Assembly (NCBI RefSeq): GCF_000378045.1
Contig: NZ_KB899116.1
Coordinates: forward strand, 1 to 62,067
Length of the DNA stretch: 62,067 nucleotides
Origin: Marinobacterium rhizophilum DSM 18822
Lineage (GTDB): Bacteria; Pseudomonadota; Gammaproteobacteria; Pseudomonadales; Balneatricaceae
Direction: 5' to 3'
Part shown: piece by piece, positions 1 to 62,067 of the stretch
Numbering within the stretch: the stretch's first letter is position 1
Layout of the letters: each line of letters begins with the position of its first letter
Program-made: the position numbers and the translations under genes
The notes under the pieces: generated by a model
Seen by the model: the letters and a program-made list of their open reading frames with translations, nothing else
Databases searched by the model: none
Told to the model about the DNA's origin: nothing

Positions 1-150
1 GAAAAGCACGAGAGAGACAAGATTGACGCATTGGCGAGAGCTTGTGCTGCAGACAAGACAGGGCGTTGAAACAACGCACGCACACCTCGAATTAAGTACG
101 TCGCGACAGGCCAGCACCGGTCGAGACCAGAATCCGTATTGTACAAGTTT
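1..150 (+). other. 23S-5S rRNA internal spacer (partial operon)
   Basis: The 150 bases before the 5S gene do not contain the conserved 3' end of 23S rRNA, so the window opens inside the spacer between 23S and 5S. No tRNA is visible in it. Assignment rests only on its position upstream of the 5S gene. Confidence 0.6.
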
Positions 151-268
151 TGCTTGGCGACAATAGAGCTGTGGAACCACCTGATCCCATCCCGAACTCA
201 GTAGTGAAACGCGGTATCGCCGATGGTAGTGTGGGGTTTCCCCATGTGAGAGTAGGTCATCGCCAAGC
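151..268 (+). rRNA. rrf: 5S ribosomal RNA
   Basis: The sequence runs from TGCTTGGCGA to TCGCCAAGCA, which pair as the closing helix I of 5S rRNA. Internally it has the conserved blocks GTGGAACCACCTGATCCCAT, CCGAACTCAG, GTGAAACG and AGAGTAGGTC. Length is about 118-120 nt, the normal bacterial size. It is the last gene of an rRNA operon transcribed on the + strand and is followed directly by a strong terminator. The exact ends are uncertain by one or two bases. Confidence 0.97.
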
Positions 269-280
269 ATTTATTCAACG

Positions 281-314
281 AAAACGCCCCGACCATTGGT
301 TGGGGCGTTTTTGT
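281..314 (+). terminator. Rho-independent terminator of the rRNA operon
   Basis: AAAACGCCCC and GGGGCGTTTT form a 10-bp stem around an 11-base loop, followed by more T residues. It lies 12 bases after the 5S gene and ends the rRNA operon. Confidence 0.9.
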
Positions 315-430
315 CTGTGGGATGGAAAAAATCGCGTACGAAAAGGACACAGCTGACTGTTCAGCTTTCGTCAGGAGGGCCAAGTATCTCCGAGATCCGG
401 CGCCTTGCACGCGGGGAGGAGGCCATATAT

Positions 431-482
431 GGGCTTCAGCCCAACACCTGAAACGAGCGTCGCTATTGTTGGGCTGAAGCCC
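431..482. repeat. REP-like palindromic repeat pair (BIME-type)
   Basis: GGGCTTCAGCCCAAC at 431-445 is repeated in inverted orientation as GTTGGGCTGAAGCCC at 468-482, with 22 bases between. Each arm is itself nearly self-complementary (GTTGGGCT / AGCCCAAC). This is the organisation of a pair of inverted REP sequences. The surrounding 315-779 stretch otherwise shows no gene I can support: its short open frames have no family signature and no good ribosome binding site. Confidence 0.6.
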
Positions 483-779
483 AACCTACAAGAGAGTCAG
501 AAGGCCGCTCATTCTTTACCACCCGTCTTCAGGTGCCCGCGGGACGGTTCGTGTACGAGGCGCCAAGCATCCTATCGGTTTTGCACGGTGCCGGCTGAAC
601 GCATTCGCTGCGAGGGCGCAGCTCCTACGGATAAAGCCCGACGTAGCACCTGATCCCGTCCTGTTTTATCTGCCGCGGCGCCGACTAATGCGCCAGGCGT
701 TTGATAGCACAATGCTGCACTTTTAGGCAGGCTTGGCTTTTCGCTCAAGTCCGCGAGTCGTTGTGTCGAACCTCCATTG

Positions 780-1388
780 CTATCTTGGCCAGATAAGATG
801 GTCCCGATTTCTGCCCTCTGAGCGATTGATCCAGTATTTAATCTTGAACGGTTCGCCAAGCCTGGTCGATGGAGGGAGGCCTGAATTGCGGCTGACCTTA
901 AAGCGGCCATGGCAGCCGAGAGTTTCACCTGTGGGGGTTACCGCTATTTGGCCGGCTCCGGTGCCGCGGGTGGCGTCTAGCTTGCCCCATATTTTGAGTT
1001 GGGGATTATTGTTGTAGATTCCCACGCCACCATAAATCCAGGTATCTCCGCGTACCGGCATCTGATGCTGGAATTCACCGCTGGCATTGACAGCCGTTTT
1101 GAAACTGAAGCGCGGTGCTCTTCCCAGTGTGCCCTCGACTTGGCCATTCGCTACATTCAGACTGACTATGTCCTGGTAGCGTGCACAGTCGATTTCCACC
1201 GGCCCTGCGATGGCACCATAGGTCACTCTATGGGAATAGGCATTGCGAGCCAGTCCTTGCCAGTTGCCATCCAGGGTCATCATGTTTAGCTGATCAGGTG
1301 CTGGCGGTTCATACCAGTAGCTGGGCGAGGCGCAGCCGGTCAGTAATATTGTCGTGAGCATAAGGAGAGTCGTTTGCAGCGGTTTCAT
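780..1388 (-). CDS. Putative outer-membrane lipoprotein, unknown function
   Basis: The 202-residue product starts with a classic lipoprotein signal: basic start, hydrophobic stretch and lipobox LLTGC with the acylated cysteine at residue 19. The mature part begins ASPSYWYEPPAP and is rich in glycine and beta-type residues (for example GTLGRAPRFSF and GGVGIYNNNP). It has only two further cysteines and no recognisable catalytic motif. I do not recognise the family. It stands alone between the rRNA operon and carA, so context does not suggest a role. A periplasmic or outer-membrane location is inferred from the lipobox; alanine at +2 favours outer-membrane sorting. Confidence 0.75.
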   Translation of the reverse strand: MKPLQTTLLMLTTILLTGCASPSYWYEPPAPDQLNMMTLDGNWQGLARNAYSHRVTYGAIAGPVEIDCARYQDIVSLNVANGQVEGTLGRAPRFSFKTAVNASGEFQHQMPVRGDTWIYGGVGIYNNNPQLKIWGKLDATRGTGAGQIAVTPTGETLGCHGRFKVSRNSGLPPSTRLGEPFKIKYWINRSEGRNRDHLIWPR

Positions 1389-1604
1389 CTGGGGCTCCTG
1401 GAACCTGGGGTTCTAACTGTCAGACTGTGTCGCAGTTGCTCGGTTCAGTGCTGCGGGGCGAGCATGGCAACAATACAAGCGCTGTGGGGTCATCTTGGTC
1501 GTAAGCCCGTGATTGTTGCCGCTTATTACAAAGTAGCTGTAGATTCACCTTTGCGAATAAGGCCGGATTTCCGACGGTTCGTGACAGTAAGCCTGCACTG
1601 TGCG

Positions 1605-1633
1605 TGGACAGCTGGTTGCTAATCGACTAAAAT
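1605..1633 (+). promoter_or_regulatory. Predicted sigma-70 promoter of carAB
   Basis: TGGACA at 1605-1610 and TAAAAT at 1628-1633 are separated by exactly 17 bases, each matching five of six consensus bases. Transcription would start near 1640, giving a leader of about 135 bases that contains the terminator hairpin at 1685-1719. The rest of the 1389-1775 gap holds no gene I can support. Confidence 0.6.
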
Positions 1634-1684
1634 ACCGCCGGTTTGCCTGCCCGCAGAGGGCTGGCTTAGCCCAAAATTCTTTAG

Positions 1685-1719
1685 AGCGAGGTAAAGTTTC
1701 GGTTTTACCTCGCTTTTTT
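1685..1719 (+). terminator. Terminator hairpin in the carA leader, possible attenuator
   Basis: AGCGAGGTAAA (1685-1695) pairs perfectly with TTTACCTCGCT (1704-1714) around an 8-base loop, followed by six T residues. It lies downstream of the predicted carA promoter and about 57 bases before the carA start, with no gene in front of it that it could terminate. That position fits an attenuator. A smaller hairpin (GGGCT/AGCCC) precedes it at about 1658-1672. Confidence 0.7.
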
Positions 1720-1775
1720 GCACGTGTTCATTTTGCATCGGTTTGTTTGTAACGCATCGCGCGGGGGAGGTTCAC

Positions 1776-2915
1776 TTGACGAGACCAGCCATTTTGGCCC
1801 TTGAAGACGGTAGTATGTTCAGGGGGGTGGCAATTGGTGCAGACGGCCAATCCAGCGGGGAAGTTGTTTTTAACACCTCCATGACCGGATACCAGGAAAT
1901 CCTGACAGATCCGTCTTACTGCCGTCAGATCGTAACTCTGACATACCCGCATATCGGTAACGTTGGTACCAACCAGGAAGACGAAGAGTCTGGCAATACC
2001 TGGGTCTCCGGTCTCGTGATCCGTGACTTGCCCTTGTTGGCGAGTAACTTTCGCAGCGAGCAGTCGCTGGATGAGTATCTGAAAGCCAAGAATATTATTG
2101 GTATTGCTGATATTGATACGCGGCGTCTGACTCGGATTCTGCGCGAGAAAGGCGCTCAGAATGGCTGCATCATGGCGGGCGATTCGATTGACGAAGTTGA
2201 GGCCCTGGCTGAAGCCAAGGCATTTCCCGGCCTGAAAGGCATGGATCTGGCCAAGGTGGTATCTACTACCGCATCGTACAAGTGGAATTCCTCAACCTGG
2301 GCGCTGGGCGTCGGTCACGTCGACAAGGCTGAGGCTGACCAGCCGTTCCACGTCGTGGCATATGACTTTGGCGTGAAGCGCAATATCCTGCGCATGCTTG
2401 TTGAGCGCGGTTGCCGCCTGACGGTGGTACCGGCACAGACTCCGGCCGCCGAAGTGCTGGCGCTGAACCCGGACGGTGTCTTTTTGTCGAATGGCCCGGG
2501 CGACCCAGAGCCCTGTGATTATGCTATTCAGGCGATCAAGGAAATCTTCGAGACAGATCTGCCTGTTTTCGGCATCTGCCTGGGACACCAACTGCTGGCG
2601 CTGGCCTGCGGTGCGAAAACGGTGAAGATGAAGTTTGGCCACCATGGCGCCAACCATCCGGTACAGGATCTGGATTCATCCCGCGTGATGATTACCAGCC
2701 AGAACCATGGTTTCGCGGTTGACGAGACCACCTTGCCGTCCAATGTTCGCGCTATCCACAAGTCACTGTTTGACGGGTCTTTGCAGGGCATTGAACTGAC
2801 TGACCGTCCGGCCTTCAGCTTCCAGGGTCACCCTGAAGCGAGCCCGGGTCCGCAGGACGTGGCGCCGCTGTTCGATCGCTTTATCGAGCAGATGAAGTCC
2901 CGCAAGGACGCCTGA
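1776..2915 (+). CDS. carA: Carbamoyl-phosphate synthase small (glutaminase) subunit
   Basis: CarA hydrolyses glutamine and channels ammonia to CarB for carbamoyl phosphate, the shared precursor of arginine and pyrimidines. The N-terminal domain begins [15 protein letters not shown] and includes the conserved [12 protein letters not shown]. The C-terminal class I glutamine amidotransferase domain has the nucleophile motif [13 protein letters not shown] and the GHHGANHPV and [11 protein letters not shown] blocks with catalytic His and Glu. I chose TTG 1776 because GGGGGAGG lies five bases upstream and the product then has 379 residues, the usual length. An in-frame TTG at 1743 would add 11 unconserved residues. 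carB follows after 43 bases. Expression is probably controlled through the leader hairpin. Confidence 0.97.
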
Positions 2916-2958
2916 GCAATACGTAGTTACAGCTAACAGATTTGACTGGTTTATATCG

Positions 2959-5900
2959 ATGCCAAAACGTACGGACATTAAAAGTATTCTGATTCTAGGC
3001 GCAGGCCCGATCGTAATCGGCCAGGCCTGTGAATTTGACTATTCCGGTGCTCAGGCCTGCAAGGCGCTGCGTGAAGAAGGTTACCGGGTTATCCTGGTAA
3101 ACTCTAACCCAGCCACCATCATGACCGATCCGGCGATGGCGGATGCGACATATATTGAGCCTATCACCTGGAAAACAGTCGCTAAAATCATTGAAAAAGA
3201 ACGCCCGGATGCACTGCTGCCGACGATGGGCGGTCAGACCGCACTGAACTGCGCGCTGGATCTGGACCGCGAAGGTGTACTGGCCGAGTTTGGTGTCGAG
3301 ATGATTGGCGCGAGCCAGGATGCCATCGACAAGGCAGAAGACCGTGAGCGCTTCGACAAGGCGATGAAGTCCATTGGCCTGGAATGTCCGCGTGCGATGA
3401 TCGCCCATAGCATGGAAGAGGCTCTGCAGGTGCAGGCGTCTATCGGGTTCCCTGCAATCATCCGTCCGTCTTTCACCATGGGTGGCTCCGGCGGCGGCAT
3501 TGCTTACAACCGTGAGGAGTTCGTCGAGATCTGCGAGCGTGGTCTTGATTTGTCTCCGACCAATGAGCTGCTGATCGACGAATCCCTGATTGGCTGGAAA
3601 GAATACGAGATGGAGGTCGTGCGAGACAAGAACGACAACTGCATTATCGTCTGCACCATCGAAAACTTCGATGCCATGGGTGTGCACACCGGGGATTCCA
3701 TAACAGTAGCGCCCGCTCAGACGCTGACTGACAAGGAATACCAGCTGATGCGCGATGCTTCCATCGCCGTCCTGCGCGAGATCGGTGTTGAAACCGGTGG
3801 CTCCAACGTACAGTTTGGTATCGACCCGAAAACCGGCCGCATGGTCGTTATCGAGATGAACCCGCGCGTGTCGCGTTCTTCAGCGCTGGCATCCAAGGCA
3901 ACCGGCTTCCCGATCGCCAAGATCGCGGCCAAGCTTGCCATCGGTTACACCCTCGACGAGCTGCAGAACGACATTACCGGCGGCCGCACACCGGCGTCGT
4001 TCGAGCCTGCGATCGACTACGTCGTTACCAAGATTCCGCGTTTCACCTTTGAAAAATTTCCCCAGGCAAATGACCGTCTGACCACACAGATGAAGTCCGT
4101 CGGCGAAGTCATGGCGATCGGCCGCACTCAGCAGGAATCCTTGCAAAAGGCGCTGCGCGGTCTGGAAGTGGGGGCCACAGGCCTGGATCCGATCGTGGAT
4201 CTGGAAAGCGAAGATGCCCGCAGTGACATCATTCGCGAACTCAAGCAGCCGGGCGGCGAACGGATCTGGTACATCGGTGATGCCTTTCGCCTGGGCATGA
4301 GTGTGGATGAAATTTACGCGCTGTCCGGTGTGGATCCCTGGTTCCTGGTGCAACTCGAAGATCTCGTCAAGGATGAGGCGCGCGTTTCCGAGATGGCCCT
4401 GTCCGACATGGACAAGAATCAGATCTACCGCCTCAAGCGCAAGGGCTTCTCCGATGCCCGGCTGGCGACCCTGCTCGGTGTGAGCGAGAAGCAGTTCCGC
4501 AAGCAGCGCCAGGGTCTGGGCGTTCGTCCGGTCTTCAAGCGCGTTGATACCTGCGCTGCCGAGTTCGCCACTGATACGGCCTACATGTATTCAACCTACG
4601 AGGAAGAGTGCGAGGCTAAGCCGTCGACGCGCGACAAGATCATGGTCATTGGCGGTGGTCCGAACCGTATCGGCCAGGGTATCGAGTTTGATTACTGCTG
4701 CGTGCATGCCGCACTGGCTGCCCGTGAGGATGGTTTCGAGACCATTATGGTCAACTGCAACCCCGAGACGGTTTCGACCGATTACGATACCTCGGACCGG
4801 TTGTATTTCGAGCCGATCACGCTGGAAGACGTCCTGGAAATCGTTCAGGTCGAGCAGCCCAAGGGCGTGATCGTACAGTATGGCGGCCAGACTCCGCTGA
4901 AACTGGCGGTGGCGCTGGAGCAGGCTGGTGTGCCGATTATCGGTACCAGCCCGGAAGCGATTGACCGCGCCGAAGACCGCGAACAGTTCCAGCAGATGCT
5001 GAAGCGTCTGGGTCTTAAGCAGCCACAGAACGCGACGGTTCGCAGCCTGGAGGCGGCGGTTATCGAAGCGGCCAAGATTGGTTATCCGCTCGTGGTACGC
5101 CCGTCTTACGTACTGGGTGGCCGGGCGATGGAAATTGTTTACAAGGAAGACGAACTGCGCCGCTACATGACCAGTGCCGTGAAAGTTTCCAACGATGCAC
5201 CGGTTCTGCTGGACCACTTTCTGAATGCCGCCGTTGAGGTGGATATCGATGCGATCTGCGATGGCAAGACCGTGGTTATCGGTGCCATCATGCAGCACAT
5301 AGAACAGGCCGGTGTACACTCCGGTGACTCTGCCTGCTCCCTGCCGCCTTACAGCCTGGCAGCCGATGTGCAGGACGAGATGCGCGAGCAGGTCAAGAAG
5401 ATGGCACTGGAACTGGGTGTTGTCGGACTGATGAACGTACAGCTGGCTTACCAGGATGGCGAGATCTACGTGATTGAAGTCAACCCGCGTGCTTCGCGTA
5501 CCGTGCCCTTCGTGTCCAAGTGCATCGGCGTGTCGCTGGCCAAGATTGCGGCGCTGGTAATGACCGGGAAATCCCTGCAGGAACTGGGTTTCACCGAGGA
5601 AATCGTGCCCAGCAATTTCTACGTCAAGGAAGCGGTGTTCCCGTTCAACAAGTTCCCGAGCGTAGACCCGATCCTGGGGCCGGAAATGAAGTCCACCGGT
5701 GAGGTCATGGGTGTTGGTGCAACCTTCGGTGAAGCCTTTATGAAAGCCCAGATCGGTGCCGGCGAGAAAATGCCCAAGAAAGGCAAGGCGTTCATCTCGG
5801 TACGTGATGTCGACAAGGCCGGCGTGGTCAAGGTGGCCAAGTCTCTGGTTGACCTCGGCTTCTCTCTTGTCGGTACCGGCGGTACTGTTCGCTTGCTGGC

Positions 5901-6180
5901 AGAGCACAATGTGCCGGCAACCGCGGTGAACAAGGTGATGGAAGGTCGTCCGAATATCGTGGACATGATCAAGAACGAAGAAATCGTTTATGTGATCAAC
6001 ACCACGGAAGGTCGCAAGGCGATTGCCGATTCGTCCGAAATTCGTCGCAGTGCTTTGCAGCACAAGGTGCCTTATACCACTACGCTGGCCGGTGCTGAAG
6101 CCATGACCATGGCGCTGGAATATGGTGAAGAGAAGGTTGTTCGCAGCCTTCAGGATTTGCATGCAGGTGTTGTTAAATGA
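2959..6180 (+). CDS. carB: Carbamoyl-phosphate synthase large subunit
   Basis: This is the synthetase subunit, using two ATP, bicarbonate and ammonia from CarA to make carbamoyl phosphate. The 1073 residues match the full-length family: two homologous ATP-grasp halves (the first opening [20 protein letters not shown], the second near residue 555 with [19 protein letters not shown]) and a C-terminal MGS-like allosteric domain from about 935. The repeated E(M/V)NPR(V/A)SR metal-binding motifs are visible in both halves. It lies 43 bases downstream of carA without the intervening reading frame known in some pseudomonads. No clear Shine-Dalgarno precedes the ATG. Its stop overlaps the greA start by four bases. 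Confidence 0.98.
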
Positions 6181-6653
6181 AACGAGTCCCGATGACAGTC
6201 AGTGGTGAAAAGGCTCTGCGTGTTGAGCTGGATCGCCTCAAGAGCAAAGACCGTCCGCGAGTTATCGCGGATATCGCCACTGCACGTGAGCATGGCGATC
6301 TGAAGGAAAATGCCGAGTATCACGCGGCTCGCGAGCAGCAGGGCTTCATTGAAGGCCGGATTCAGGAACTTGAATCCAAGCTGTCTCAGTGCCAGGTGAT
6401 TGACGTGACCACCATTCCGCATAGCGGCAAGGTGTTCTTCGGTGCTACGGTACTGATTGCGAACATCGACAGCGGTGATGAGGTGCGTTACCAGATCGTC
6501 GGTGACGACGAGGCCGATATCAAGCTGAGCAAGATTTCGGTTAACTCGCCTATTGCCCGGGCCCTGATCGGCAAGGAAGAAGGCGATATCACTTGTGTGG
6601 CAACACCTGGCGGCGAGATTGAATACGAAATCGTTGAGGTGAAGCACATCTGA
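6177..6653 (+). CDS. greA: Transcription elongation factor GreA
   Basis: GreA enters the RNA polymerase secondary channel and stimulates cleavage of backtracked RNA. The 158-residue protein has the normal GreA layout: an N-terminal antiparallel coiled coil with the conserved tip [20 protein letters not shown] (acidic residues coordinate catalytic Mg2+) and a C-terminal FKBP-like domain with IVGDDEAD and [17 protein letters not shown]. The ATG overlaps the carB stop (ATGA), suggesting translational coupling, and a strong terminator follows. carAB-greA therefore looks like one transcription unit. Confidence 0.98.
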
Positions 6654-6667
6654 TTGTGCTGTCCTAT

Positions 6668-6695
6668 AAAAAAACCGCCAGCTGGCGGTTTTTTT
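6668..6695. terminator. Bidirectional terminator between greA and yhbY
   Basis: AAAAAACCGCCA pairs with TGGCGGTTTTTT almost without a loop (the centre is AGCT). A-tract and T-tract flank the stem on both sides, so it can end greA on + and yhbY on -, which converge here. Confidence 0.9.
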
Positions 6696-6711
6696 ATATT
6701 GCGAATCAGGC

Positions 6712-7014
6712 TTAGCGCAACAGGTTGGACAGCTTGGGATTGGGCTCCAGCGCCTTGCGATAAATCAGGGCGATATTACCGATTTCCTGCACCAGGGTGG
6801 CCTCTACAATGGTGCAGAGTTCCTGGATAAGCTGCTTCTTGATCTCGCGCTCGCCGACCGCAAACTTCACCTTGATCAGTTCGTGGTCGTCCAGGGCGCG
6901 ATCCACTTCAAGCTGCAGGTTTTCGGTCAGTCCCTTACCGGCAACGGTCACGATCGGGTTCAGTTTGTGGCCGATGGTGCGCAGCTGCTTCTTTTGCTCG
7001 GGCGTCAGGCTCAT
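6712..7014 (-). CDS. yhbY: YhbY/CRM-domain RNA-binding protein
   Basis: A single CRM (KH-like) RNA-binding domain protein associated with pre-50S ribosomal subunits. From the chosen ATG at 7014 the product is 100 residues, beginning MSLTPEQKKQLRTIGHKL, with the GxxG-like loop VAGKGLTENL, the conserved DDHELIKVKF and the C-terminal IGNIALIYRK. The open frame extends 23 residues further upstream, but that extension is unlike the family and lies in the divergent promoter region shared with rlmE. Its place between greA and rlmE is the conserved gammaproteobacterial order. Confidence 0.93.
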   Translation of the reverse strand: MSLTPEQKKQLRTIGHKLNPIVTVAGKGLTENLQLEVDRALDDHELIKVKFAVGEREIKKQLIQELCTIVEATLVQEIGNIALIYRKALEPNPKLSNLLR

Positions 7015-7151
7015 ACTAGAATACGTTGCCTCGTGATTGTGTGGGTCCGGCTTGCGTGTTAAAACGGGCCGCGATGAAAACAATCAGTTATTTTACCTGA
7101 GTTGCCCATCGCTGAGTAGCGTTGCAACCATTGATCGGTCTGGAATTACAA

Positions 7152-7775
7152 GTGGCAAGATCTAAGAGCAGTGGTCGGTGGTTAAAGGAACATTTTGATG
7201 ACCGCTACGTCAAACAGTCAAAGTCCGACGGTCTTCGGTCCCGCGCAAGTTACAAGTTGCGCGAGCTGAATGAAAAGGATCGTCTGTTTCGTTCGGGCAT
7301 GACGGTGGTTGATCTGGGGGCCGCGCCGGGTGGCTGGTCCCAGGTGGCCAGTGAGCTGGTTGGCGATAATGGTCGTGTTGTGGCGTCGGACATCCTGCCA
7401 ATGGATTCACTGGCCGGTGTCGAGTTTGTGCAGGGCGACTTCACCGATGAAGCCGTGCTGGTGCAGATCCTGGCTGCGCTCGGGGATGCACCGGCAGACC
7501 TTGTAATTTCCGATATGGCCCCCAATATGAGTGGTATGTCTGGAATTGACCAGCCTGCAGCCATGTACCTGGTTGAATTGGCACTGGATATGGTGCGTCA
7601 GGTACTCAAACCGGGCGGTTCCTTTCTGGTTAAAGTGTTTCAGGGAGAGGGGTTCGACGCCTATCTCGCGGACGTGCGGCAGAGCTTTACCAAGGTTGTG
7701 ACCCGCAAGCCCGATGCATCGCGCGCGCGCTCCCGTGAGGTCTACCTGCTCGGAACAGGCTTCAAGGGCTCATAA
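7152..7775 (+). CDS. rlmE: 23S rRNA 2'-O-methyltransferase (U2552)
   Basis: RlmE/FtsJ methylates U2552 of 23S rRNA late in 50S assembly. The Rossmann SAM-binding motif [15 protein letters not shown] is present, as are the K-D-K-E tetrad candidates: early Lys near [13 protein letters not shown], Asp in [11 protein letters not shown], Lys in [13 protein letters not shown] and Glu in [12 protein letters not shown] place the start at GTG 7152, giving about 207 residues beginning [15 protein letters not shown] as in the family. The TTG at 7122 would add ten unconserved residues. No strong Shine-Dalgarno is visible. The rlmE-ftsH pairing is conserved. Confidence 0.95.
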
Positions 7776-7788
7776 AACAGTCCGCGGT

Positions 7789-7818
7789 ACACCACCGGCC
7801 TGACTGTCAGGGTGGTGT
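7789..7818 (+). other. Bulged hairpin in the rlmE-ftsH gap
   Basis: ACACCACC (7789-7796) pairs with GGTGGTGT (7811-7818), and CTGA/TCAG extend the stem above a three-base bulge. There is no T tract, so it is not a canonical terminator. It could be an mRNA processing or stability element before ftsH. Confidence 0.4.
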
Positions 7819-7898
7819 GTGAAGTAGTCAGGCCAGTTAAACTGGTGTACTTTTGAAGCGCGAATTTTCGTGCGTGAGCGTCAATTGAGGGTAGTCCT

Positions 7899-9905
7899 TT
7901 GAACGATATGGCAAAGAATCTGGTCCTCTGGCTGGTTATTGCTGCGGTCCTGCTGACCGTTTTCAATAACTTTAATGCCGAGGGAGATTCCCGCAGACTT
8001 ACATATTCCGATTTCGTGGCGGAAGTCCAGGCTGATCGCGTGTCCAAGGTTGTGATCGATGGGTATACCATCGTGGGGCAGCGGCAGAACGGGGAGCGGT
8101 TCGAAACCATTCGTCCTGCGCTGCAGGACCCCAAACTGGTCGACGACCTGCTGCTGCACAAGGTCATCATCGAAGGTAAGCAGCCTGAACAGCAGAGCAT
8201 CTGGACCCAGTTATTGGTGGCATCATTCCCGATACTGGTGATTATTGCCGTGTTCATGTTCTTTATGCGCCAGATGCAAGGTGGTGGCGGTGGCAAAGGG
8301 CCGATGTCCTTTGGCAAGTCCAAGGCCCGCATGATGAGTGAAGACCAGATCAAGACGACCTTTGATGATGTTGCCGGTGTCGAAGAGGCCAAGGAAGACG
8401 TCAAGGAGTTGGTCGACTACCTGCGCGATCCTGGTCGGTTCCAGCGTCTGGGTGGTCATATTCCCCGCGGCGTGCTGATGTCCGGTAATCCCGGTACCGG
8501 CAAGACGTTGCTCGCCAAGGCTATCGCCGGCGAGGCGAAGGTGCCTTTCTTCAGCATTTCAGGTTCCGACTTTGTCGAAATGTTTGTCGGTGTGGGCGCG
8601 TCCCGCGTGCGTGACATGTTCGAGCAGGCGAAAAAGAATGCGCCCTGCATTATCTTCATCGACGAAATCGATGCGGTAGGTCGTCACCGTGGTGTTGGCA
8701 TGGGCGGTGGTAACGACGAACGCGAACAGACACTGAACCAGTTGCTGGTTGAGATGGATGGTTTCGAAGGCACTGAAGGTGTCATCGTCATCGCCGCCAC
8801 CAACCGACCTGACGTGCTGGACCCCGCTCTGCTGCGTCCCGGACGCTTTGACCGTCAGGTTCACGTTGGCCTGCCGGACATACGGGGCCGCGAACAGATC
8901 CTCAAGGTGCATATGCGCAAGGTTCCGTTGGCTGATGACGTCAAGCCCGAGCTGATTGCACGAGGCACCCCCGGCTTTTCCGGTGCCGACCTGGCTAACC
9001 TGGTAAACGAAGCGGCGCTCTTTGCTGCCCGTGACAGCCGCCGCACCGTTGGCATGCTGCAGTTCGAAAAGGCCAAGGACAAGATCATGATGGGCGCGGA
9101 GCGCAAGTCCATGGTCATGTCCTACAGCGAGCGGCTGAACACGGCCTACCATGAAGCAGGTCACGCTATCGTCGGGCGCTTGATGCCCGAGCATGACCCT
9201 GTTTACAAGGTCTCCATTATTCCCCGTGGGCGGGCGCTGGGCGTGACCATGTTCCTGCCCGAGGAAGACCGTTACAGCCATAGCCGCCGTACGCTTATTT
9301 CCAACATCTGCTCGCTCTATGGCGGTCGTATCGCGGAAGAAATGACACTCGGCAAGGATGGCGTTACCACTGGAGCTTCAAACGATATTCAGCGTGCGAC
9401 CAGTCTGGCGCGCAATATGGTTACCAAATGGGGCTTGAGCGAAGAGCTGGGGCCGCTACTGTATGACGATGAGGACGGTGATCCCTTCACGCGCGGTTAC
9501 GGCGCACCTGCCAAGCAGACATCGGAAGAAACCCAGCGTCAGATCGACTCGGTCGTGCGCACTATCATTGATGATTGCTATGTGAAGGCGCGCCAGTTGC
9601 TGGAGGATAATCGCGATATTCTCGAAGCCATGGCGCAGGCGTTGATCAAGTACGAAACGGTCGACTCATCACAACTTGATGAGCTGATGGCGCGCAAGCC
9701 GGTTACGCCGCCAGATGGCTGGGTCGAGACGGAGAGCGACTCGCAGACGACTGAAAGCAGTGAGGCCCGGGATGAAACCGAGCCCCGCGCCGAAGCGCCC
9801 GCCGATGCAGATGACGATCAGCAGAACGCCGGCTCCTCGCAGGATCAGGCGTCCCCTGCGCAAGATCCTGATTTGCCGGAGTCAACAGATCGCAAGTTGA
9901 ACTGA
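7899..9905 (+). CDS. ftsH: ATP-dependent membrane zinc metalloprotease FtsH
   Basis: FtsH degrades misassembled membrane proteins and short-lived regulators such as LpxC and the heat-shock sigma factor. It has two transmembrane segments (about 6-24 and 104-123) flanking a periplasmic domain, an AAA+ module with Walker A at 196-203, Walker [11 protein letters not shown] (251-260), the second region of homology with [18 protein letters not shown], and the zinc site HEAGH (418-422). The start is TTG 7899, with GAGGG seven bases upstream; an ATG three codons later is too far from that site. Two oddities stand out: Walker A reads GNPGTGKT instead of the usual GPPGTGKT, and the last 50 residues are a very acidic low-complexity tail. 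Confidence 0.98.
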
Positions 9906-9930
9906 TGTAATTGGCACTGAATAGTATCGA

Positions 9931-9961
9931 AAAAGGCTGGCCTGGAAAGGTTGGCCTTTTT
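9931..9961 (+). terminator. Terminator after ftsH
   Basis: AAAAGGCTGGCC (9931-9942) pairs over 12 positions, including three G-T pairs, with GGTTGGCCTTTT (9949-9960), followed by T. It separates ftsH from folP, whose ribosome binding site begins six bases later, so some readthrough is likely. Confidence 0.75.
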
Positions 9962-9978
9962 GTTTTGGAGGCAGAGTA

Positions 9979-10851
9979 GTGAATAGCATCAGGCTGAAGT
10001 GTGGGGCTCGAGAACTCGATTTTTCGCGAGTTCAGGTTATGGGTATCCTGAATGTCACCCCCGACTCCTTTTCGGACGGCAATACCCTGTACCAGGCCGG
10101 GCAGCCGGTTGCGGAGAAGGTGCTGCGGCGTGCCGCCAGCATGGTGGAGGAGGGTGCCAAAATCATTGATATTGGTGGCGAGTCGACCCGCCCCGGCGCC
10201 TCGGACGTCAGTCTGCAGGAGGAGCTCGATCGCGTACTGCCCGCGCTGGAGCTTATTCAGCGCGAGCTTGACGTCATCGTCTCGATCGATTCGAGCACAC
10301 CGCAGGTGTTTACCGAGGCTGCCCGCCTGGGTGCTGGCATGCTCAATGATGTGCGGGCGCTGGGACGTGACGGCGCCTTGGCCGCCGCTGCAGCCACCGG
10401 GTTGCCCGTCTGCCTGATGCACATGCAGGGAAACACACCGGCAGACATGCAGTTGGCGCCGCATTACGAGGATATTATTGCAGAGGTCGGCGACTTTCTG
10501 CGCCAACGCGTAACGGCGTGCGAGCAGGCGGGTATCGGTCGCGACCGCCTTCTGCTGGATCCGGGTTTCGGATTTGGCAAAACGCTGGAGCATAATCTGC
10601 GTTTGCTGAATCAAATGCAGCGCTTGCAATCGCTCGGCTTGCCGCTCCTGGTTGGCACTTCGCGCAAGACGATGATTGGCCAGGCACTGGATCGCCCGGT
10701 GGATCAGCGCCTGGCGGGCGGTTTGGCGACCGTTGTGATGGCGGTGGAAAGGGGGGCGAAAATTATTCGAGTGCATGATGTGGCTGCGACGGTGGATGCG
10801 GTGCGCATGACCGAGGCGGTGATGATGGAAACCAAGGGAGAGCAGGCGTGA
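9979..10851 (+). CDS. folP: Dihydropteroate synthase
   Basis: FolP condenses p-aminobenzoate with hydroxymethyl-dihydropterin pyrophosphate in folate synthesis and is the sulfonamide target. The 290-residue TIM-barrel protein has the signature [15 protein letters not shown] near the N-terminus, [12 protein letters not shown], and the C-terminal [11 protein letters not shown] and [13 protein letters not shown] blocks. The start is GTG 9979 with GGAGG seven bases upstream. It overlaps glmM by four bases (GTGA), so the two are translationally coupled, as is common in gammaproteobacteria. Confidence 0.97.
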
Positions 10852-12197
10852 CGAAACGTTATTTTGGCACGGACGGAATACGAGGCAAGGTTGGTCAGCA
10901 CCCCATTACGCCAGACTTTGTGCTTAAGCTGGGTTGGGCTGCAGGCAAGGTTTTCGCCCGTTCCGGGCAGAGTCGAATCCTGATTGGCAAGGATACCCGC
11001 ATATCGGGCTACATGTTTGAATCAGCGCTGGAAGCAGGATTGTCAGCCGCAGGTGTTGATGTGCTGCTGACCGGCCCTATGCCGACTCCGGCGATTGCCT
11101 ATCTCACAAAAACGTTTCGAGCCGATGCCGGTATTGTGATCAGCGCCTCGCATAACCCGTTTTTCGATAATGGTATCAAGTTCTTCTCCGCCTCCGGCAC
11201 CAAGTTGCCGGATGAAGTCGAGCAGGCGATAGAGGCTCAGATGGATATCGCCATGTCCACTGTAGAGTCCCATGAGCTGGGCAAGGCGCGCCGTATTGAC
11301 GATGCCGCGGGGCGTTACATTGAATTCTGCAAGGGCACGGTCAGCGGAGCCTTGAGCTTGAAAGGTCTGCGTATTGTGCTCGATTGTGCGAATGGGGCCA
11401 CCTACCATGTCGCTCCCCAGGTGTTCGAGGAACTCGGTGCCAAGGTCATTCGCATGGCGACTTCGCCGGATGGTATCAACATCAACGCTGATTGCGGTGC
11501 CACGGATCCGGCAGCGCTGCAGCAGCGGGTGCTGGCCGAAAAGGCGGACATCGGAATCGCTCTCGATGGCGATGGTGACCGCGTGATTCTGGTGGATGCT
11601 GCCGGTGAGGTAGTGGACGGTGACGAAATACTGTTTATTATCGCGCGCCAGATGCAACTGCACGGGCGTCTGACCGGTGGTGTTGTCGGTACCCTGATGA
11701 GTAACTATGGGCTTGAACTGGCGTTGCAGCGGGCTGAAATTCCCTTTGTTCGGGTCCGGGTCGGTGATCGCTATGTACTTGAAGAGCTGGATCGCAGGGA
11801 CTGGTTCCTGGGAGCGGAGAACTCGGGCCATGTCGTCTGCCGACACCTGACCAGCACCGGCGATGGAATCGTTGCCGGACTGCAGGTGCTCAAGGCCATG
11901 GTCAAAAGTGGCGAGACGCTGGCGCAGCTTAAAACCGGCATGAGCAAGCTGCCACAAGAGATGATCAACGTGCGCGTCTCCAGGCGAGTGGACATCAGTT
12001 CTGTTGCGGCGATCGACGAGGCGGTGGCCCGGGTCGAGGCGCGACTGGGTAATTCTGGGCGTGTGTTGCTGCGTCCATCTGGTACAGAGCCAGTGGTTCG
12101 GGTCATGATCGAAGGTGAGGACGGAGCCTTGGTGACCCAGCTGTGTCGAGAGCTCGCCGATGACGTTGAAAAAGCGTTGCAAGCGCTTGTATCTTAA
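10848..12197 (+). CDS. glmM: Phosphoglucosamine mutase
   Basis: GlmM converts glucosamine-6-phosphate to glucosamine-1-phosphate for UDP-GlcNAc, feeding peptidoglycan and lipopolysaccharide. The 449-residue sequence starts [16 protein letters not shown], has the phosphoserine active site ISASHNP with Ser101, the metal loop LDGDGDR near 240, the sugar-binding ENSGH near 325 and the C-terminal phosphate-binding [12 protein letters not shown]. The GTG start lies inside the folP stop. tpiA follows after about 45 bases. Confidence 0.98.
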
Positions 12198-12242
12198 AGT
12201 CGCCTCGGTTAATATTTGCGCCTCTTTCGAGAGGGGACACCG

Positions 12243-13013
12243 ATGCGTAAGAGTATCGTAGCTGGAAACTGGAAGATGAACGGCAACCTCGCAGCCAACG
12301 CTGAGCTGGTTACAGGCCTTCTGGATACGTGTTCTGGCAGCGATAGCGTCGATGTGCTGGTTTGCCCGCCTGCGGTGTATATTCCGCAGGTAGCAGCGCT
12401 GCTGCAGGGCAGTCATATTTCCCTGGGTGCACAGAATGCATCCGCTTTCGAAAAAGGTGCATACACCGGCGACATTTCGCTGTCTATGCTCGCCGAGTTC
12501 GGTGTCCAGTACGTTATTCTGGGACATTCGGAGCGTCGCGCACTGTTTGGTGAAGATGATGCCCAGGTCGCAGCCAAGTTTCGCGCTGCCATGGATTCCG
12601 GTACGACGCCAATCGTCTGTGTTGGCGAAACGCTGGAAGAGCGCCAGGCCGGGCAGACGCTCGATGTTGTGAGGCGTCAGCTTGGGGCAGTGCTTGAAGT
12701 TGCCGACACGGCAGTTCTGGCCGATGCAGTTGTAGCGTACGAGCCCGTCTGGGCAATCGGTACGGGGCTGACAGCAACGCCAGAGCAGGCGCAGGAAGTG
12801 CATCAGGCATTACGCGCATTGATTGCCGAGTATGATGCCGCTGCTGCGCTCAAGGTCAGGATTTTGTATGGCGGCAGTGTAACTGCCGATAGCGCGGCGC
12901 AGTTGTTTGCCAAGCCCGATATCGATGGCGGTCTGGTAGGTGGAGCCTCTCTGAAGGCAAAAGATTTTCTTGCGATCTGCAGTGCTGCTGCGGACGCATC
13001 GGCAAATGGTTGA
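12243..13013 (+). CDS. tpiA: Triosephosphate isomerase
   Basis: TpiA interconverts dihydroxyacetone phosphate and glyceraldehyde-3-phosphate. The 256-residue product begins MRKSIVAGNWKMNG with substrate Asn and Lys, has the catalytic His in VILGHSERR, the catalytic Glu in AYEPVWAIGTG and phosphate-binding ILYGGSV. I chose ATG 12243, preceded by AGAGGGG, over an upstream in-frame codon at 12216 that would add nine unconserved residues. It sits between glmM and secG, five bases before the latter. Confidence 0.97.
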   Translation: MRKSIVAGNWKMNGNLAANAELVTGLLDTCSGSDSVDVLVCPPAVYIPQVAALLQGSHISLGAQNASAFEKGAYTGDISLSMLAEFGVQYVILGHSERRALFGEDDAQVAAKFRAAMDSGTTPIVCVGETLEERQAGQTLDVVRRQLGAVLEVADTAVLADAVVAYEPVWAIGTGLTATPEQAQEVHQALRALIAEYDAAAALKVRILYGGSVTADSAAQLFAKPDIDGGLVGGASLKAKDFLAICSAAADASANG

Positions 13014-13017
13014 TTAA

Positions 13018-13380
13018 ATGGAAACTCTGGTTCTGGTTGCACACGTGCTGCTCGCCGCTGCGATTATCGCTTTGGTACTGTTGCAGCAGGGTAAAGGTGC
13101 AGAAGCCGGCGCCGCCTTCGGTGGTGGTGCTTCCCAGACCGTATTCGGCAGCCAGGGTAATAGCAGCTTCCTGGGTCGAATGACTGCAGTGATGGCGCTG
13201 GGTCTGTTTATAACGAGTTTTGTTTTGGCCGTGTTCGCAAAGGACAAGGCCGAAACGGTTGGCGATGCTGGTATTCCAGCGCCGGCCGTGATCGAGAGCA
13301 GTGCGGTTGAACCGCAACTGCCGGTACTGGAAAGTGCGCCTGAGCCTGCGGCTGATGCCGACGTGCCCAGCGCCGAGTAA
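13018..13380 (+). CDS. secG: Preprotein translocase subunit SecG
   Basis: SecG is the small accessory subunit of the SecYEG protein-export channel. The 120-residue protein has two transmembrane helices (about 3-22 and 56-76) separated by the conserved cytoplasmic loop LLQQGKGAEAGAAFGGGASQTVFGS. A variable alanine/proline/acidic C-terminal tail follows, as in pseudomonads. The ATG lies five bases after the tpiA stop. Two tRNA genes follow immediately, the usual tpiA-secG-tRNA order. Confidence 0.96.
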   Translation: METLVLVAHVLLAAAIIALVLLQQGKGAEAGAAFGGGASQTVFGSQGNSSFLGRMTAVMALGLFITSFVLAVFAKDKAETVGDAGIPAPAVIESSAVEPQLPVLESAPEPAADADVPSAE

Positions 13381-13396
13381 GTACCAATCAGGTGTT

Positions 13397-13482
13397 GCCC
13401 AAGTGGTGGAATTGGTAGACACGCTATCTTGAGGGGGTAGTGTCCCTAGGACGTGCCGGTTCGAGTCCGGCCTTGGGCACCA
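13397..13482 (+). tRNA. tRNA-Leu (anticodon GAG)
   Basis: Acceptor arms GCCCAAG and CTTGGGC pair fully. The D arm contains TGGTAGAC, the anticodon arm CTATCTTGAGGGGGTAG carries anticodon GAG, and a long variable arm marks a class II tRNA. The T arm is CCGGTTCGAGTCCGG, followed by discriminator A and an encoded CCA. Length is 86 nt. Confidence 0.97.
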
Positions 13483-13527
13483 AGTTGTAAGAAAGACAGG
13501 AAGTGTGTAATATACGCACCTGTTTGT

Positions 13528-13604
<77 letters not shown>

Positions 13605-13623
13605 CCTTATTCGTGTATCTTCG

Positions 13624-13650
13624 AAAAGGCCCCTCTTTAGGGGCTTTTTC
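13624..13650 (+). terminator. Terminator after the tRNA pair
   Basis: AAAAGGCCCC and GGGGCTTTTT form a strong stem (one bulged G) around TCTTTA, ending in five T residues. It lies about 20 bases after the initiator tRNA and probably gives tRNA 3' ends while letting some transcription into rimP. Confidence 0.8.
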
Positions 13651-13684
13651 GTAGGTAAATCAAGGCATTGATGCCGCGATCAGT

Positions 13685-13711
13685 AATGGGTCCAACAGAG
13701 ACCCATTTTTT
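13685..13711 (+). terminator. Second terminator hairpin in the rimP leader
   Basis: AATGGGTC (13685-13692) pairs with GACCCATT (13700-13707) around CAACAGA, with T residues to 13711. It is the second intrinsic-terminator-like hairpin between tRNA-fMet and rimP, about 45 bases before the rimP start, so it probably modulates readthrough into rimP-nusA-infB. Confidence 0.75.
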
Positions 13712-13755
13712 GTTTCCGGCGTCCGAATCGGTGCTTGCCAACAAGAGGTTTGCCG

Positions 13756-14211
13756 GTGTCAGCAAAGCTGAAATTGCTACATGAATTGATAGAGCCGGGT
13801 GTTACATCGCTCGGTTTCGAGCTGTGGGGTATCGAATACCTGGCCCACGGTGCTCACAGTGTACTGCGCGTCTACATTGATTCCGAAAATGGCATTAGCG
13901 TCGATGACTGCGCCAAGGTGAGCCATCAGATCAGCGGTGTGCTGGATGTTGAGGAGCCTATTAGCGGCCAGTACAACCTGGAAGTTTCATCACCCGGGCT
14001 CGACCGCCCCCTGTTCACGCTTGAACAGTTTGTCGCCTTTACCGGCCACAAGGTTGAAATACGTCTGCGTGCGCCGTTTGAAGGGCGCCGTAAGTTCAAG
14101 GGGCTGCTTAACGGCGTCGAAGGCGACGAAGTCCTGGTAGTCGTAGATAACGAAGAATATCTGTTGCCGATCGATTCTATCGATCGTGCGAACGTAGTTC
14201 CGCAGTTCTAA
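13756..14211 (+). CDS. rimP: Ribosome maturation factor RimP
   Basis: RimP assists late 30S subunit assembly. The 151-residue product has the N-terminal RimP domain with [11 protein letters not shown] and [23 protein letters not shown], the signature [15 protein letters not shown], and an Sm-like C-terminal domain. GTG 13756 is chosen because AAGAGG lies seven bases upstream; the upstream in-frame TTG at 13735 has no such site. nusA follows after 30 bases. Confidence 0.95.
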
Positions 14212-14241
14212 GGAACGCGAAGGGTTGAGCGAGGCAGTGGC

Positions 14242-15747
14242 ATGAATAAAGAGATTCTACTGGTAGCAGAAGCAGTTTCGAACGAAAAGGATGTGCCCAA
14301 AGAGGTCATATACGAAGCGATCGAACTGGCACTGGCAACAGCGACAAAAAAACGCTTCGACGAAGAAGCCGAAATCCGTGTTGAAATCGACCGGGCGACG
14401 GGTGATTACGATACTTACCGTCGCTGGCTTGTTGTAAGCAATGAGGCGGTACCGGCGCTTGGAACCGAGCTGACCTTGCAGGAAGCTCACGAGCAGGATA
14501 TCAACCTGCAGCCGGGCGACATTTATGAGGAAGCGGTCGAGTCCGTCAAGTTCGGCCGCATCGCAGCCCAGACCGCGAAGCAGGTTATCGTGCAGAAGGT
14601 ACGTGAAGCTGAGCGGGCCAAGGTCGTTGCACTGTATCAGGATCGCGTAGGCGAGCTGATCTCCGGCAGCGTCAAGAAGGTGACACGTGACAATGTTATA
14701 GTAGATCTGGGTAACAACGCAGAAGCTTTGCTGCCGCGTGAATTCCTGATCGGCCGGGAAACCTTCCGTATGGGTGACCGGGTACGTGCCATTCTGAAAG
14801 AAGTGCGTGCCGAGGGCCGTGGCCCGCAGCTGGTATTGAGCCGTTCCTGTTCAGCGATGCTGATCGAACTGTTCCGTATCGAAGTGCCCGAGATTGCCGA
14901 AGAGGTGATCGAGATTCGTGCCGCGGCGCGTGATCCGGGTTCCCGGGCAAAGATTGCGGTTAAAACCAACGACGGTCGCATTGATCCGGTTGGGGCCTGT
15001 GTCGGCATGCGCGGTGCGCGTGTCCAGGCTGTCTCCAATGAGCTCAATGGCGAACGCGTCGATATCATCCTGTGGGACGATAACCCTGCGCAGCTGGTTA
15101 TCAATGCCATGTCACCGGCGGATGTCGCCTCTATCGTCATCGACGAAGAGACGCACTCAATGGATGTGGCCGTGGCACAGGAAATTCTGGCGATGGCGAT
15201 CGGCCGTGGCGGCCAGAACGTACGTCTGGCCAGCGAGCTGACCGGATGGACACTGAACGTGATGACCGAGGAAGCGGCGGCTGAAAAGCAGGAGTCGGAA
15301 CTCGGATCCATCATGGATATCTTCACGAAACACCTGGATGTGGATGAAGATGTTGCCGAAGTGCTGGTCGCTGAAGGTTTTACGTCCCTCGAAGAGGTGG
15401 CGTATGTGCCGGTTGATGAAATGCTTGAAATCGATGGCTTCGACGAAGACATGGTTGAAGAGCTGCGCTCCCGAGCCAAGGATGCCCTGCTGAACCTGGC
15501 GATTGCCAGTGAAGAGGTGCTTGAGAACGCAGAGCCTGCGGCAGACTTGCTGGAAATGGAAGGTATGGATCGCCATACCGCCTTCCTGCTGGCAGCCAAG
15601 GGCGTGATCACGATGGAAGACCTGGCTGAACAGGCTGTCGAAGATCTGCTGGATGTCGAAGGCATCGATGAAGAGAAAGCCGCAGTACTGATCATGACCG
15701 CCCGGGCTCCCTGGTTTGCGGACGATGAGTCTGGGTCAACGGATTAG
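14242..15747 (+). CDS. nusA: Transcription termination/antitermination factor NusA
   Basis: NusA binds RNA polymerase and nascent RNA, governing pausing, termination and rRNA antitermination. The 501 residues show the N-terminal polymerase-binding domain ([16 protein letters not shown]), an S1 domain around 135-200 ([18 protein letters not shown]), two KH domains with [11 protein letters not shown] and [11 protein letters not shown], and two C-terminal acidic helix-hairpin-helix repeats from about 365. The C-terminal repeats match gammaproteobacterial NusA. It lies between rimP and infB in the universal operon and would act on the boxA-containing rRNA operons flanking this window. Confidence 0.98.
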
Positions 15748-15761
15748 GAGAGAAAACCAAT

Positions 15762-18278
15762 ATGGCAGAAGTAACAGTACAGCAACTTGCCGATGTGGTT
15801 GGTGTTTCGGTCGAGCGTTTGCTGAAGCAGATGCAAGAAGCGGGTATCAAAGGTAAGGCCGATGGTTCCAAGGTTACCGAAGGCGAGCGCCAGGATCTAC
15901 TGACTTACCTGAAGCGCAGCCACGGTGAAAACGCTGAATCGGGCGAACCGAAGAAAATTACACTTAAGCGTAAAACTACGTCTCAGTTGAAGGTCTCCGG
16001 TGCCTCGGGCAAGAAGAAGACAATCAACATTGAGGTGCGCAAGAAGCGTACCTACGTTAAGCGTGCCGACGCTGAAGGCGAAGCTGCTCCAACAGAGCAG
16101 AACGTTGAGCAGCCGGTCAGCGCCGTGGCTGAACAGCCCGTAGCACCTGTCGCAGCCCCTGAAGCGCCGCCGGCGGTACAGCAGCCGGTTGCAGACGCTA
16201 AGCCTGCAGCACCCCGGGTCGATACCAAGCCCGTCAAGGCTGTTGAAGCTGACGAGCAGCTGGCGCCGCCTGCCTCCAAGGCAGATCCTCGTGAAGAGGC
16301 GCTGCGCAAGGAAAAGAAAAAGCAGCAGCAGTTGGCTCGCCGCAGCACTGCGGATGACAAGAAACCGTCCCGTGGGGCCAAGTCTGCCCGTGGACCGGGT
16401 CGTGGCTTTGGCGACGACCGTGATGGTCGTCGTGGTGGCAAACTGAGCCGTGGTCCTGGCAAGGGCCGCGCGCGCGGTGGCAAGCCGAACGTGCATGGTT
16501 TCAAGGAGCCTCAGGCACCCCAGGTGCATGAAGTTCAGCTGCCCGAGAGTCTGACGGTGGCCGAACTGGCCAAGAAGATGTCGGTCAAGGCGGCCGAGGT
16601 CATCAAGGTAATGTTCAAGATGGGCGCCATGGCGACCATCAACCAGGTGATTGACCAGGATACCGCGACGCTGATCGTCGAGGAGATGGGTCACGTTGCC
16701 AAGCCGATGCAGGAAAATGCGGTTGAGTCGGCGCTGATGGAAACCATCCAGCAGCAGCAGGGCGAAACCCAGGGCCGTGCGCCGGTGGTGACCGTCATGG
16801 GTCACGTTGACCATGGTAAGACGTCACTGCTCGACTATATCCGTACCACCAAGGTGGCCGCGGGCGAGTCCGGCGGTATTACCCAGCATATCGGTGCCTA
16901 CCACGTCGAAACCGACAACGGCATGATCACCTTCCTGGATACACCGGGACACGCGGCCTTTACCGCCATGCGTGCCCGCGGTGCCAAGCTGACCGACATC
17001 GTCATTCTGGTGGTTGCCGCCGATGACGGCGTGATGCCGCAGACCGAAGAGGCTGTTCAGCACGCGAAAGCGGCTGGTGTGCCGCTGGTTGTCGCCGTCA
17101 ACAAGGTCGACAAGGAAGACGCCGATCCGGATCGTGTCAAGAACGAACTGGCCCAGCGCGATGTTATCCCTGAAGAGTGGGGCGGCGAAGTTCAGTTCGT
17201 CAACGTTTCTGCCAAGACTGGAGAGGGCATCGACAAGCTGCTCGAAGCCATACTGCTGCAGGCTGAGGTTCTGGAACTGAATGCCGTGCCAGAAGCGCCG
17301 GCACAGGGTGTTGTGGTCGAGTCCCGCCTGGACAAGGGCCGTGGTTCGGTTTCCACCGTGCTGGTTCAGAACGGTACACTGCGCAAGGGCGACATCGTCC
17401 TGGCGGGTCTGCATTATGGCCGTATCCGTGCGATGCGTGATGAGAGCGGCAAGGACATCGAAGAAGCCGGTCCGTCCATTCCGGTGGAAATCCTCGGTCT
17501 TGACGGTACGCCCGGCGCCGGTGACGACTTTGCCGCGGTCAGCAGCGAGAAGAAAGCGCGTGAAGTTGCTCTGTTCCGTCAGGGCAAGTACCGCGAGATC
17601 AAGCTGGCGCGTCAGCAGGCATCCAAGCTGGAAAACCTGTTTGCCAACATGCAGGCCGGCGATGTGAAGTCGCTGAACATCGTCCTGAAAGCGGACGTGC
17701 GCGGATCGCTCGAAGCCCTGACCCAGGCGCTGGAAGACCTGTCTACTGACGAAGTGAAGGTCAATATCGTCGCAGGCGGTGTGGGTGGTATCTCCGAGAC
17801 CGAGGCAAACCTTGCCGTGGCCTCGAGTGCACTCATCATCGGCTTCAACGTGCGTGCCGACAACCAGGCCAAGGCCATCGTTGAGCGTGAAGGTCTGGAA
17901 CTGCGCTACTACAGCGTAATCTACGACATCATTGATGACGTGAAACAGGCCATGACGGGTCTGCTGTCGCCGGAGTTCCGTGAACAGATCGTTGGTATTG
18001 CCGAAGTACGCGATGTCTTCCGCTCGCCCAAGCTGGGTCTGGTGGCAGGCTGCATGGTGACCGAAGGTACCGTGCACCGTAACAAACGTATCCGCGTACT
18101 GCGCGACAACGTCGTGGTATACGAAGGCGAACTTGAGTCGCTGCGTCGCTTCAAGGATGCCGTGCAGGACGTTCGTCAGGGCATGGAATGCGGCATTGGC
18201 GTCAAGAACTACAATGACGTCAAGGTCGGCGACCAGATCGAAGTCTTCGATACCATTGAAGTTCAGCGGACACTCTAA
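15762..18278 (+). CDS. infB: Translation initiation factor IF-2
   Basis: IF-2 is the GTPase that brings initiator tRNA to the 30S subunit and promotes subunit joining. The 838-residue protein has an N-terminal IF2-N fold ([22 protein letters not shown]), a long charged, alanine/proline-rich linker, a second IF2-N segment near 265, and the GTPase domain with G1 GHVDHGKT near 346, G3 DTPGH and G4 NKVDK, then beta-barrel and C-terminal fMet-tRNA-binding domains. The start has GGAGAG upstream. It follows nusA by 14 bases and precedes rbfA by five. Confidence 0.98.
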
Positions 18279-18283
18279 ACGCC

Positions 18284-18703
18284 ATGGCACGAGAATTTAC
18301 TCGAACTCAGCGGGTAGCGGACCAGATCCAGAAGGATCTGGCCCAGCTGATCCAGCGACAGATCAAGGACCCGCGCGTGGGGATGGTTACCGTCAGTCAT
18401 GTGAAGGTGGCAAAGGATCTCGGTTATGCCGATGTCTATGTCACCGTCATGGCCTTCGGCGAGCAGTCCGATGAAGCACAGACCGTGAAGGAATCACTTT
18501 CTGTGCTCAACAAGGCTGCGGGCTTTCTGCGCCACGAACTGGCGCGCGGTATCAAGCTGCGCGTCATGCCGCAACTGCGCTTTCACTTCGACGAAAGCGT
18601 CGACCGTGGCCGCCGACTGCACAGCCTGATTACTCAGGTGAACCAGCCGGAACCAGGCGCTGAGCCAGCCGGAGACTCGGCGGACAAAGCGGACGAGGAA
18701 TAA
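18284..18703 (+). CDS. rbfA: 30S ribosome-binding factor RbfA
   Basis: RbfA is a KH-type cold-shock assembly factor for the 16S rRNA 5' end. The 139-residue product begins MAREFTRTQRVADQIQKDLAQLI and contains the conserved KDPRVGMVTVSHVKVAKDL, LRHELARGI(K)LR and PQLRFHFDES motifs. An acidic tail of about 20 residues follows. It lies five bases after infB and four bases before truB, consistent with one polycistronic mRNA. Confidence 0.97.
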   Translation: MAREFTRTQRVADQIQKDLAQLIQRQIKDPRVGMVTVSHVKVAKDLGYADVYVTVMAFGEQSDEAQTVKESLSVLNKAAGFLRHELARGIKLRVMPQLRFHFDESVDRGRRLHSLITQVNQPEPGAEPAGDSADKADEE

Positions 18704-18706
18704 GGC

Positions 18707-19660
18707 ATGACCGAGGGCAGAAAACGCCGCGGTCGGGCGCTGGACGGCATTCTATTGCTCGACAAGCCCGCCGGGATGACCTCCAACGGCGTACTGCAGC
18801 GGGTCAAGCGGCTGTATGGCGCGGCCAAGGCCGGCCATACCGGTGCGCTGGATCCGCTGGCGACCGGCATGCTGCCGATTGCGTTCGGTGAAGCCACCAA
18901 GTTTTCCCAGTTCCTGCTGGATGCCGACAAACGCTACCTGACCACGGCCAAGCTGGGTATCCGCACGGATTCCAGCGACGCTGACGGTGCGGTGGTGGAA
19001 ACCCGTCCGGTACCGGTGCTGGATGAAGCTCAGATTCTCGCGTTGCTGGAAGCGCATTTCTCGGGTGAAATCGAGCAGGTGCCCTCCATGTTCTCGGCCC
19101 TCAAGCACAACGGTCAGCCGCTCTACAAGCTGGCGCGCAAGGGGATTCAGGTTGAAGTCAAACCCCGACGCGTCACCATCTTTCACTGTCGCCTGACCGC
19201 ATTGCGCGAGGACGAAATCGAGCTGGATATTCGCTGCTCCAAGGGCACCTATATCCGTTCTATCGTGGAAGATCTTGGGCTGTTGCTTGGCTGCGGTGCC
19301 CATGTACAGCAGCTGCGCCGCCTCGATGCGGGGCCCTACAAGGCCGAGCAGATGATCACGCTGGATGCACTGCAGGACCTGGCTGTAGAACGGCCCGAAG
19401 ATGGCGGGGAAAAGGGCATACAAGCCCGACTTGATGCGCTATTATTGCCGGTCACCAGTGCCCTGGAGGATATTCCTTCCCTGACGCTGGATGCAGCGCA
19501 GACGCAGCGTATCCTCATGGGGCAGCGTCTGGCATTGCCGGAGCAGGCTCCGGCTGAGCTGATAAAACTGATTGCTGGCGAAACCGGAGTTTTTCTGGGT
19601 ATCGCTGAAATATCTGACGACCGTGTTCTGCGCCCCCGCCGCTTGCTGGCGACGGGCTGA
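18707..19660 (+). CDS. truB: tRNA pseudouridine-55 synthase
   Basis: TruB makes pseudouridine 55 in the T loop of nearly all tRNAs. The 317 residues begin with the family start GILLLDKPAGMTSN, followed by the catalytic motif GHTGALDPLATGMLP (Asp49), the RYLTTAKLGIRTDSSDADG block, Y-containing GQPLYKLARKG, and the RNA-binding CSKGTYIRSI. A C-terminal PUA-like domain contains LTLDAAQTQRILMGQRL. Length is normal. Confidence 0.97.
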   Translation: MTEGRKRRGRALDGILLLDKPAGMTSNGVLQRVKRLYGAAKAGHTGALDPLATGMLPIAFGEATKFSQFLLDADKRYLTTAKLGIRTDSSDADGAVVETRPVPVLDEAQILALLEAHFSGEIEQVPSMFSALKHNGQPLYKLARKGIQVEVKPRRVTIFHCRLTALREDEIELDIRCSKGTYIRSIVEDLGLLLGCGAHVQQLRRLDAGPYKAEQMITLDALQDLAVERPEDGGEKGIQARLDALLLPVTSALEDIPSLTLDAAQTQRILMGQRLALPEQAPAELIKLIAGETGVFLGIAEISDDRVLRPRRLLATG

Positions 19661-19802
19661 AACGGTCGCTGATAGCCCGGGTTGTCGCTCTTCGCAGTGG
19701 CGGGCAAGCTGATTGGCGTTGTACTGATAATATGCTCGGTACATCGTTTCTTCTTAACAGGCGGCACAAGCCGCACGCATATTGATATTGGAGCTGGATA
19801 AA

Positions 19803-20072
19803 ATGGCATTAGCTGTAGAGAAAAAAGCAGAGATCGTTAAAGACTTCGCCCGCGGTGAAGGTGATACCGGATCTCCTGAAGTTCAGGTTGCTCTGCTGTC
19901 CTTCAACATTCAGGGACTGCAGGATCACTTCAAAGAGCACAAGCACGATCACCACTCCCGTCGTGGTCTGATTCGCATGGTTAACCAGCGCCGCAAGCTG
20001 CTGGACTACCTGAAGAAGAAAGATGCTGATCGCTACCTGAAGCTGATCGCGCGCCTGGGTCTGCGCCGCTAA
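19803..20072 (+). CDS. rpsO: 30S ribosomal protein S15
   Basis: S15 binds the three-way junction of helices 20-22 in 16S rRNA. The 89-residue product has [30 protein letters not shown] and [13 protein letters not shown], all family-diagnostic. ATG 19803 gives [16 protein letters not shown] lies nine bases upstream. The 142-base gap after truB probably carries its own promoter, but no convincing -35/-10 pair stands out. Confidence 0.98.
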
Positions 20073-20084
20073 GTTGATGTTACC

Positions 20085-20112
20085 GGGGCCATACAATGTA
20101 TGGCCCCAGTTT
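20085..20112 (+). terminator. Hairpin terminator or processing site after rpsO
   Basis: GGGGCCATA (20085-20093) pairs perfectly with TATGGCCCC (20099-20107) around five bases, followed by a weak T stretch (AGTTTTA). It likely terminates part of rpsO transcription before pnp. Confidence 0.65.
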
Positions 20113-20211
20113 TATCCAGGGGGCGAAAGTTCCCGCACGCAAGATTCAGCCAGCCGCTTTTGCCGGCTGAGATAAACGCCCTGATATCATCCCAGACTGT
20201 TCATCCCGCCC

Positions 20212-20250
20212 GTACTCAATTGCGCTTTGTCGCAGAGTGCAACTGAGTAC
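20212..20250 (+). promoter_or_regulatory. Long leader hairpin of pnp, probable RNase III site
   Basis: Positions 20212-20229 and 20233-20250 form an 18-position stem with one A-C mismatch and two G-U pairs, capped by only three bases. It ends 71 bases before the pnp start. In E. coli the pnp leader forms a comparable duplex that RNase III cuts and PNPase then uses for autoregulation. The same role is inferred here from structure and position. Confidence 0.65.
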
Positions 20251-20321
20251 TGGCTTTTAACGAAGGACTGAATGCGACGGTTTGGTACAGGGGACGATTC
20301 TTCGAACCGATGAGGTAATCC

Positions 20322-22427
20322 ATGTTTCAAGTAACGACCAAAACATTCGATTTCGGTGGCCAGCAGGTCACGCTGGAAACCGGCCGTATTGCCCGTCAGG
20401 CAACCGGTGCGGTCATGGTCACCATGGGTGGCGTACAGGTCCTGTGTACAGTTGTTGGCGCCAAAAGCCAGCGCGAAGGCCAGGATTTCTTCCCGCTGTC
20501 TGTGCACTACCAGGAAAAATACTACGCCGTAGGCCGTATTCCTGGCGGTTTCTTCAAGCGCGAAGCGCGTCCGACCGAGAAAGAAACCCTGACCTCGCGC
20601 CTGATCGACCGTCCGATCCGTCCGCTGTTTCCCAAAGGCTACATGAACGAAGTGCAGGTGATCTGTACTGTCATGTCCGCTGACAAGAAAAACGATCCCG
20701 ATATCGCTGCGATGATCGGTACCTCTGCGGCGCTGGCGATCTCCGGTCTGCCGTTCCAGGGCCCGATCGGTGGTGCCCGCGTGGGCTTCACCGAAGCTGC
20801 TGGTTACATCCTGAACCCGAGCTACGAACAGCTGGAGACCTCCGAGCTGGACATGGTCGTGGCCGGCACCGCCGACGCGGTGCTGATGGTTGAGTCCCAG
20901 GCGCAGGAACTGTCTGAAGACGAAATGCTGGGTGCCGTTCTGTTTGCACACCAGGAAATGCAGGTGGCCATCAACGCCATCAACGAACTGGTTGCCGAAG
21001 CCGGCAAGTCCAAGTGGGAATGGCAGGCGCCGCAGAAAGACGAAGCCCTGATCGCACAGGTTCGTGGACTGGTTGGCGAAGGCATTGCTGGGGCCTATCA
21101 GGTTGCCGACAAGGTTGAGCGTCAGAACCGTCTTGGCGAACTGCGCAAGCAGGCTGTCGATGCCCTGGCCGGCTCAGAAGAAGGCCAGCCGAGCGATCGT
21201 GCCATCGGTGGCATCTTCAGCTCACTGGAAAAAGAGATCGTCCGTCACCGCATCATTGAAAGCCAGCCGCGTATCGATGGCCGTGACAACAAGACCGTGC
21301 GTGCGATCGATGTTCAGATCAACACCCTGCAGGGCGCCCATGGTTCTTCCCTGTTCACCCGTGGCGAAACGCAGGCCATGGTGACCTGTACGCTGGGCAC
21401 CAGCCGTGATCAGCAGATGATCGACGCTATCGAAGGCGAACGCAAAGACCCGTTCATGCTGCACTACAACTTCCCTCCGTACTCAGTAGGTGAGGCTGGC
21501 CGCATGATGGGCGCTGGTCGTCGCGAAATCGGTCATGGCCGTCTGGCACGTCGCGGTGTCGCGGCGGTTCTGCCGACTCAGGATGAATTCCCGTACACCA
21601 TCCGTATCGTGTCCGAGATTACGGAGTCCAACGGTTCCAGCTCCATGGCATCTGTCTGTGGTGCCTCTCTGTCCATGATGGATGCGGGCGTACCGTTGAA
21701 AGCACCGGTAGCCGGTATCGCCATGGGTCTGGTCAAGGAAGGCGATCGCTTTGCCGTACTGACCGACATCCTGGGTGATGAAGATCACCTCGGCGACATG
21801 GACTTCAAGGTTGCCGGTACCGAAGCAGGCGTTACTGCTCTGCAGATGGATATCAAGATCACCGGTATCAATGAAGAGATCATGGAGATCGCTCTGGAAC
21901 AGGCCTGCGAAGCACGCAAGCACATCCTCGGCGAGATGGCCAAGGTCATCGGCTATGCCCGTCCGGAACTGCCGGACAACGCGCCGGCCATGACGCAGCT
22001 GAAGATCAATCCGGAGAAAATCCGTGACCTGATCGGCAAGGGTGGCGCAACCATCCGTGCGCTGACCGAAGAAACCGGCGCCATGATCGATATCGATGAT
22101 AACGGTACTGTGCGTATCTACGCCGACAACAAGACTGCAGCGAAAGCCGCTATCGAGCGTGTACAGGCGATTACGGCAGAAGCCGAAGTCGGCAAGATCT
22201 ACGAAGGCAAGGTTGTTCGCATTGAAGACTTCGGTGCTTTCATCAACATCCTGCCGGGCAAGGATGGTCTGGTGCACATCTCTCAGATTGCCGACAAGCG
22301 GGTCGAGAAGGTCACCGACTACGTCAACATGGACGATATCGTCAAGGTCAAGGTCCTGGACGTAGACGTCCGTGGCCGCATCAAGCTGTCCATGCGCGAT
22401 ATGGTTGCAGACGAGTCTGCTTCCTGA
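20322..22427 (+). CDS. pnp: Polynucleotide phosphorylase (PNPase)
   Basis: PNPase degrades RNA 3' to 5' using phosphate and is a core degradosome exonuclease. The 701-residue protein has two RNase PH domains (the first with [19 protein letters not shown], the second with [14 protein letters not shown] and [13 protein letters not shown]), a helical linker, a KH domain ([18 protein letters not shown], about 553-610) and an S1 domain ([28 protein letters not shown], about 625-690). The catalytic [16 protein letters not shown] aspartates are present. Its leader carries the long hairpin at 20212-20250, suggesting autoregulation. Confidence 0.98.
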
Positions 22428-22443
22428 GCCTGACCGGCTGAAT

Positions 22444-22474
22444 AAAAAAACCGCCTGAAAAGGCGGTTTTTTTT
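22444..22474. terminator. Bidirectional terminator after pnp
   Basis: AAAAAAACCGCCT and AGGCGGTTTTTTT form a perfect stem around four or five bases with A and T tracts on the two sides. It separates pnp (+) from the converging yciC-like gene (-). Confidence 0.92.
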
Positions 22475-22496
22475 GGTCTGCGTTTTACCGGGCTTG

Positions 22497-23177
22497 TCAG
22501 GCCGCCGCGCTTTCGCTGCGCATCAGCGAGTAGATGCGAAAGCCGTACACGGTAACCAGTGTTCCCATCAGGTCGAAGACCACGCTCAGGAATGCATCGA
22601 CGGGGGGGGTGCTGATACCGGCTGTTTCGGCCAGGTAAAGCAGTGGCGCCTCGATCAGGAACAGCGCGCCGAAAATGAGCAGCAGCCCCTTGAGAAGCAA
22701 CCCGAAGTAGACCTCGGACTCGGCCCAGCTCTGGCGTAGCGATGCCACCGGTTTACGGTCTTCAAGTACGCAGATGTAGTCGGCAAACACCAGTCGTACG
22801 CCTGCATAGATACCCGGCACGATCAGGAGCATCAGGCCCAGGGTGACAGCGAAGCCGCTCAGCAGATAGGTAATCAGCAGGCGGCGCCAGTATTTGAGAC
22901 TCAGGGCCACGGCCTGGAAGGCGCTCAGCGGACGGCTATCCACTGCCGATTGCAGAAACAGGATAGTGGCGCCCCAGTACAGCGGCAGCAGGGTCAGGTT
23001 AAGCAGCATCAACAGGCCCGTGCCGGTGTGCATCTGGTTGCTGTTGGCCTCGAAGCCGGAGTCGAGCAGCAGGCCCAGCAGGTTCAGGCCGATAATAAAG
23101 GGCAGCTGAATGCGAGCAATGGTGCCCAGGTGACGACGAAAGAAGAACAGGCTCTGGCGGATATATTCAAAGGTCAT
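22497..23177 (-). CDS. YciC-family integral membrane protein
   Basis: The 226-residue product is strongly hydrophobic, with about five or six membrane-spanning stretches, including GTIARIQLPFIIGLNLLGLLL, TGTGLLMLLNLTLLPLYWG, LLITYLLSGFAVTLGLMLLIVPGIYAGVRL and LLLKGLLLIFGALFLIEAPLLYL. The LIVPGIYAGVRLVFADY segment resembles the conserved core of the YciC/UPF0259 family, whose function is not known. It is the last gene of a minus-strand group rsuA-rsmC-yciC-like, starting nine bases after the rsmC stop. The family call is by pattern and moderately secure. Confidence 0.7.
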   Translation of the reverse strand: MTFEYIRQSLFFFRRHLGTIARIQLPFIIGLNLLGLLLDSGFEANSNQMHTGTGLLMLLNLTLLPLYWGATILFLQSAVDSRPLSAFQAVALSLKYWRRLLITYLLSGFAVTLGLMLLIVPGIYAGVRLVFADYICVLEDRKPVASLRQSWAESEVYFGLLLKGLLLIFGALFLIEAPLLYLAETAGISTPPVDAFLSVVFDLMGTLVTVYGFRIYSLMRSESAAA

Positions 23178-23186
23178 GGTAAGGGG

Positions 23187-24236
23187 TCAGGCTCCTGTTT
23201 TGGCGTCGGCCAGCAGTACCAGCTTGAAGCTGCCGTCTTCGGCCAGGGTCTGGATACGCCTGAAGCGCGATGCGGCACGGCGTTCCAGCATGATTTGTCG
23301 GTTGACTACAAAGGCAGCGATGCCATTGCGATCCAGCAGGCGTGCGGCGGCACTGAGAAAGCGCTCGGTCAGATCGTCCTCGACGCTAAAGCCCGCATGG
23401 AAAGGCGGGTTGCAAAGAATAAGCTCGAACGGGCCGTCGATGCCGGCACCACAGCTGGCGGGAATGACCTCGCCGAGAATGCCGAGCTCTGCAAAGTTGC
23501 GCTGGCAGGCGGCAATGGCGGCGGCATTGTTGTCGGTGGCCGTAATCGGAGCCCCCAGGCGTGCCGCCTGAACCGACAAATAGCCGTAACCACAGCCCAA
23601 GTCCAGAATTCGCCTGGGCGGTGCCTGTAGCTCGGCGACGAACGTATCGAGCTGCTGTATGAGAAAGGCGCTGCCCCGGTCGATCTTGTCCCAGCCGAAC
23701 ACGCCGGGCTTACTCCAGTAGCGGAAGTGCTCATCCGCACAGGCCTGCCTGAGTTGCGAGTAGTCGCGGTCATCCAGCGGGGAGCCCGGCTGCTCGGGCC
23801 GGGTAAAAATGCCGCGCCAGCAGTTGGCGCTGGCTTTTTCGGTCTCGGCCCGGCCCGCAAAGAGCACACGGGTGCGGTCGAGGTAGCCCTTGATGCCTTC
23901 GCCCTTGTCGCCGCTGAGGATCAGTTGGCCGCCGATCTTGAGTACCCGCAGGGCCTGGTTGATGTTGTGGTGTACCAGTGCCTTTTCCTTGGAGACGCGG
24001 TAAATAACCCGGGTAACCGAGCCTGCCGGGATTCCGCTCAGGTCGAAGTCGGACCAGTCGGCCTGCCAGCCGCGTTCCTGTGCGGACTGCACCAGGTCCA
24101 GCCGGTTGGCGATCATGTGAATATTGCTGCGTGGCGCAATCTGGCTGCGCAGCAGGTTCTCGTCAGCCAGCCAGAGCGTATGCGCGGGGGCATCTTGTAT
24201 AAAGGGCAGTAGCAGGTTGAAGGCCGGATCGTTCAT
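23187..24236 (-). CDS. rsmC: RsmC/RlmG-type rRNA guanine-N2 methyltransferase
   Basis: Members methylate guanine N2 in rRNA (RsmC: 16S G1207; RlmG: 23S G1835). The 349 residues have the two-lobed layout of the family: a degenerate N-terminal methyltransferase-like lobe (LADENLLRSQIAPRSN) and a catalytic C-terminal lobe with KPGVFGWDKIDRGSAFL, the SAM motif ILDLGCGYGYLSVQAARLG near 212 and the catalytic ILCNPPFHAG. The C-terminal domain is complete. Its start overlaps the rsuA stop by four bases, and pairing with another 16S modification enzyme favours RsmC, but RlmG cannot be excluded from sequence alone. Confidence 0.82.
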   Translation of the reverse strand: MNDPAFNLLLPFIQDAPAHTLWLADENLLRSQIAPRSNIHMIANRLDLVQSAQERGWQADWSDFDLSGIPAGSVTRVIYRVSKEKALVHHNINQALRVLKIGGQLILSGDKGEGIKGYLDRTRVLFAGRAETEKASANCWRGIFTRPEQPGSPLDDRDYSQLRQACADEHFRYWSKPGVFGWDKIDRGSAFLIQQLDTFVAELQAPPRRILDLGCGYGYLSVQAARLGAPITATDNNAAAIAACQRNFAELGILGEVIPASCGAGIDGPFELILCNPPFHAGFSVEDDLTERFLSAAARLLDRNGIAAFVVNRQIMLERRAASRFRRIQTLAEDGSFKLVLLADAKTGA

Positions 24237-24931
24237 GGTTTGATACTGGCGATCTCTTCGTCCGTGAGGAAGCGGTATTCGCCGGGCGCGAGTTCGGGAT
24301 CGAGGCTGATGCTGCCGATCTGCTCACGGTGCAGTGCGGTGACCTTGTTGCCCAGCGCTGCGAACATGCGCTTGACCTGATGATAGCGGCCTTCTGTCAG
24401 ATAGACGGTGGCTTCGCGGGGAGCCAATATGTGCAGCTCCGCAGGCTTGGTCAGCTTGTGTTCGCCATGTAGCTTGAGGCCGTCCTGGAAGGCCTGCACC
24501 GCAGATTCATCAATGGGGTCGGCCGTTTCCACACGGTAGCGTTTGGCCAGCTTGTGTCGCGGCGAGGTGATGCGGTGTGACCACTTGCCGTCGTCGGTCA
24601 GCAGAATCAGCCCGGTGGCGTCGATGTCGAGCCGGCCGCAGCAGTGCAGTTCGTCGTTGCGGGGCAGATCCACCAGGCTGTTGATGGTGGGGTGGCTGGG
24701 ATCATCGCTGGCGCTCACGTAGCCTTCAGGCTTGTACAGCATCAGATAACGCGGGCCCGGCGCGCCTATGGGCTCGTCATTAAGGCAGACTTCGTCAACC
24801 CCCGGCTCAATATGCACGGCGGGATTGTGCGCTTCGCTGCCGTTGAGGCTGACATCACCGCGGTGCATGATGCGGTGTATTTCCTTGCGTGAAATCCCGG
24901 TTGCCTGGGATAGATACTTGTCCAGTCTCAT
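24233..24931 (-). CDS. rsuA: 16S rRNA pseudouridine-516 synthase
   Basis: RsuA makes pseudouridine 516 in 16S rRNA. From ATG 24931 the product is 232 residues: an N-terminal S4 domain (MRLDKYLSQATGISRKEIHRIM), then the catalytic domain with the signature CGRLDIDATGLILLTDDG (catalytic Asp in GRLD), KRYRV and TEGRYHQVKRMF. The open frame runs 41 residues further upstream, but those residues have no family match. The gene leads the rsuA-rsmC-yciC-like minus-strand cluster and is divergent from the queD-like gene. Confidence 0.92.
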   Translation of the reverse strand: MRLDKYLSQATGISRKEIHRIMHRGDVSLNGSEAHNPAVHIEPGVDEVCLNDEPIGAPGPRYLMLYKPEGYVSASDDPSHPTINSLVDLPRNDELHCCGRLDIDATGLILLTDDGKWSHRITSPRHKLAKRYRVETADPIDESAVQAFQDGLKLHGEHKLTKPAELHILAPREATVYLTEGRYHQVKRMFAALGNKVTALHREQIGSISLDPELAPGEYRFLTDEEIASIKP

Positions 24932-25073
24932 AGCTGCTCTGAATGCTGTGTAAATGCGGCTAGTATACCTGAGCCACGGGGAATTTTGTCGGCCCGCAAT
25001 TGTGTACAAAACATGAAATACGCAGGCGCTTGGGCTAAAATGGCGCCCAGCCAAAGACCTCTATGGAACTCAT

Positions 25074-25910
25074 GTGAAACTGTTTGTCGATAACCTTACC
25101 AACGTCGATTTTTCCTACCTCCACCCGCAGCGCGGTTTGCTGGGCGAATCCTGGCTGGTGCAGCTGGTACTGGATGGCCGGCTTAACGATCAGGGCATGA
25201 TCTGCGATTTTGGTATCGTCAAAAAGGCCGTCAAGGCCTGGATGGACAAGCACATTGACCACGCGCTGCTGGTGCCCACCGGGCTGCCGCGTCTGCAACA
25301 TGCCCAGCACGCAGGTGAAACAACAATCGACTGGCTTTACCCCGATGGGCGTCATTTCTACTGCCGATCGCCGGAGCAGGCCATTACCCTGGTGGGCGAG
25401 CCGGACATCAGCCCGCAGACCCTGGCGGCCTGGTGCAAAGAGCAGCTGCTGGCGCTGTTTCCCGACGAGGTGCAGGGGCTGGAACTGGCCTTTGTACCCG
25501 AACGCATCGAGGGTGCCTTTTACCATTACAGTCACGGCCTGCATCAACACGATGGTAACTGCCAGCGCATTGCCCATGGGCATCGCTCCAAAATTGAAAT
25601 CTACCTCGACGATCAGCGCGAAGAAGCGCTGGAGGCCCAGTGGGGTGAGCGGTTGCGGGACATCTACATCGGCACTCGCTCACACCTGGTCAGCGAGGCG
25701 GACGGCATGCATCACTATCGCTATAACGCCCCCCAGGGCGAATTTGAGCTTAAGCTGCCGGCACAGTACTGCTATGTGATCGACACCGAGACGACGGTCG
25801 AGCAGATCGCGCAGCATCTTGCGCTTGCCATCAAGCAGACGCATCCCGCTTGCGCGGTGATGGTGCGTGCGTTTGAAGGTGTCGGCAAGGGCGCAATTGC
25901 AACGGCCTGA
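25074..25910 (+). CDS. QueD-like 6-carboxytetrahydropterin synthase family protein
   Basis: The 278-residue product resembles the duplicated 6-pyruvoyl/6-carboxytetrahydropterin synthase family of pseudomonads and relatives. The first half begins MKLFVDNLTNVDFSYLHPQRGLLGESW. The second half has the zinc/substrate segment FYHYSHGLHQHDGNCQRIAHGHRSKIEIYLD, where HGHRSKIEIY is the family hallmark. QueD makes 6-carboxytetrahydropterin for queuosine and 7-deazaguanine synthesis. The length, about twice that of E. coli QueD, is normal for this subfamily, whose exact reaction is less certain. GTG 25074 is the likely start; the overlapping ATG at 25072 reads straight into a stop. Confidence 0.8.
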   Translation: MKLFVDNLTNVDFSYLHPQRGLLGESWLVQLVLDGRLNDQGMICDFGIVKKAVKAWMDKHIDHALLVPTGLPRLQHAQHAGETTIDWLYPDGRHFYCRSPEQAITLVGEPDISPQTLAAWCKEQLLALFPDEVQGLELAFVPERIEGAFYHYSHGLHQHDGNCQRIAHGHRSKIEIYLDDQREEALEAQWGERLRDIYIGTRSHLVSEADGMHHYRYNAPQGEFELKLPAQYCYVIDTETTVEQIAQHLALAIKQTHPACAVMVRAFEGVGKGAIATA

Positions 25911-25929
25911 TACTTCTGCCTGGTCTGCC

Positions 25930-28092
25930 TCAGCGCTGGCCGAGCCCTGGCACACTGTAATCGCATACGCCATCCGGAAAGATGCGCTGCAACTGGGCCC
26001 TGTGCGGCTGCATGTCGATGGGGGCATAAAGTCCCCGGTTAAGCGCCTGATCCACACTGATCAGGCTGCACTTGAACAGGTCGCCCCGCAAATCCTCCCC
26101 CGCGACTGAGCGTGGTGTACCGTATATCGGGTACTGCTGCATGCAGGTTCCGGGCGTCTTGCCGTTCCAGCTGCCGTTCCACACGTCTTTGCCTGCGGCG
26201 ATCAGGCGACCATTCGCGCTGAAACAACTGTCTTGTGCGGTAAGTGGGCGCTTACCTTCGCGCAGCCACTGCAGGAGTGTATCCAGCGCCAGCGGCACAG
26301 GATTATCCGGTTTGGCGGTCATCCAGATCAGCTGATTGTCTGCATAACCGTGCTGCTGCAGACGCATGCGGGTACTGAAGGCGGCACTGCTGTGATGCAT
26401 ATCCAGTGCCGGCTCCAGGTAATGGCGCAGATCTATGATGGGAATCGACAGCTCGCCGGTAAAAACCAGTCCTGCCTGCACGGCAGCCTGAATGGCCTCA
26501 GTATCCCCGTGGCTGCGCGCTGCGGGGGTGTAACCGGCATCCGGTGAAAGCTGCATATTCTGGTCACTCCAGGGGCTGAATGCGAACAGGTCGTCATCGC
26601 CGTTCAGGAGCCAGAAGCGCTCTTGCTGCATCTGTGCAGGCGGCTTCCATCCCCCAATGTTGGCATTCAGGTGCACGAAGGTATCGACGCTGATCTGGCC
26701 CTCAAGCAGTGCCTGCAAGCCGTATTGCACGCCGACATTGTCCCATGTCTGGCGCGCATAGCCGTTTTCATCCACGCCGTAGATATAGCGCAGGTCCTCC
26801 CAGTGAGACCAGTGGACCTGGCGTTTGACTTCGGGGCTGAAGCGCGGATCAAAGTGAACAAAGCGCGGGTTGTTGACCAGAGGCGTCAGGCCGCGCCAGG
26901 CCAGGCTGCATTCGCTGCCGCCCAGTGGCCAGTGCGGCGCCCGGCCACGGATGATCATGGCCAGCTCGTACAGCCAGGTGCGGCTGTCGTGGACACCGTC
27001 GCGGCTGTTCAGCCCCGCCACCTTGCGCCGCGCAGGCCAGCTCCAGGTCGTCTGCGCGGTCTGGTCGAAATAGTACTCCAGCAGCTCGCAGTCGAACGCG
27101 TAGATGGTCTGGGTCAGCATGTCCGGATAGGCGTAAAGCGCAATGCCGGCATCGAGCAGACCAGTGCCGTTCTGGCCAATCAGGTACTGCTGTATGGCGC
27201 CGCCAGAGCCGCCGATCCCCAGGGTAAACTCAGGTGTCCCGTAGCGAGCGCTGAACTGGCGCTTTACGCGCCCGGCCGTTTCTTCGGCCAGCCAGATATT
27301 GTAGTGGTTTGAGGTCTGGTTGCCGGTCGAATAGGCGATGGCATAGCCCTGGCGAAGCTGATCGATGCGCCGCTCGGGCAGATCGGTATTCCGCAGGCGT
27401 CCCTGGCGATAGCCGATGCCCACGCCGCCACGGAACTGATAGATCAACTGGTGGTTCCAGTACTGCATGTCTGGTACCGCGGGGCGGTCGTTGGGGCCGC
27501 GCAGGGTGGTGATGTTGTAGATAAAGCGATTGATGGTGCCCGTTTCGCTACGCACCACGAAATCGATGTCCTGTCCGTTGATGTGAATACGGGCGATATC
27601 GCCGTTGGCCTGGTCAAGGGGATAGAACTGGCTGGTACCAGCGCGGTTGTAGTAGTAACTCACCTGTGTCGGGTACAGGCAGTCCTTGCTGTAGCCGAGC
27701 CGCTGCGGTGTTTTTTCGCCCCGCTCATCAAGCGCAAAGACTTCAATGCCAAACCCATCCTGATTGTCCACCAGTGGCTGGCCCAGACCTGAGTCTTCGC
27801 CGTCGCAGGCGAAGGGGTACTGCAGGGGACCGGCGTAGATGGGCTCATGCGGGCCAATCTCGCCCAGGCGAATCGGGTACGGGAAGGGGTCTGGCGGGCG
27901 CTGCCAGTCGCGGGGGTGAGGGCCACCGTAACTGGGCAGAGGTTGATTAACTCTGGGCGCCATCCCCACCACGGTGGGCATGCGTTCGTACTTGCTTGTG
28001 CCAGGCAGGTAGTTCGGTAGCTGGTGCCAGAACCAGACCGCCAGCCCCAGCAGCGGGATCAGAATCAGTGCTGCAATCTTGCCAGCTTTCAT
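25930..28092 (-). CDS. Large exported DUF6351-type protein, possible alpha/beta hydrolase
   Basis: The 720-residue product begins with an N-terminal hydrophobic segment (MKAGKIAALILIPLLGLAVWFW) that acts as a signal or anchor. A large extracytoplasmic domain with at least eight cysteines follows. A nucleophile-elbow-like motif LGIGGSGGAIQQYL places Ser near residue 296, followed by Asp in AYPDM and a late His-rich segment (DLRHYLEPALDMHHS). That suggests a serine hydrolase fold. I recognise the general pattern of DUF6351 proteins but no proven function. ATG 28092 is preceded by GGAGGAGG at five bases, and the open frame upstream of it is not protein-like. It converges with the queD-like gene and is isolated from its neighbours. 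Confidence 0.72.
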   Translation of the reverse strand: MKAGKIAALILIPLLGLAVWFWHQLPNYLPGTSKYERMPTVVGMAPRVNQPLPSYGGPHPRDWQRPPDPFPYPIRLGEIGPHEPIYAGPLQYPFACDGEDSGLGQPLVDNQDGFGIEVFALDERGEKTPQRLGYSKDCLYPTQVSYYYNRAGTSQFYPLDQANGDIARIHINGQDIDFVVRSETGTINRFIYNITTLRGPNDRPAVPDMQYWNHQLIYQFRGGVGIGYRQGRLRNTDLPERRIDQLRQGYAIAYSTGNQTSNHYNIWLAEETAGRVKRQFSARYGTPEFTLGIGGSGGAIQQYLIGQNGTGLLDAGIALYAYPDMLTQTIYAFDCELLEYYFDQTAQTTWSWPARRKVAGLNSRDGVHDSRTWLYELAMIIRGRAPHWPLGGSECSLAWRGLTPLVNNPRFVHFDPRFSPEVKRQVHWSHWEDLRYIYGVDENGYARQTWDNVGVQYGLQALLEGQISVDTFVHLNANIGGWKPPAQMQQERFWLLNGDDDLFAFSPWSDQNMQLSPDAGYTPAARSHGDTEAIQAAVQAGLVFTGELSIPIIDLRHYLEPALDMHHSSAAFSTRMRLQQHGYADNQLIWMTAKPDNPVPLALDTLLQWLREGKRPLTAQDSCFSANGRLIAAGKDVWNGSWNGKTPGTCMQQYPIYGTPRSVAGEDLRGDLFKCSLISVDQALNRGLYAPIDMQPHRAQLQRIFPDGVCDYSVPGLGQR

Positions 28093-28444
28093 ACAGCCTC
28101 CTCCAATTTGAGTTGGGGCCGAAGTCTGACCGCAGTCATATTCAGGTGTTTTACAGGCTATGACATCAACGCGGCACCCAAGGTTACGCAATGTTGTGTG
28201 GGTATCAGCGGGGCAACAGCGGTAAGCCCGCTATCCAATAAGTGCAGTTTAGACGCCGTGATCGTGGCTGGCTGGCAAGTTCGACGCGCAGGCGGGGAAA
28301 TCGGTCAGGAGGATGAGCCTGGTTAAAGGCGGGGTGGCGCGCTGGGAATGGGCTTGATGCAAACGAACCGGGGGCTCGCGCCCCCGGTAGTTGTTCTGCT
28401 GTTAAAACCGGGGCTGCGTGATGCCACCCCGGTGATGCAGGCTC
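28093..28444. other. Noncoding gap upstream of the DUF6351-type gene
   Basis: This 352-base gap separates two minus-strand genes. Its low-coordinate part should carry the promoter of the DUF6351-type gene, but no clear -35/-10 pair is visible. Its high-coordinate part carries GC-rich hairpins that probably end thiolase transcription. No credible small gene is seen. Confidence 0.5.
28367..28388 (-). terminator. GC-rich hairpin downstream of the thiolase gene
   Basis: ACCGGGGGC and GCCCCCGGT form a perfect 9-bp stem with a four-base loop, followed on the minus strand by a weak TTCGTTT. A second stem (ACCGGGG/CCCCGGT, about 28407-28432) lies between it and the thiolase stop. Together they look like a weak or Rho-assisted terminator. 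Confidence 0.5.
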
Positions 28445-29626
28445 TTAGTCGCGCTCGATTGCCAGCGCGGTGCCCATGCCGCCACCGATGCACAGTGTGG
28501 CCAGGCCTTTCTTGGCATCGCGTTTGATCATTTCATGCACCAGGCTGACCAGTACACGGCAGCCGGATGCACCGATCGGGTGGCCCATGGCGATGGCGCC
28601 GCCATTGACGTTCACGATGCTGGTATCCCAGCCAAGATCCTTGTTGACCGACATGGCCTGGGCGGCGAAGGCTTCGTTGGCTTCAACCAGTTCCAGGTCT
28701 TTCACACCCCAGCCGGCTTTTTCCAGTGCCTTGGTTGTGGCGCAGATCGGACCGGTGCCCATGATGGCCGGATCAACACCTGCCGAGGCGTAGGCCTTGA
28801 TGCGGGCCAGCGGCTTGAGACCCAGCTCTGCGGCTTTTTCGGCCGAGCAGAGGATCACGGCGGCGGCGCCATCGTTGATGGTGGAGCTGTTGCCCGCGGT
28901 GACGGTACCGTCACGCTTGAAGGCCGGGCGCAGTTTGCCCAGGGCTTCGGCAGTGACGCCAAAGCGCGGCTGTTCATCGGTATCGAAGACAACCGGATCA
29001 CCCTTGCGCTGCGGGATGATTACCGGAATGATTTCGTCCTTGAAACGACCGGAGGTCACAGCAGCTTCTGCCTTGTTCTGGGACGCAGCAGCAAAGGCAT
29101 CCTGCTCTTCGCGTGAGAAACCGTATTTTTCAACGATGTTCTCGGTGGTGATACCCATGTGGTAGTCATTGAACGCATCCCAGAGGCCGTCCTTGATCAT
29201 GGTATCGACCATGCTCCAGTCGCCCATGCGGGCGCCGTTGCGTGAGTTGGGCAGGACGTGCGGGGAAGCGCTCATGTTTTCCTGGCCGCCGGCGATGATG
29301 ATGTCGGCATCGCCGCAGCGAATCGCCTGGGTGGCCAGCTGCAGGGCCTTGAGGCCTGAGCCGCAGACCTTGTTGATGGTCATGGCCGGCACTTCGTTCG
29401 GCAGGCCGCCCTTGATGGCAGACTGACGAGCAGGGTTCTGGCCGCAACCGGCGGCCAGAACCTGGCCGAGAATGACTTCATCGACCAGAGCGGGGTTAAT
29501 TTGGGATTTTTCCAGCAGTGACTTGATGACGGTGGCCCCGAGGTCGACTGCGGAGATGGCAGCCAGGGAACCATTGAAGGTGCCAATAGCCGTACGGCCA
29601 GCAGCTACAATTACAACGTCGCGCAT
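28445..29626 (-). CDS. Acetyl-CoA acetyltransferase (thiolase)
   Basis: A 393-residue thiolase of the biosynthetic acetoacetyl-CoA type (AtoB/PhaA family), joining or splitting two acetyl-CoA units. The nucleophile Cys89 is in [11 protein letters not shown], the catalytic His is in [11 protein letters not shown] near 349, and the second Cys is in [14 protein letters not shown] near 379. [12 protein letters not shown] and [12 protein letters not shown] are present. AGAGG lies seven bases before the ATG. No phaB, phaC or CoA-transferase gene is adjacent, so context does not separate polyhydroxybutyrate synthesis from ketone-body or amino-acid degradation. Confidence 0.95.
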
Positions 29627-30072
29627 AGGTGTGCCTCTATAATTGTTGGTAGCGTCTCAATTGTGGTGCGGCGGGACTGTCCGGGTTGAGTCTGAGTGAT
29701 GCTCACCTGGCTGGGTCGTGATGCGGACAAGCGCTTTACGGGCTGCCAGCAAACCGGCTGGTGGTCGTTCATCTCAGATAGATCAGACAGACTGCTGCGG
29801 ATCAGCATAACGGGGAAATATGTTCCCATTATTGCAGGGGCGAAATAAAACTCAGACGTTCGGCAACGCGGGAAGGTTGCCGGCCAAATCGCCACCTGCA
29901 GATCCATGTCGCACTTTGTTATTACGTTTTTAATAATGCGACCGGGACAGTCTGCGCGAGCGGTTCTCTGTTTGTCAAGCACACAGCCTGCAAGCAGGCC
30001 GCATGCTGTGGCGTGGGGCGGGCATACGGGGGGCGTGAGGATGGCTGACGACGGGTCGAAGCCATCCGGGTA
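29627..30072. other. Noncoding gap between thiolase and panC
   Basis: This 446-base gap lies between two minus-strand genes. It should contain the thiolase promoter and the panBC terminator. An AT-rich inverted repeat (TTATTACGTTTTTAATAA, about 29918-29936) is the only structure that stands out. No gene or clear sigma-70 promoter can be supported. Confidence 0.45.
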
Positions 30073-30921
30073 TCAGAGATCGAATTCGAGATTGTCGATC
30101 AGGCGGGCGGCGCCCAGGTAGGCTGCGCTGAGAATCACCAGCTGCTGATCCGAGTCACCGGCCGGTTGCAGGTCGCTGCGCCGCACAATGCGCATGAAGT
30201 CGCCCTTGAAGCCGACGTTTTCCAGCTCGGCAAGGGCCTGGCGCGTTAGCTGGTCGTAATCCCGTCGGCCGTCCTGAATCACCTGTGCGGTTTCGCGCAG
30301 TACGCGGTTCAATGTCGGTGCAATGGCAAGCTCCGCAGGGCTGAGGTAGCCGTTGCGTGAACTGAGCGCCAGTTGGTTCCGGTCGCGCACGATGCTCACG
30401 CCGTGAATCTCGATGGGCATGCAGAGATCGGCCACCATGCGGCGGATAATCAGCAGCTGCTGGTAATCCTTGCTGCCAAAGAAGGCAGAGTCCGGCTGGA
30501 CGATGCCAAACAGCTTGCTGACTACCGTGGTGACGCCGCGAAAGTGCCCTGGACGGGTGCTGCCGCAATGCATCTCCGACAGTTCGGGTACTTCAACAAT
30601 GGTCTGCTTTTCGCGGCCATTGGGGTACATCTCGGCTTCACTGGGCACAAACAGGTAGTCGCAGCCGGCGGCGGCGAGTTTGATCTGATCAGCCTCCAGT
30701 GTGCGAGGGTAGCTGTCCAGGTCTTCGTTGGGGCCGAACTGAAGCGGGTTGACGAAAACGGTCGCGACGATGATGTCAGCGTGCTGGCGTGCCTGATTGA
30801 CCAGCTCCACATGGCCGGCGTGCAGGTTACCCATGGTCGGTACCAGGCCGATTGTCTTGCCAGCCTGGCGTGCTGCTTTCAGTTGTTCGCGTAATGCCGG
30901 AATATGGTGAATAGTCTGCAT
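30073..30921 (-). CDS. panC: Pantothenate synthetase
   Basis: PanC ligates pantoate and beta-alanine with ATP to form pantothenate for coenzyme A. From ATG 30921 the product is 282 residues with the nucleotidyl-transferase motif VPTMGNLHAGHVELV (HIGH-like), the FVNPLQFGPNEDLDSYPRT substrate loop, FFGSKDYQQL, and SSRNGYLS near 185. The open frame extends 26 residues further upstream into panB and is unlikely to be used. It starts one base downstream of the panB frame end, in a panB-panC unit. Confidence 0.96.
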   Translation of the reverse strand: MQTIHHIPALREQLKAARQAGKTIGLVPTMGNLHAGHVELVNQARQHADIIVATVFVNPLQFGPNEDLDSYPRTLEADQIKLAAAGCDYLFVPSEAEMYPNGREKQTIVEVPELSEMHCGSTRPGHFRGVTTVVSKLFGIVQPDSAFFGSKDYQQLLIIRRMVADLCMPIEIHGVSIVRDRNQLALSSRNGYLSPAELAIAPTLNRVLRETAQVIQDGRRDYDQLTRQALAELENVGFKGDFMRIVRRSDLQPAGDSDQQLVILSAAYLGAARLIDNLEFDL

Positions 30922-30922
30922 A

Positions 30923-31717
30923 TCACTCGAATCCATGCTCATCGGCTGGAAAGGTGCCGGCGCGGACCTGTTCACCGTAGCTCTGAATGGCGCCTGCAAT
31001 GCTGTCAGCGTCGGCCATAAAGTCTTTTACAAAACGCGGCTTGCGGCCTGCCGTAATGCCCAGCATGTCGTGCAGGACCAGTACCTGGGCATCAGTCTGT
31101 GGGCCTGCGCCTATGCCGATCACCGGGATGTCGACCGCGCGGGAGATTTCTCCGGCCAGCAGCGACGGTACACACTCAAGCAGCAGCATGCTGGCACCCT
31201 GTTGTTCCAGCACAATGGCATCATCGATCATCTGTCGAGCGCTGGTCGCGTCGCGCCCCTGTACACGGTAACCGCCCAGGCGGTTAACCGCCTGGGGCGT
31301 CAGCCCCAGGTGGGCGCAGACCGGGACGCCGCGATCGGCCAGCAGGGCGATGGTCTCAGCCAGCCAGGCACCGCCTTCAATCTTGATAATATGGGCGCCG
31401 GCCTGCATCAGTTTGCCGGCGTTGAGCATGGCCTGCTCTGGCGTGGCGTAGCTCATGAACGGCAGATCGCTCATCACCATGGCGCCTTGGTTGCCGCCTG
31501 CAACGCAGCGGGTGTGGTAGGCCATTTCATCCACCGTGACCGGCAGGGTGCTGTCGTGGCCCTGAAGAACCATGCCCAGGGAGTCACCCACCAGAATGAC
31601 CTCTGTACCAGCGCTACTGACCAGCTGTGCAAAACAGGCATCGTACGCGGTCAGAACTGCGAACTTCTTACCATCCTGCTTGAGCGCTGAGAGGGTGTGT
31701 AGAGTGACGTTGTTCAT
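30923..31717 (-). CDS. panB: 3-methyl-2-oxobutanoate hydroxymethyltransferase
   Basis: PanB uses methylene-tetrahydrofolate to hydroxymethylate ketoisovalerate to ketopantoate, the first committed step to pantothenate. From ATG 31717 the product has 264 residues with [42 protein letters not shown], the metal/substrate residues in KIEGG, and [10 protein letters not shown]. The C-terminal [23 protein letters not shown] is typical. A TTG ten codons upstream is possible but not conserved. It lies between folK and panC. Confidence 0.95.
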
Positions 31718-31757
31718 AGGGGAGCTCGGCTTTTCGTTTGACTTCAACGGTTCCGGA

Positions 31758-32249
31758 TTATAACGAGATCCGTTCCAGTGTGCCTATAGGGTATTCACTT
31801 AACAGCGTTGCCAGCGGGCGACCATCCTGCAGTGCCAGATCGGGGCTGATTTCACTCAGGGGCCAAAGTACAAAGTTGCGTTCATGCATGCCTGGGTGAG
31901 GAACCGACAGTCGTTCAGTGGATATGGTTTCCTCACCGTACAGCAGCAGGTCCAGGTCCAGCGTGCGGGGGCCCCAGCGCTCCAGCCGTACGCGTTGATG
32001 CAGTTGCTCCAATGCCTGTAGTTGATCCAGCAGGCTGTGCGCATCCAGTGTCGTTTCGAGCAGTGCCACGGCGTTAACGTAGTCCGGCTGATCCTGTGGT
32101 CCCATGGGTGGGGAGCGATACAGGCTGGAGTGGGTCAGCAAGTGAGTGCCGGGCAGTGTCGCCAGCTCCTCCAGAGCGCGCGCAACCTGTTGTTGCGGCG
32201 AGTCCAGATTACTGCCCAGGCCTATATAGCAGCGGATGGCCTTATGCAT
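31758..32249 (-). CDS. folK: Hydroxymethyl-dihydropterin pyrophosphokinase
   Basis: FolK transfers pyrophosphate from ATP to 6-hydroxymethyl-7,8-dihydropterin, the step before FolP. From ATG 32249 the product is 163 residues with [16 protein letters not shown] near the start, the HPPK signature [15 protein letters not shown], and [16 protein letters not shown]. The start overlaps the pcnB stop region by eight bases, indicating translational coupling. A longer frame reading into pcnB exists but is unlikely. The order pcnB-folK-panB-panC is the conserved pseudomonad cluster. Confidence 0.94.
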
Positions 32250-33684
32250 CGCGCTGGCGGGTACGAGGCTTGCGCCGACGCTTGCGCGGTTTGGCGGCAG
32301 AGGGGCTGAGATCGTCCTGGAGCGATGCTCGGTCATTGCTATTGGCGCTCTGGTAATCAGTCCACCACTGACTCAGGCCATCCAGGTCTTCACCACTGGA
32401 CTCACGCAAAAGCAGCAGGTCGTAGGCGGCCCTGAAGCGTGGATGCTCCATCAGGCGTTCTGCGCGGTTACCCTGGCGTTTGGGAAGGCGTAGCTGTAAC
32501 TCCCAGATTTCGCGTAGCGGGGTAGAGAAGCGACGGGGTATCGCGGTATGGCGGATCTGGGCGGCGATGACCTCATTGGCCGCTTCGTGCAGCGCTGGCA
32601 AGGGCGGCATGCGGCCTTCTTTCATCAGACTGTTCAGACGCAGCTGCATGGGATACCAAAGCAAGGCGGCGAACAGGAAGGCGGGTGTAACGCTCTTGCC
32701 CTGTTCCAGCCGGCGGTCGGTATTGCGCAGTGCCTTGAGAATCAGTTCCTCTACCGGCAGGCCTGCAGCGGGGCCTCGCTTGATTGCACTCTGGACCTGG
32801 GGGAACAGTTGCTCGAACAGGCCGTACGTCTGCATCTGCTTGTAGGCGGCAACACCATGGCCGGACTGCAGCAGCTTGAGCACTTCATCAAACATGCGTG
32901 CGGCGGCAATATCTCGCAACAGCGGAGCCAGTTCAGGGATGGGTGCCGCGGTAGCCGGTTCAATGTCGAACTCCAGTTTGGCAGCAAAACGAACAGCCCG
33001 CAGCATGCGTACGGGGTCTTCGCGGTAGCGTGACGCAGGGTCGCCGATCATGCGAATGACCTTATGCCCGATATCGCGGTAGCCGCCGGCGAAGTCATGC
33101 ACGCTGTGGTCCTGGGCCGAGTAGTAGAGGGCGTTGATGGTGAAGTCGCGGCGCAAGGCGTCTTCGCGCAGCGTGCCATAGACGTTGTCGCGCAGTATCA
33201 GACCGCTGGCGGCCTGGCGGCCGTCTTCGCCATCTTCGTTTCGGTCTTCCGTGTCATGTCCGGCGCGGAAGGTTGCAACTTCGATCACTTCACGCCCAAA
33301 GCGGACATGGACCAGCTTGAAGCGGCGGCCGATCAGACGCGAGCGCCGAAACAGTTCTTCGGCCTGTTCCGGTGTGGCGGACGTGGCTACATCGAAGTCC
33401 TTGGGACGCAGACCCAGCAGAATATCGCGTATGCAACCTCCCACGAGATAGGCTTCATGACCATCATCGTTAAGGCGATGAACGACTTTCAGCGCATTCT
33501 CATCGAGATGCTGGCGGGGGATGTTGTGTTGGTCTCGGGTGATGACGCTTTCAAGCGTGCTGCCTTCAGTGGCAGACTTCTCATCAGTATCCAGCTTGGG
33601 TGCCATATATCTTCTACGCAGTAGCAGGGTGGCGCCAATAAGGATAACCGCAATAGCCGCGGCTATGAACAGGCTCATATCCAT
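32242..33684 (-). CDS. pcnB: Poly(A) polymerase I with N-terminal membrane anchor
   Basis: PcnB adds 3' poly(A) tails that promote RNA decay. The nucleotidyltransferase core has LVGGCIRDILLGLRPKDFDVATSATPE (catalytic Asp pair), the RRFKLVHVRFG motif and RRDFTINALYY. RYREDPVRMLRAVRFAAKL and a basic C-terminal tail ([13 protein letters not shown]) follow, as in E. coli PAP I. Unlike E. coli, the protein begins with a clear transmembrane helix, MDMSLFIAAAIAVILIGATLLL, followed by three arginines, predicting membrane anchoring with the catalytic part in the cytoplasm. If translation instead began at Met27 the anchor would be lost. No Shine-Dalgarno precedes the ATG; an A-rich Hfq/Crc-type motif sits there instead. 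Confidence 0.9.
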   Translation of the reverse strand: MDMSLFIAAAIAVILIGATLLLRRRYMAPKLDTDEKSATEGSTLESVITRDQHNIPRQHLDENALKVVHRLNDDGHEAYLVGGCIRDILLGLRPKDFDVATSATPEQAEELFRRSRLIGRRFKLVHVRFGREVIEVATFRAGHDTEDRNEDGEDGRQAASGLILRDNVYGTLREDALRRDFTINALYYSAQDHSVHDFAGGYRDIGHKVIRMIGDPASRYREDPVRMLRAVRFAAKLEFDIEPATAAPIPELAPLLRDIAAARMFDEVLKLLQSGHGVAAYKQMQTYGLFEQLFPQVQSAIKRGPAAGLPVEELILKALRNTDRRLEQGKSVTPAFLFAALLWYPMQLRLNSLMKEGRMPPLPALHEAANEVIAAQIRHTAIPRRFSTPLREIWELQLRLPKRQGNRAERLMEHPRFRAAYDLLLLRESSGEDLDGLSQWWTDYQSANSNDRASLQDDLSPSAAKPRKRRRKPRTRQRDA

Positions 33685-33687
33685 AAG

Positions 33688-33702
33688 TGTTTGTTTTTTG
33701 TT
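33688..33702 (-). promoter_or_regulatory. A-rich Hfq/Crc-type motif at the pcnB start codon
   Basis: On the minus strand the bases just before the pcnB ATG read AACAAAAAACAAACA, matching the AAnAAnAA pattern bound by Hfq with Crc, three bases from the start codon. In pseudomonads such motifs at translation starts mark targets of catabolite repression. The same motif type is carried by the two small RNAs upstream. Confidence 0.55.
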
Positions 33703-33814
33703 CGCCCTGGCGGTGGAAGTCGCGCATCATATCACTGTTGCCGGCTCAGTATAAGAGTGGCTTTTTGGCGCGGTGCTAAGCTGGAATGGCAGATCGGAAG
33801 GGGGGGTGAATAAA

Positions 33815-34037
33815 AGATGAGTTAGCCGACCACCGTGATTAGAACGCAACCTGTGACTTATTTTTATTCAGGTCAATGCGATTCTCAATCTAGGGTTTGG
33901 GGACCTTCGTGACAACGCACGGCAGTCAGCTACAGGCCTCGTTGTTATTTTTATTCGAGGTGGGTTATCTGGAAGAGTCGACCGAATTTATTTTTATTGT
34001 TGGTCTGGTTTCGCAGGTAACGGTGTTGTTGTTCTGG
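33815..34037 (-). ncRNA. CrcZ/CrcY-like sRNA, pcnB-proximal copy
   Basis: Predicted small RNA starting near 34037, 12 bases after the sigma-54 -12 element. It opens with AACAACAACA, then displays AAUAAAAAUAA-type motifs in three hairpins. Stems GACCGA/TTGGTC close at 33980-34005, CCTCG/CGAGG at 33937-33960 and ACCTG/CAGGT at 33849-33873. Such motifs let CrcZ sequester Hfq and Crc and relieve catabolite repression. Location between cbrB and pcnB, sigma-54 promoter and activator site all match the CrcZ locus of pseudomonads. No clear terminator is seen, so the 3' end is approximate and the RNA may continue to pcnB. Confidence 0.75.
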
Positions 34038-34047
34038 CATGTAATAG

Positions 34048-34063
34048 AGCATGCATTGTGCCA
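34048..34063 (-). promoter_or_regulatory. Sigma-54 promoter of the pcnB-proximal sRNA
   Basis: The minus strand reads TGGCACAATGCATGCT: a perfect TGGCAC -24 element and GC at -12 with exactly ten bases between GG and GC. Transcription would start near 34037, just before the first A-rich motif. Confidence 0.75.
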
Positions 34064-34126
34064 GTTTTTGTAAGTCATTGTTATTGATGTAAATGTTCGT
34101 TTTTTGGGTTCTTTCCAAGACTCAGG

Positions 34127-34144
34127 GTAACGTCAAAGTGTTAC
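34127..34144. promoter_or_regulatory. Putative CbrB activator site, pcnB-proximal sRNA
   Basis: GTAAC (34127-34131) and GTTAC (34140-34144) are inverted half-sites separated by eight bases, centred about 98 bases upstream of the predicted start. A further GTAAC lies at 34184-34188. The arrangement equals the site upstream of the other sRNA. The CbrB assignment is inferred. The remaining 34190-34640 stretch shows no supported gene; it contains a short TGCAGA tandem at 34325-34345. Confidence 0.6.
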
Positions 34145-34639
34145 TTTTTGGAACGACTTGGTAGCACCTTGATGGGTAGCAGGGTAACAGCGCGCCCGCC
34201 CGGTACAATTAACAGGGGTGACTGCCCCAGGCAGTGCAGAGCAGAATCCAGTGTACAGAAGGGCACCAGGCTTCGGCTCAGAATGTTGATGGCGGCGATC
34301 ACCAAAAGGTGTCAGGCGTTTGGGTGCAGATGCAGATGCAGATGCTGTGCCTGGATGGGAAGCTAAACTGTGACGGATCTTGCAGTGGCGTGAAGCGCTG
34401 CCCTGTAACGGCAACTCCGAAGTTTTAGGTATCCAATAGGGGTCTGGGTGGTCAGCTCGGGCATGAGTGGAGCTGTGGCCGAATGCATCGCAGGTGTGGA
34501 TTGAGCGCCAGTGACGAGTATCGTGCTTGTCCAGATGCAAGTGTCTGTGAATCAAAAAACGAAGGCAGTGTTGCAAGGGGAAGAAGTACAGGAGGGTAGA
34601 ACGGAAAAGAGGTTTGAAGCCAGAAGGGGTTCAGTTACG

Positions 34640-34862
34640 AGATGGGTGGCTGATCACCGGGCAAAAACCATCATGACCTGTTGTTATTTTTATTCAGGTG
34701 CGAGGATCGGGGATCCCAGATGCATGTTCGGTGACCAGCGCAGGCCTCATTTATTATTTTTAGTGAGGCTAGCTACTCGTACGATCTCTCCGCAGTTATT
34801 TTTATTCTGGAGGTTTCGCCGGTAAGTATTTTGTTGTTCTTCTTAATTCTTGTTTTTCTTGG
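34640..34862 (-). ncRNA. CrcZ-like sRNA, cbrB-proximal copy
   Basis: Predicted small RNA starting near 34862. Its first 35 bases are A-rich, with AAGAAAAACAAGAA (34847-34860) and AAGAAGAACAACAAAA (34829-34844). Three hairpins follow with A-rich loops. Stems CTCC/GGAG close at 34788-34812, GCCTCA/TGAGGC at 34744-34769 and ACCTG/CAGGT at 34676-34699. Loops read AAUAAAAAUAA or a close variant, giving five AAnAAnAA-type motifs in all. It is a diverged paralogue of the copy at 33.8-34.0 kb in the same orientation. The 3' end is not defined; T runs occur near 34663 and 34551. Confidence 0.78.
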
Positions 34863-34872
34863 TTCTTAAGAG

Positions 34873-34888
34873 TGCACGGCCTGTGCCA
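34873..34888 (-). promoter_or_regulatory. Sigma-54 promoter of the cbrB-proximal sRNA
   Basis: The minus strand reads TGGCACAGGCCGTGCA: perfect TGGCAC at -24, TGCA at -12, and ten bases between GG and GC. An AT-rich stretch (34890-34935) separates it from the activator palindromes, suitable for DNA bending. Confidence 0.8.
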
Positions 34889-34947
34889 TGTTTTATAACT
34901 TGCTGTTTAATATGAATATTTTTATTATTTAACGCTTTTCATGTCGC

Positions 34948-34971
34948 AAGGTAACAGCGGTTTGTTACCTT
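34948..34971. promoter_or_regulatory. Putative CbrB activator palindrome 1
   Basis: AAGGTAACA and TGTTACCTT are perfect 9-base inverted arms separated by six bases, centred about 98 bases upstream of the predicted sRNA start. The GTAAC-N8-GTTAC core spacing equals that of the other sRNA copy. Confidence 0.65.
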
Positions 34972-35017
34972 AGGGAACGTCTTGCGAAACATATCTGGGT
35001 GCAGAGGTAACACTAAA

Positions 35018-35038
35018 GCGGTAACACTTTGTTACCGC
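35018..35038. promoter_or_regulatory. Putative CbrB activator palindrome 2
   Basis: GCGGTAACA and TGTTACCGC are perfect 9-base inverted arms separated by CTT, with another GTAAC half-site at 35007-35011 and a GTTAC overlapping the cbrB stop (35053-35057). As RNA it could also form a short hairpin after cbrB, but no T tract follows. Confidence 0.55.
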
Positions 35039-35053
35039 CTGGCGACCCGGACG

Positions 35054-36442
<1,389 letters not shown>

Positions 36443-36483
36443 TCGGTTCGACCTTGATTCCTACATGCAGGACATAACGCGCG

Positions 36484-39399
36484 TCAAAGTTCCGACAGCG
36501 GAAGTCCAGGTAAGGTGATGACCACTAGAGTGCCTTTATTCTGTTTTTTGTCGGCAGGGCTAAGTATTTCGATATTACCATAGTGTTCCTCGATAATATT
36601 GTAGACCAACGGTAAACCCAATCCGGTTCCCTTGCCCGGATCCTTCGTGGTGAAAAAAGGCTCAAACAGACGGTCCTGCAGTTCAGCGGGAATGCCACTG
36701 CCTTCGTCCTGCATACGGATGATGACCTTCTCGTCTTCCTGCTCTGCGCTGATGCTGATCAGGCCCAGCTCGGGCGAGGCGTCGCAGGCATTATTGAGCA
36801 GGTTAACAAAGACCTGCAGCAGCTGCTGCAGGTCGCCCACGACCTGCAAGTGTGGCGGCACGTCGTTTTGGTAACGCTGGTGTCGGCCGCGGCTGTCGAG
36901 CGAGACGAGCTGAATGGCTTCGGCGATGCAGGCATATATATCGACAGGGTCATGCTGGGTGACATGGTCCTGGCGCCCGGTGTGCGCAAAGCGGACCAGT
37001 GACTGTACAATGCGGCTGATACGCTTGGTCTGATCGAGGATTTGCTCGCCGGATTCGAGCACCAGCGGACTTTCGGTTTCAAATTTCAGGTTCTGTGCCA
37101 GGCAGGCTATGCCAGTGACCGGGTTGCCGATCTCGTGGGCCACTCCTGCGGCGAAGCGCCCGATGGACGCGAGCCGTTCGTTGTGCGCCAGCTTGTCGGC
37201 CAGCATGAGCGTGTCGGATTCGTCTTCCAGCAGAATGACCATGCCCGAATGCGCTTTTTGTTCGTTGAGCTGGGCCTTGTGCAGGCTGAACCAGCGTGGC
37301 TGGCCATTGACGACCAGTTTCTGGTTCGGCAGGTGTGACCGGTCACTTTCGGTGAAGCAGGTGAACAGCTCGCCCCAGGGGGCTGGCAGCGAGGCGGGAC
37401 GCCAGGTCAGCACATCGTCTGCCGACAGGCCGGTGTAGTGTTCAATTTCCGCGTTCCAGAACAGAATGCGGCCATCGCTGTCCAGCGTGCAGACTCCCAC
37501 GGGCAGTTTTTGCAGCGTGAGACGGTGATAACGCCGCAGCTCGTCCAGTTCTGCTGCCAGGCCTCCCAGGCGCTGATGGTATTGCTCCAGCTGGGATTCC
37601 AGCAAGTGCACATCGCGAGCCCTGAACCCTTCGATCGGGTCGTGACGATCCAGTGGCTCGAGGATGGTGGCGGCCTCCACTGGCCCGACCAGGCCGGACA
37701 AATGTTGCTCCAGCTGAGTGCGCAGGCGCAGCAGGTCCAGCGGCGACAGTACTTCATAGCTGATACCCAGCTGGCCAATGGCGCTTTGCAGCTCACGCTT
37801 CGCCGTCTCGGTGCCCAGTCGCGGACGCAGCAGTGCTTCGAAATCTTCCACCCGGGTGGCGTTCAGACGAATGCCCATAGGCTGCTGCATGACATTCAGC
37901 ATGCAGGCGTCGGCAGCCTTGCGTTCTTCGTCGCCCGTGGGAAGCAGACGTGATGCGACCACCAGTACCACACAGTTGAGCAGCAGGGAAAATACGGCCG
38001 ACTGATGCCAGTCATCGGTATTGATGTCAAAGTCCAGCACATTGATGTTCTGATCCAGCGCAATCGGCAGCAGCATGGTCAGCAACCAGCTGCCGGTACC
38101 GGTGCACAGGCCCAGCACGAATCCCCAGCGGTTAATGCCGGCCCAGAACAGGGTGGCCAGCAGACCGGGCAGGAATTGCAGAAAGGAAATAAAGGCGATC
38201 AGCGCCAGCAAATAGAGAGTCTCGGGCCGGGAATACTGGGTATAGAACAAATAGCTGCTGCTCATCAACACCACAATCAGGATGCGGCGCAGCCACAGCA
38301 GCCAGTTGTAGAAGCGCACATTGTCGGGTACCTGGGTGATGGGCAGCAGTAGATGGTTCTGCAGCATGGAGGCCATGGAAACGGTCGCAACGATAATGAC
38401 GCCACTGGCCGCTGAAAGGCCACCCAGAAAGGCAAGCAAGGTCAGTGTCTTGGAGTCGAGTACGACACCGATGTTGAGTACCAGGTACTCGGTGACCTCG
38501 GTGGCCTCGAGCTTCATGCCGGCCCAGACGATAATCGGTACTGTCAGCGCCATAAAAAACAGGTACAGGGGCATCAGCCACGAGGCCTTTTGCAGGCTCA
38601 GGGCCGATGAGTTTTCGGTGAAGGCCAGATGGTACATATGCGGCATAACGATGGTTGTGGCGAAAAACGCCAGCAGCAGGGTATGCCAGTTCTCGTTTTC
38701 CGGGATGTGCTGAATGCTTTTCAGGGCGGCGGGATTATCGGCCAGCCACTGCTCCAGCCCGGCTGGACCGCCAAAAATGATGAACAGCGAATAGCCGGCG
38801 ATGGCCAGCAGGGCAGCCAGCTTGATCAGCGACTCCACCGCCATGGCCACCACCAGGCCGTTGTTGCGGTTGCGCAACGATGCGTGACGAGCGCCGAACA
38901 GAATCGCGAACAGCGCCATGACGGCGCAAAAGGTGGCGGCGATGAGGTCTCGAGGGGCATCCTTGTTGAGCAGGTATAGCGAATCGGCCACCGCCTGGAT
39001 CTGGATGGCAATCAGGGGCAGGGTGGCGGCGACAACCAGCAATGACGTCAGAGTGCCGACGGGGCCACTGCGAAAGCGGAACGCGAAGAGGTCGGCCAGC
39101 GAGCTGAGCTGATGGGTGCGGGAGATCCGCAGAATCGGCACCATGATGGCTGGCGCCAGTACAAAGGCCAGGGTCGCGGCCAAGTAAGAGGTCAGGTAAG
39201 TGATACCGGCATCCTGCACCATGCCGAAGATGCCGTAGAAGGTCCAGACACTGGCATAGATCCCCAGTGAGAGTGCATGTACCAGGGGGTGGCGTACCAG
39301 TCGCTTGGGCAATTTACCGCGTTCAGTCAGGTAGGCGGCGCCAAACAACACCAGCAAATAACTGACGCCGGCAATGAAAAGAGCATGAATACTAAACAT
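36484..39399 (-). CDS. cbrA: Transporter-fused sensor histidine kinase CbrA
   Basis: CbrA couples a sodium/solute symporter-like module to a histidine kinase and phosphorylates CbrB. The 971-residue product begins with about 13 membrane helices of the SSS/PutP type (residues 1 to about 490, for example LGIYASVWTFYGIFGMVQDAG). A PAS-like segment with VGVCTLDSDGRILFWN, the dimerisation motif FAAGVAHEIGNPVTG with the phosphoacceptor His, and the ATPase boxes NACDASPELG, DEGSGIP and GKGTGLGLPLVYNII follow. Its start overlaps cbrX by eight bases, suggesting translational coupling. Downstream are cbrB and the sRNA genes. Confidence 0.94.
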   Translation of the reverse strand: MFSIHALFIAGVSYLLVLFGAAYLTERGKLPKRLVRHPLVHALSLGIYASVWTFYGIFGMVQDAGITYLTSYLAATLAFVLAPAIMVPILRISRTHQLSSLADLFAFRFRSGPVGTLTSLLVVAATLPLIAIQIQAVADSLYLLNKDAPRDLIAATFCAVMALFAILFGARHASLRNRNNGLVVAMAVESLIKLAALLAIAGYSLFIIFGGPAGLEQWLADNPAALKSIQHIPENENWHTLLLAFFATTIVMPHMYHLAFTENSSALSLQKASWLMPLYLFFMALTVPIIVWAGMKLEATEVTEYLVLNIGVVLDSKTLTLLAFLGGLSAASGVIIVATVSMASMLQNHLLLPITQVPDNVRFYNWLLWLRRILIVVLMSSSYLFYTQYSRPETLYLLALIAFISFLQFLPGLLATLFWAGINRWGFVLGLCTGTGSWLLTMLLPIALDQNINVLDFDINTDDWHQSAVFSLLLNCVVLVVASRLLPTGDEERKAADACMLNVMQQPMGIRLNATRVEDFEALLRPRLGTETAKRELQSAIGQLGISYEVLSPLDLLRLRTQLEQHLSGLVGPVEAATILEPLDRHDPIEGFRARDVHLLESQLEQYHQRLGGLAAELDELRRYHRLTLQKLPVGVCTLDSDGRILFWNAEIEHYTGLSADDVLTWRPASLPAPWGELFTCFTESDRSHLPNQKLVVNGQPRWFSLHKAQLNEQKAHSGMVILLEDESDTLMLADKLAHNERLASIGRFAAGVAHEIGNPVTGIACLAQNLKFETESPLVLESGEQILDQTKRISRIVQSLVRFAHTGRQDHVTQHDPVDIYACIAEAIQLVSLDSRGRHQRYQNDVPPHLQVVGDLQQLLQVFVNLLNNACDASPELGLISISAEQEDEKVIIRMQDEGSGIPAELQDRLFEPFFTTKDPGKGTGLGLPLVYNIIEEHYGNIEILSPADKKQNKGTLVVITLPGLPLSEL

Positions 39400-39568
39400 C
39401 CCGATGACTCCGGCGCAGGTCGATGAGCCAGCTCAGGGCGATCAGTACGAGCCAGATCAAAAAGGGTCGATACCAGGGGGCATCGGGCTGCAGCCACCAG
39501 TCGAGCAGCAATGGGCCTGTCAGGTAAAAGCCGATAATCATTAACAGGGCGGTGCGGTGCAGATACAT
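39392..39568 (-). CDS. cbrX: Small membrane protein CbrX-like
   Basis: A 58-residue protein with two likely membrane segments (LLMIIGFYLTGPLLLDWWL and RPFLIWLVLIALSWLI) and a basic end (DLRRSHRDV). It overlaps the 3' end of gluQ by 28 bases and the start of cbrA by eight bases. In pseudomonads a small frame named cbrX precedes and overlaps cbrA; this one matches it in size, position and topology. Role is likely translational coupling or a small CbrA partner. A 26-residue N-terminal extension into gluQ is possible but less likely. Confidence 0.78.
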   Translation of the reverse strand: MYLHRTALLMIIGFYLTGPLLLDWWLQPDAPWYRPFLIWLVLIALSWLIDLRRSHRDV

Positions 39569-40461
39569 AGGCCTCCTTGACCCGCGGACCACGGCAGTCC
39601 GCGGGTTTTGGGGATGTGCTCCATATTCCAGTGTTCGATGCTCCACCGCAACAATTCGCTGGCGCTGGCATCGCGTAGTTCAGCCGGCGGGTGCTGGCCG
39701 AGAAACTCGAGCGCCGCCAGCAGTGCCGGTACCGGGTTGAGCGCATCCAGCGCCGGGGCATGCGTTTGCTTGCTGAGCTTCTGCCCGCTGGCGGAGGTTG
39801 CGACCGGGATATGGGCATAGGCCGGCTGCGCGTATCCCAGGTAGCGCTGCAGCTGAATCTGGCAGGGGGTTTCGTCGAGCAGGTCGCTGCCGCGTACCAC
39901 GTGGCTGATGCCCTGCAAGGCATCGTCTACCACCACGGCAAGCTGATAGGCGAACAACCCATCACGGCGCTGGATCACGAAGTCGCCGTGCGCCCGCGCC
40001 AGGTCGTAGTGGTGAGTGCTTTGAATGGCGTCCTGCAGCCTGATAACGCCCGCTTCGCAGCGCGCGCGTATGGCACAGGCCTCGGCACGAGGCGGATGTT
40101 GCGCAAGGCAGTGACCATCATAACGAATGCTGCCGGTACGCGTGAATATCTGCTTGCGTGAACATGAGCAGCGGTAGGCCAGCTGTTGCTGCAGCAGCTG
40201 GTCAATGACGTCGTGATAAAATTCGCTGCGCTGACTCTGGTACAGCACTTCACCGTCCCATTCGAAGCCGAATGCTTCCAGGGTCGAGAGAATCAGGGCG
40301 CTGGCGCCAGGCTGTTCACGCGGCGGGTCGAGATCTTCGATACGGACAAGCCATTGACCCTGACGGGCGCGGGCATCCGCATAACTGGCAAGGGCTGCCA
40401 GTAGAGAACCGAAGTGAAGTGGGCCGGTTGGAGATGGGGCGAAACGTCCGATATAGCGCAA
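39541..40461 (-). CDS. gluQ: Glutamyl-Q tRNA(Asp) synthetase
   Basis: GluQRS attaches glutamate to queuosine at position 34 of tRNA-Asp. The 306 residues resemble a glutamyl-tRNA synthetase catalytic core without anticodon domain: GRFAPSPTGPLHFGSLLAAL (HIGH-like), RIEDLDPPRE, zinc-site cysteines in YRCSCSRKQI, and the GQKLSKQTHAPA equivalent of KMSKS. It follows dksA by about 53 bases, the dksA-gluQ order common in gammaproteobacteria, and overlaps cbrX at its 3' end. The queD-like gene at 25 kb may provide a queuosine precursor. Confidence 0.95.
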   Translation of the reverse strand: MRYIGRFAPSPTGPLHFGSLLAALASYADARARQGQWLVRIEDLDPPREQPGASALILSTLEAFGFEWDGEVLYQSQRSEFYHDVIDQLLQQQLAYRCSCSRKQIFTRTGSIRYDGHCLAQHPPRAEACAIRARCEAGVIRLQDAIQSTHHYDLARAHGDFVIQRRDGLFAYQLAVVVDDALQGISHVVRGSDLLDETPCQIQLQRYLGYAQPAYAHIPVATSASGQKLSKQTHAPALDALNPVPALLAALEFLGQHPPAELRDASASELLRWSIEHWNMEHIPKTRGLPWSAGQGGLCICTAPPC

Positions 40462-40514
40462 GGGTCAGGGTCCTACGCTGTATCCGGCCGCCTGGGCGGC
40501 CGGTGCAGGATGGG

Positions 40515-40943
40515 TCAGCCGCCGAGCTGCTTTTCCTTGATTTCCGCCAGCGTTTTGCAGTCGATGCAAAGCGTTGCGGTAGGCCGTGCCTCAAGGCGAC
40601 GAATGCCTATTTCAATGCCGCAGGCATCGCAGAAACCGTATTCATCTTCGTCGATGCGCTCAACCGCTTCGTCTATCTTGCGGATCAGCTTGCGCTCACG
40701 ATCGCGGGTGCGCAGTTCGAGGCTGAATTCCTCTTCCTGGCTGGCGCGGTCACTGGGATCGGCAAAGTTGGATGCTTCTTCCTGCAAATGATGGATAGTG
40801 CTGTCTACTTCTTCCATCAACTGCCGTTTCCAGGCATTCAGAATCTGTCGAAAATGCTCGCGATGAGCATCGCACATGTACTCTTCGCCCGTATCGAGAT
40901 CGTAGGGCTTAAAGTGCGTAAACTGAGAATCATTTGTTGGCAT
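40515..40943 (-). CDS. dksA: RNA polymerase-binding factor DksA
   Basis: DksA binds the polymerase secondary channel and, with ppGpp, represses rRNA promoters such as those at the right end of this window. The 142-residue protein has the coiled-coil domain with the tip motif FADPSDRASQEEEFSLELR (conserved acidic residues) and a four-cysteine zinc finger (FCDACGIEIG and LCIDCKTLAE), so it is the zinc-binding DksA form. The extreme N-terminus is shorter than in E. coli. A GC-rich inverted repeat (40484-40503) follows the stop without a T tract. Confidence 0.97.
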   Translation of the reverse strand: MPTNDSQFTHFKPYDLDTGEEYMCDAHREHFRQILNAWKRQLMEEVDSTIHHLQEEASNFADPSDRASQEEEFSLELRTRDRERKLIRKIDEAVERIDEDEYGFCDACGIEIGIRRLEARPTATLCIDCKTLAEIKEKQLGG

Positions 40944-41168
40944 AGTCTCGCCTCACGTCTCCGAGTCCTCCGAACTGTTACAGCCCGGTTCGGTTATCCC
41001 TATCTGCCTAAAGCCGTGCAACCGCCGGCACTGGAAGGCGACGAAGTTACCAGAACCCTTTTCATTAGGCTAGCCTTTATAACCAAATTCGCCAGTGCAG
41101 CCATGGTAGCGCCACAGGGGGGCTGGGGCGTTATAATCCTGAGCTTTTAGGCAAAGGGGCAGACGCAG

Positions 41169-42332
41169 ATGGCAGCGCGCTGGAGTGATCGGGTCGGTGA
41201 TATCGACTCCTTCAAGGTGATGGATTTGCTAAGGCGGGCTCGCGAACTGGAAGCCCTGGGGCATGATGTGGTGCATATGGAAGTCGGGGAGCCGGACTTC
41301 CCAACCGCCGCACCGATCGTCGAGGCAGCCCGGGTGGCGATTGATCAGGGGCATACCCAGTACACGCCTTCCACCGGCATTCCGGAGCTGCGTGAGGCAA
41401 TCGCGGCTTTTTATCAGCAGCGCTATGGCCTCGATATCGCGCCGCAGCGCATTATCGTCACCGCCGGTGCATCCGGCGCGCTGCTGATGGTGTTTGCATT
41501 GCTGGCCAATCCGGGTCAGACCTTCATGATGAGCGATCCGGGATATCCCTGTAACCGGCAGTTTCTGCGCCTGGTAGAAGCTCGCGCTCAGCTGGTGCCG
41601 GTGGATGCCGATTGCAATTTTCAGCTGACGCCGCAGCGGGTTAGTGAGTACTGGCACCCCGATACGGCGGGAGTCCTGCTGGCGTCGCCCGCCAACCCCA
41701 CGGGTTCCGTGTTGAGCAAAGCAGAACTGGCGGCACTGGCCGAGGCTGTGCGACAGCAGGGCGGTCACCTGGTGGTGGATGAGTTGTACCACGGTTTGAC
41801 CTACGGTTTTGAGGCGCCGAGTGTGTTGCAGGTGGACCCGCAGGCATTCGTGATAAACAGCTTTTCAAAGTATTTCGGCATGACGGGCTGGCGGCTTGGC
41901 TGGATCGTTGCCCCGGAGCAAGCGGTGCCGGAACTGGAGAAGCTGGCGCAGAATCTCTACATTTCCCCGACGACAATCTCGCAGCATGCCGCCCTGGCGG
42001 CCTTCAAGCCCGAAACCCTGGAGATCCTGGAAGCACGCCGGCGTGAATTTGGCGCACGACGTGACCGTCTGGTCTGCGGCCTGCGCGAGCTGGGCCTGGG
42101 GATTCCGGTGGCGCCCGAGGGGGCTTTCTATGTGTATGCCGATGTCAGTTCCATCACCGATAATGCGTTTGAATTCTGCTGGGATCTGCTCGAGTCTGAG
42201 CACCTGGCCGTAACGCCCGGACTGGACTTCGGCCAGTATCGGGCAAATGATTTTATCCGCTTTTCCTATACCACCAGCCTGGCGCGCATTGAACTTGGAC
42301 TGGAGCGCCTGCGACGGCGGCTGGCGCGCTGA
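41169..42332 (+). CDS. PLP-dependent class I/II aminotransferase
   Basis: A 387-residue fold-type I aminotransferase. Visible motifs are [35 protein letters not shown] (substrate/PLP Asn), VVDELYHGL (Asp holding the pyridine nitrogen), and the PLP-lysine motif [17 protein letters not shown]. Substrate cannot be told from sequence; aspartate, alanine or aromatic donors are possible. AAAGGGG lies about ten bases before the ATG. A TATAAT lies at 41132-41137, but its -35 is poor. It is divergent from dksA and its stop shares one base with the sfsA start; this neighbourhood is conserved in pseudomonads. Confidence 0.93.
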
Positions 42333-43036
42333 TGCAGCTGACCGACCTGATCGAGGGGCGCCTGGTGCGTCGCTACAAGCGCTTTCTGGCTGACGTCGAG
42401 TTGCCGGATGGACGCTGTGTCACGGTGCACTGCCCCAATACGGGGTCGATGCGTAACTGTGCCGAGCCGGGCAGCCGGGTCTGGTTGACGGACTCGGCCA
42501 ATCCCAAACGCAAGTACCCGCTCGGATGGGAGCTGGTGGAAGTGGAGGGGCGTCACCTGGCGTCAGTCAATACCGGACGTGCCAACTCTCTGGTGCGCGA
42601 AGCCATCGAGCAGGGGCAGATTGAGCCTCTGGCGGGCTATCGCAGCATTCGTCAGGAGGTTCCCTACGGCGCAGAGCGCAGCCGAATTGATCTGCTGCTC
42701 AGTGAGGGCGTCGCGGCCGATGCCTGGGTTGAGATCAAGAACGTGACGTTGCTCGAGTCGAATGGCTGGGGCAGTTTTCCCGATGCGGTGACGCTGCGGG
42801 GACAAAAGCACCTGCGCGAACTGATGCTGCTGGCGCAACAGGATGTGCGTGCAGTGCTGCTGTTCTGTGTGCCGCATGGCGGCATCGAGCGGGTACGACC
42901 GGCAGATGATATCGACCCGGCTTACGGTCGTCTGCTGCGTCAGGCGCGGGATTGCGGCGTGGAGCTGCTGGCCTGGGGAGCGACGCCGACAACGCAGGAG
43001 CTGGTGCTGAATCGTCGGCTGGAGGTGGTGCTGTAA
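42332..43036 (+). CDS. sfsA: SfsA family DNA-binding/nuclease-like protein
   Basis: SfsA was first linked to sugar fermentation regulation in E. coli; its biochemical role is unsettled, and its fold contains a PD-(D/E)XK-type nuclease core. The 234 residues have the OB-like N-terminus ([19 protein letters not shown]), [15 protein letters not shown], and core residues in [12 protein letters not shown] and [12 protein letters not shown]. Length is normal. The ATG overlaps the aminotransferase stop (TGATG), so the pair are co-translated. Confidence 0.95.
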
Positions 43037-43059
43037 CGCGCTCAAAGGCACCCAGGGCC

Positions 43060-43374
43060 TCAGAGCAGGATGATCTGTCCGTCGACCTGAGTAAATGCCA
43101 CCGCGGTCAGCGCCTGGCCATTGCAGGGGCCGGCGATACACTCTCCGGTGTCGATCTTGAACAGGGCGCCGTGGGTGGCGCACTGGATGAAATTACCCTC
43201 GAAGTCGAAAAACTGGTCTGGTTGCCATTCGAGCTCGACACCCCGGTGCGGGCAGCGATTCTCGTACACGAAAAAACGTTCGTTATGATGCACGGCGACC
43301 AGCGCGCGGCCGTCCAGGTTAAAGCCGCGGGCGCTTTGGCTCGGGATCTCGCAGGTCTTGCACAGGACTGTCAT
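43060..43374 (-). CDS. Small Rieske [2Fe-2S] protein
   Basis: From ATG 43374 the product is 104 residues and consists of a single Rieske domain: CPHRG (Cys-x-His) followed 17 residues later by CATH (Cys-x2-His), the four cluster ligands. A second CxxC (LCKTC) lies at the N-terminus. Small soluble Rieske ferredoxins of this kind pass electrons to oxygenases or serve unknown roles; no oxygenase is adjacent. It converges with sfsA (23 bases between stops) and is divergent from the tonB-like gene, with which it shares a short promoter region. Confidence 0.88.
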   Translation of the reverse strand: MTVLCKTCEIPSQSARGFNLDGRALVAVHHNERFFVYENRCPHRGVELEWQPDQFFDFEGNFIQCATHGALFKIDTGECIAGPCNGQALTAVAFTQVDGQIILL

Positions 43375-43485
43375 ATCTATTCCAACGTGAATGGCGATAA
43401 CGCGTACTTGAGGCCTGTTCACCCACAACCGGGCAGGTGGCCTCTATAATGCGCGTTGACGAATGCTAAGAGAGCCGGATCCCGC

Positions 43486-44280
<795 letters not shown>

Positions 44281-44290
44281 CCCCGATTCG

Positions 44291-45298
44291 ATGATATCTA
44301 GTGTATGTCTGTCCGCAAACCGGCTGGGTCTGCTGTTATGGCTGCTGTTTCTGCCCGTGGTGCTCGCTTCTCTCTGGGTTGGCCCCGTGTCGCTGTCTTT
44401 CGATGCACTGTTACAGCCCGGTTCACGGGACTGGCTGATTCTGTTTGAGCTGCGTTTGCCGCGACTGGTGATGTCGCTGGCGGCGGGGGCGGTGCTGGCC
44501 ATTACCGGGGCATCGATTCAGGCACTGTTTCGCAATTCACTGGCCGATCCTGGCTTGATCGGCATCAGTGCCGGGGCGGCACTGGCGGCGGTGGCCGTGC
44601 TGGTGTTCGGTGGAGCCTGGCTGCTGGGCCCGTTTGGACCGGTTTTGGTGCCGTTGGCTGCCTTTGCCGGCGGTGTTCTGGTGACGGTGCTGGTGCTGCG
44701 TATTGCACGTACGCCGCAGGGCGTATCGGTGACCACCATGCTGCTGGCGGGCATTGCACTCAACAGCATTGCGGCGGCGGCCATCGGTATCATGAAATAT
44801 TTCAGCGATGAGCTATCGTTGCGTCAGGTGACCTTCTGGTTGCTGGGTAACTTGCACAGCACAGACTGGAGCAGTGCGCTGCTGCTGATGGCAATTGGTG
44901 CGCCGGTAGTGGCATTGCTGCTTCGGGAAGGGCAGCAACTCAACCTTCTGCTTCTCGGAGAATCCCAGGCACGGTTGCTCGGTGTGGTGACCTCACGTCT
45001 GCGTGGTCGGCTGATACTGCTGGTTGCTCTGGGCGTCGGTACGGTGGTGTCGCTCGGAGGTCTGATCGGCTTTATTGGGCTGGTGGTGCCGCACCTGGTG
45101 CGGTTGTTGTGTGGGCCTGACAACCGGGCGTTGTTGCCGCTATCGGCGCTGCTCGGCGCACTGCTGCTGACACTGGCGGATATAATGGCACGGCTGCTGG
45201 TCAGCCCGGCAGAATTGCCTATCGGTATCGTCACGGCGCTGATTGGCGGGCCTTTCTTTCTCAGTATGATTCTGTATCGGCAACGGGGGCGCACATGA
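44291..45298 (+). CDS. FecCD-family ABC permease (hemin/siderophore/cobalamin type)
   Basis: A 335-residue inner-membrane permease with about ten helices, typical of BtuC/HmuU. It has LRLPRLVMSLAAGAVLAITGASIQALFRNSLADPGLIGISAGAALAAV near 45-95 and the coupling region VSLGGLIGFIGLVVPHLVRLLCGPDNR. Import of an iron chelate, hemin or cobalamin is expected. It starts ten bases after tonB and overlaps the ATPase gene by four bases. No substrate-binding protein gene accompanies it here, so the substrate is inferred only from its partner ATPase. Confidence 0.9.
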   Translation: MISSVCLSANRLGLLLWLLFLPVVLASLWVGPVSLSFDALLQPGSRDWLILFELRLPRLVMSLAAGAVLAITGASIQALFRNSLADPGLIGISAGAALAAVAVLVFGGAWLLGPFGPVLVPLAAFAGGVLVTVLVLRIARTPQGVSVTTMLLAGIALNSIAAAAIGIMKYFSDELSLRQVTFWLLGNLHSTDWSSALLLMAIGAPVVALLLREGQQLNLLLLGESQARLLGVVTSRLRGRLILLVALGVGTVVSLGGLIGFIGLVVPHLVRLLCGPDNRALLPLSALLGALLLTLADIMARLLVSPAELPIGIVTALIGGPFFLSMILYRQRGRT

Positions 45299-46077
45299 CG
45301 CTGCAGGCCGGTGGTTTGACCCTGCTGCGCAACGGCAGGGCGCTGTTGCAGTCGGTGGATGTAGCCCTGCGTGCGGGCTCTCTGACGGTGATGCTGGGAC
45401 CCAATGGCGCGGGAAAATCCACCTTGTTGCATGTGCTGGCGGGGCTGGAACTGCCAGAGGAAGGCTTTATCCGTCTGGGCGGCCGGCCGCTGACTGCGCT
45501 CCCCAGCATTGAACGCGCCCGCCAACTGGCGGTCATGACCCAGGATCAGCCGCTGGATTTTCCCTTTGGTGTAGAGGAGGTCGTGTTGCTGGGGGCTTAT
45601 CCACTGGGGCTGGGGCGTGCCGAGGAGCGGGCGCACTGTCAGGGCTGGCTGCAGCGACTCGAACTGCAACACCTCTCGCGGCGCAATTATCTGAGTCTAT
45701 CCGGAGGTGAACAGCAGCGGGTGCAGCTGGCGCGCGTGCTGGCCCAGTGTGGCGAGCAGACAACGGCGCTGTTGCTGGATGAGCCGGTCAGCGCAATGGA
45801 TCTGAGGCACCAGCATCTGTGCCTGCAGCAGTTGCGGGCACTGGCGAATGCGGGGGCTGCGGTACTGGTGATTCTGCATGATCTGGCGCTTACGGCGCTT
45901 TATGCCGATGAGGTACTGCTGCTGAAAAAGGGTCGGGTACTGGTGCAGGGCCCCATGCGGCAGGCCATGACCGCGCCGCATTTGAGTGCGCTGTTCGACG
46001 TCCGTGTCGAGGTCAGTTTGCAGCAGGGCGTGCCGCGCTTCAGTTCGTCACTCCCGAACAACGCCGTCCCGCTTTAG
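45295..46077 (+). CDS. HmuV-like hemin ABC transporter ATPase
   Basis: The 260-residue nucleotide-binding subunit has Walker A GPNGAGKST, Q-loop MTQDQ, the ABC signature LSGGEQQRVQLAR, Walker B ALLLDEPVSAMDLRHQH and the switch His in ILHDLAL. LDEPVSAMDLRHQ and the overall length are characteristic of HmuV-type hemin importers more than BtuD. Its ATG lies in the permease stop (ATGA). Its last 30 bases overlap the converging APH/kinase gene. Confidence 0.88.
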   Translation: MTLQAGGLTLLRNGRALLQSVDVALRAGSLTVMLGPNGAGKSTLLHVLAGLELPEEGFIRLGGRPLTALPSIERARQLAVMTQDQPLDFPFGVEEVVLLGAYPLGLGRAEERAHCQGWLQRLELQHLSRRNYLSLSGGEQQRVQLARVLAQCGEQTTALLLDEPVSAMDLRHQHLCLQQLRALANAGAAVLVILHDLALTALYADEVLLLKKGRVLVQGPMRQAMTAPHLSALFDVRVEVSLQQGVPRFSSSLPNNAVPL

Positions 46078-47577
46078 CCGGTCTGTCAGCAGATCCAGCG
46101 CTTCGTCATCATCGGTATAGACGGCCACGGTACGCTCGAGCTCACCATCCTGCAGTGGATGCTGCATCTTTTTTTGTTGATGCATGACGGCCACGTCGGC
46201 ATCGGATGCATCCAGGCCTTTGGCTTTTCTTCGCTTGAGACGGGCTTCGATCAGCTTCTGTTCACAATGACAGCTGATAATACGGAAGGGTACACCCAGA
46301 GATGCGGCCAGCTCGGCATAACTGGTGCGCGGCCGCTGGCGAATAAAGGTGGCATCGACCACGACGGTGTAACCGGCCCGCAGCATTTCGCGGGTGGTTT
46401 CAAACAGCTGGTGGTAGGTGCGGATATTCATCTCCTGGCCGTACAGCTCCAGTTTCCCGCCCTTGAGGCTCAGCTCGCGGTAGAGGCGCTTGCGTTCGAT
46501 GTCGGAGCGAATGCGGATGGCGTCGATACGTTCGACCAGCTGGCCGCTGATGTAGCTCTTGCCACTGCCGGACAGGCCGTGCATCAGCAGCAGCGCCGGT
46601 TGGGGCCGGCGGGCGTAATGTTGCGCCAGTCTGAGGTAGCGGCGGAAGGTTTCGAGGTCGGGGTTATCTCCGAGCATCGCTACCTTGGCCCGGACCATGG
46701 CGCGGTAGGCCTTGTAAAAATTAAGCAGTTTTAATGCTTTATAGTCGCCAGTCAGTTCGAGATAGCGGTTTAGCAGGCGGTGGGCCCAGCGGAACTGGCC
46801 GTTGGCCTCCAGGTCCATCAGCAGGAATGCCAGGTCGCAGATCGTGTCTATCCAGCGGAACTGCAGGTTGAACTCGATACAGTCGAACAGCCGGAGTTTG
46901 TCGTTAAACAGGGTGATGTTGGCCAGGTGCAGGTCGCCGTGGCATTCGCGGACATGACCCTCGGCCTTGCGCTGGCGGAAGACCTGGGTCAGGTCACGAA
47001 ATTCCTGCGCCGTCTGTTGCGAGAGCTGCTGCACCGCAGACCAGTCTTCGGGATCCGTCAGCACATCGCGCAGGTGCAGGAAGTTGTCCGAGACAACCTC
47101 CCAAATGGTCTCCGGTTCACCCCAGGGGCTGTCCGAGGCGACGATGGGCAAGGCGGTGTGGAAATGCGCAATCTGCTGCGCCAGGCTGTCGATCCAGGCG
47201 GGCTCGAAGCGTTTCTGCTGCAGTAGCAGATCGAGTCGCAGTGAAGTATCAAACTGGTGCATGCGCACGGCGTACTCGAAGGGTTCATCTTCGCCGTTGA
47301 TGCGGGGGTGCTGCGGGGTGCCAGTGATGGCGACGACCTCCAGATAGAGGTCCGGTGCCTGGCGGCGATTCAGGCGCAGCTCCTCCTCACAGAAATGCTG
47401 TCGTTTCTTGAGGGTGGTGAAATCCAGAAAACCGAAGTCGACCGGCTTCTTCACCTTGTAGGCATAGTCGCCGGTGAGCAGGAGCCAGGAGATATGCGTC
47501 TCGATGACGCGAATGTCCTTGGTCGGATGCGGGTACGCCGCAGGGTCACAAAGTGATTGAATAAATTCAGGAAACAT
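46048..47577 (-). CDS. APH-like kinase fused to P-loop kinase
   Basis: A 509-residue two-domain protein. Residues 1 to about 330 resemble aminoglycoside phosphotransferase/choline-kinase-like enzymes with the catalytic loop CHGDLHLANITLF and metal Asp in LRLFDCIEFN. Residues about 335 to 509 are an AAA_33/zeta-toxin-like P-loop kinase with Walker A MHGLSGSGKSY and a late RIRSDIERKR. Proteins of this build are common beside mrcB in pseudomonads; their substrate is unknown and real antibiotic resistance is not implied. It is divergent from mrcB (45 bases) and converges with the ABC ATPase gene, overlapping it by 30 bases. Confidence 0.85.
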   Translation of the reverse strand: MFPEFIQSLCDPAAYPHPTKDIRVIETHISWLLLTGDYAYKVKKPVDFGFLDFTTLKKRQHFCEEELRLNRRQAPDLYLEVVAITGTPQHPRINGEDEPFEYAVRMHQFDTSLRLDLLLQQKRFEPAWIDSLAQQIAHFHTALPIVASDSPWGEPETIWEVVSDNFLHLRDVLTDPEDWSAVQQLSQQTAQEFRDLTQVFRQRKAEGHVRECHGDLHLANITLFNDKLRLFDCIEFNLQFRWIDTICDLAFLLMDLEANGQFRWAHRLLNRYLELTGDYKALKLLNFYKAYRAMVRAKVAMLGDNPDLETFRRYLRLAQHYARRPQPALLLMHGLSGSGKSYISGQLVERIDAIRIRSDIERKRLYRELSLKGGKLELYGQEMNIRTYHQLFETTREMLRAGYTVVVDATFIRQRPRTSYAELAASLGVPFRIISCHCEQKLIEARLKRRKAKGLDASDADVAVMHQQKKMQHPLQDGELERTVAVYTDDDEALDLLTDRLKRDGVVRE

Positions 47578-47622
47578 AGAATCCCGGTATCGCGCAATTA
47601 GGTAAGGAATTATACTGAGCTG

Positions 47623-49977
47623 ATGACAAAAAAGAGAGCCTCCGCTGCAAAACCTTCCCGTTCCGGAGCCAGGCGCAAGCCTGTTAGCAAGCGTCCACGG
47701 GGACGTTTTTGGCCTTCCCTGTTTAAATTCCTTTTTAAACTGACACTCGTTATGAGTGTCTTTGCTGCCATTGGCATGGCCTATCTGGACATGCAGGTTC
47801 GTAGCAAGTTTGAAGGTAAACGCTGGGCATTACCAGCCAAGGTATATGCCCGTCCGCTCGAACTGTACCCGGGGCAGCCCCTGGCGATGAATGACCTCAA
47901 GGCGGAACTGACCAGTCTCGGTTACCGTTTTGTGCGCAGCGCTAGTGCACCGGGTCTTGCGGAGTGGGCCAGTTCCCGCGCCCGGGTTTATACCCGGGGC
48001 TTTACCTTCCCCGACGGATTTGAGCCGTCGCGGCAGCTATTGCTGGATTTTAGCGGTGAGAACCTGAGTCGCATCATGGATGAAGACGGCCGCACCTTGC
48101 CACTGGCACGGCTGGAGCCCTTGCTGGTGGGCGGAATTTACCCCAACAGTAATGAAGACCGTGATCTGATCCGGCTGCAGGAGGCGCCGCCCTACCTGGC
48201 TGAGGCGCTGATCGGTATCGAGGACCGCAGCTTTTACGATCATCACGGCATCTCGTTCAAGGGCATTGCTCGAGCGATGTGGGTCAACTTTCAGGCCGGC
48301 CGCTTTGTGCAGGGTGGCAGTACCCTGACGCAGCAGCTGATCAAGAATTTCTACCTCACAGCGGATCGCACGCTACTGCGCAAGCTCACCGAAATTCCCA
48401 TGGCGGTATTGCTGGAACTGCATTACGGCAAGGACGAGATCCTGGAGGCCTACCTTAACGAGGTCTATCTGGGACAGTCCGGTGCCCGCGCCGTGCACGG
48501 TTTCGGCTTGGCGAGCCAATATTACTTTGGCCGTCCGCTGCAGGAACTGCAGCTGCATCAGGTGGCACTGCTGGCCGGGCTGGTGAAGGGACCGTCCTTC
48601 TATGATCCGCGTCGCCACCCTGCGCGGGCGAAGGAACGCCGCGACCTGGTGCTGACGATTCTGGCCGAGCGTAATGTTATCAGCCCGCAGCAGCTGGCCC
48701 AGGCCCAGGCCGAAGACCTGGATGTGGTAAAGGAAAAGAATCTGCACAAGGGGGCCTACCCGGCCTATCTGGACCTGGTGAAGCGGCAGCTGCGTGAAGA
48801 TTACCGCGATGAAGACCTGAGCTCCGAGGGGCTGCGGGTCTTTACCAGCATGGATCCGGTGGTTCAGGGGCGTGCCGAAGAGGCGCTGGTGGCCACCATG
48901 GCCAAGCTGGAAAAACGCTACGGAAAGCGGGTCGACGGCCTGGAAGGCAGTATGGTAGTGACGGATCCGCAGACCGGCGATGCGCTGGCGCTGATCGGCG
49001 GCCGTGATACCCGCTTTCAGGGATTTAACCGGGCACTGGATGCAGTGCGCCCCATCGGCTCCCTGGTAAAGCCGGCGGTCTATCTCGCAGCGCTGGAGCA
49101 GGGCTATACCCTGGCCAGTCCACTGGAGGATAATGCACTGCGGGTCAAGCTGCCGAACGGCGACCTGTGGGAACCCAACAACTTTGACAAAAAGTCCCAT
49201 GGGCTTGTCCCGCTGCACAGGGCGCTGGCGTTGTCGTACAATCTGGCCACCGCCAAACTGGGCATGGACATCGGTGTCGAACGGGTCGTGGACATGCTGC
49301 ACCGGCTGGGCATTGAGCGCGACCTGAATGCCTATCCTTCGTTGTTGCTGGGCGGTCAGGGCATGTCGCCGTTTGAAGTCGCGGGTATGTATCAGACCAT
49401 CGCGGCTAACGGGTTCCAGACACCGCTGCGGGCGATTCGCATGGTGACCGATGCCCAGGGGCAGGAGCTGTCTCGCTATCCGTTCCAGGTGCGCCAGACG
49501 GTACCGGTGGAAATGGTGCACCTGATTCAGTACGCCATGCAGGAAGTTGCCCGCGAGGGTACGGCGCGGTCCGTATACAATCAGCTGCCGGCCAACCTGA
49601 ACGTGGCAGGCAAGACGGGTACGTCAAACGACCAGCGCGACAGCTGGTTTGCCGGCTTTACCGGCAACCGCCTGGCGGTGGTCTGGCTGGGCCGGGATGA
49701 CAACTCGCAGTTGCCGCTTACCGGCTCCAGCGGCGCACTCCAGGTATGGACCGACTTCATGCGTCGGGAGCAGCCTCAGCCCTATCTGGCACGGATGCCG
49801 GACGGTATTGAGTATGTCTGGGTAGATGAAGCAACGGGGTTGCGTTCGGATCAGCGCTGCGAAGGCTCCCGTCAGTTGCCGTTTTTGTATGGCACTGCAC
49901 CGCAGCAATCCGTAGACTGCGGCTTCAACGATCCGGTCGGAGAATCCCTTGAGTGGTTCAGAAACTGGTTTAGATAG
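47623..49977 (+). CDS. mrcB: Penicillin-binding protein 1B
   Basis: A bifunctional class A PBP that polymerises glycan strands and cross-links peptides. The 784 residues show a basic cytoplasmic N-terminus, one transmembrane helix (about 36-58), the UB2H regulatory domain (about 70-160), glycosyltransferase 51 with IEDRSFYDHHGISFKGI and GGSTLTQQLIKN, and the transpeptidase with SxxK in RPIGSLVKP, SYN in ALSYNLATAK and KTG in AGKTGTSNDQRDSWF. UB2H marks PBP1B rather than PBP1A. The next gene encodes a candidate lipoprotein activator. Confidence 0.96.
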   Translation: MTKKRASAAKPSRSGARRKPVSKRPRGRFWPSLFKFLFKLTLVMSVFAAIGMAYLDMQVRSKFEGKRWALPAKVYARPLELYPGQPLAMNDLKAELTSLGYRFVRSASAPGLAEWASSRARVYTRGFTFPDGFEPSRQLLLDFSGENLSRIMDEDGRTLPLARLEPLLVGGIYPNSNEDRDLIRLQEAPPYLAEALIGIEDRSFYDHHGISFKGIARAMWVNFQAGRFVQGGSTLTQQLIKNFYLTADRTLLRKLTEIPMAVLLELHYGKDEILEAYLNEVYLGQSGARAVHGFGLASQYYFGRPLQELQLHQVALLAGLVKGPSFYDPRRHPARAKERRDLVLTILAERNVISPQQLAQAQAEDLDVVKEKNLHKGAYPAYLDLVKRQLREDYRDEDLSSEGLRVFTSMDPVVQGRAEEALVATMAKLEKRYGKRVDGLEGSMVVTDPQTGDALALIGGRDTRFQGFNRALDAVRPIGSLVKPAVYLAALEQGYTLASPLEDNALRVKLPNGDLWEPNNFDKKSHGLVPLHRALALSYNLATAKLGMDIGVERVVDMLHRLGIERDLNAYPSLLLGGQGMSPFEVAGMYQTIAANGFQTPLRAIRMVTDAQGQELSRYPFQVRQTVPVEMVHLIQYAMQEVAREGTARSVYNQLPANLNVAGKTGTSNDQRDSWFAGFTGNRLAVVWLGRDDNSQLPLTGSSGALQVWTDFMRREQPQPYLARMPDGIEYVWVDEATGLRSDQRCEGSRQLPFLYGTAPQQSVDCGFNDPVGESLEWFRNWFR

Positions 49978-49980
49978 GAA

Positions 49981-50664
49981 ATGACTATGTACCGTTACAG
50001 ACTCCTGCCGCTCGTCGCCACCCTGCTGTTGGCTGGTTGTGCGGGCCCTGGTATCTATCTGCCGCCGGTCGAGGACCGCAGCGCCCCGCTGAGCCGAGCG
50101 CCCCAGGCGGCACCGGTGGAGCAGGATACCGGCGTGCGGGTCACGCCGGTTTATGATGAGCCAGTCATTCGCCAACAGCGTCTTGATAGCGATGGCGGCT
50201 TCTCGGTGCAGCCGCTGTACCCGTCGAGCGCGGACCGTGCCAGCGGCCAGGTGCAGGATGGTTATCAGAGCGGTGTACAGACTAACTCCCAGTACGGCAG
50301 CGCCCAGAGTGGTTATCAGAGTGGCGATGCTGCGCCTGCTTCGTCCAATCCGGCGGTCGTTGCTTTGCTCGACAGTGCCCGTCAGCAACAGGTAGCGGGC
50401 TCCCTGGCTGCCGCCCAGACCAGCCTGGAACGTGCTCAGCGCATAGCCCCGCGTGATCCGCAGGTGTATTACCAGCTGGCAGATATACAGCGCCAGATGC
50501 AAAAATACGCCGAAGCCGAGCAGTTGGCGCGGCGCGGCATCGCACTGGCCGGTGGTCAGCCTGACACCTTGCGCAAACTGTGGCTGCTGATCGCCTCTGT
50601 GCGCAAGGATGCCGGGGACCTGACCGGTGCCCGGGATGCGCTGGAGCAGGCGCGGCGCTACTAG
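49981..50664 (+). CDS. TPR outer-membrane lipoprotein, LpoP-like PBP1B activator candidate
   Basis: The 227-residue product has a lipoprotein signal with lipobox LLAGC (Cys20), a disordered stretch rich in Q, S and G with repeated GYQSG, and C-terminal tetratricopeptide repeats from about 125 (LAAAQTSLERAQRIAPRDPQVYYQLADIQRQM and KYAEAEQLARRGIALA). It starts three bases after mrcB, so the two are co-expressed. Pseudomonads use a TPR lipoprotein, LpoP, to activate PBP1B. Architecture and position fit that role, but this is inference. Confidence 0.75.
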   Translation: MTMYRYRLLPLVATLLLAGCAGPGIYLPPVEDRSAPLSRAPQAAPVEQDTGVRVTPVYDEPVIRQQRLDSDGGFSVQPLYPSSADRASGQVQDGYQSGVQTNSQYGSAQSGYQSGDAAPASSNPAVVALLDSARQQQVAGSLAAAQTSLERAQRIAPRDPQVYYQLADIQRQMQKYAEAEQLARRGIALAGGQPDTLRKLWLLIASVRKDAGDLTGARDALEQARRY

Positions 50665-50698
50665 TATAGTAGGCGCCACTCACTGCCCGTACTGCGGT

Positions 50699-51178
50699 TC
50701 AGCGGCGCAGGTGGTTGAGGATATCCAGTGTTGTCACGACGCCTGCCAGTTCGCCATCCCGAGTGATAAACACGCGGTGAATGTGGTTGGTGCACATCAA
50801 GTCCACGGCGTCGTTGAGCGATGCGCGCTGATCCAGTGCGATGATGTGGGGTGTCATGATTTCACTGACCAGGTGCTGGCCATGCTGGTCGCCGCCGACC
50901 AGCCCCAGTTGCTCGGGCGTCATTCCTTCAAGTCCGCTGTAATAGTATTGCGTCAGGGGATTTTCCTCGATGGAGTGCTGTGCACTGCGGTCAAAATGCA
51001 GAATATCCGTGAGGCTGACCACGCCTTTCAGGGTGCCATGGGTGTCGGTGACCGGCGCCCCGCTAATGCCATGTGCGTTGAAAAACTCTATCAGACTGTG
51101 CAGTGACCAGTGCTCTGATACCTTGAGTACATCGCCGGACATCACTGAGGCAACGGTTGCCGTGTCTAGTGTATGCAT
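50699..51178 (-). CDS. CBS-domain pair protein
   Basis: A 159-residue soluble protein made of two CBS motifs, which usually bind adenosine nucleotides. The first is VASVMSGDVLKVSEHWSLHSLIEFFNAHGISGAPVTD with GVVSLTDILHF; the second is VSEIMTPHIIALDQRASLNDAVDLM with HRVFITRDGELAGVVTTLDIL. No fused enzyme or transporter domain is present, so it is likely a stand-alone energy-sensing or regulatory module. It converges with the mrcB unit and is not obviously co-transcribed with anything. Confidence 0.9.
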   Translation of the reverse strand: MHTLDTATVASVMSGDVLKVSEHWSLHSLIEFFNAHGISGAPVTDTHGTLKGVVSLTDILHFDRSAQHSIEENPLTQYYYSGLEGMTPEQLGLVGGDQHGQHLVSEIMTPHIIALDQRASLNDAVDLMCTNHIHRVFITRDGELAGVVTTLDILNHLRR

Positions 51179-51342
51179 ACGCGTGATTCCTTCTTGTTTT
51201 TTTAGCGGTCGGTCGAGTGCCCTGAAGGCAGTTTAGTCGAGTCTGGTCAGGAATTGGGCGGCAAGGAGCCCGGCGAGGCCGGGCTCTTGTGGCTACAAGG
51301 CGTCTGTCTTTACTGAGACATCTTTATGGGAAGGGAGAACTT

Positions 51343-51945
51343 TCAGGCAGGCTGGGTGCTGCGCCTGAAACTGTAACCACACAGTACGACAAAGGCGGCC
51401 AGTGCGAAGCGATAGAGCGCATCCTGTTGGTAGCCGCCGATCAAAGGCGCCGGTCCGAACAGTAACAGGCCGGTAGCGAGTGACACGGTGCCTGTCAGGG
51501 CGTACAGCCGAATTTTGCCGCTATACCCCTTGATAACCCCTGCCAGCAGGGCCAGGCAGGTCAGCAGTGCCAGAGCCTGCGCGTAGAACAGGCCAATATC
51601 CGAGCGTCGCCCCAATTCGAACAGGGCAAACAGACCCAGCAGCCAGCGTCCCCAGGCGGCGCGCGACCACTGCCTTTGCCAGCCGTGGGCGATGGCTACG
51701 CTGGCGATCATCGGCAGGCCTGCGAAAAACGCCAGGTTATCCAGCAGCAGTCGCAGGGTCTGCGGATCTTGGCCGGTGCTGGTCAGGGTGAGCCGGCCCA
51801 GCGCCGCCAGTGCCAGCGACAGGGCGCTGAGCGCAAACATGTAATGCAGGTTTCGTTGCGCCAGCGACTGCGACTGGCGATATATCACAACGGCGATACC
51901 GAGCCCGCTGCACAATAATGCCAGGTTAGCGGCCAGGCTGAGCAT
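51343..51945 (-). CDS. Hypothetical multi-span membrane protein
   Basis: From ATG 51945 the product is 200 residues with six or seven hydrophobic helices (for example LSLAANLALLCSGLGIAVVIY, YMFALSALSLALAALGRL and LYALTGTVSLATGLLLFGPAPLIGG). I do not recognise a family or conserved polar motif. It begins one base after the hemL stop and is probably co-transcribed with hemL. The open frame extends 53 residues upstream inside hemL, without membrane character, and is not used here. Confidence 0.65.
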   Translation of the reverse strand: MLSLAANLALLCSGLGIAVVIYRQSQSLAQRNLHYMFALSALSLALAALGRLTLTSTGQDPQTLRLLLDNLAFFAGLPMIASVAIAHGWQRQWSRAAWGRWLLGLFALFELGRRSDIGLFYAQALALLTCLALLAGVIKGYSGKIRLYALTGTVSLATGLLLFGPAPLIGGYQQDALYRFALAAFVVLCGYSFRRSTQPA

Positions 51946-51946
51946 C

Positions 51947-53233
51947 TCAGAGGCTGGCAAAGACACGGTCGGCAGCGGCCAGCGTGAACTCAATGTCCTG
52001 CTGGGTGTGAGCGGCTGACATAAAGCCGGCCTCGAACGCCGACGGTGCCAGGTACACGCCTTCTGCCAGCATGCCGTGGAAGAAACGGCCAAATTTGGCG
52101 GCATCGCACTGCATGGTCTGGGCGAAGCTGCTGACTTCGTCCTGCTCGGTAAAGAACAGACCGAACATGCCGCCTACTCGGCTGGTCGTGAAGGGCATGC
52201 GATGACCCAGCGCGACGGCCTCCAGGCCTTCGGTTAGCAATTCGGTCTTGGCGCTGAGCTGTTCATGAAAGCCCGGTACCGAGATGGCGTTAAGCATCGC
52301 AAGGCCTGCTGCCATGGCCAGCGGGTTGCCCGACAGGGTGCCGGCCTGGTAGACCGGGCCCAGCGGTGCGATATGGTGCATGATTTCACGCTTGCCGCCA
52401 AAGGCGCCGACCGGCAGGCCGCCACCGATCACCTTGCCGAGGGTGGTGAGGTCGGGTTTAACGCCAAAATGCGCCTGGGCGCCGCCCAGCGCGACGCGAA
52501 ATCCGGTCATGACTTCATCAAAAATGAGTACGCTGCCGTACTGGTCGCAAACCTCGCGCAGGCCTTCGAGGAAGCCCGGCACCGGGGCGATGCAGTTCAT
52601 GTTGCCGGCGACCGGCTCCACGATGATGCAGGCAACCTGGTCACCCACCGCTGCAAAGGCGGTGCGGACACTGTCGATATCGTTGTAATTCAGGGTGATG
52701 GTGTGTTCGGCCAATGCTGCCGGTACGCCGGGGGAGTTGGGTTCACCCAGGGTCAGGGCGCCAGAACCGGCTTTCACCAGCAGGGAGTCGGAGTGGCCGT
52801 GGTAGCAGCCCTCGAACTTGACGATCTTGTCCCGGCCGGTGTAACCGCGGGCCAGGCGAATCGCACTCATGGTTGCCTCGGTGCCGGAGCTGACCATGCG
52901 TACCATTTCGATAGAGGGCATCAGCGCGCAGACTTTGTCGGCCATCTCTATTTCGATCGCGGTGGGCGCGCCAAAACCGGTGCCGTGATCCAGTGCTTCA
53001 CGAATGGCATCGATCACGGCGGGGGACCGGTGGCCCAGAATCATCGGCCCCCAGGAGCCCACGTAGTCAACGTAGCGCTGGTCATCTTCATCGAACAGGT
53101 AGGCACCGGAGGCATGTTTGAAGAACAGCGGGGTGCCGCCGACACCCTTGAAGGCGCGAACCGGTGAATTGACGCCGCCGGGAATGTGCAGCTGGGCGGC
53201 CTGGAACAGGGCTTCGGAACGGGACATGGACAT
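51947..53233 (-). CDS. hemL: Glutamate-1-semialdehyde 2,1-aminomutase
   Basis: HemL converts glutamate-1-semialdehyde to 5-aminolevulinate in C5-pathway haem synthesis. The 428-residue PLP enzyme begins [30 protein letters not shown], has the gating loop segment [26 protein letters not shown], and the PLP-lysine motif [18 protein letters not shown]. Length is normal. It follows thiE in the same orientation (25 bases), the thiE-hemL pairing being common in pseudomonads. Confidence 0.98.
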
Positions 53234-53258
53234 AACTCCCTAACGCTAAAGTGGTCAA

Positions 53259-53885
53259 TCAGAACTGTTGGCTGAACAGCTGTGCCTGGTGCCGAATGTC
53301 GGCTGCGGCAAACAGCGCGTGAATGACGGCCACCATGCTGGCGCCGGCTTCAGCTACCTGGCGGGCATTATCCATACTAATGCCGCCTATCGCCACCACG
53401 GGCAAACCAAGTTCCTGCGCGGCCAGAGGTAAAAGCGACAGGGGGGCCGGTCGCGCGCCGGGCTTTGTTGTAGACGCAAAGAAAGCGCCAAAGGCGACAT
53501 AATCAGCCCCCGCGGCCTGGGCTTCCCGTGCCAGTGCCAGCGAGTCGTGGCAGGTTACGCCGATAATGGCATCGGGGCCCAGTTGCGAGCGTGCCGCAGC
53601 AACAGAGCCGTCGGTTTGCCCCAGGTGCACGCCCTGAGCCTTGCAGGCGCGCGCCAATGCCAGGTCGTCGTTGATCAGTAGCGGGCGTTCGAACTGGTCA
53701 CAGAGTTCACGCAACAGGGTGGCCTGGCGCAGGCGCTTTGCATTGTCGTTACTTTTGTCCCGGTACTGAACGATGGCCGCGCCGCCCTCCAGTGCGGACC
53801 GGACCTGGCTCAGCAGAGTCGCATCGTCTGGCATCAGGGTACTGTCGGTGATGGCGTAGAGGCCGTGGAGTGCGTAGGTGGTCAT
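53259..53885 (-). CDS. thiE: Thiamine-phosphate synthase
   Basis: ThiE couples hydroxymethylpyrimidine diphosphate with thiazole phosphate to give thiamine phosphate. The 208-residue barrel shows GLYAITDS, IVQYRDKSND (pyrophosphate Arg/Lys), LLINDDLALA, GVHLGQTDG, VAFGAFFASTTKPGA and VVAIGGIS. No TPP riboswitch is recognisable in the 50 bases before it. No other thiamine gene is adjacent. Confidence 0.97.
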   Translation of the reverse strand: MTTYALHGLYAITDSTLMPDDATLLSQVRSALEGGAAIVQYRDKSNDNAKRLRQATLLRELCDQFERPLLINDDLALARACKAQGVHLGQTDGSVAAARSQLGPDAIIGVTCHDSLALAREAQAAGADYVAFGAFFASTTKPGARPAPLSLLPLAAQELGLPVVAIGGISMDNARQVAEAGASMVAVIHALFAAADIRHQAQLFSQQF

Positions 53886-53935
53886 GGCTGTTCCGTGGGG
53901 TCTTGTTGTTGCTGGAGCGGTCGGGGGTCTTGTGC

Positions 53936-55660
53936 TCAGAGCGCCTGATGCTGCAGATAGTAGGCCTCTATCTGGGCGCGGGTCAGTACGCCGATGATGT
54001 CGCCGCGATTACTGTTGACGCAGAGAATATCGGTTTGGCGCTGTTGCATGCAATCGACCGCTTCTTTCAGTGTGGCTCGAAAGCTGATGGTAACCGGATC
54101 TCGACGATTGGCCGGCAGTTCCAGCAGGTCCACGTCAGCATCCGTCTCAGTCTGTTGCAACCAGAGCATCAACTCCGAGCGTGGCAGGAGTGCGCGCAGC
54201 TCAGGATCGCGAATCAGTATCCAGTCTGGAGTCTGTTCCGACAGGAATACCGCCTGGGCACGGGATTCGTGTGCGCCGGCCTGTAAAAAATTCCGATGCA
54301 TCAGGCTGCCGACGGCCGCTCGCGACAGTGCCTGGGCGAGTGGTGACTGGGTCTGATTGAGGCCCTGGGCGCGCAACAGCGACTGGAAAATGGATGGCAG
54401 CTTGAACAGGTGTCGTACTGTCAGGTTGCTGATGACGATGGCGAGCATGGCGGGCAGAATGATGTGAGGGTTGCCGGTCAGTTCGAGCAAGGCAATCAGG
54501 GCCGCCAGCGGTGCATTGAGGACGGCGCCCATCATGGCACCCATGCCGATCATGGCATAGAGGCCGGTCTGCGACAGCATTTCGTCGTTGAGCAACTGGG
54601 CCAGGGATCCGATCAGGGCGCCGGCTACGGCGCCGATAAAAAATGTGGGGCCTATCAGGCCTCCGGGAACGCCGAGCCCCAGTATGATTGGTGTGAGCAG
54701 CCACTTTGCCAGTAAGAGTCCGGTCAGCCATAGCAATGGTTGCGGGCCCAGTAAGGTGTCACTGACAGTGTCATAGCCGACCCCCATGATTTGCGGAAAC
54801 AGCAGTGCCACGGCGCCGGTCAGAACACCGGCCAGAAGCAGTCTCCACGGCCAGGCAAACCTCGCGAGTCGTGCGGTGTGCAGCATGATGAGGTTAAACC
54901 CGCCGGCCAGCAGGCCGATCGCCAGCCCCAAAAGCATGACCAGAGGGATCTCACTCAGGTCGCCAATACTGAACTGGGGTACGCTGAACAGGGGTGTTGA
55001 TCCGATACTGGCGCGGATGACCAGGTCAGCCGTGACGGCCGCGACCATGATGGGGGTGAATCCCAGTACGGTGTACTCAAGCAACACTACCTCCATGGCG
55101 AACACCACGCCTGCCAGTGGTGTGTTGAACGCGGCCGATATACCCGCTGCGGTACCGCAGCCAATCAGCAGTCGCATTGAATTATTGGGCAAACGCAGCC
55201 ACTGGCCGATCAGGCTGGCACCTCCTGCGCCCAGGTGAATGGCCGGTCCCTCGCGCCCCACCGAGTGGCCGCTGAGCAGCGCAATCGTAGCACTACTGAA
55301 CTGGACCAGCAGATTGGTTGCCGGCAACTGCCCCTGGTGATAGCCCAGGCGCTCCAGTACATGTACCACACCCACCTTGCGCTGGGTCGGCGCCAGGCGC
55401 CAGAACAGCAGAATCAACGTCAGGCTGCCTGCGACCGGTAACAGGAAGCGCAGCGCGTCGGGGAGGCCTTCAAAGTTTTCGGGATTCTGTTCAGGAAGGT
55501 AGATACTGAGCGGGATTTCGATGACGAGTCGAAACGCCATAATGATCAACCCGGCAGTGAGGCCAGAGAGGACGCCAAGCAGCAGCATTTGCGGCAGCGA
55601 GTCGATATGTGCCAGTCGATCGCGGAAATGCTCCAGCGATAAGAGGTCCTTGCGTATCAA
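53936..55660 (-). CDS. ClC-type chloride channel/transporter with C-terminal CBS region
   Basis: A 574-residue membrane protein of the ClC family. Visible are about 18 helices' worth of hydrophobic segments, the gating motif GHSVGREGPAIHLG (gating Glu), GTAAGISAAFNTPLAGVVFAMEV, and GLGVPGGLIGPTFFIGA. After about residue 440 a cytoplasmic domain ends with CBS-like sequence (DCMQQRQTDILCVNSNRGDIIGVLTR). The helix D segment reads RKVGVVHVLERL instead of the usual GSGIP anion-filter motif. Transport direction and ion cannot be settled from sequence. It lies divergent from argC. Confidence 0.9.
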   Translation of the reverse strand: MIRKDLLSLEHFRDRLAHIDSLPQMLLLGVLSGLTAGLIIMAFRLVIEIPLSIYLPEQNPENFEGLPDALRFLLPVAGSLTLILLFWRLAPTQRKVGVVHVLERLGYHQGQLPATNLLVQFSSATIALLSGHSVGREGPAIHLGAGGASLIGQWLRLPNNSMRLLIGCGTAAGISAAFNTPLAGVVFAMEVVLLEYTVLGFTPIMVAAVTADLVIRASIGSTPLFSVPQFSIGDLSEIPLVMLLGLAIGLLAGGFNLIMLHTARLARFAWPWRLLLAGVLTGAVALLFPQIMGVGYDTVSDTLLGPQPLLWLTGLLLAKWLLTPIILGLGVPGGLIGPTFFIGAVAGALIGSLAQLLNDEMLSQTGLYAMIGMGAMMGAVLNAPLAALIALLELTGNPHIILPAMLAIVISNLTVRHLFKLPSIFQSLLRAQGLNQTQSPLAQALSRAAVGSLMHRNFLQAGAHESRAQAVFLSEQTPDWILIRDPELRALLPRSELMLWLQQTETDADVDLLELPANRRDPVTISFRATLKEAVDCMQQRQTDILCVNSNRGDIIGVLTRAQIEAYYLQHQAL

Positions 55661-55741
55661 TGGGCAGTGTTCCGATAGTTTTTAGGCTGTGTGCTTTGTA
55701 TGATTAAGGGTAACAGTTTTCGACTCTGAAGAGAGGTGGAT

Positions 55742-56773
55742 GTGATTAAGGTAGGTATCGTGGGCGGCACTGGCTATACCGGTGTAGAGCTGTTGCGGAT
55801 TCTGGCGAATCATCCCGATGTGAAAGTCGATGTGATCACCTCCCGCTCTGAAGACGGCATCAAGGTGGCGGACATGTTCCCGAACCTGCGTGGTCACTTT
55901 GATCTCGCCTTTACAGTGCCGGATGTCGACCGCCTGGCGAGCTGTGATGTGGTGTTTTTCGCCACACCCCATGGCGTGGCCATGCGCATGGCGCCCGAGT
56001 TGGTAGAGCGCGGCGTACGCGTGATTGACCTGGGTGCGGATTTCCGTATCAAGGACATCGACCTCTGGTCGAGCTGGTACGGCATGGAGCATACGGCGGC
56101 GGCGCTGGTGGAGCAGGCCGTATATGGTTTGCCGGAAGTCAACCGGGAGCAGATACGCACGGCACAGATGATCGCCTGCCCGGGCTGCTATCCCACTGCA
56201 GCACAGCTGGGCTTCTTGCCGCTGATCGAGAACGGACTGGTGGACACGCGTCGGCTGGTCGCTGACTGCAAGTCAGGCGTCAGCGGTGCCGGTCGTGGAG
56301 CGAGCGTGGGTGCGCTGCTGTGTGAAACCAGCGAGAGCATGAAAGCCTATGGTGTGGCAGGGCATCGCCATCTGCCGGAAATCAAGCAGGGGCTGAGCAC
56401 CGTGGCGGGCCGCCCGGTGGGGTTGACCTTCGTGCCGCATCTCACGCCAATGATTCGGGGTATCCACGCCACCCTGTATTCGGTACTCAAGGATCCGAAC
56501 GATGGTCTGCAGGCGCTGTTTGAGTCCCGTTACGCCGACGAGCCCTTCGTCGATGTGATGCCGGCGGGCAGCCACCCCGAAACCCGCAGCGTGAAGGGTG
56601 CCAATACCTGTCGTATCAGTGTTTTCCGGCCGCAGGATGATGATACGGTGGTGGTGCTCTCGGTGATCGATAACCTGGTCAAGGGGGCTGCCGGCCAGGC
56701 GGTGCAGAACATGAACATCATGTTCGGGCTGGATGAGCGCGCGGGCCTGAACCTGGTTGGCTTGATGCCATAA
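55742..56773 (+). CDS. argC: N-acetyl-gamma-glutamyl-phosphate reductase
   Basis: ArgC reduces N-acetylglutamyl phosphate to the semialdehyde in arginine synthesis. The product starts [21 protein letters not shown] (NADP-binding) and has the catalytic cysteine in [11 protein letters not shown] near 150, the [13 protein letters not shown] loop and the His-containing [11 protein letters not shown] 55742 is chosen because GAGAGG ends five bases upstream; a GTG two codons earlier overlaps that site. Length is 343 residues. erpA follows after an IscR-type site. Confidence 0.97.
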
Positions 56774-56797
56774 TACTTGACTAGTTTAGTTGGGTAA
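56773..56797 (+). promoter_or_regulatory. IscR type-1-like operator overlapping the erpA promoter
   Basis: Aligned to the 25-base type-1 IscR consensus (ATASYYGACTRWWWYAGTCRRSTAT), 22 positions match, including both GACT/AGT half-site cores. It starts at the last base of argC. A TTGACT -35 lies inside it at 56777-56782, with a weaker AAGAAT 17 bases on. This suggests repression by Fe-S-loaded IscR. Confidence 0.65.
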
Positions 56798-56836
56798 GAA
56801 AGAATAGCGGCCTGATTGACGTTTGTTGGAGTAGGT

Positions 56837-57187
56837 ATGACTGAGTCCTTTGAGCAGAGCTCCCCGATGGTCTTCACCGACGCGGCGGCTGCGAAGGTGA
56901 AAAGCCTGATGGAGGAGGAAGATAACACCAACCTCAAGCTCCGGGTTTACATCACCGGAGGAGGTTGTGCCGGTTTCTCCTACGGGTTTACCTTTGATGA
57001 ATCGGTAGCCGAAGACGATACCGCCGTAGATAACGACGGTGTCACGCTGGTGGTGGACGCCATGAGCTATCAGTACCTGGCGGGTGCCGAGGTTGACTAC
57101 AAGGTTGGCCTGCAGGGCTCCCAGTTCGTAATTAACAACCCCAATGCAACCACGACCTGTGGTTGTGGATCGTCTTTCTCGATCTGA
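56837..57187 (+). CDS. erpA: A-type iron-sulfur carrier ErpA
   Basis: ErpA delivers Fe-S clusters to apoproteins, notably isoprenoid-synthesis enzymes. The 116-residue product has the three cluster cysteines in [17 protein letters not shown] and [11 protein letters not shown], plus [23 protein letters not shown], which distinguish ErpA from IscA. ATG 56837 has GGAG seven bases upstream. It follows argC and converges with anmK, as in pseudomonads. Confidence 0.96.
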
Positions 57188-57192
57188 TCGGC

Positions 57193-57220
57193 AAAACGGA
57201 CAGCACTCGCTGTCCGTTTT
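57193..57220. terminator. Bidirectional terminator between erpA and anmK
   Basis: AAAACGGACAGC and GCTGTCCGTTTT are a perfect 12-bp stem with a four-base loop, with A and T tracts usable on both strands. Confidence 0.93.
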
Positions 57221-57295
57221 CTCTTCTGTTTACACCAATAAGACCCTGTATCCCTGCACCGCCGCTACGCGGGCGTATCTGCATGTCTGCAGTAC

Positions 57296-58405
57296 TTAGG
57301 GGGAATACACCGCACCGAGCACCCGTTCGTTCACGGCCCCGGTTACGGCAGGCATGTTGCCACTGAGGTCGTCGAGCCTGCGTCCGGCCAGCCAGGCGAA
57401 GGCGCAGGCCTCGACCCAGTCAGGATCCAGTCCCAGCGTCGCTGTCGTGCTAAGGGTATAAGGTTGCAGCAGTGTTTCCAGGCGCTTTGTTAGCAGACTG
57501 TTATGGCAGCCACCGCCACAGAGAAAAATGTCGCAGCCCGCATCCGTAACCTGCATGATTTCATTGCTGATACTGACCGCGGTCAGTTCCAGCAAAGTGG
57601 CTTGAATATCCTGCGGTGCCCGCTGGCCAAAACCGCTCTCTAACAGGCGCTGTTGCAGCCAGTCAGGGTTGAATTGCTCGCGGCCGGTGCTTTTAGGGGC
57701 CGGTGCGCTGAAAAATGGCAGCTGCAGCAGATGCTGCAGTAGCTCGGGCAAAACAGTGCCGGTAGCCGCCCAGGCGCCACCGTGATCATAGCCAAGTGCC
57801 TGATGTCGATGAATCCAGTAATCGAGCAGTACGTTACCGGGTCCGGTGTCGTAGCCTGTGGCGGGCAGTTCTGTATCGCCGGGCAGCAGGGTGATATTAG
57901 CCATACCACCTATGTTCACAATGATTCGGCTGGCACCCGGGGTACGAAACAGGGCTTCGTGGAAGGCGGGCACCAGAGGCGCTCCCTGACCGTCTGCCGC
58001 CATGTCACGGCGCCTGAAATCGGCCACCACGCAAAGGCCGGTACGCTCTGCAATCAGGTTAGGGTCGCCAATCTGCAGCGTGAAACGGGCTTCTGGGCGG
58101 TGGCGCACGGTCTGGCCATGGCTGCCGATGGCCCGGATACGCTGCCTATCAAGCTTGTTACGATCGATCAGATTATTGGCCGCACTGGCGAACAGCTCGG
58201 CCAGTTCGAGATCAAGCCGGCCGAGGCGCTCGATTTCGTCTGCCCCTGGGTGCATCAGCGCCAGGGTTTGCTGGCGCAGTGGCAACGGAAAGGGCTCGCT
58301 GTGGCTGGCCAGCATGGCACAGCCGGAGGCATCGAACTCAAACGCAACAGCGTCGACGCTATCCAGGCTGGTGCCCGACATGAGCCCGATGTAAAGCGGC
58401 CGCAC
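57296..58405 (-). CDS. anmK: Anhydro-N-acetylmuramic acid kinase
   Basis: AnmK phosphorylates and opens 1,6-anhydro-MurNAc during peptidoglycan recycling. The 369-residue ASKHA-fold kinase begins MRPLYIGLMSGTSLDSVDAV, has GSHGQTVRHRP, the catalytic-region NIGGMANITLLPG, GYDTGPGNVLLDYW and the sugar-binding FLCGGGCHNSLL. It starts five bases after the M23 peptidase stop on the minus strand, so the two peptidoglycan genes are likely co-expressed. Confidence 0.97.
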   Translation of the reverse strand: MRPLYIGLMSGTSLDSVDAVAFEFDASGCAMLASHSEPFPLPLRQQTLALMHPGADEIERLGRLDLELAELFASAANNLIDRNKLDRQRIRAIGSHGQTVRHRPEARFTLQIGDPNLIAERTGLCVVADFRRRDMAADGQGAPLVPAFHEALFRTPGASRIIVNIGGMANITLLPGDTELPATGYDTGPGNVLLDYWIHRHQALGYDHGGAWAATGTVLPELLQHLLQLPFFSAPAPKSTGREQFNPDWLQQRLLESGFGQRAPQDIQATLLELTAVSISNEIMQVTDAGCDIFLCGGGCHNSLLTKRLETLLQPYTLSTTATLGLDPDWVEACAFAWLAGRRLDDLSGNMPAVTGAVNERVLGAVYSP

Positions 58406-58410
58406 GGGGC

Positions 58411-59874
58411 TTACTCGGCGCTGGCGACTTGAGTGCTTGAATAGGTTTCAAGCTGTGCCATGAGCGCCTGGGACGTAGACATGAAGGACGCCCGTTCAGA
58501 CTTGGGAACCGGGTCTGCGTGGGGCAGCTTCACAGTAACGGGGTTCTTGTGGACTCCGTTCACCTGGAATTCGTAATGCAGGTGGGGGCCCGTTACCATG
58601 CCGGACTTGCCGACGTAGCCAATGAGCTGGCCCTGCTTGATTCGGCTACCCACAGACAGGCCTTTTTTGAAACGGGACATGTGGGCGTAGAGCGTATTGA
58701 TGTTATTGCCGTGCTGCAAAATAATGACGTTGCCATAACCGCCTTTCACGCCCCGGAATATGATCTTGCCATCGCCGGCAGCCTTTATCGGCGTACCTAT
58801 GCTGGCGGCGTAGTCGACGCCCTTGTGCGCACGAATCCTGTTCAGGACCGGGTGTTTTCGCTTCATGTTAAAGTTGGAACTGATGCGGGCAAAGTCGACG
58901 GGAGTGCGCAGAAACGCCTTGCGCATGCTCTCGCCCTTGGGGGTGTAGTAGCTGGTGTTGCCCTTGGAGTCGGTGTAGCGCAATGATGTGAAGGTATCAC
59001 CCTGGTTGGTGAACTCAGCGGCGACAATCTTGCCGACGCCAATGACCTTGCCATCAAGTTTCTTTTCTTCGTAGATCACGCGAAAACTGTCGCCCTTGCG
59101 GATATCAAGCGCGAAATCCACGTCCCAGCCGAACAGGGCGGCCATTTCCATGATGGTGTTGCTGGGCAGGCCGGCTTTTTCGCCGTCCAGAAAGAGCGAG
59201 CTTTCTATCGTGCCATAGGCATAGCGATGCTCGATGTCGGGTTTCTTTTCGACAGTATCGATGCTGTAGCTGTCACCGTCCTGTTCCAGCAGTACCTGCT
59301 TGAGCGGATTGATCAGGTGCTTGAGCTTCTTCAGTTCGCCGTTCTGGATTAGAAAAGAGAGGGACTCACCGGGGTACAGACGCTTGAGAGCATCGCTATT
59401 CTTGGTCGCTTCGCTCACGATAAAGACATCACGGGCCGAGAGGCCTGCACGTTTGAACAGGGTGCTGAGGTTGTCGCCTGCGGTAACTTTATAGTCGACC
59501 CAATTTTCGGCTTTGGGCGCGGGTACGGGGGCGGGCTCTGCAGACGCTGGTTCAGGAGTGGTCTGCGCGTTGGTGGCAACGACCTGATCCGTATTCTTGT
59601 CTGGGATCTCTTCGCGATCTGTCAGAGTTGCGTTCTGTCGCTCCGGCGTAGCGGGCGCGATTGCGTCTTTGTTGAGGTTGAGATCAAGTTTCAGGGTTTC
59701 CTGCGAGCTGGATCGGGACGACGAAAGATCGCCTCGAGTGGCCGACACTTCTTCAGAGGGCACCAGCATCAGGGTAAAACCTATAATGACGGCGCATACA
59801 GAAGCCGCTACCAAGTGCACGGCGGGAAGACGATTACCTATAACTTTAATGATGTTCAACACAATGCTACCCAT
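58411..59874 (-). CDS. M23 peptidoglycan endopeptidase with LysM-like domain
   Basis: From ATG 59874 the product is 487 residues: an N-terminal transmembrane or signal segment (LPAVHLVAASVCAVIIGFTLML), a disordered acidic/proline stretch, a LysM/OapA-like domain (DYKVTAGDNLSTLFKRAGLSARDVFIV), a middle domain, and an M23 metallopeptidase domain with zinc ligands in HKGVDYAASIGTP and GPHLHYEF. This is the architecture of MepM-type endopeptidases that cut cross-links for cell growth. The frame continues 12 residues upstream, and neither start has a strong Shine-Dalgarno. It precedes anmK and is divergent from tyrS. Confidence 0.93.
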   Translation of the reverse strand: MGSIVLNIIKVIGNRLPAVHLVAASVCAVIIGFTLMLVPSEEVSATRGDLSSSRSSSQETLKLDLNLNKDAIAPATPERQNATLTDREEIPDKNTDQVVATNAQTTPEPASAEPAPVPAPKAENWVDYKVTAGDNLSTLFKRAGLSARDVFIVSEATKNSDALKRLYPGESLSFLIQNGELKKLKHLINPLKQVLLEQDGDSYSIDTVEKKPDIEHRYAYGTIESSLFLDGEKAGLPSNTIMEMAALFGWDVDFALDIRKGDSFRVIYEEKKLDGKVIGVGKIVAAEFTNQGDTFTSLRYTDSKGNTSYYTPKGESMRKAFLRTPVDFARISSNFNMKRKHPVLNRIRAHKGVDYAASIGTPIKAAGDGKIIFRGVKGGYGNVIILQHGNNINTLYAHMSRFKKGLSVGSRIKQGQLIGYVGKSGMVTGPHLHYEFQVNGVHKNPVTVKLPHADPVPKSERASFMSTSQALMAQLETYSSTQVASAE

Positions 59875-60048
59875 ATACAGAAAATCCAGCGCTGCCCTAT
59901 TTAACCGCAAACTTTAATGGATTGCCAAAATAGAATATCGGCTGTGACAACAAAACCTTGATAGTGGTTCGCGGCTGTTTGTTTGGATGCAGACGGGCGG
60001 GTAGAATACCGGCCCTAATGTTGGGCGAATCCAGGGTATTCGAAAGCA

Positions 60049-61350
60049 ATGAGCGATATGACACTGTTACAGGATCTCAAGGCGCGCGGTTTGATCGCGC
60101 AGACCACAAGCGAAGATGAGCTTGATCAGCATCTGAATGAGAGCAGTGTGACACTCTATTGTGGCTTTGATCCCACGGCAGACAGTTTGCACCTTGGGCA
60201 CCTGGTTCCGCTGCTGATGCTCAAGCGTTTTCAGGATTATGGACATCGACCGATCGCATTGGTTGGGGGCGCGACCGGGATGATCGGCGACCCGAGCTTC
60301 AAGGCTCAGGAACGCTCCCTTAATACAGCTGATGTGGTGGCGCAGTGGAGCAATTGCCTCAAGACCCAGATCAGTCGATTTATCAATTTCGACGAGTCTG
60401 ATGGCGGCGCTATCCTGGCGAACAACTACGATTGGACTGCCAGCATCGATGTGCTTACTTTCCTGCGTGATATCGGCAAGCACTTCACGGTAAACACGAT
60501 GATTTCAAAGGAGTCGGTGCGTCAGCGAATAGAACGCGAAGGCTCCGGCATTTCCTTTACCGAGTTCACTTACCAGATTCTGCAGTCCTACGATTACCAG
60601 TATCTCAACAAGGAGTATGGCTGCACGCTGCAGATCGGAGGCTCCGATCAGTGGGGCAATATTGTCGGTGGCATTGACCTGACACGCCGCATGAATAGAG
60701 CCCATGTGTATGGGCTGACACTGCCATTGATTACCAAGTCAGACGGTACCAAGTTCGGCAAGACAGAAGGCGGTGCGGTATGGCTGGATGCCAACAAGAC
60801 ATCGCCCTATGCCTTCTACCAGTTCTGGCTGCAGACGCCGGATGCCGATGTCTACCGCTTCCTTAAGTTCTTCACCTTTATGTCGGTGGCCGACATCGAT
60901 GCGCTGGAGCAGCAGGATGCGGAGCGCGAAGGTAAGCCCTTGGGGCAGACAGTCCTTGCCCGCGAAGTTACCGCACTGGTCCATGGCGAGGAAGGCTTTA
61001 TTGCAGCACAGCGAATTACAGAGGCTCTGTTCTCCGGCGATCTTTCTAATCTCGGTGAAAACGACTACGAGCAGCTGAGTCTGGATGGGTTGCCATCCTC
61101 GGTGCTGAATGCCGATACGCTGGCTGAAACACCGTTGACCACGCTATTTGCCGATGCAGGCCTGGCTGCATCCGGCAAGCAGGTCAAGGATGCGCTGCAG
61201 CGCAAGGCTGTCATTATCAATGGTGAAGAGTTCGGCATGGAAGACAACCTGAACGCGCAGGGTGTCTTCAGTGCCGAGCGTGCTTTGTTCGGCAAGTACT
61301 TCCTGGTGAAGCTGGGCAAGAAAAAACATCATCTGTTTGTCGCGGGCTAA
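60049..61350 (+). CDS. tyrS: Tyrosyl-tRNA synthetase
   Basis: TyrS charges tRNA-Tyr. The 433-residue class I synthetase has the HIGH-like motif [35 protein letters not shown] and the KMSKS-like [11 protein letters not shown], with a C-terminal S4 domain ([19 protein letters not shown]). It is the E. coli/TyrRS-S type rather than the TyrZ type. It is followed by a strong terminator and then the rRNA operon, the same order as tyrS-rrn in pseudomonads. Confidence 0.98.
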
Positions 61351-61393
61351 ACCGGCCCGTTCGCGATCTGCGCGAATAGTTATAATGAGATGC

Positions 61394-61425
61394 AAGGGCG
61401 CCCCTAATGGGCGCCCTTTTCTTTT
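61394..61425 (+). terminator. Terminator after tyrS
   Basis: AAGGGCGCCC (61394-61403) pairs with GGGCGCCCTT (61409-61418) around CTAAT, followed by a T-rich run (TTTTCTTTT). Confidence 0.93.
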
Positions 61426-61619
61426 ATGGGGCTTTTGATATGGAGCTGCTGGCGATTGTTATCGGCTCGGTCCGGTTTTATTCACGGGGCTTTGGCAGGC
61501 TCATGAGTGCTAATGGTTAACTACTGTTTATTATTTAAACCAATTGTGTGCTTCCAGGCGTTTTCCAAGCCCGGATTCGGCCTTTTTTCACTTTCCGGGC
61601 ATTATTTTCAAAAGGGCTG

Positions 61620-61647
61620 TTGACTCTCCGCTGGGGGGATGTAGAAT
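61620..61647 (+). promoter_or_regulatory. rRNA operon promoter P1
   Basis: TTGACT (61620-61625) and TAGAAT (61642-61647) are separated by 16 bases, followed by a GC-rich discriminator (GCGCACC) typical of ppGpp/DksA-controlled rRNA promoters. An AT-rich stretch lies upstream. Confidence 0.8.
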
Positions 61648-61805
61648 GCGCACCTCGCTTAGGGAGAGCGGCTTTAACGGCCCTCAAGCAGAGCGAGCAA
61701 GTCGGAAGTAAGTGGTTGATTTTCTTGCAAAGTTAACCGGAGTTATCGACTTGTGAGTCACCCTGTTTTCCTCGCGGCTCCGGCCACGAAAGTTGAAAAA
61801 AAGGG

Positions 61806-61833
61806 TTGACTTAAAACACTGAGTCGCTAGAAT
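61806..61833 (+). promoter_or_regulatory. rRNA operon promoter P2
   Basis: TTGACT (61806-61811) and TAGAAT (61828-61833) have the same hexamers and the same 16-base spacing as P1, again followed by GCGCCTC. Position matches the P2 promoter of rRNA operons. Confidence 0.82.
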
Positions 61834-61885
61834 ATGCGCCTCACTTGAGACACGGGATCAGCGGTAACGGTCCTTGAGTCCAAAC

Positions 61886-61897
61886 GCTCTTTAACAA
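61886..61897 (+). promoter_or_regulatory. boxA antitermination site in the rRNA leader
   Basis: GCTCTTTAACAA matches the boxA element at which NusB/NusE and NusA (encoded in this window) assemble the rRNA antitermination complex. It lies about 50 bases after P2. Confidence 0.85.
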
Positions 61898-62009
61898 ATT
61901 GATCAGGTAATTCGTGTGGGCGCTTGTCAGGATAAGGCATAAAAGCTTTATCAAGGTAAGCAACCTTCATGTGAATTCATTTAAGTTGTTTTAGCTTGAG
62001 CAGATTTAT

Positions 62010-62023
62010 CGATACTTCGGTAT
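62010..62023 (+). other. Short UUCG hairpin in the pre-16S leader
   Basis: GATAC-TTCG-GTATC is a 5-bp stem with a UUCG tetraloop, about ten bases before the mature 16S start. It is part of the precursor leader that is removed during 16S maturation. Confidence 0.6.
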
Positions 62024-62032
62024 CTTGATTTT

Positions 62033-62067
62033 AAACTGAAGAGTTTGATCATGGCTCAGATTGAACG
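62033..62067 (+). rRNA. rrs: 16S ribosomal RNA, 5' end (partial)
   Basis: AAACTGAAGAGTTTGATCAT followed by GGCTCAGATTGAACG is the universal bacterial 16S 5' end, cut off by the window edge. The exact mature start is uncertain by one or two bases. Confidence 0.97.

Follow-up and report, generated by a model that had tools for sequence, protein, structure and literature searches.

Predicted tandem CrcZ-like small-RNA genes between cbrB and pcnB in Marinobacterium rhizophilum

We found that the intergenic region between cbrB and pcnB in Marinobacterium rhizophilum CL-YJ9T contains two tandem units, which are very probably CrcZ-type small-RNA genes driven by CbrB and sigma-54 and acting as decoys for Hfq/Crc. 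Their DNA anatomy, its conservation in relatives, compensatory changes in a shared stem and homologues of all the protein partners were directly established. The window (i.e., the whole stretch of DNA analyzed, 62,067 nucleotides) belongs to a genome of 5,364,574 bases in 58 contigs, in line with the description of the draft genome in PMC5663061 (5,364,574 bases, 58 scaffolds). NCBI taxonomy places the species in the Oceanospirillales, Oceanospirillaceae; the original prediction, made from this DNA alone, had surmised an organism outside Pseudomonas, and the host indeed lies outside the Pseudomonadaceae. Under the mechanism that we propose, exhaustion of the preferred carbon source would lead CbrB to bind its GTAACA/TGTTAC half-sites and to activate sigma-54 (RpoN)-dependent transcription from 34862 and 34037; each of the resulting ~215-nt RNAs would then expose an A-rich 5′ stretch and three loops rich in A, which Hfq, acting with Crc, would contact through its distal face; repression would be relieved as the Hfq/Crc repressor is drawn away from catabolic mRNAs.

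Anatomy of the two units

Between the stop codon of cbrB and the start of pcnB lie 1369 nt (33685-35053), with both genes on the minus strand. Just as had been proposed for a gap of 1.37 kb, it holds two diverged minus-strand copies of one unit; these are 69.7% identical over 195 aligned positions, with the loops kept between the two copies and many stem letters differing. The gene order cbrA-cbrB-units-pcnB is that found at the crcZ gene of Pseudomonas. The features, all on the minus strand, are as follows (the half-sites were read against the CbrB half-site sequences published in PMC6296734):

36484..39399, minus: cbrA, histidine kinase with an N-terminal transporter-like part (PDB 10ed residues 2-581, 525 bits; Pfam HisKA/HATPase/PAS)
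35054..36442, minus: cbrB, NtrC-family sigma-54 activator (Pfam Response_reg and Sigma54_activat; receiver, sigma-54 and lid domains)
35020..35036, minus: unit 1 half-site pair GGTAACA-N3-TGTTACC
35006..35013, minus: unit 1 additional half-site GTGTTACC (motif reading)
34950..34969, minus: unit 1 half-site pair GGTAACA-N6-TGTTACC (motif reading)
34874..34888, minus: unit 1 sigma-54 promoter TGGCAC-N6-TGC (motif; kept in congeners), predicted start 34862
34646..34862, minus: unit 1 predicted small RNA, 3′ end uncertain (model R1 match 34848-34646, 126.9 bits, own units being part of the model)
34829..34860, minus: unit 1 5′ A-rich stretch, six AAnAAnAA in two groups
34788..34812, minus: unit 1 hairpin 1, AATAAAAATAA in the loop
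34744..34769, minus: unit 1 hairpin 2, stem GCCTCA/TGAGGC
34729..34741, minus: unit 1 closing stem, 5′ side
34676..34699, minus: unit 1 hairpin 3, stem ACCTG/CAGGT, A-rich loop
34649..34659, minus: unit 1 closing stem, 3′ side
34183..34190, minus: unit 2 half-site CTGTTACC
34126..34145, minus: unit 2 half-site pair AGTAACA-N6-CGTTACC, second half imperfect
34049..34063, minus: unit 2 sigma-54 promoter TGGCAC-N6-TGC, predicted start 34037
33822..34037, minus: unit 2 predicted small RNA, 3′ end uncertain (model R1 match 34040-33822, 150.6 bits, own units being part of the model)
34024..34035, minus: unit 2 5′ A-rich motif AGAACAACAACA
33980..34005, minus: unit 2 hairpin 1, stem GACC/GGTC, A-rich loop
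33937..33960, minus: unit 2 hairpin 2, stem CCTCG/CGAGG, A-rich loop
33918..33931, minus: unit 2 closing stem, 5′ side
33848..33874, minus: unit 2 hairpin 3, stem ACCTG/CAGGT, A-rich loop
33824..33837, minus: unit 2 closing stem, 3′ side
32242..33684, minus: pcnB, poly(A) polymerase (PolyA_pol domains)

The pattern TGGCACN6TGC occurs exactly twice in the window when both strands are searched (34888-34874 and 34063-34049, minus strand), once before each unit, as expected from the claim of one sigma-54 promoter per copy; starts set 12 nt beyond the -12 element are predicted at the very positions, 34862 and 34037, near which they had been placed originally. Compared with 1000 dinucleotide shuffles, the minus strand of the gap is rich in the expected motifs: it has 27 AAnAAnAA in 12 clusters (shuffle means 1.86 and 1.53), five exact copies of AATAAAAATAA (shuffle mean 0.00) and seven GTAACA/TGTTAC half-sites (shuffle mean 0.69), the observed values being reached by 0 shuffles. 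Five of the 12 A-rich clusters fall in unit 1 (two of them within the 5′ stretch), four in unit 2 and three outside the units, which agrees with the original count of about four and five motifs per copy. The 5′ A-rich motif and the three hairpins with A-rich loops described for each copy were likewise recovered, with AATAAAAATAA in five of the six hairpin loops and AAAAATAATAA in the remaining one, that of unit 1 hairpin 2. The proposed activator palindrome is present: half-sites form palindromic pairs, but single ones also occur, unlike the F-R-R arrangement of P. putida. As for coding potential, stops interrupt all three minus-strand frames of each unit. A 147-aa ORF lies at 34133-34576 on the minus strand of the gap, and AAnAAnAA motifs are also found at -18 and -14 of pcnB.

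Conservation, copy number and fold

We surveyed the best 80 of at least 572 relatives, ranked by likeness to the CbrB of the window and hence an uneven sample, and scored 79 of these loci, L111 being too short. In 71 of the 79 named cbrB loci (best 80 of at least 572) we detected a sigma-54-like site followed by two or more A-clusters, as against 0.3% of shuffled loci (20 shuffles of each) and 0 of 79 when the opposite strand was read. Within the same sample from the best 80 of at least 572, two or more units are present in nine of the 79 loci, and no unit was found in eight (L057, L060, L061, L063, L080, L082, L088 and L097). The 71 positive loci (again from the best 80 of at least 572) include those of Marinobacterium, Neptunomonas, Amphritea, Pontibacterium, Microbulbifer, Cellvibrio, Gilvimarinus, Zhongshania, Marinobacter, Halopseudomonas and Pseudomonas, and the spacing from promoter to motif is conserved across genera. 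The original prediction had named a lack of conservation of the promoters and A-rich loops in close relatives as grounds against it; both are kept in congeners and in other genera. Viral contigs were also scanned for CbrB relatives, and the 14 loci recovered (identity at most 49%) were left out of the analysis.

For a wider view we used R1, a covariance model built from an alignment (A2) of 44 units of the family, taken from 48 distinct units (53 in all). R1 has matches in 63 of the 115 relatives, including 60 of the 71 family genomes (model members match by construction), and CbrB matches are found in 96 of the 115 at E ≤ 1e-100. In M. rhizophilum itself R1 matches exactly twice, both times in the cbrB-pcnB gap. 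Four congeners have two copies each, while G005 has four and G006 five, three of the latter in tandem after cbrB. In a tree of 39 units, unit 1 of the window groups with the first units of four congeners (100/100) and unit 2 with their second units (100/99); the deeper placement of the G005 and G006 copies is weakly supported. Given these fully supported orthologue groups, the duplication is older than these Marinobacterium species, and the copies have stayed distinct. The two copies of Pontibacterium are 94.3% identical and are sisters (100/98), so tandem duplication happened more than once. We further read 11 copies away from this locus (10 loci, L181 to L190, in G005, G006, G013, G027 and G274): in these copies a sigma-54-like site, imperfect in L184, starts 19-46 nt ahead of the R1 match, and a slightly relaxed pattern finds one or more half-sites for each; L196, from G041 in another family, has no such sigma-54 site. 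In genus g8, the copy after cbrB is missing from G013 and G027, with three copies elsewhere, and G274 has one copy at cbrB and one elsewhere.

Both units contain a conserved stem closing over hairpin 3, which was absent from the original prediction. RNAalifold run on A2 returned two helices, namely hairpin 2 and this long stem over hairpin 3. Four units stand outside A2 (the third copy of L021, cut by the locus end, and those of L079, L086 and L113, where the closing-stem pattern was not found), and the ends of six further A2 units were placed by eye. In the two helices 96.7% of 660 cells are paired and both-side changes occur in nine of 15 pairs, percentages that lean to stem-bearing units and describe a structure drawn from the same alignment. 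Cells with both-side changes number 68 versus 26.9 in shuffles, and the paired share drops to 21-43% when the helices are slid; for further pair types, the observed value was reached by 289 of 500 shuffles. The closing stem taken separately has 95.9% of its cells paired, with both-side changes in eight of 10 pairs, and these compensatory changes back it as support rather than as a probability, since the aligned units are related to one another and themselves yielded the structure. Hairpins 1 and 3 were misaligned between subgroups by MAFFT and were tested instead by flank complementarity with the A-rich core unpaired: around each of the three A-rich loops the flanks tend to complement one another (mean z -1.43 in 40 units, -1.60 in 44 and -1.54 in 42), the units ranking in the best three of 60 shuffles being 11 of 40, 18 of 44 and 17 of 42, all from related units. 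Folded alone, the two units of the window reach z -1.78 and -3.05, moderately better than shuffles. The conserved part of the units ends near +215. No terminator-like site was detected at the 3′ ends of the units, the two in the region equaling the shuffle mean and lying elsewhere. The 70 nt past each closing stem contain 29 C with 6 or 7 G, and such a C-rich, G-poor stretch would suit Rho-dependent termination.

Protein partners, rival readings and genomes without cbrB

Genes for RpoN, Hfq, CbrA, CbrB and a Crc homologue were all found in the M. rhizophilum genome; the absence of crc or hfq had been given as a further ground against the original prediction, and both hfq and the Crc homologue are present. 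The Hfq core is identical to the P. aeruginosa chain of 6o1k at 59 of 63 residues. Among the four differing residues is Y25, a distal-face position that is F in M. rhizophilum; its change to D is reported to have relieved repression in P. aeruginosa (PMC4063720). The Crc homologue, L141, is one of five PF03372 proteins in the genome (L138-L142) and is encoded between pyrE and rph (ribonuclease PH), as judged from the NCBIfam names of its neighbors; its own NCBIfam name is exodeoxyribonuclease III. It shares 45-46% identity with three f21 proteins; we take f21 to be the Pseudomonadaceae because RF01675 matches it strongly (307-368 bits in G055, G095 and G178). One of the three proteins, when tested, gave 467.5 bits to P. 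aeruginosa Crc (4jg3). For L141 itself the scores are 218.6 bits with 4jg3, 226.2 with 2myi, an entry deposited as exodeoxyribonuclease III, and 177.9 with the true exonuclease 2jc5. Relative to the f21 proteins, L141 retains K135, R138, K139, R140, R141, W161 and R229 and carries six substitutions (E142D, K155P, E193R, R196K, R230N and R233K). In the Crc account of PMC6422490, K155 and R196 are RNA contacts and E142, E193 and R230 Crc-Crc contacts, repression in P. aeruginosa being abolished by R140E or E193R and the latter rescued by R230E; L141 has R193 paired with N230. From the comparisons within the genome and with f21, we regard L141 as the Crc homologue, with a predicted Crc function. 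L138 is a distinct and clearer exonuclease III (351.6 bits to 1ako), and L139 and L140 had no PDB match at E ≤ 0.001.

The altered RNA-contact and Crc-Crc-contact residues of L141, its weak separation from exonucleases by score and the near identity of the Hfq core to that of P. aeruginosa would all suit a reading in which the RNAs, still driven by CbrB and sigma-54, bind Hfq alone and serve mainly as Hfq sponges, Crc being minor in M. rhizophilum. We consider this improbable: the basic patch K135/R138-R141 is kept, and a Crc match accompanies the RNA in 59 of 60 RNA-bearing family genomes (the exception, G287, is a 370-contig draft), an association that is itself weak since Crc matches also occur in 10 of the 11 genomes that R1 does not match. 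The copies with their own sigma-54-like site away from pcnB, seen in congeners and in genus g8, argue against a reading of the units as part of the pcnB transcript, whether as its 5′ leader or as read-through, instead of independent small RNAs. This we judge more doubtful still, even though the units share the strand of pcnB and lack a clear terminator, AAnAAnAA motifs precede pcnB at the positions given above, and a cbrB-crcZ co-transcript is described for Azotobacter in PMC6292655. The least credible reading by far is that of functionless A-rich intergenic repeats, e.g., decayed repeat sequence; the A-richness, the local duplication and the modest folding z of unit 1 would be compatible with it, but the compensatory stem changes, the promoter-to-motif spacing kept across genera, the strand bias (71 versus 0 of 79 loci, from the best 80 of at least 572) and the retention of the RNA where cbrB is absent all speak against it. 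Position, promoter type, half-sites, A-rich motifs and the presence of the Crc homologue, hfq, rpoN and cbrAB fit together in the CrcZ/CrcY-type reading with which the original prediction began, and lend it support. Our confidence in this decoy reading, and in the ancestry of the RNA discussed next, is tempered by the exonuclease naming of the Crc homologue, the Y25F change in Hfq and the weak sigma-70 site of G291.

Across the 71 family genomes, R1, CbrB and Crc matches coincide in 52; the remainder have R1 and Crc without CbrB (seven), Crc alone (six), CbrB and Crc without R1 (four), R1 and CbrB without Crc (one) or none of these (one). Motif units are visible in G010 and G016, which have CbrB and Crc with no R1 match, so R1 misses some units. 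The seven RNA-bearing genomes without a CbrB match comprise six of genus g3 (G008, G023, G035, G281, G293 and G303) and one of g16 (G291); CbrB is present in the four other members of g16 that were sampled. The RNA lies behind gluQ (named by NCBIfam) in all seven, each of which keeps rpoN; pcnB follows the RNA in six, the seventh locus (L195) ending inside the RNA. Between gluQ and the first A-run we detected a sigma-54-like site in 0 of 7 and an exact half-site in 0 of 7. The best sigma-70-like site there matches 9-10 of 12 positions with a spacer of 17 or 18 in 7 of 7, ending 6-11 nt before the A-run (best of several positions, without a shuffle control). A scan of three of the seven loci returned 2 and 1 sites at two g3 loci versus a shuffle mean of 0.4 each, and 1 site in G291 versus 0.8, no better than chance; a sigma-70-type replacement would thus have fair support in g3, whose boxes are conserved, and weak support in G291. 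Six genomes of genus g2 have a gluQ-type gene (NCBIfam name from one of them) within ~150 nt of pcnB and possess neither cbrB nor the RNA, yet have a Crc match, and Crc presence is therefore no predictor of the RNA.

Retention of the RNA without CbrB fits a decoy whose supply would still be needed. On balance we favor, with less assurance than the decoy reading itself, the view that CrcZ-type Hfq/Crc decoys are ancestral to the Pseudomonadales rather than a Pseudomonas invention and that the RNA is more persistent than its activator: cbrAB would have been lost in two lineages of the family with the RNA left in place and its sigma-54 promoter swapped for one of sigma-70 type (conserved and in good position in one genus, with weak evidence in the other), other lineages having amplified the RNA to up to five copies. 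If so, the layout seen in Marinobacterium and in 71 of 79 loci (best 80 of at least 572) could be a general carbon-priority switch of many marine heterotrophs, and the relatives suggest that CrcZ-like RNA is widespread beyond Pseudomonas and able to outlive its usual activator. The short four-site RNAs offer a natural test of the minimal requirements for a decoy; a genus with 2 to 5 copies and the genomes with the RNA and a Crc homologue but no CbrB likewise constitute natural experiments.

Relation to Pseudomonas CrcZ and other known RNAs

The search with the Rfam CrcZ model (RF01675) that was proposed originally gave no match in the window at E ≤ 10 and none in the own genome; the custom model R1 matched 60 of 71 family genomes (model members by construction). 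Matches of snoRNA and microRNA families in the window were dismissed as chance, lying far below cut-off. RF01675 has matches in 50 of 244 genomes of the order, over the cut-off in 11 (eight f21 and three f2), and it reaches other families of the order below cut-off; it gives no match in the 10 family genomes listed, the own genome included. Family f21 served as the positive control of this search, with 14 control genomes lacking a match. These results point to a blind spot of the Rfam CrcZ model. Conversely, R1 at the CrcZ place of Pseudomonas and other f21 loci gives weak matches (E 0.08-3; Atopomonas 0.003), which A-richness by itself could inflate. CbrAB is called exclusive to Pseudomonads in PMC6296734, and the review PMC8871633 describes the cbrA-cbrB-crcZ order as known only from Pseudomonas and Azotobacter; our literature search, whose coverage leaves most subscription journals outside, found no paper on CrcZ in Marinobacter or the Oceanospirillales.

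The units resemble Pseudomonas CrcZ in their position between cbrB and pcnB, their sigma-54 promoter and CbrB half-sites, a first A-rich site close to the 5′ end followed by several A-rich loops and, by eye, a long stem beginning (A)RCTGAT past the third A-site. They differ in size, CrcZ having ~400 nt and six sites and the units ~215 nt and four clusters (five in unit 1 by the count rule), and they lack the 3′ part of CrcZ with its last two sites as well as its terminator hairpin. The CbrB subsites of P. putida are described in F1-R1-R2 order with 20-25 bp spacing (PMC6296734), an arrangement absent here, where palindromic pairs and singles stand at other spacings. CrcZ and CrcY of P. putida and Azotobacter vinelandii are likewise two RNAs of the same kind in one genome under CbrB/RpoN (PMC6296734, PMC6292655). 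Unlike that pair, both copies here lie head to tail at cbrB-pcnB and arose within the genus; because the duplication is local to the genus, the label CrcZ/CrcY should be read as implying no orthology to the Pseudomonas pair. The PrrF1/PrrF2 RNAs of P. aeruginosa are, by description, tandem duplicate small RNAs like the units, with another regulator and other targets than CrcZ-type RNAs. By description too, sRNA99 of Acinetobacter baumannii has three A-rich motifs and was likened to CrcZ by its authors (PMC12802169). Since Rfam match, length, terminator and subsite spacing were each tested and depart from those of CrcZ, and R1 matches Pseudomonas CrcZ weakly (E as above), we classify the two units as a predicted short CrcZ-like variant rather than as a demonstrated member of the CrcZ family.

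Candidate Hfq/Crc targets in the window

On the minus strand, AAnAAnAA motifs, of the A-rich type tied to Hfq/Crc binding, lie 18 and 14 nt upstream of the pcnB start codon (window 33691-33702), and such motifs are also present at the congener loci L016-L019, at a similar distance downstream; pcnB could itself be an Hfq/Crc target. Two minus-strand ORFs (50702-51178 and 53262-53885), with AAnAAnAA motifs 20-25 nt upstream of the start codon, are further possible targets. No match to R1, the covariance model built from aligned family units including the window's own two, was recovered in the ~450 nt separating units 1 and 2 (window 34190-34640). The following Rfam matches in the window are ordinary:

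153-268, 5S rRNA
13397-13479, tRNA
13528-13601, tRNA
19754-19859, S15 leader

RNA copies away from cbrB

At locus L183 of a congener (G006:C6, 3185-4918), we found a pair of off-locus RNA copies sharing 96.1% identity, each followed by an ORF whose reading contains a short repeat (SLVTRHS); this identity, together with the repeat-containing ORF after each copy, suggests a recent segmental duplication. At loci L057 and L060 of genus g8, cbrB has no RNA after it and R1 detects three copies elsewhere in these genomes: here the RNA has left the regulator gene behind.

Upstream block in the genus without detectable cbrB

A block like TTAGACTTTGGT recurs upstream of the -35 box of the sigma-70-like site preceding the RNA (L191, L192, L193, L206), as does an AT-rich stretch, in some cases palindromic (AAGTG...CACTT). 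Together, these elements are perhaps an operator for a replacement regulator.
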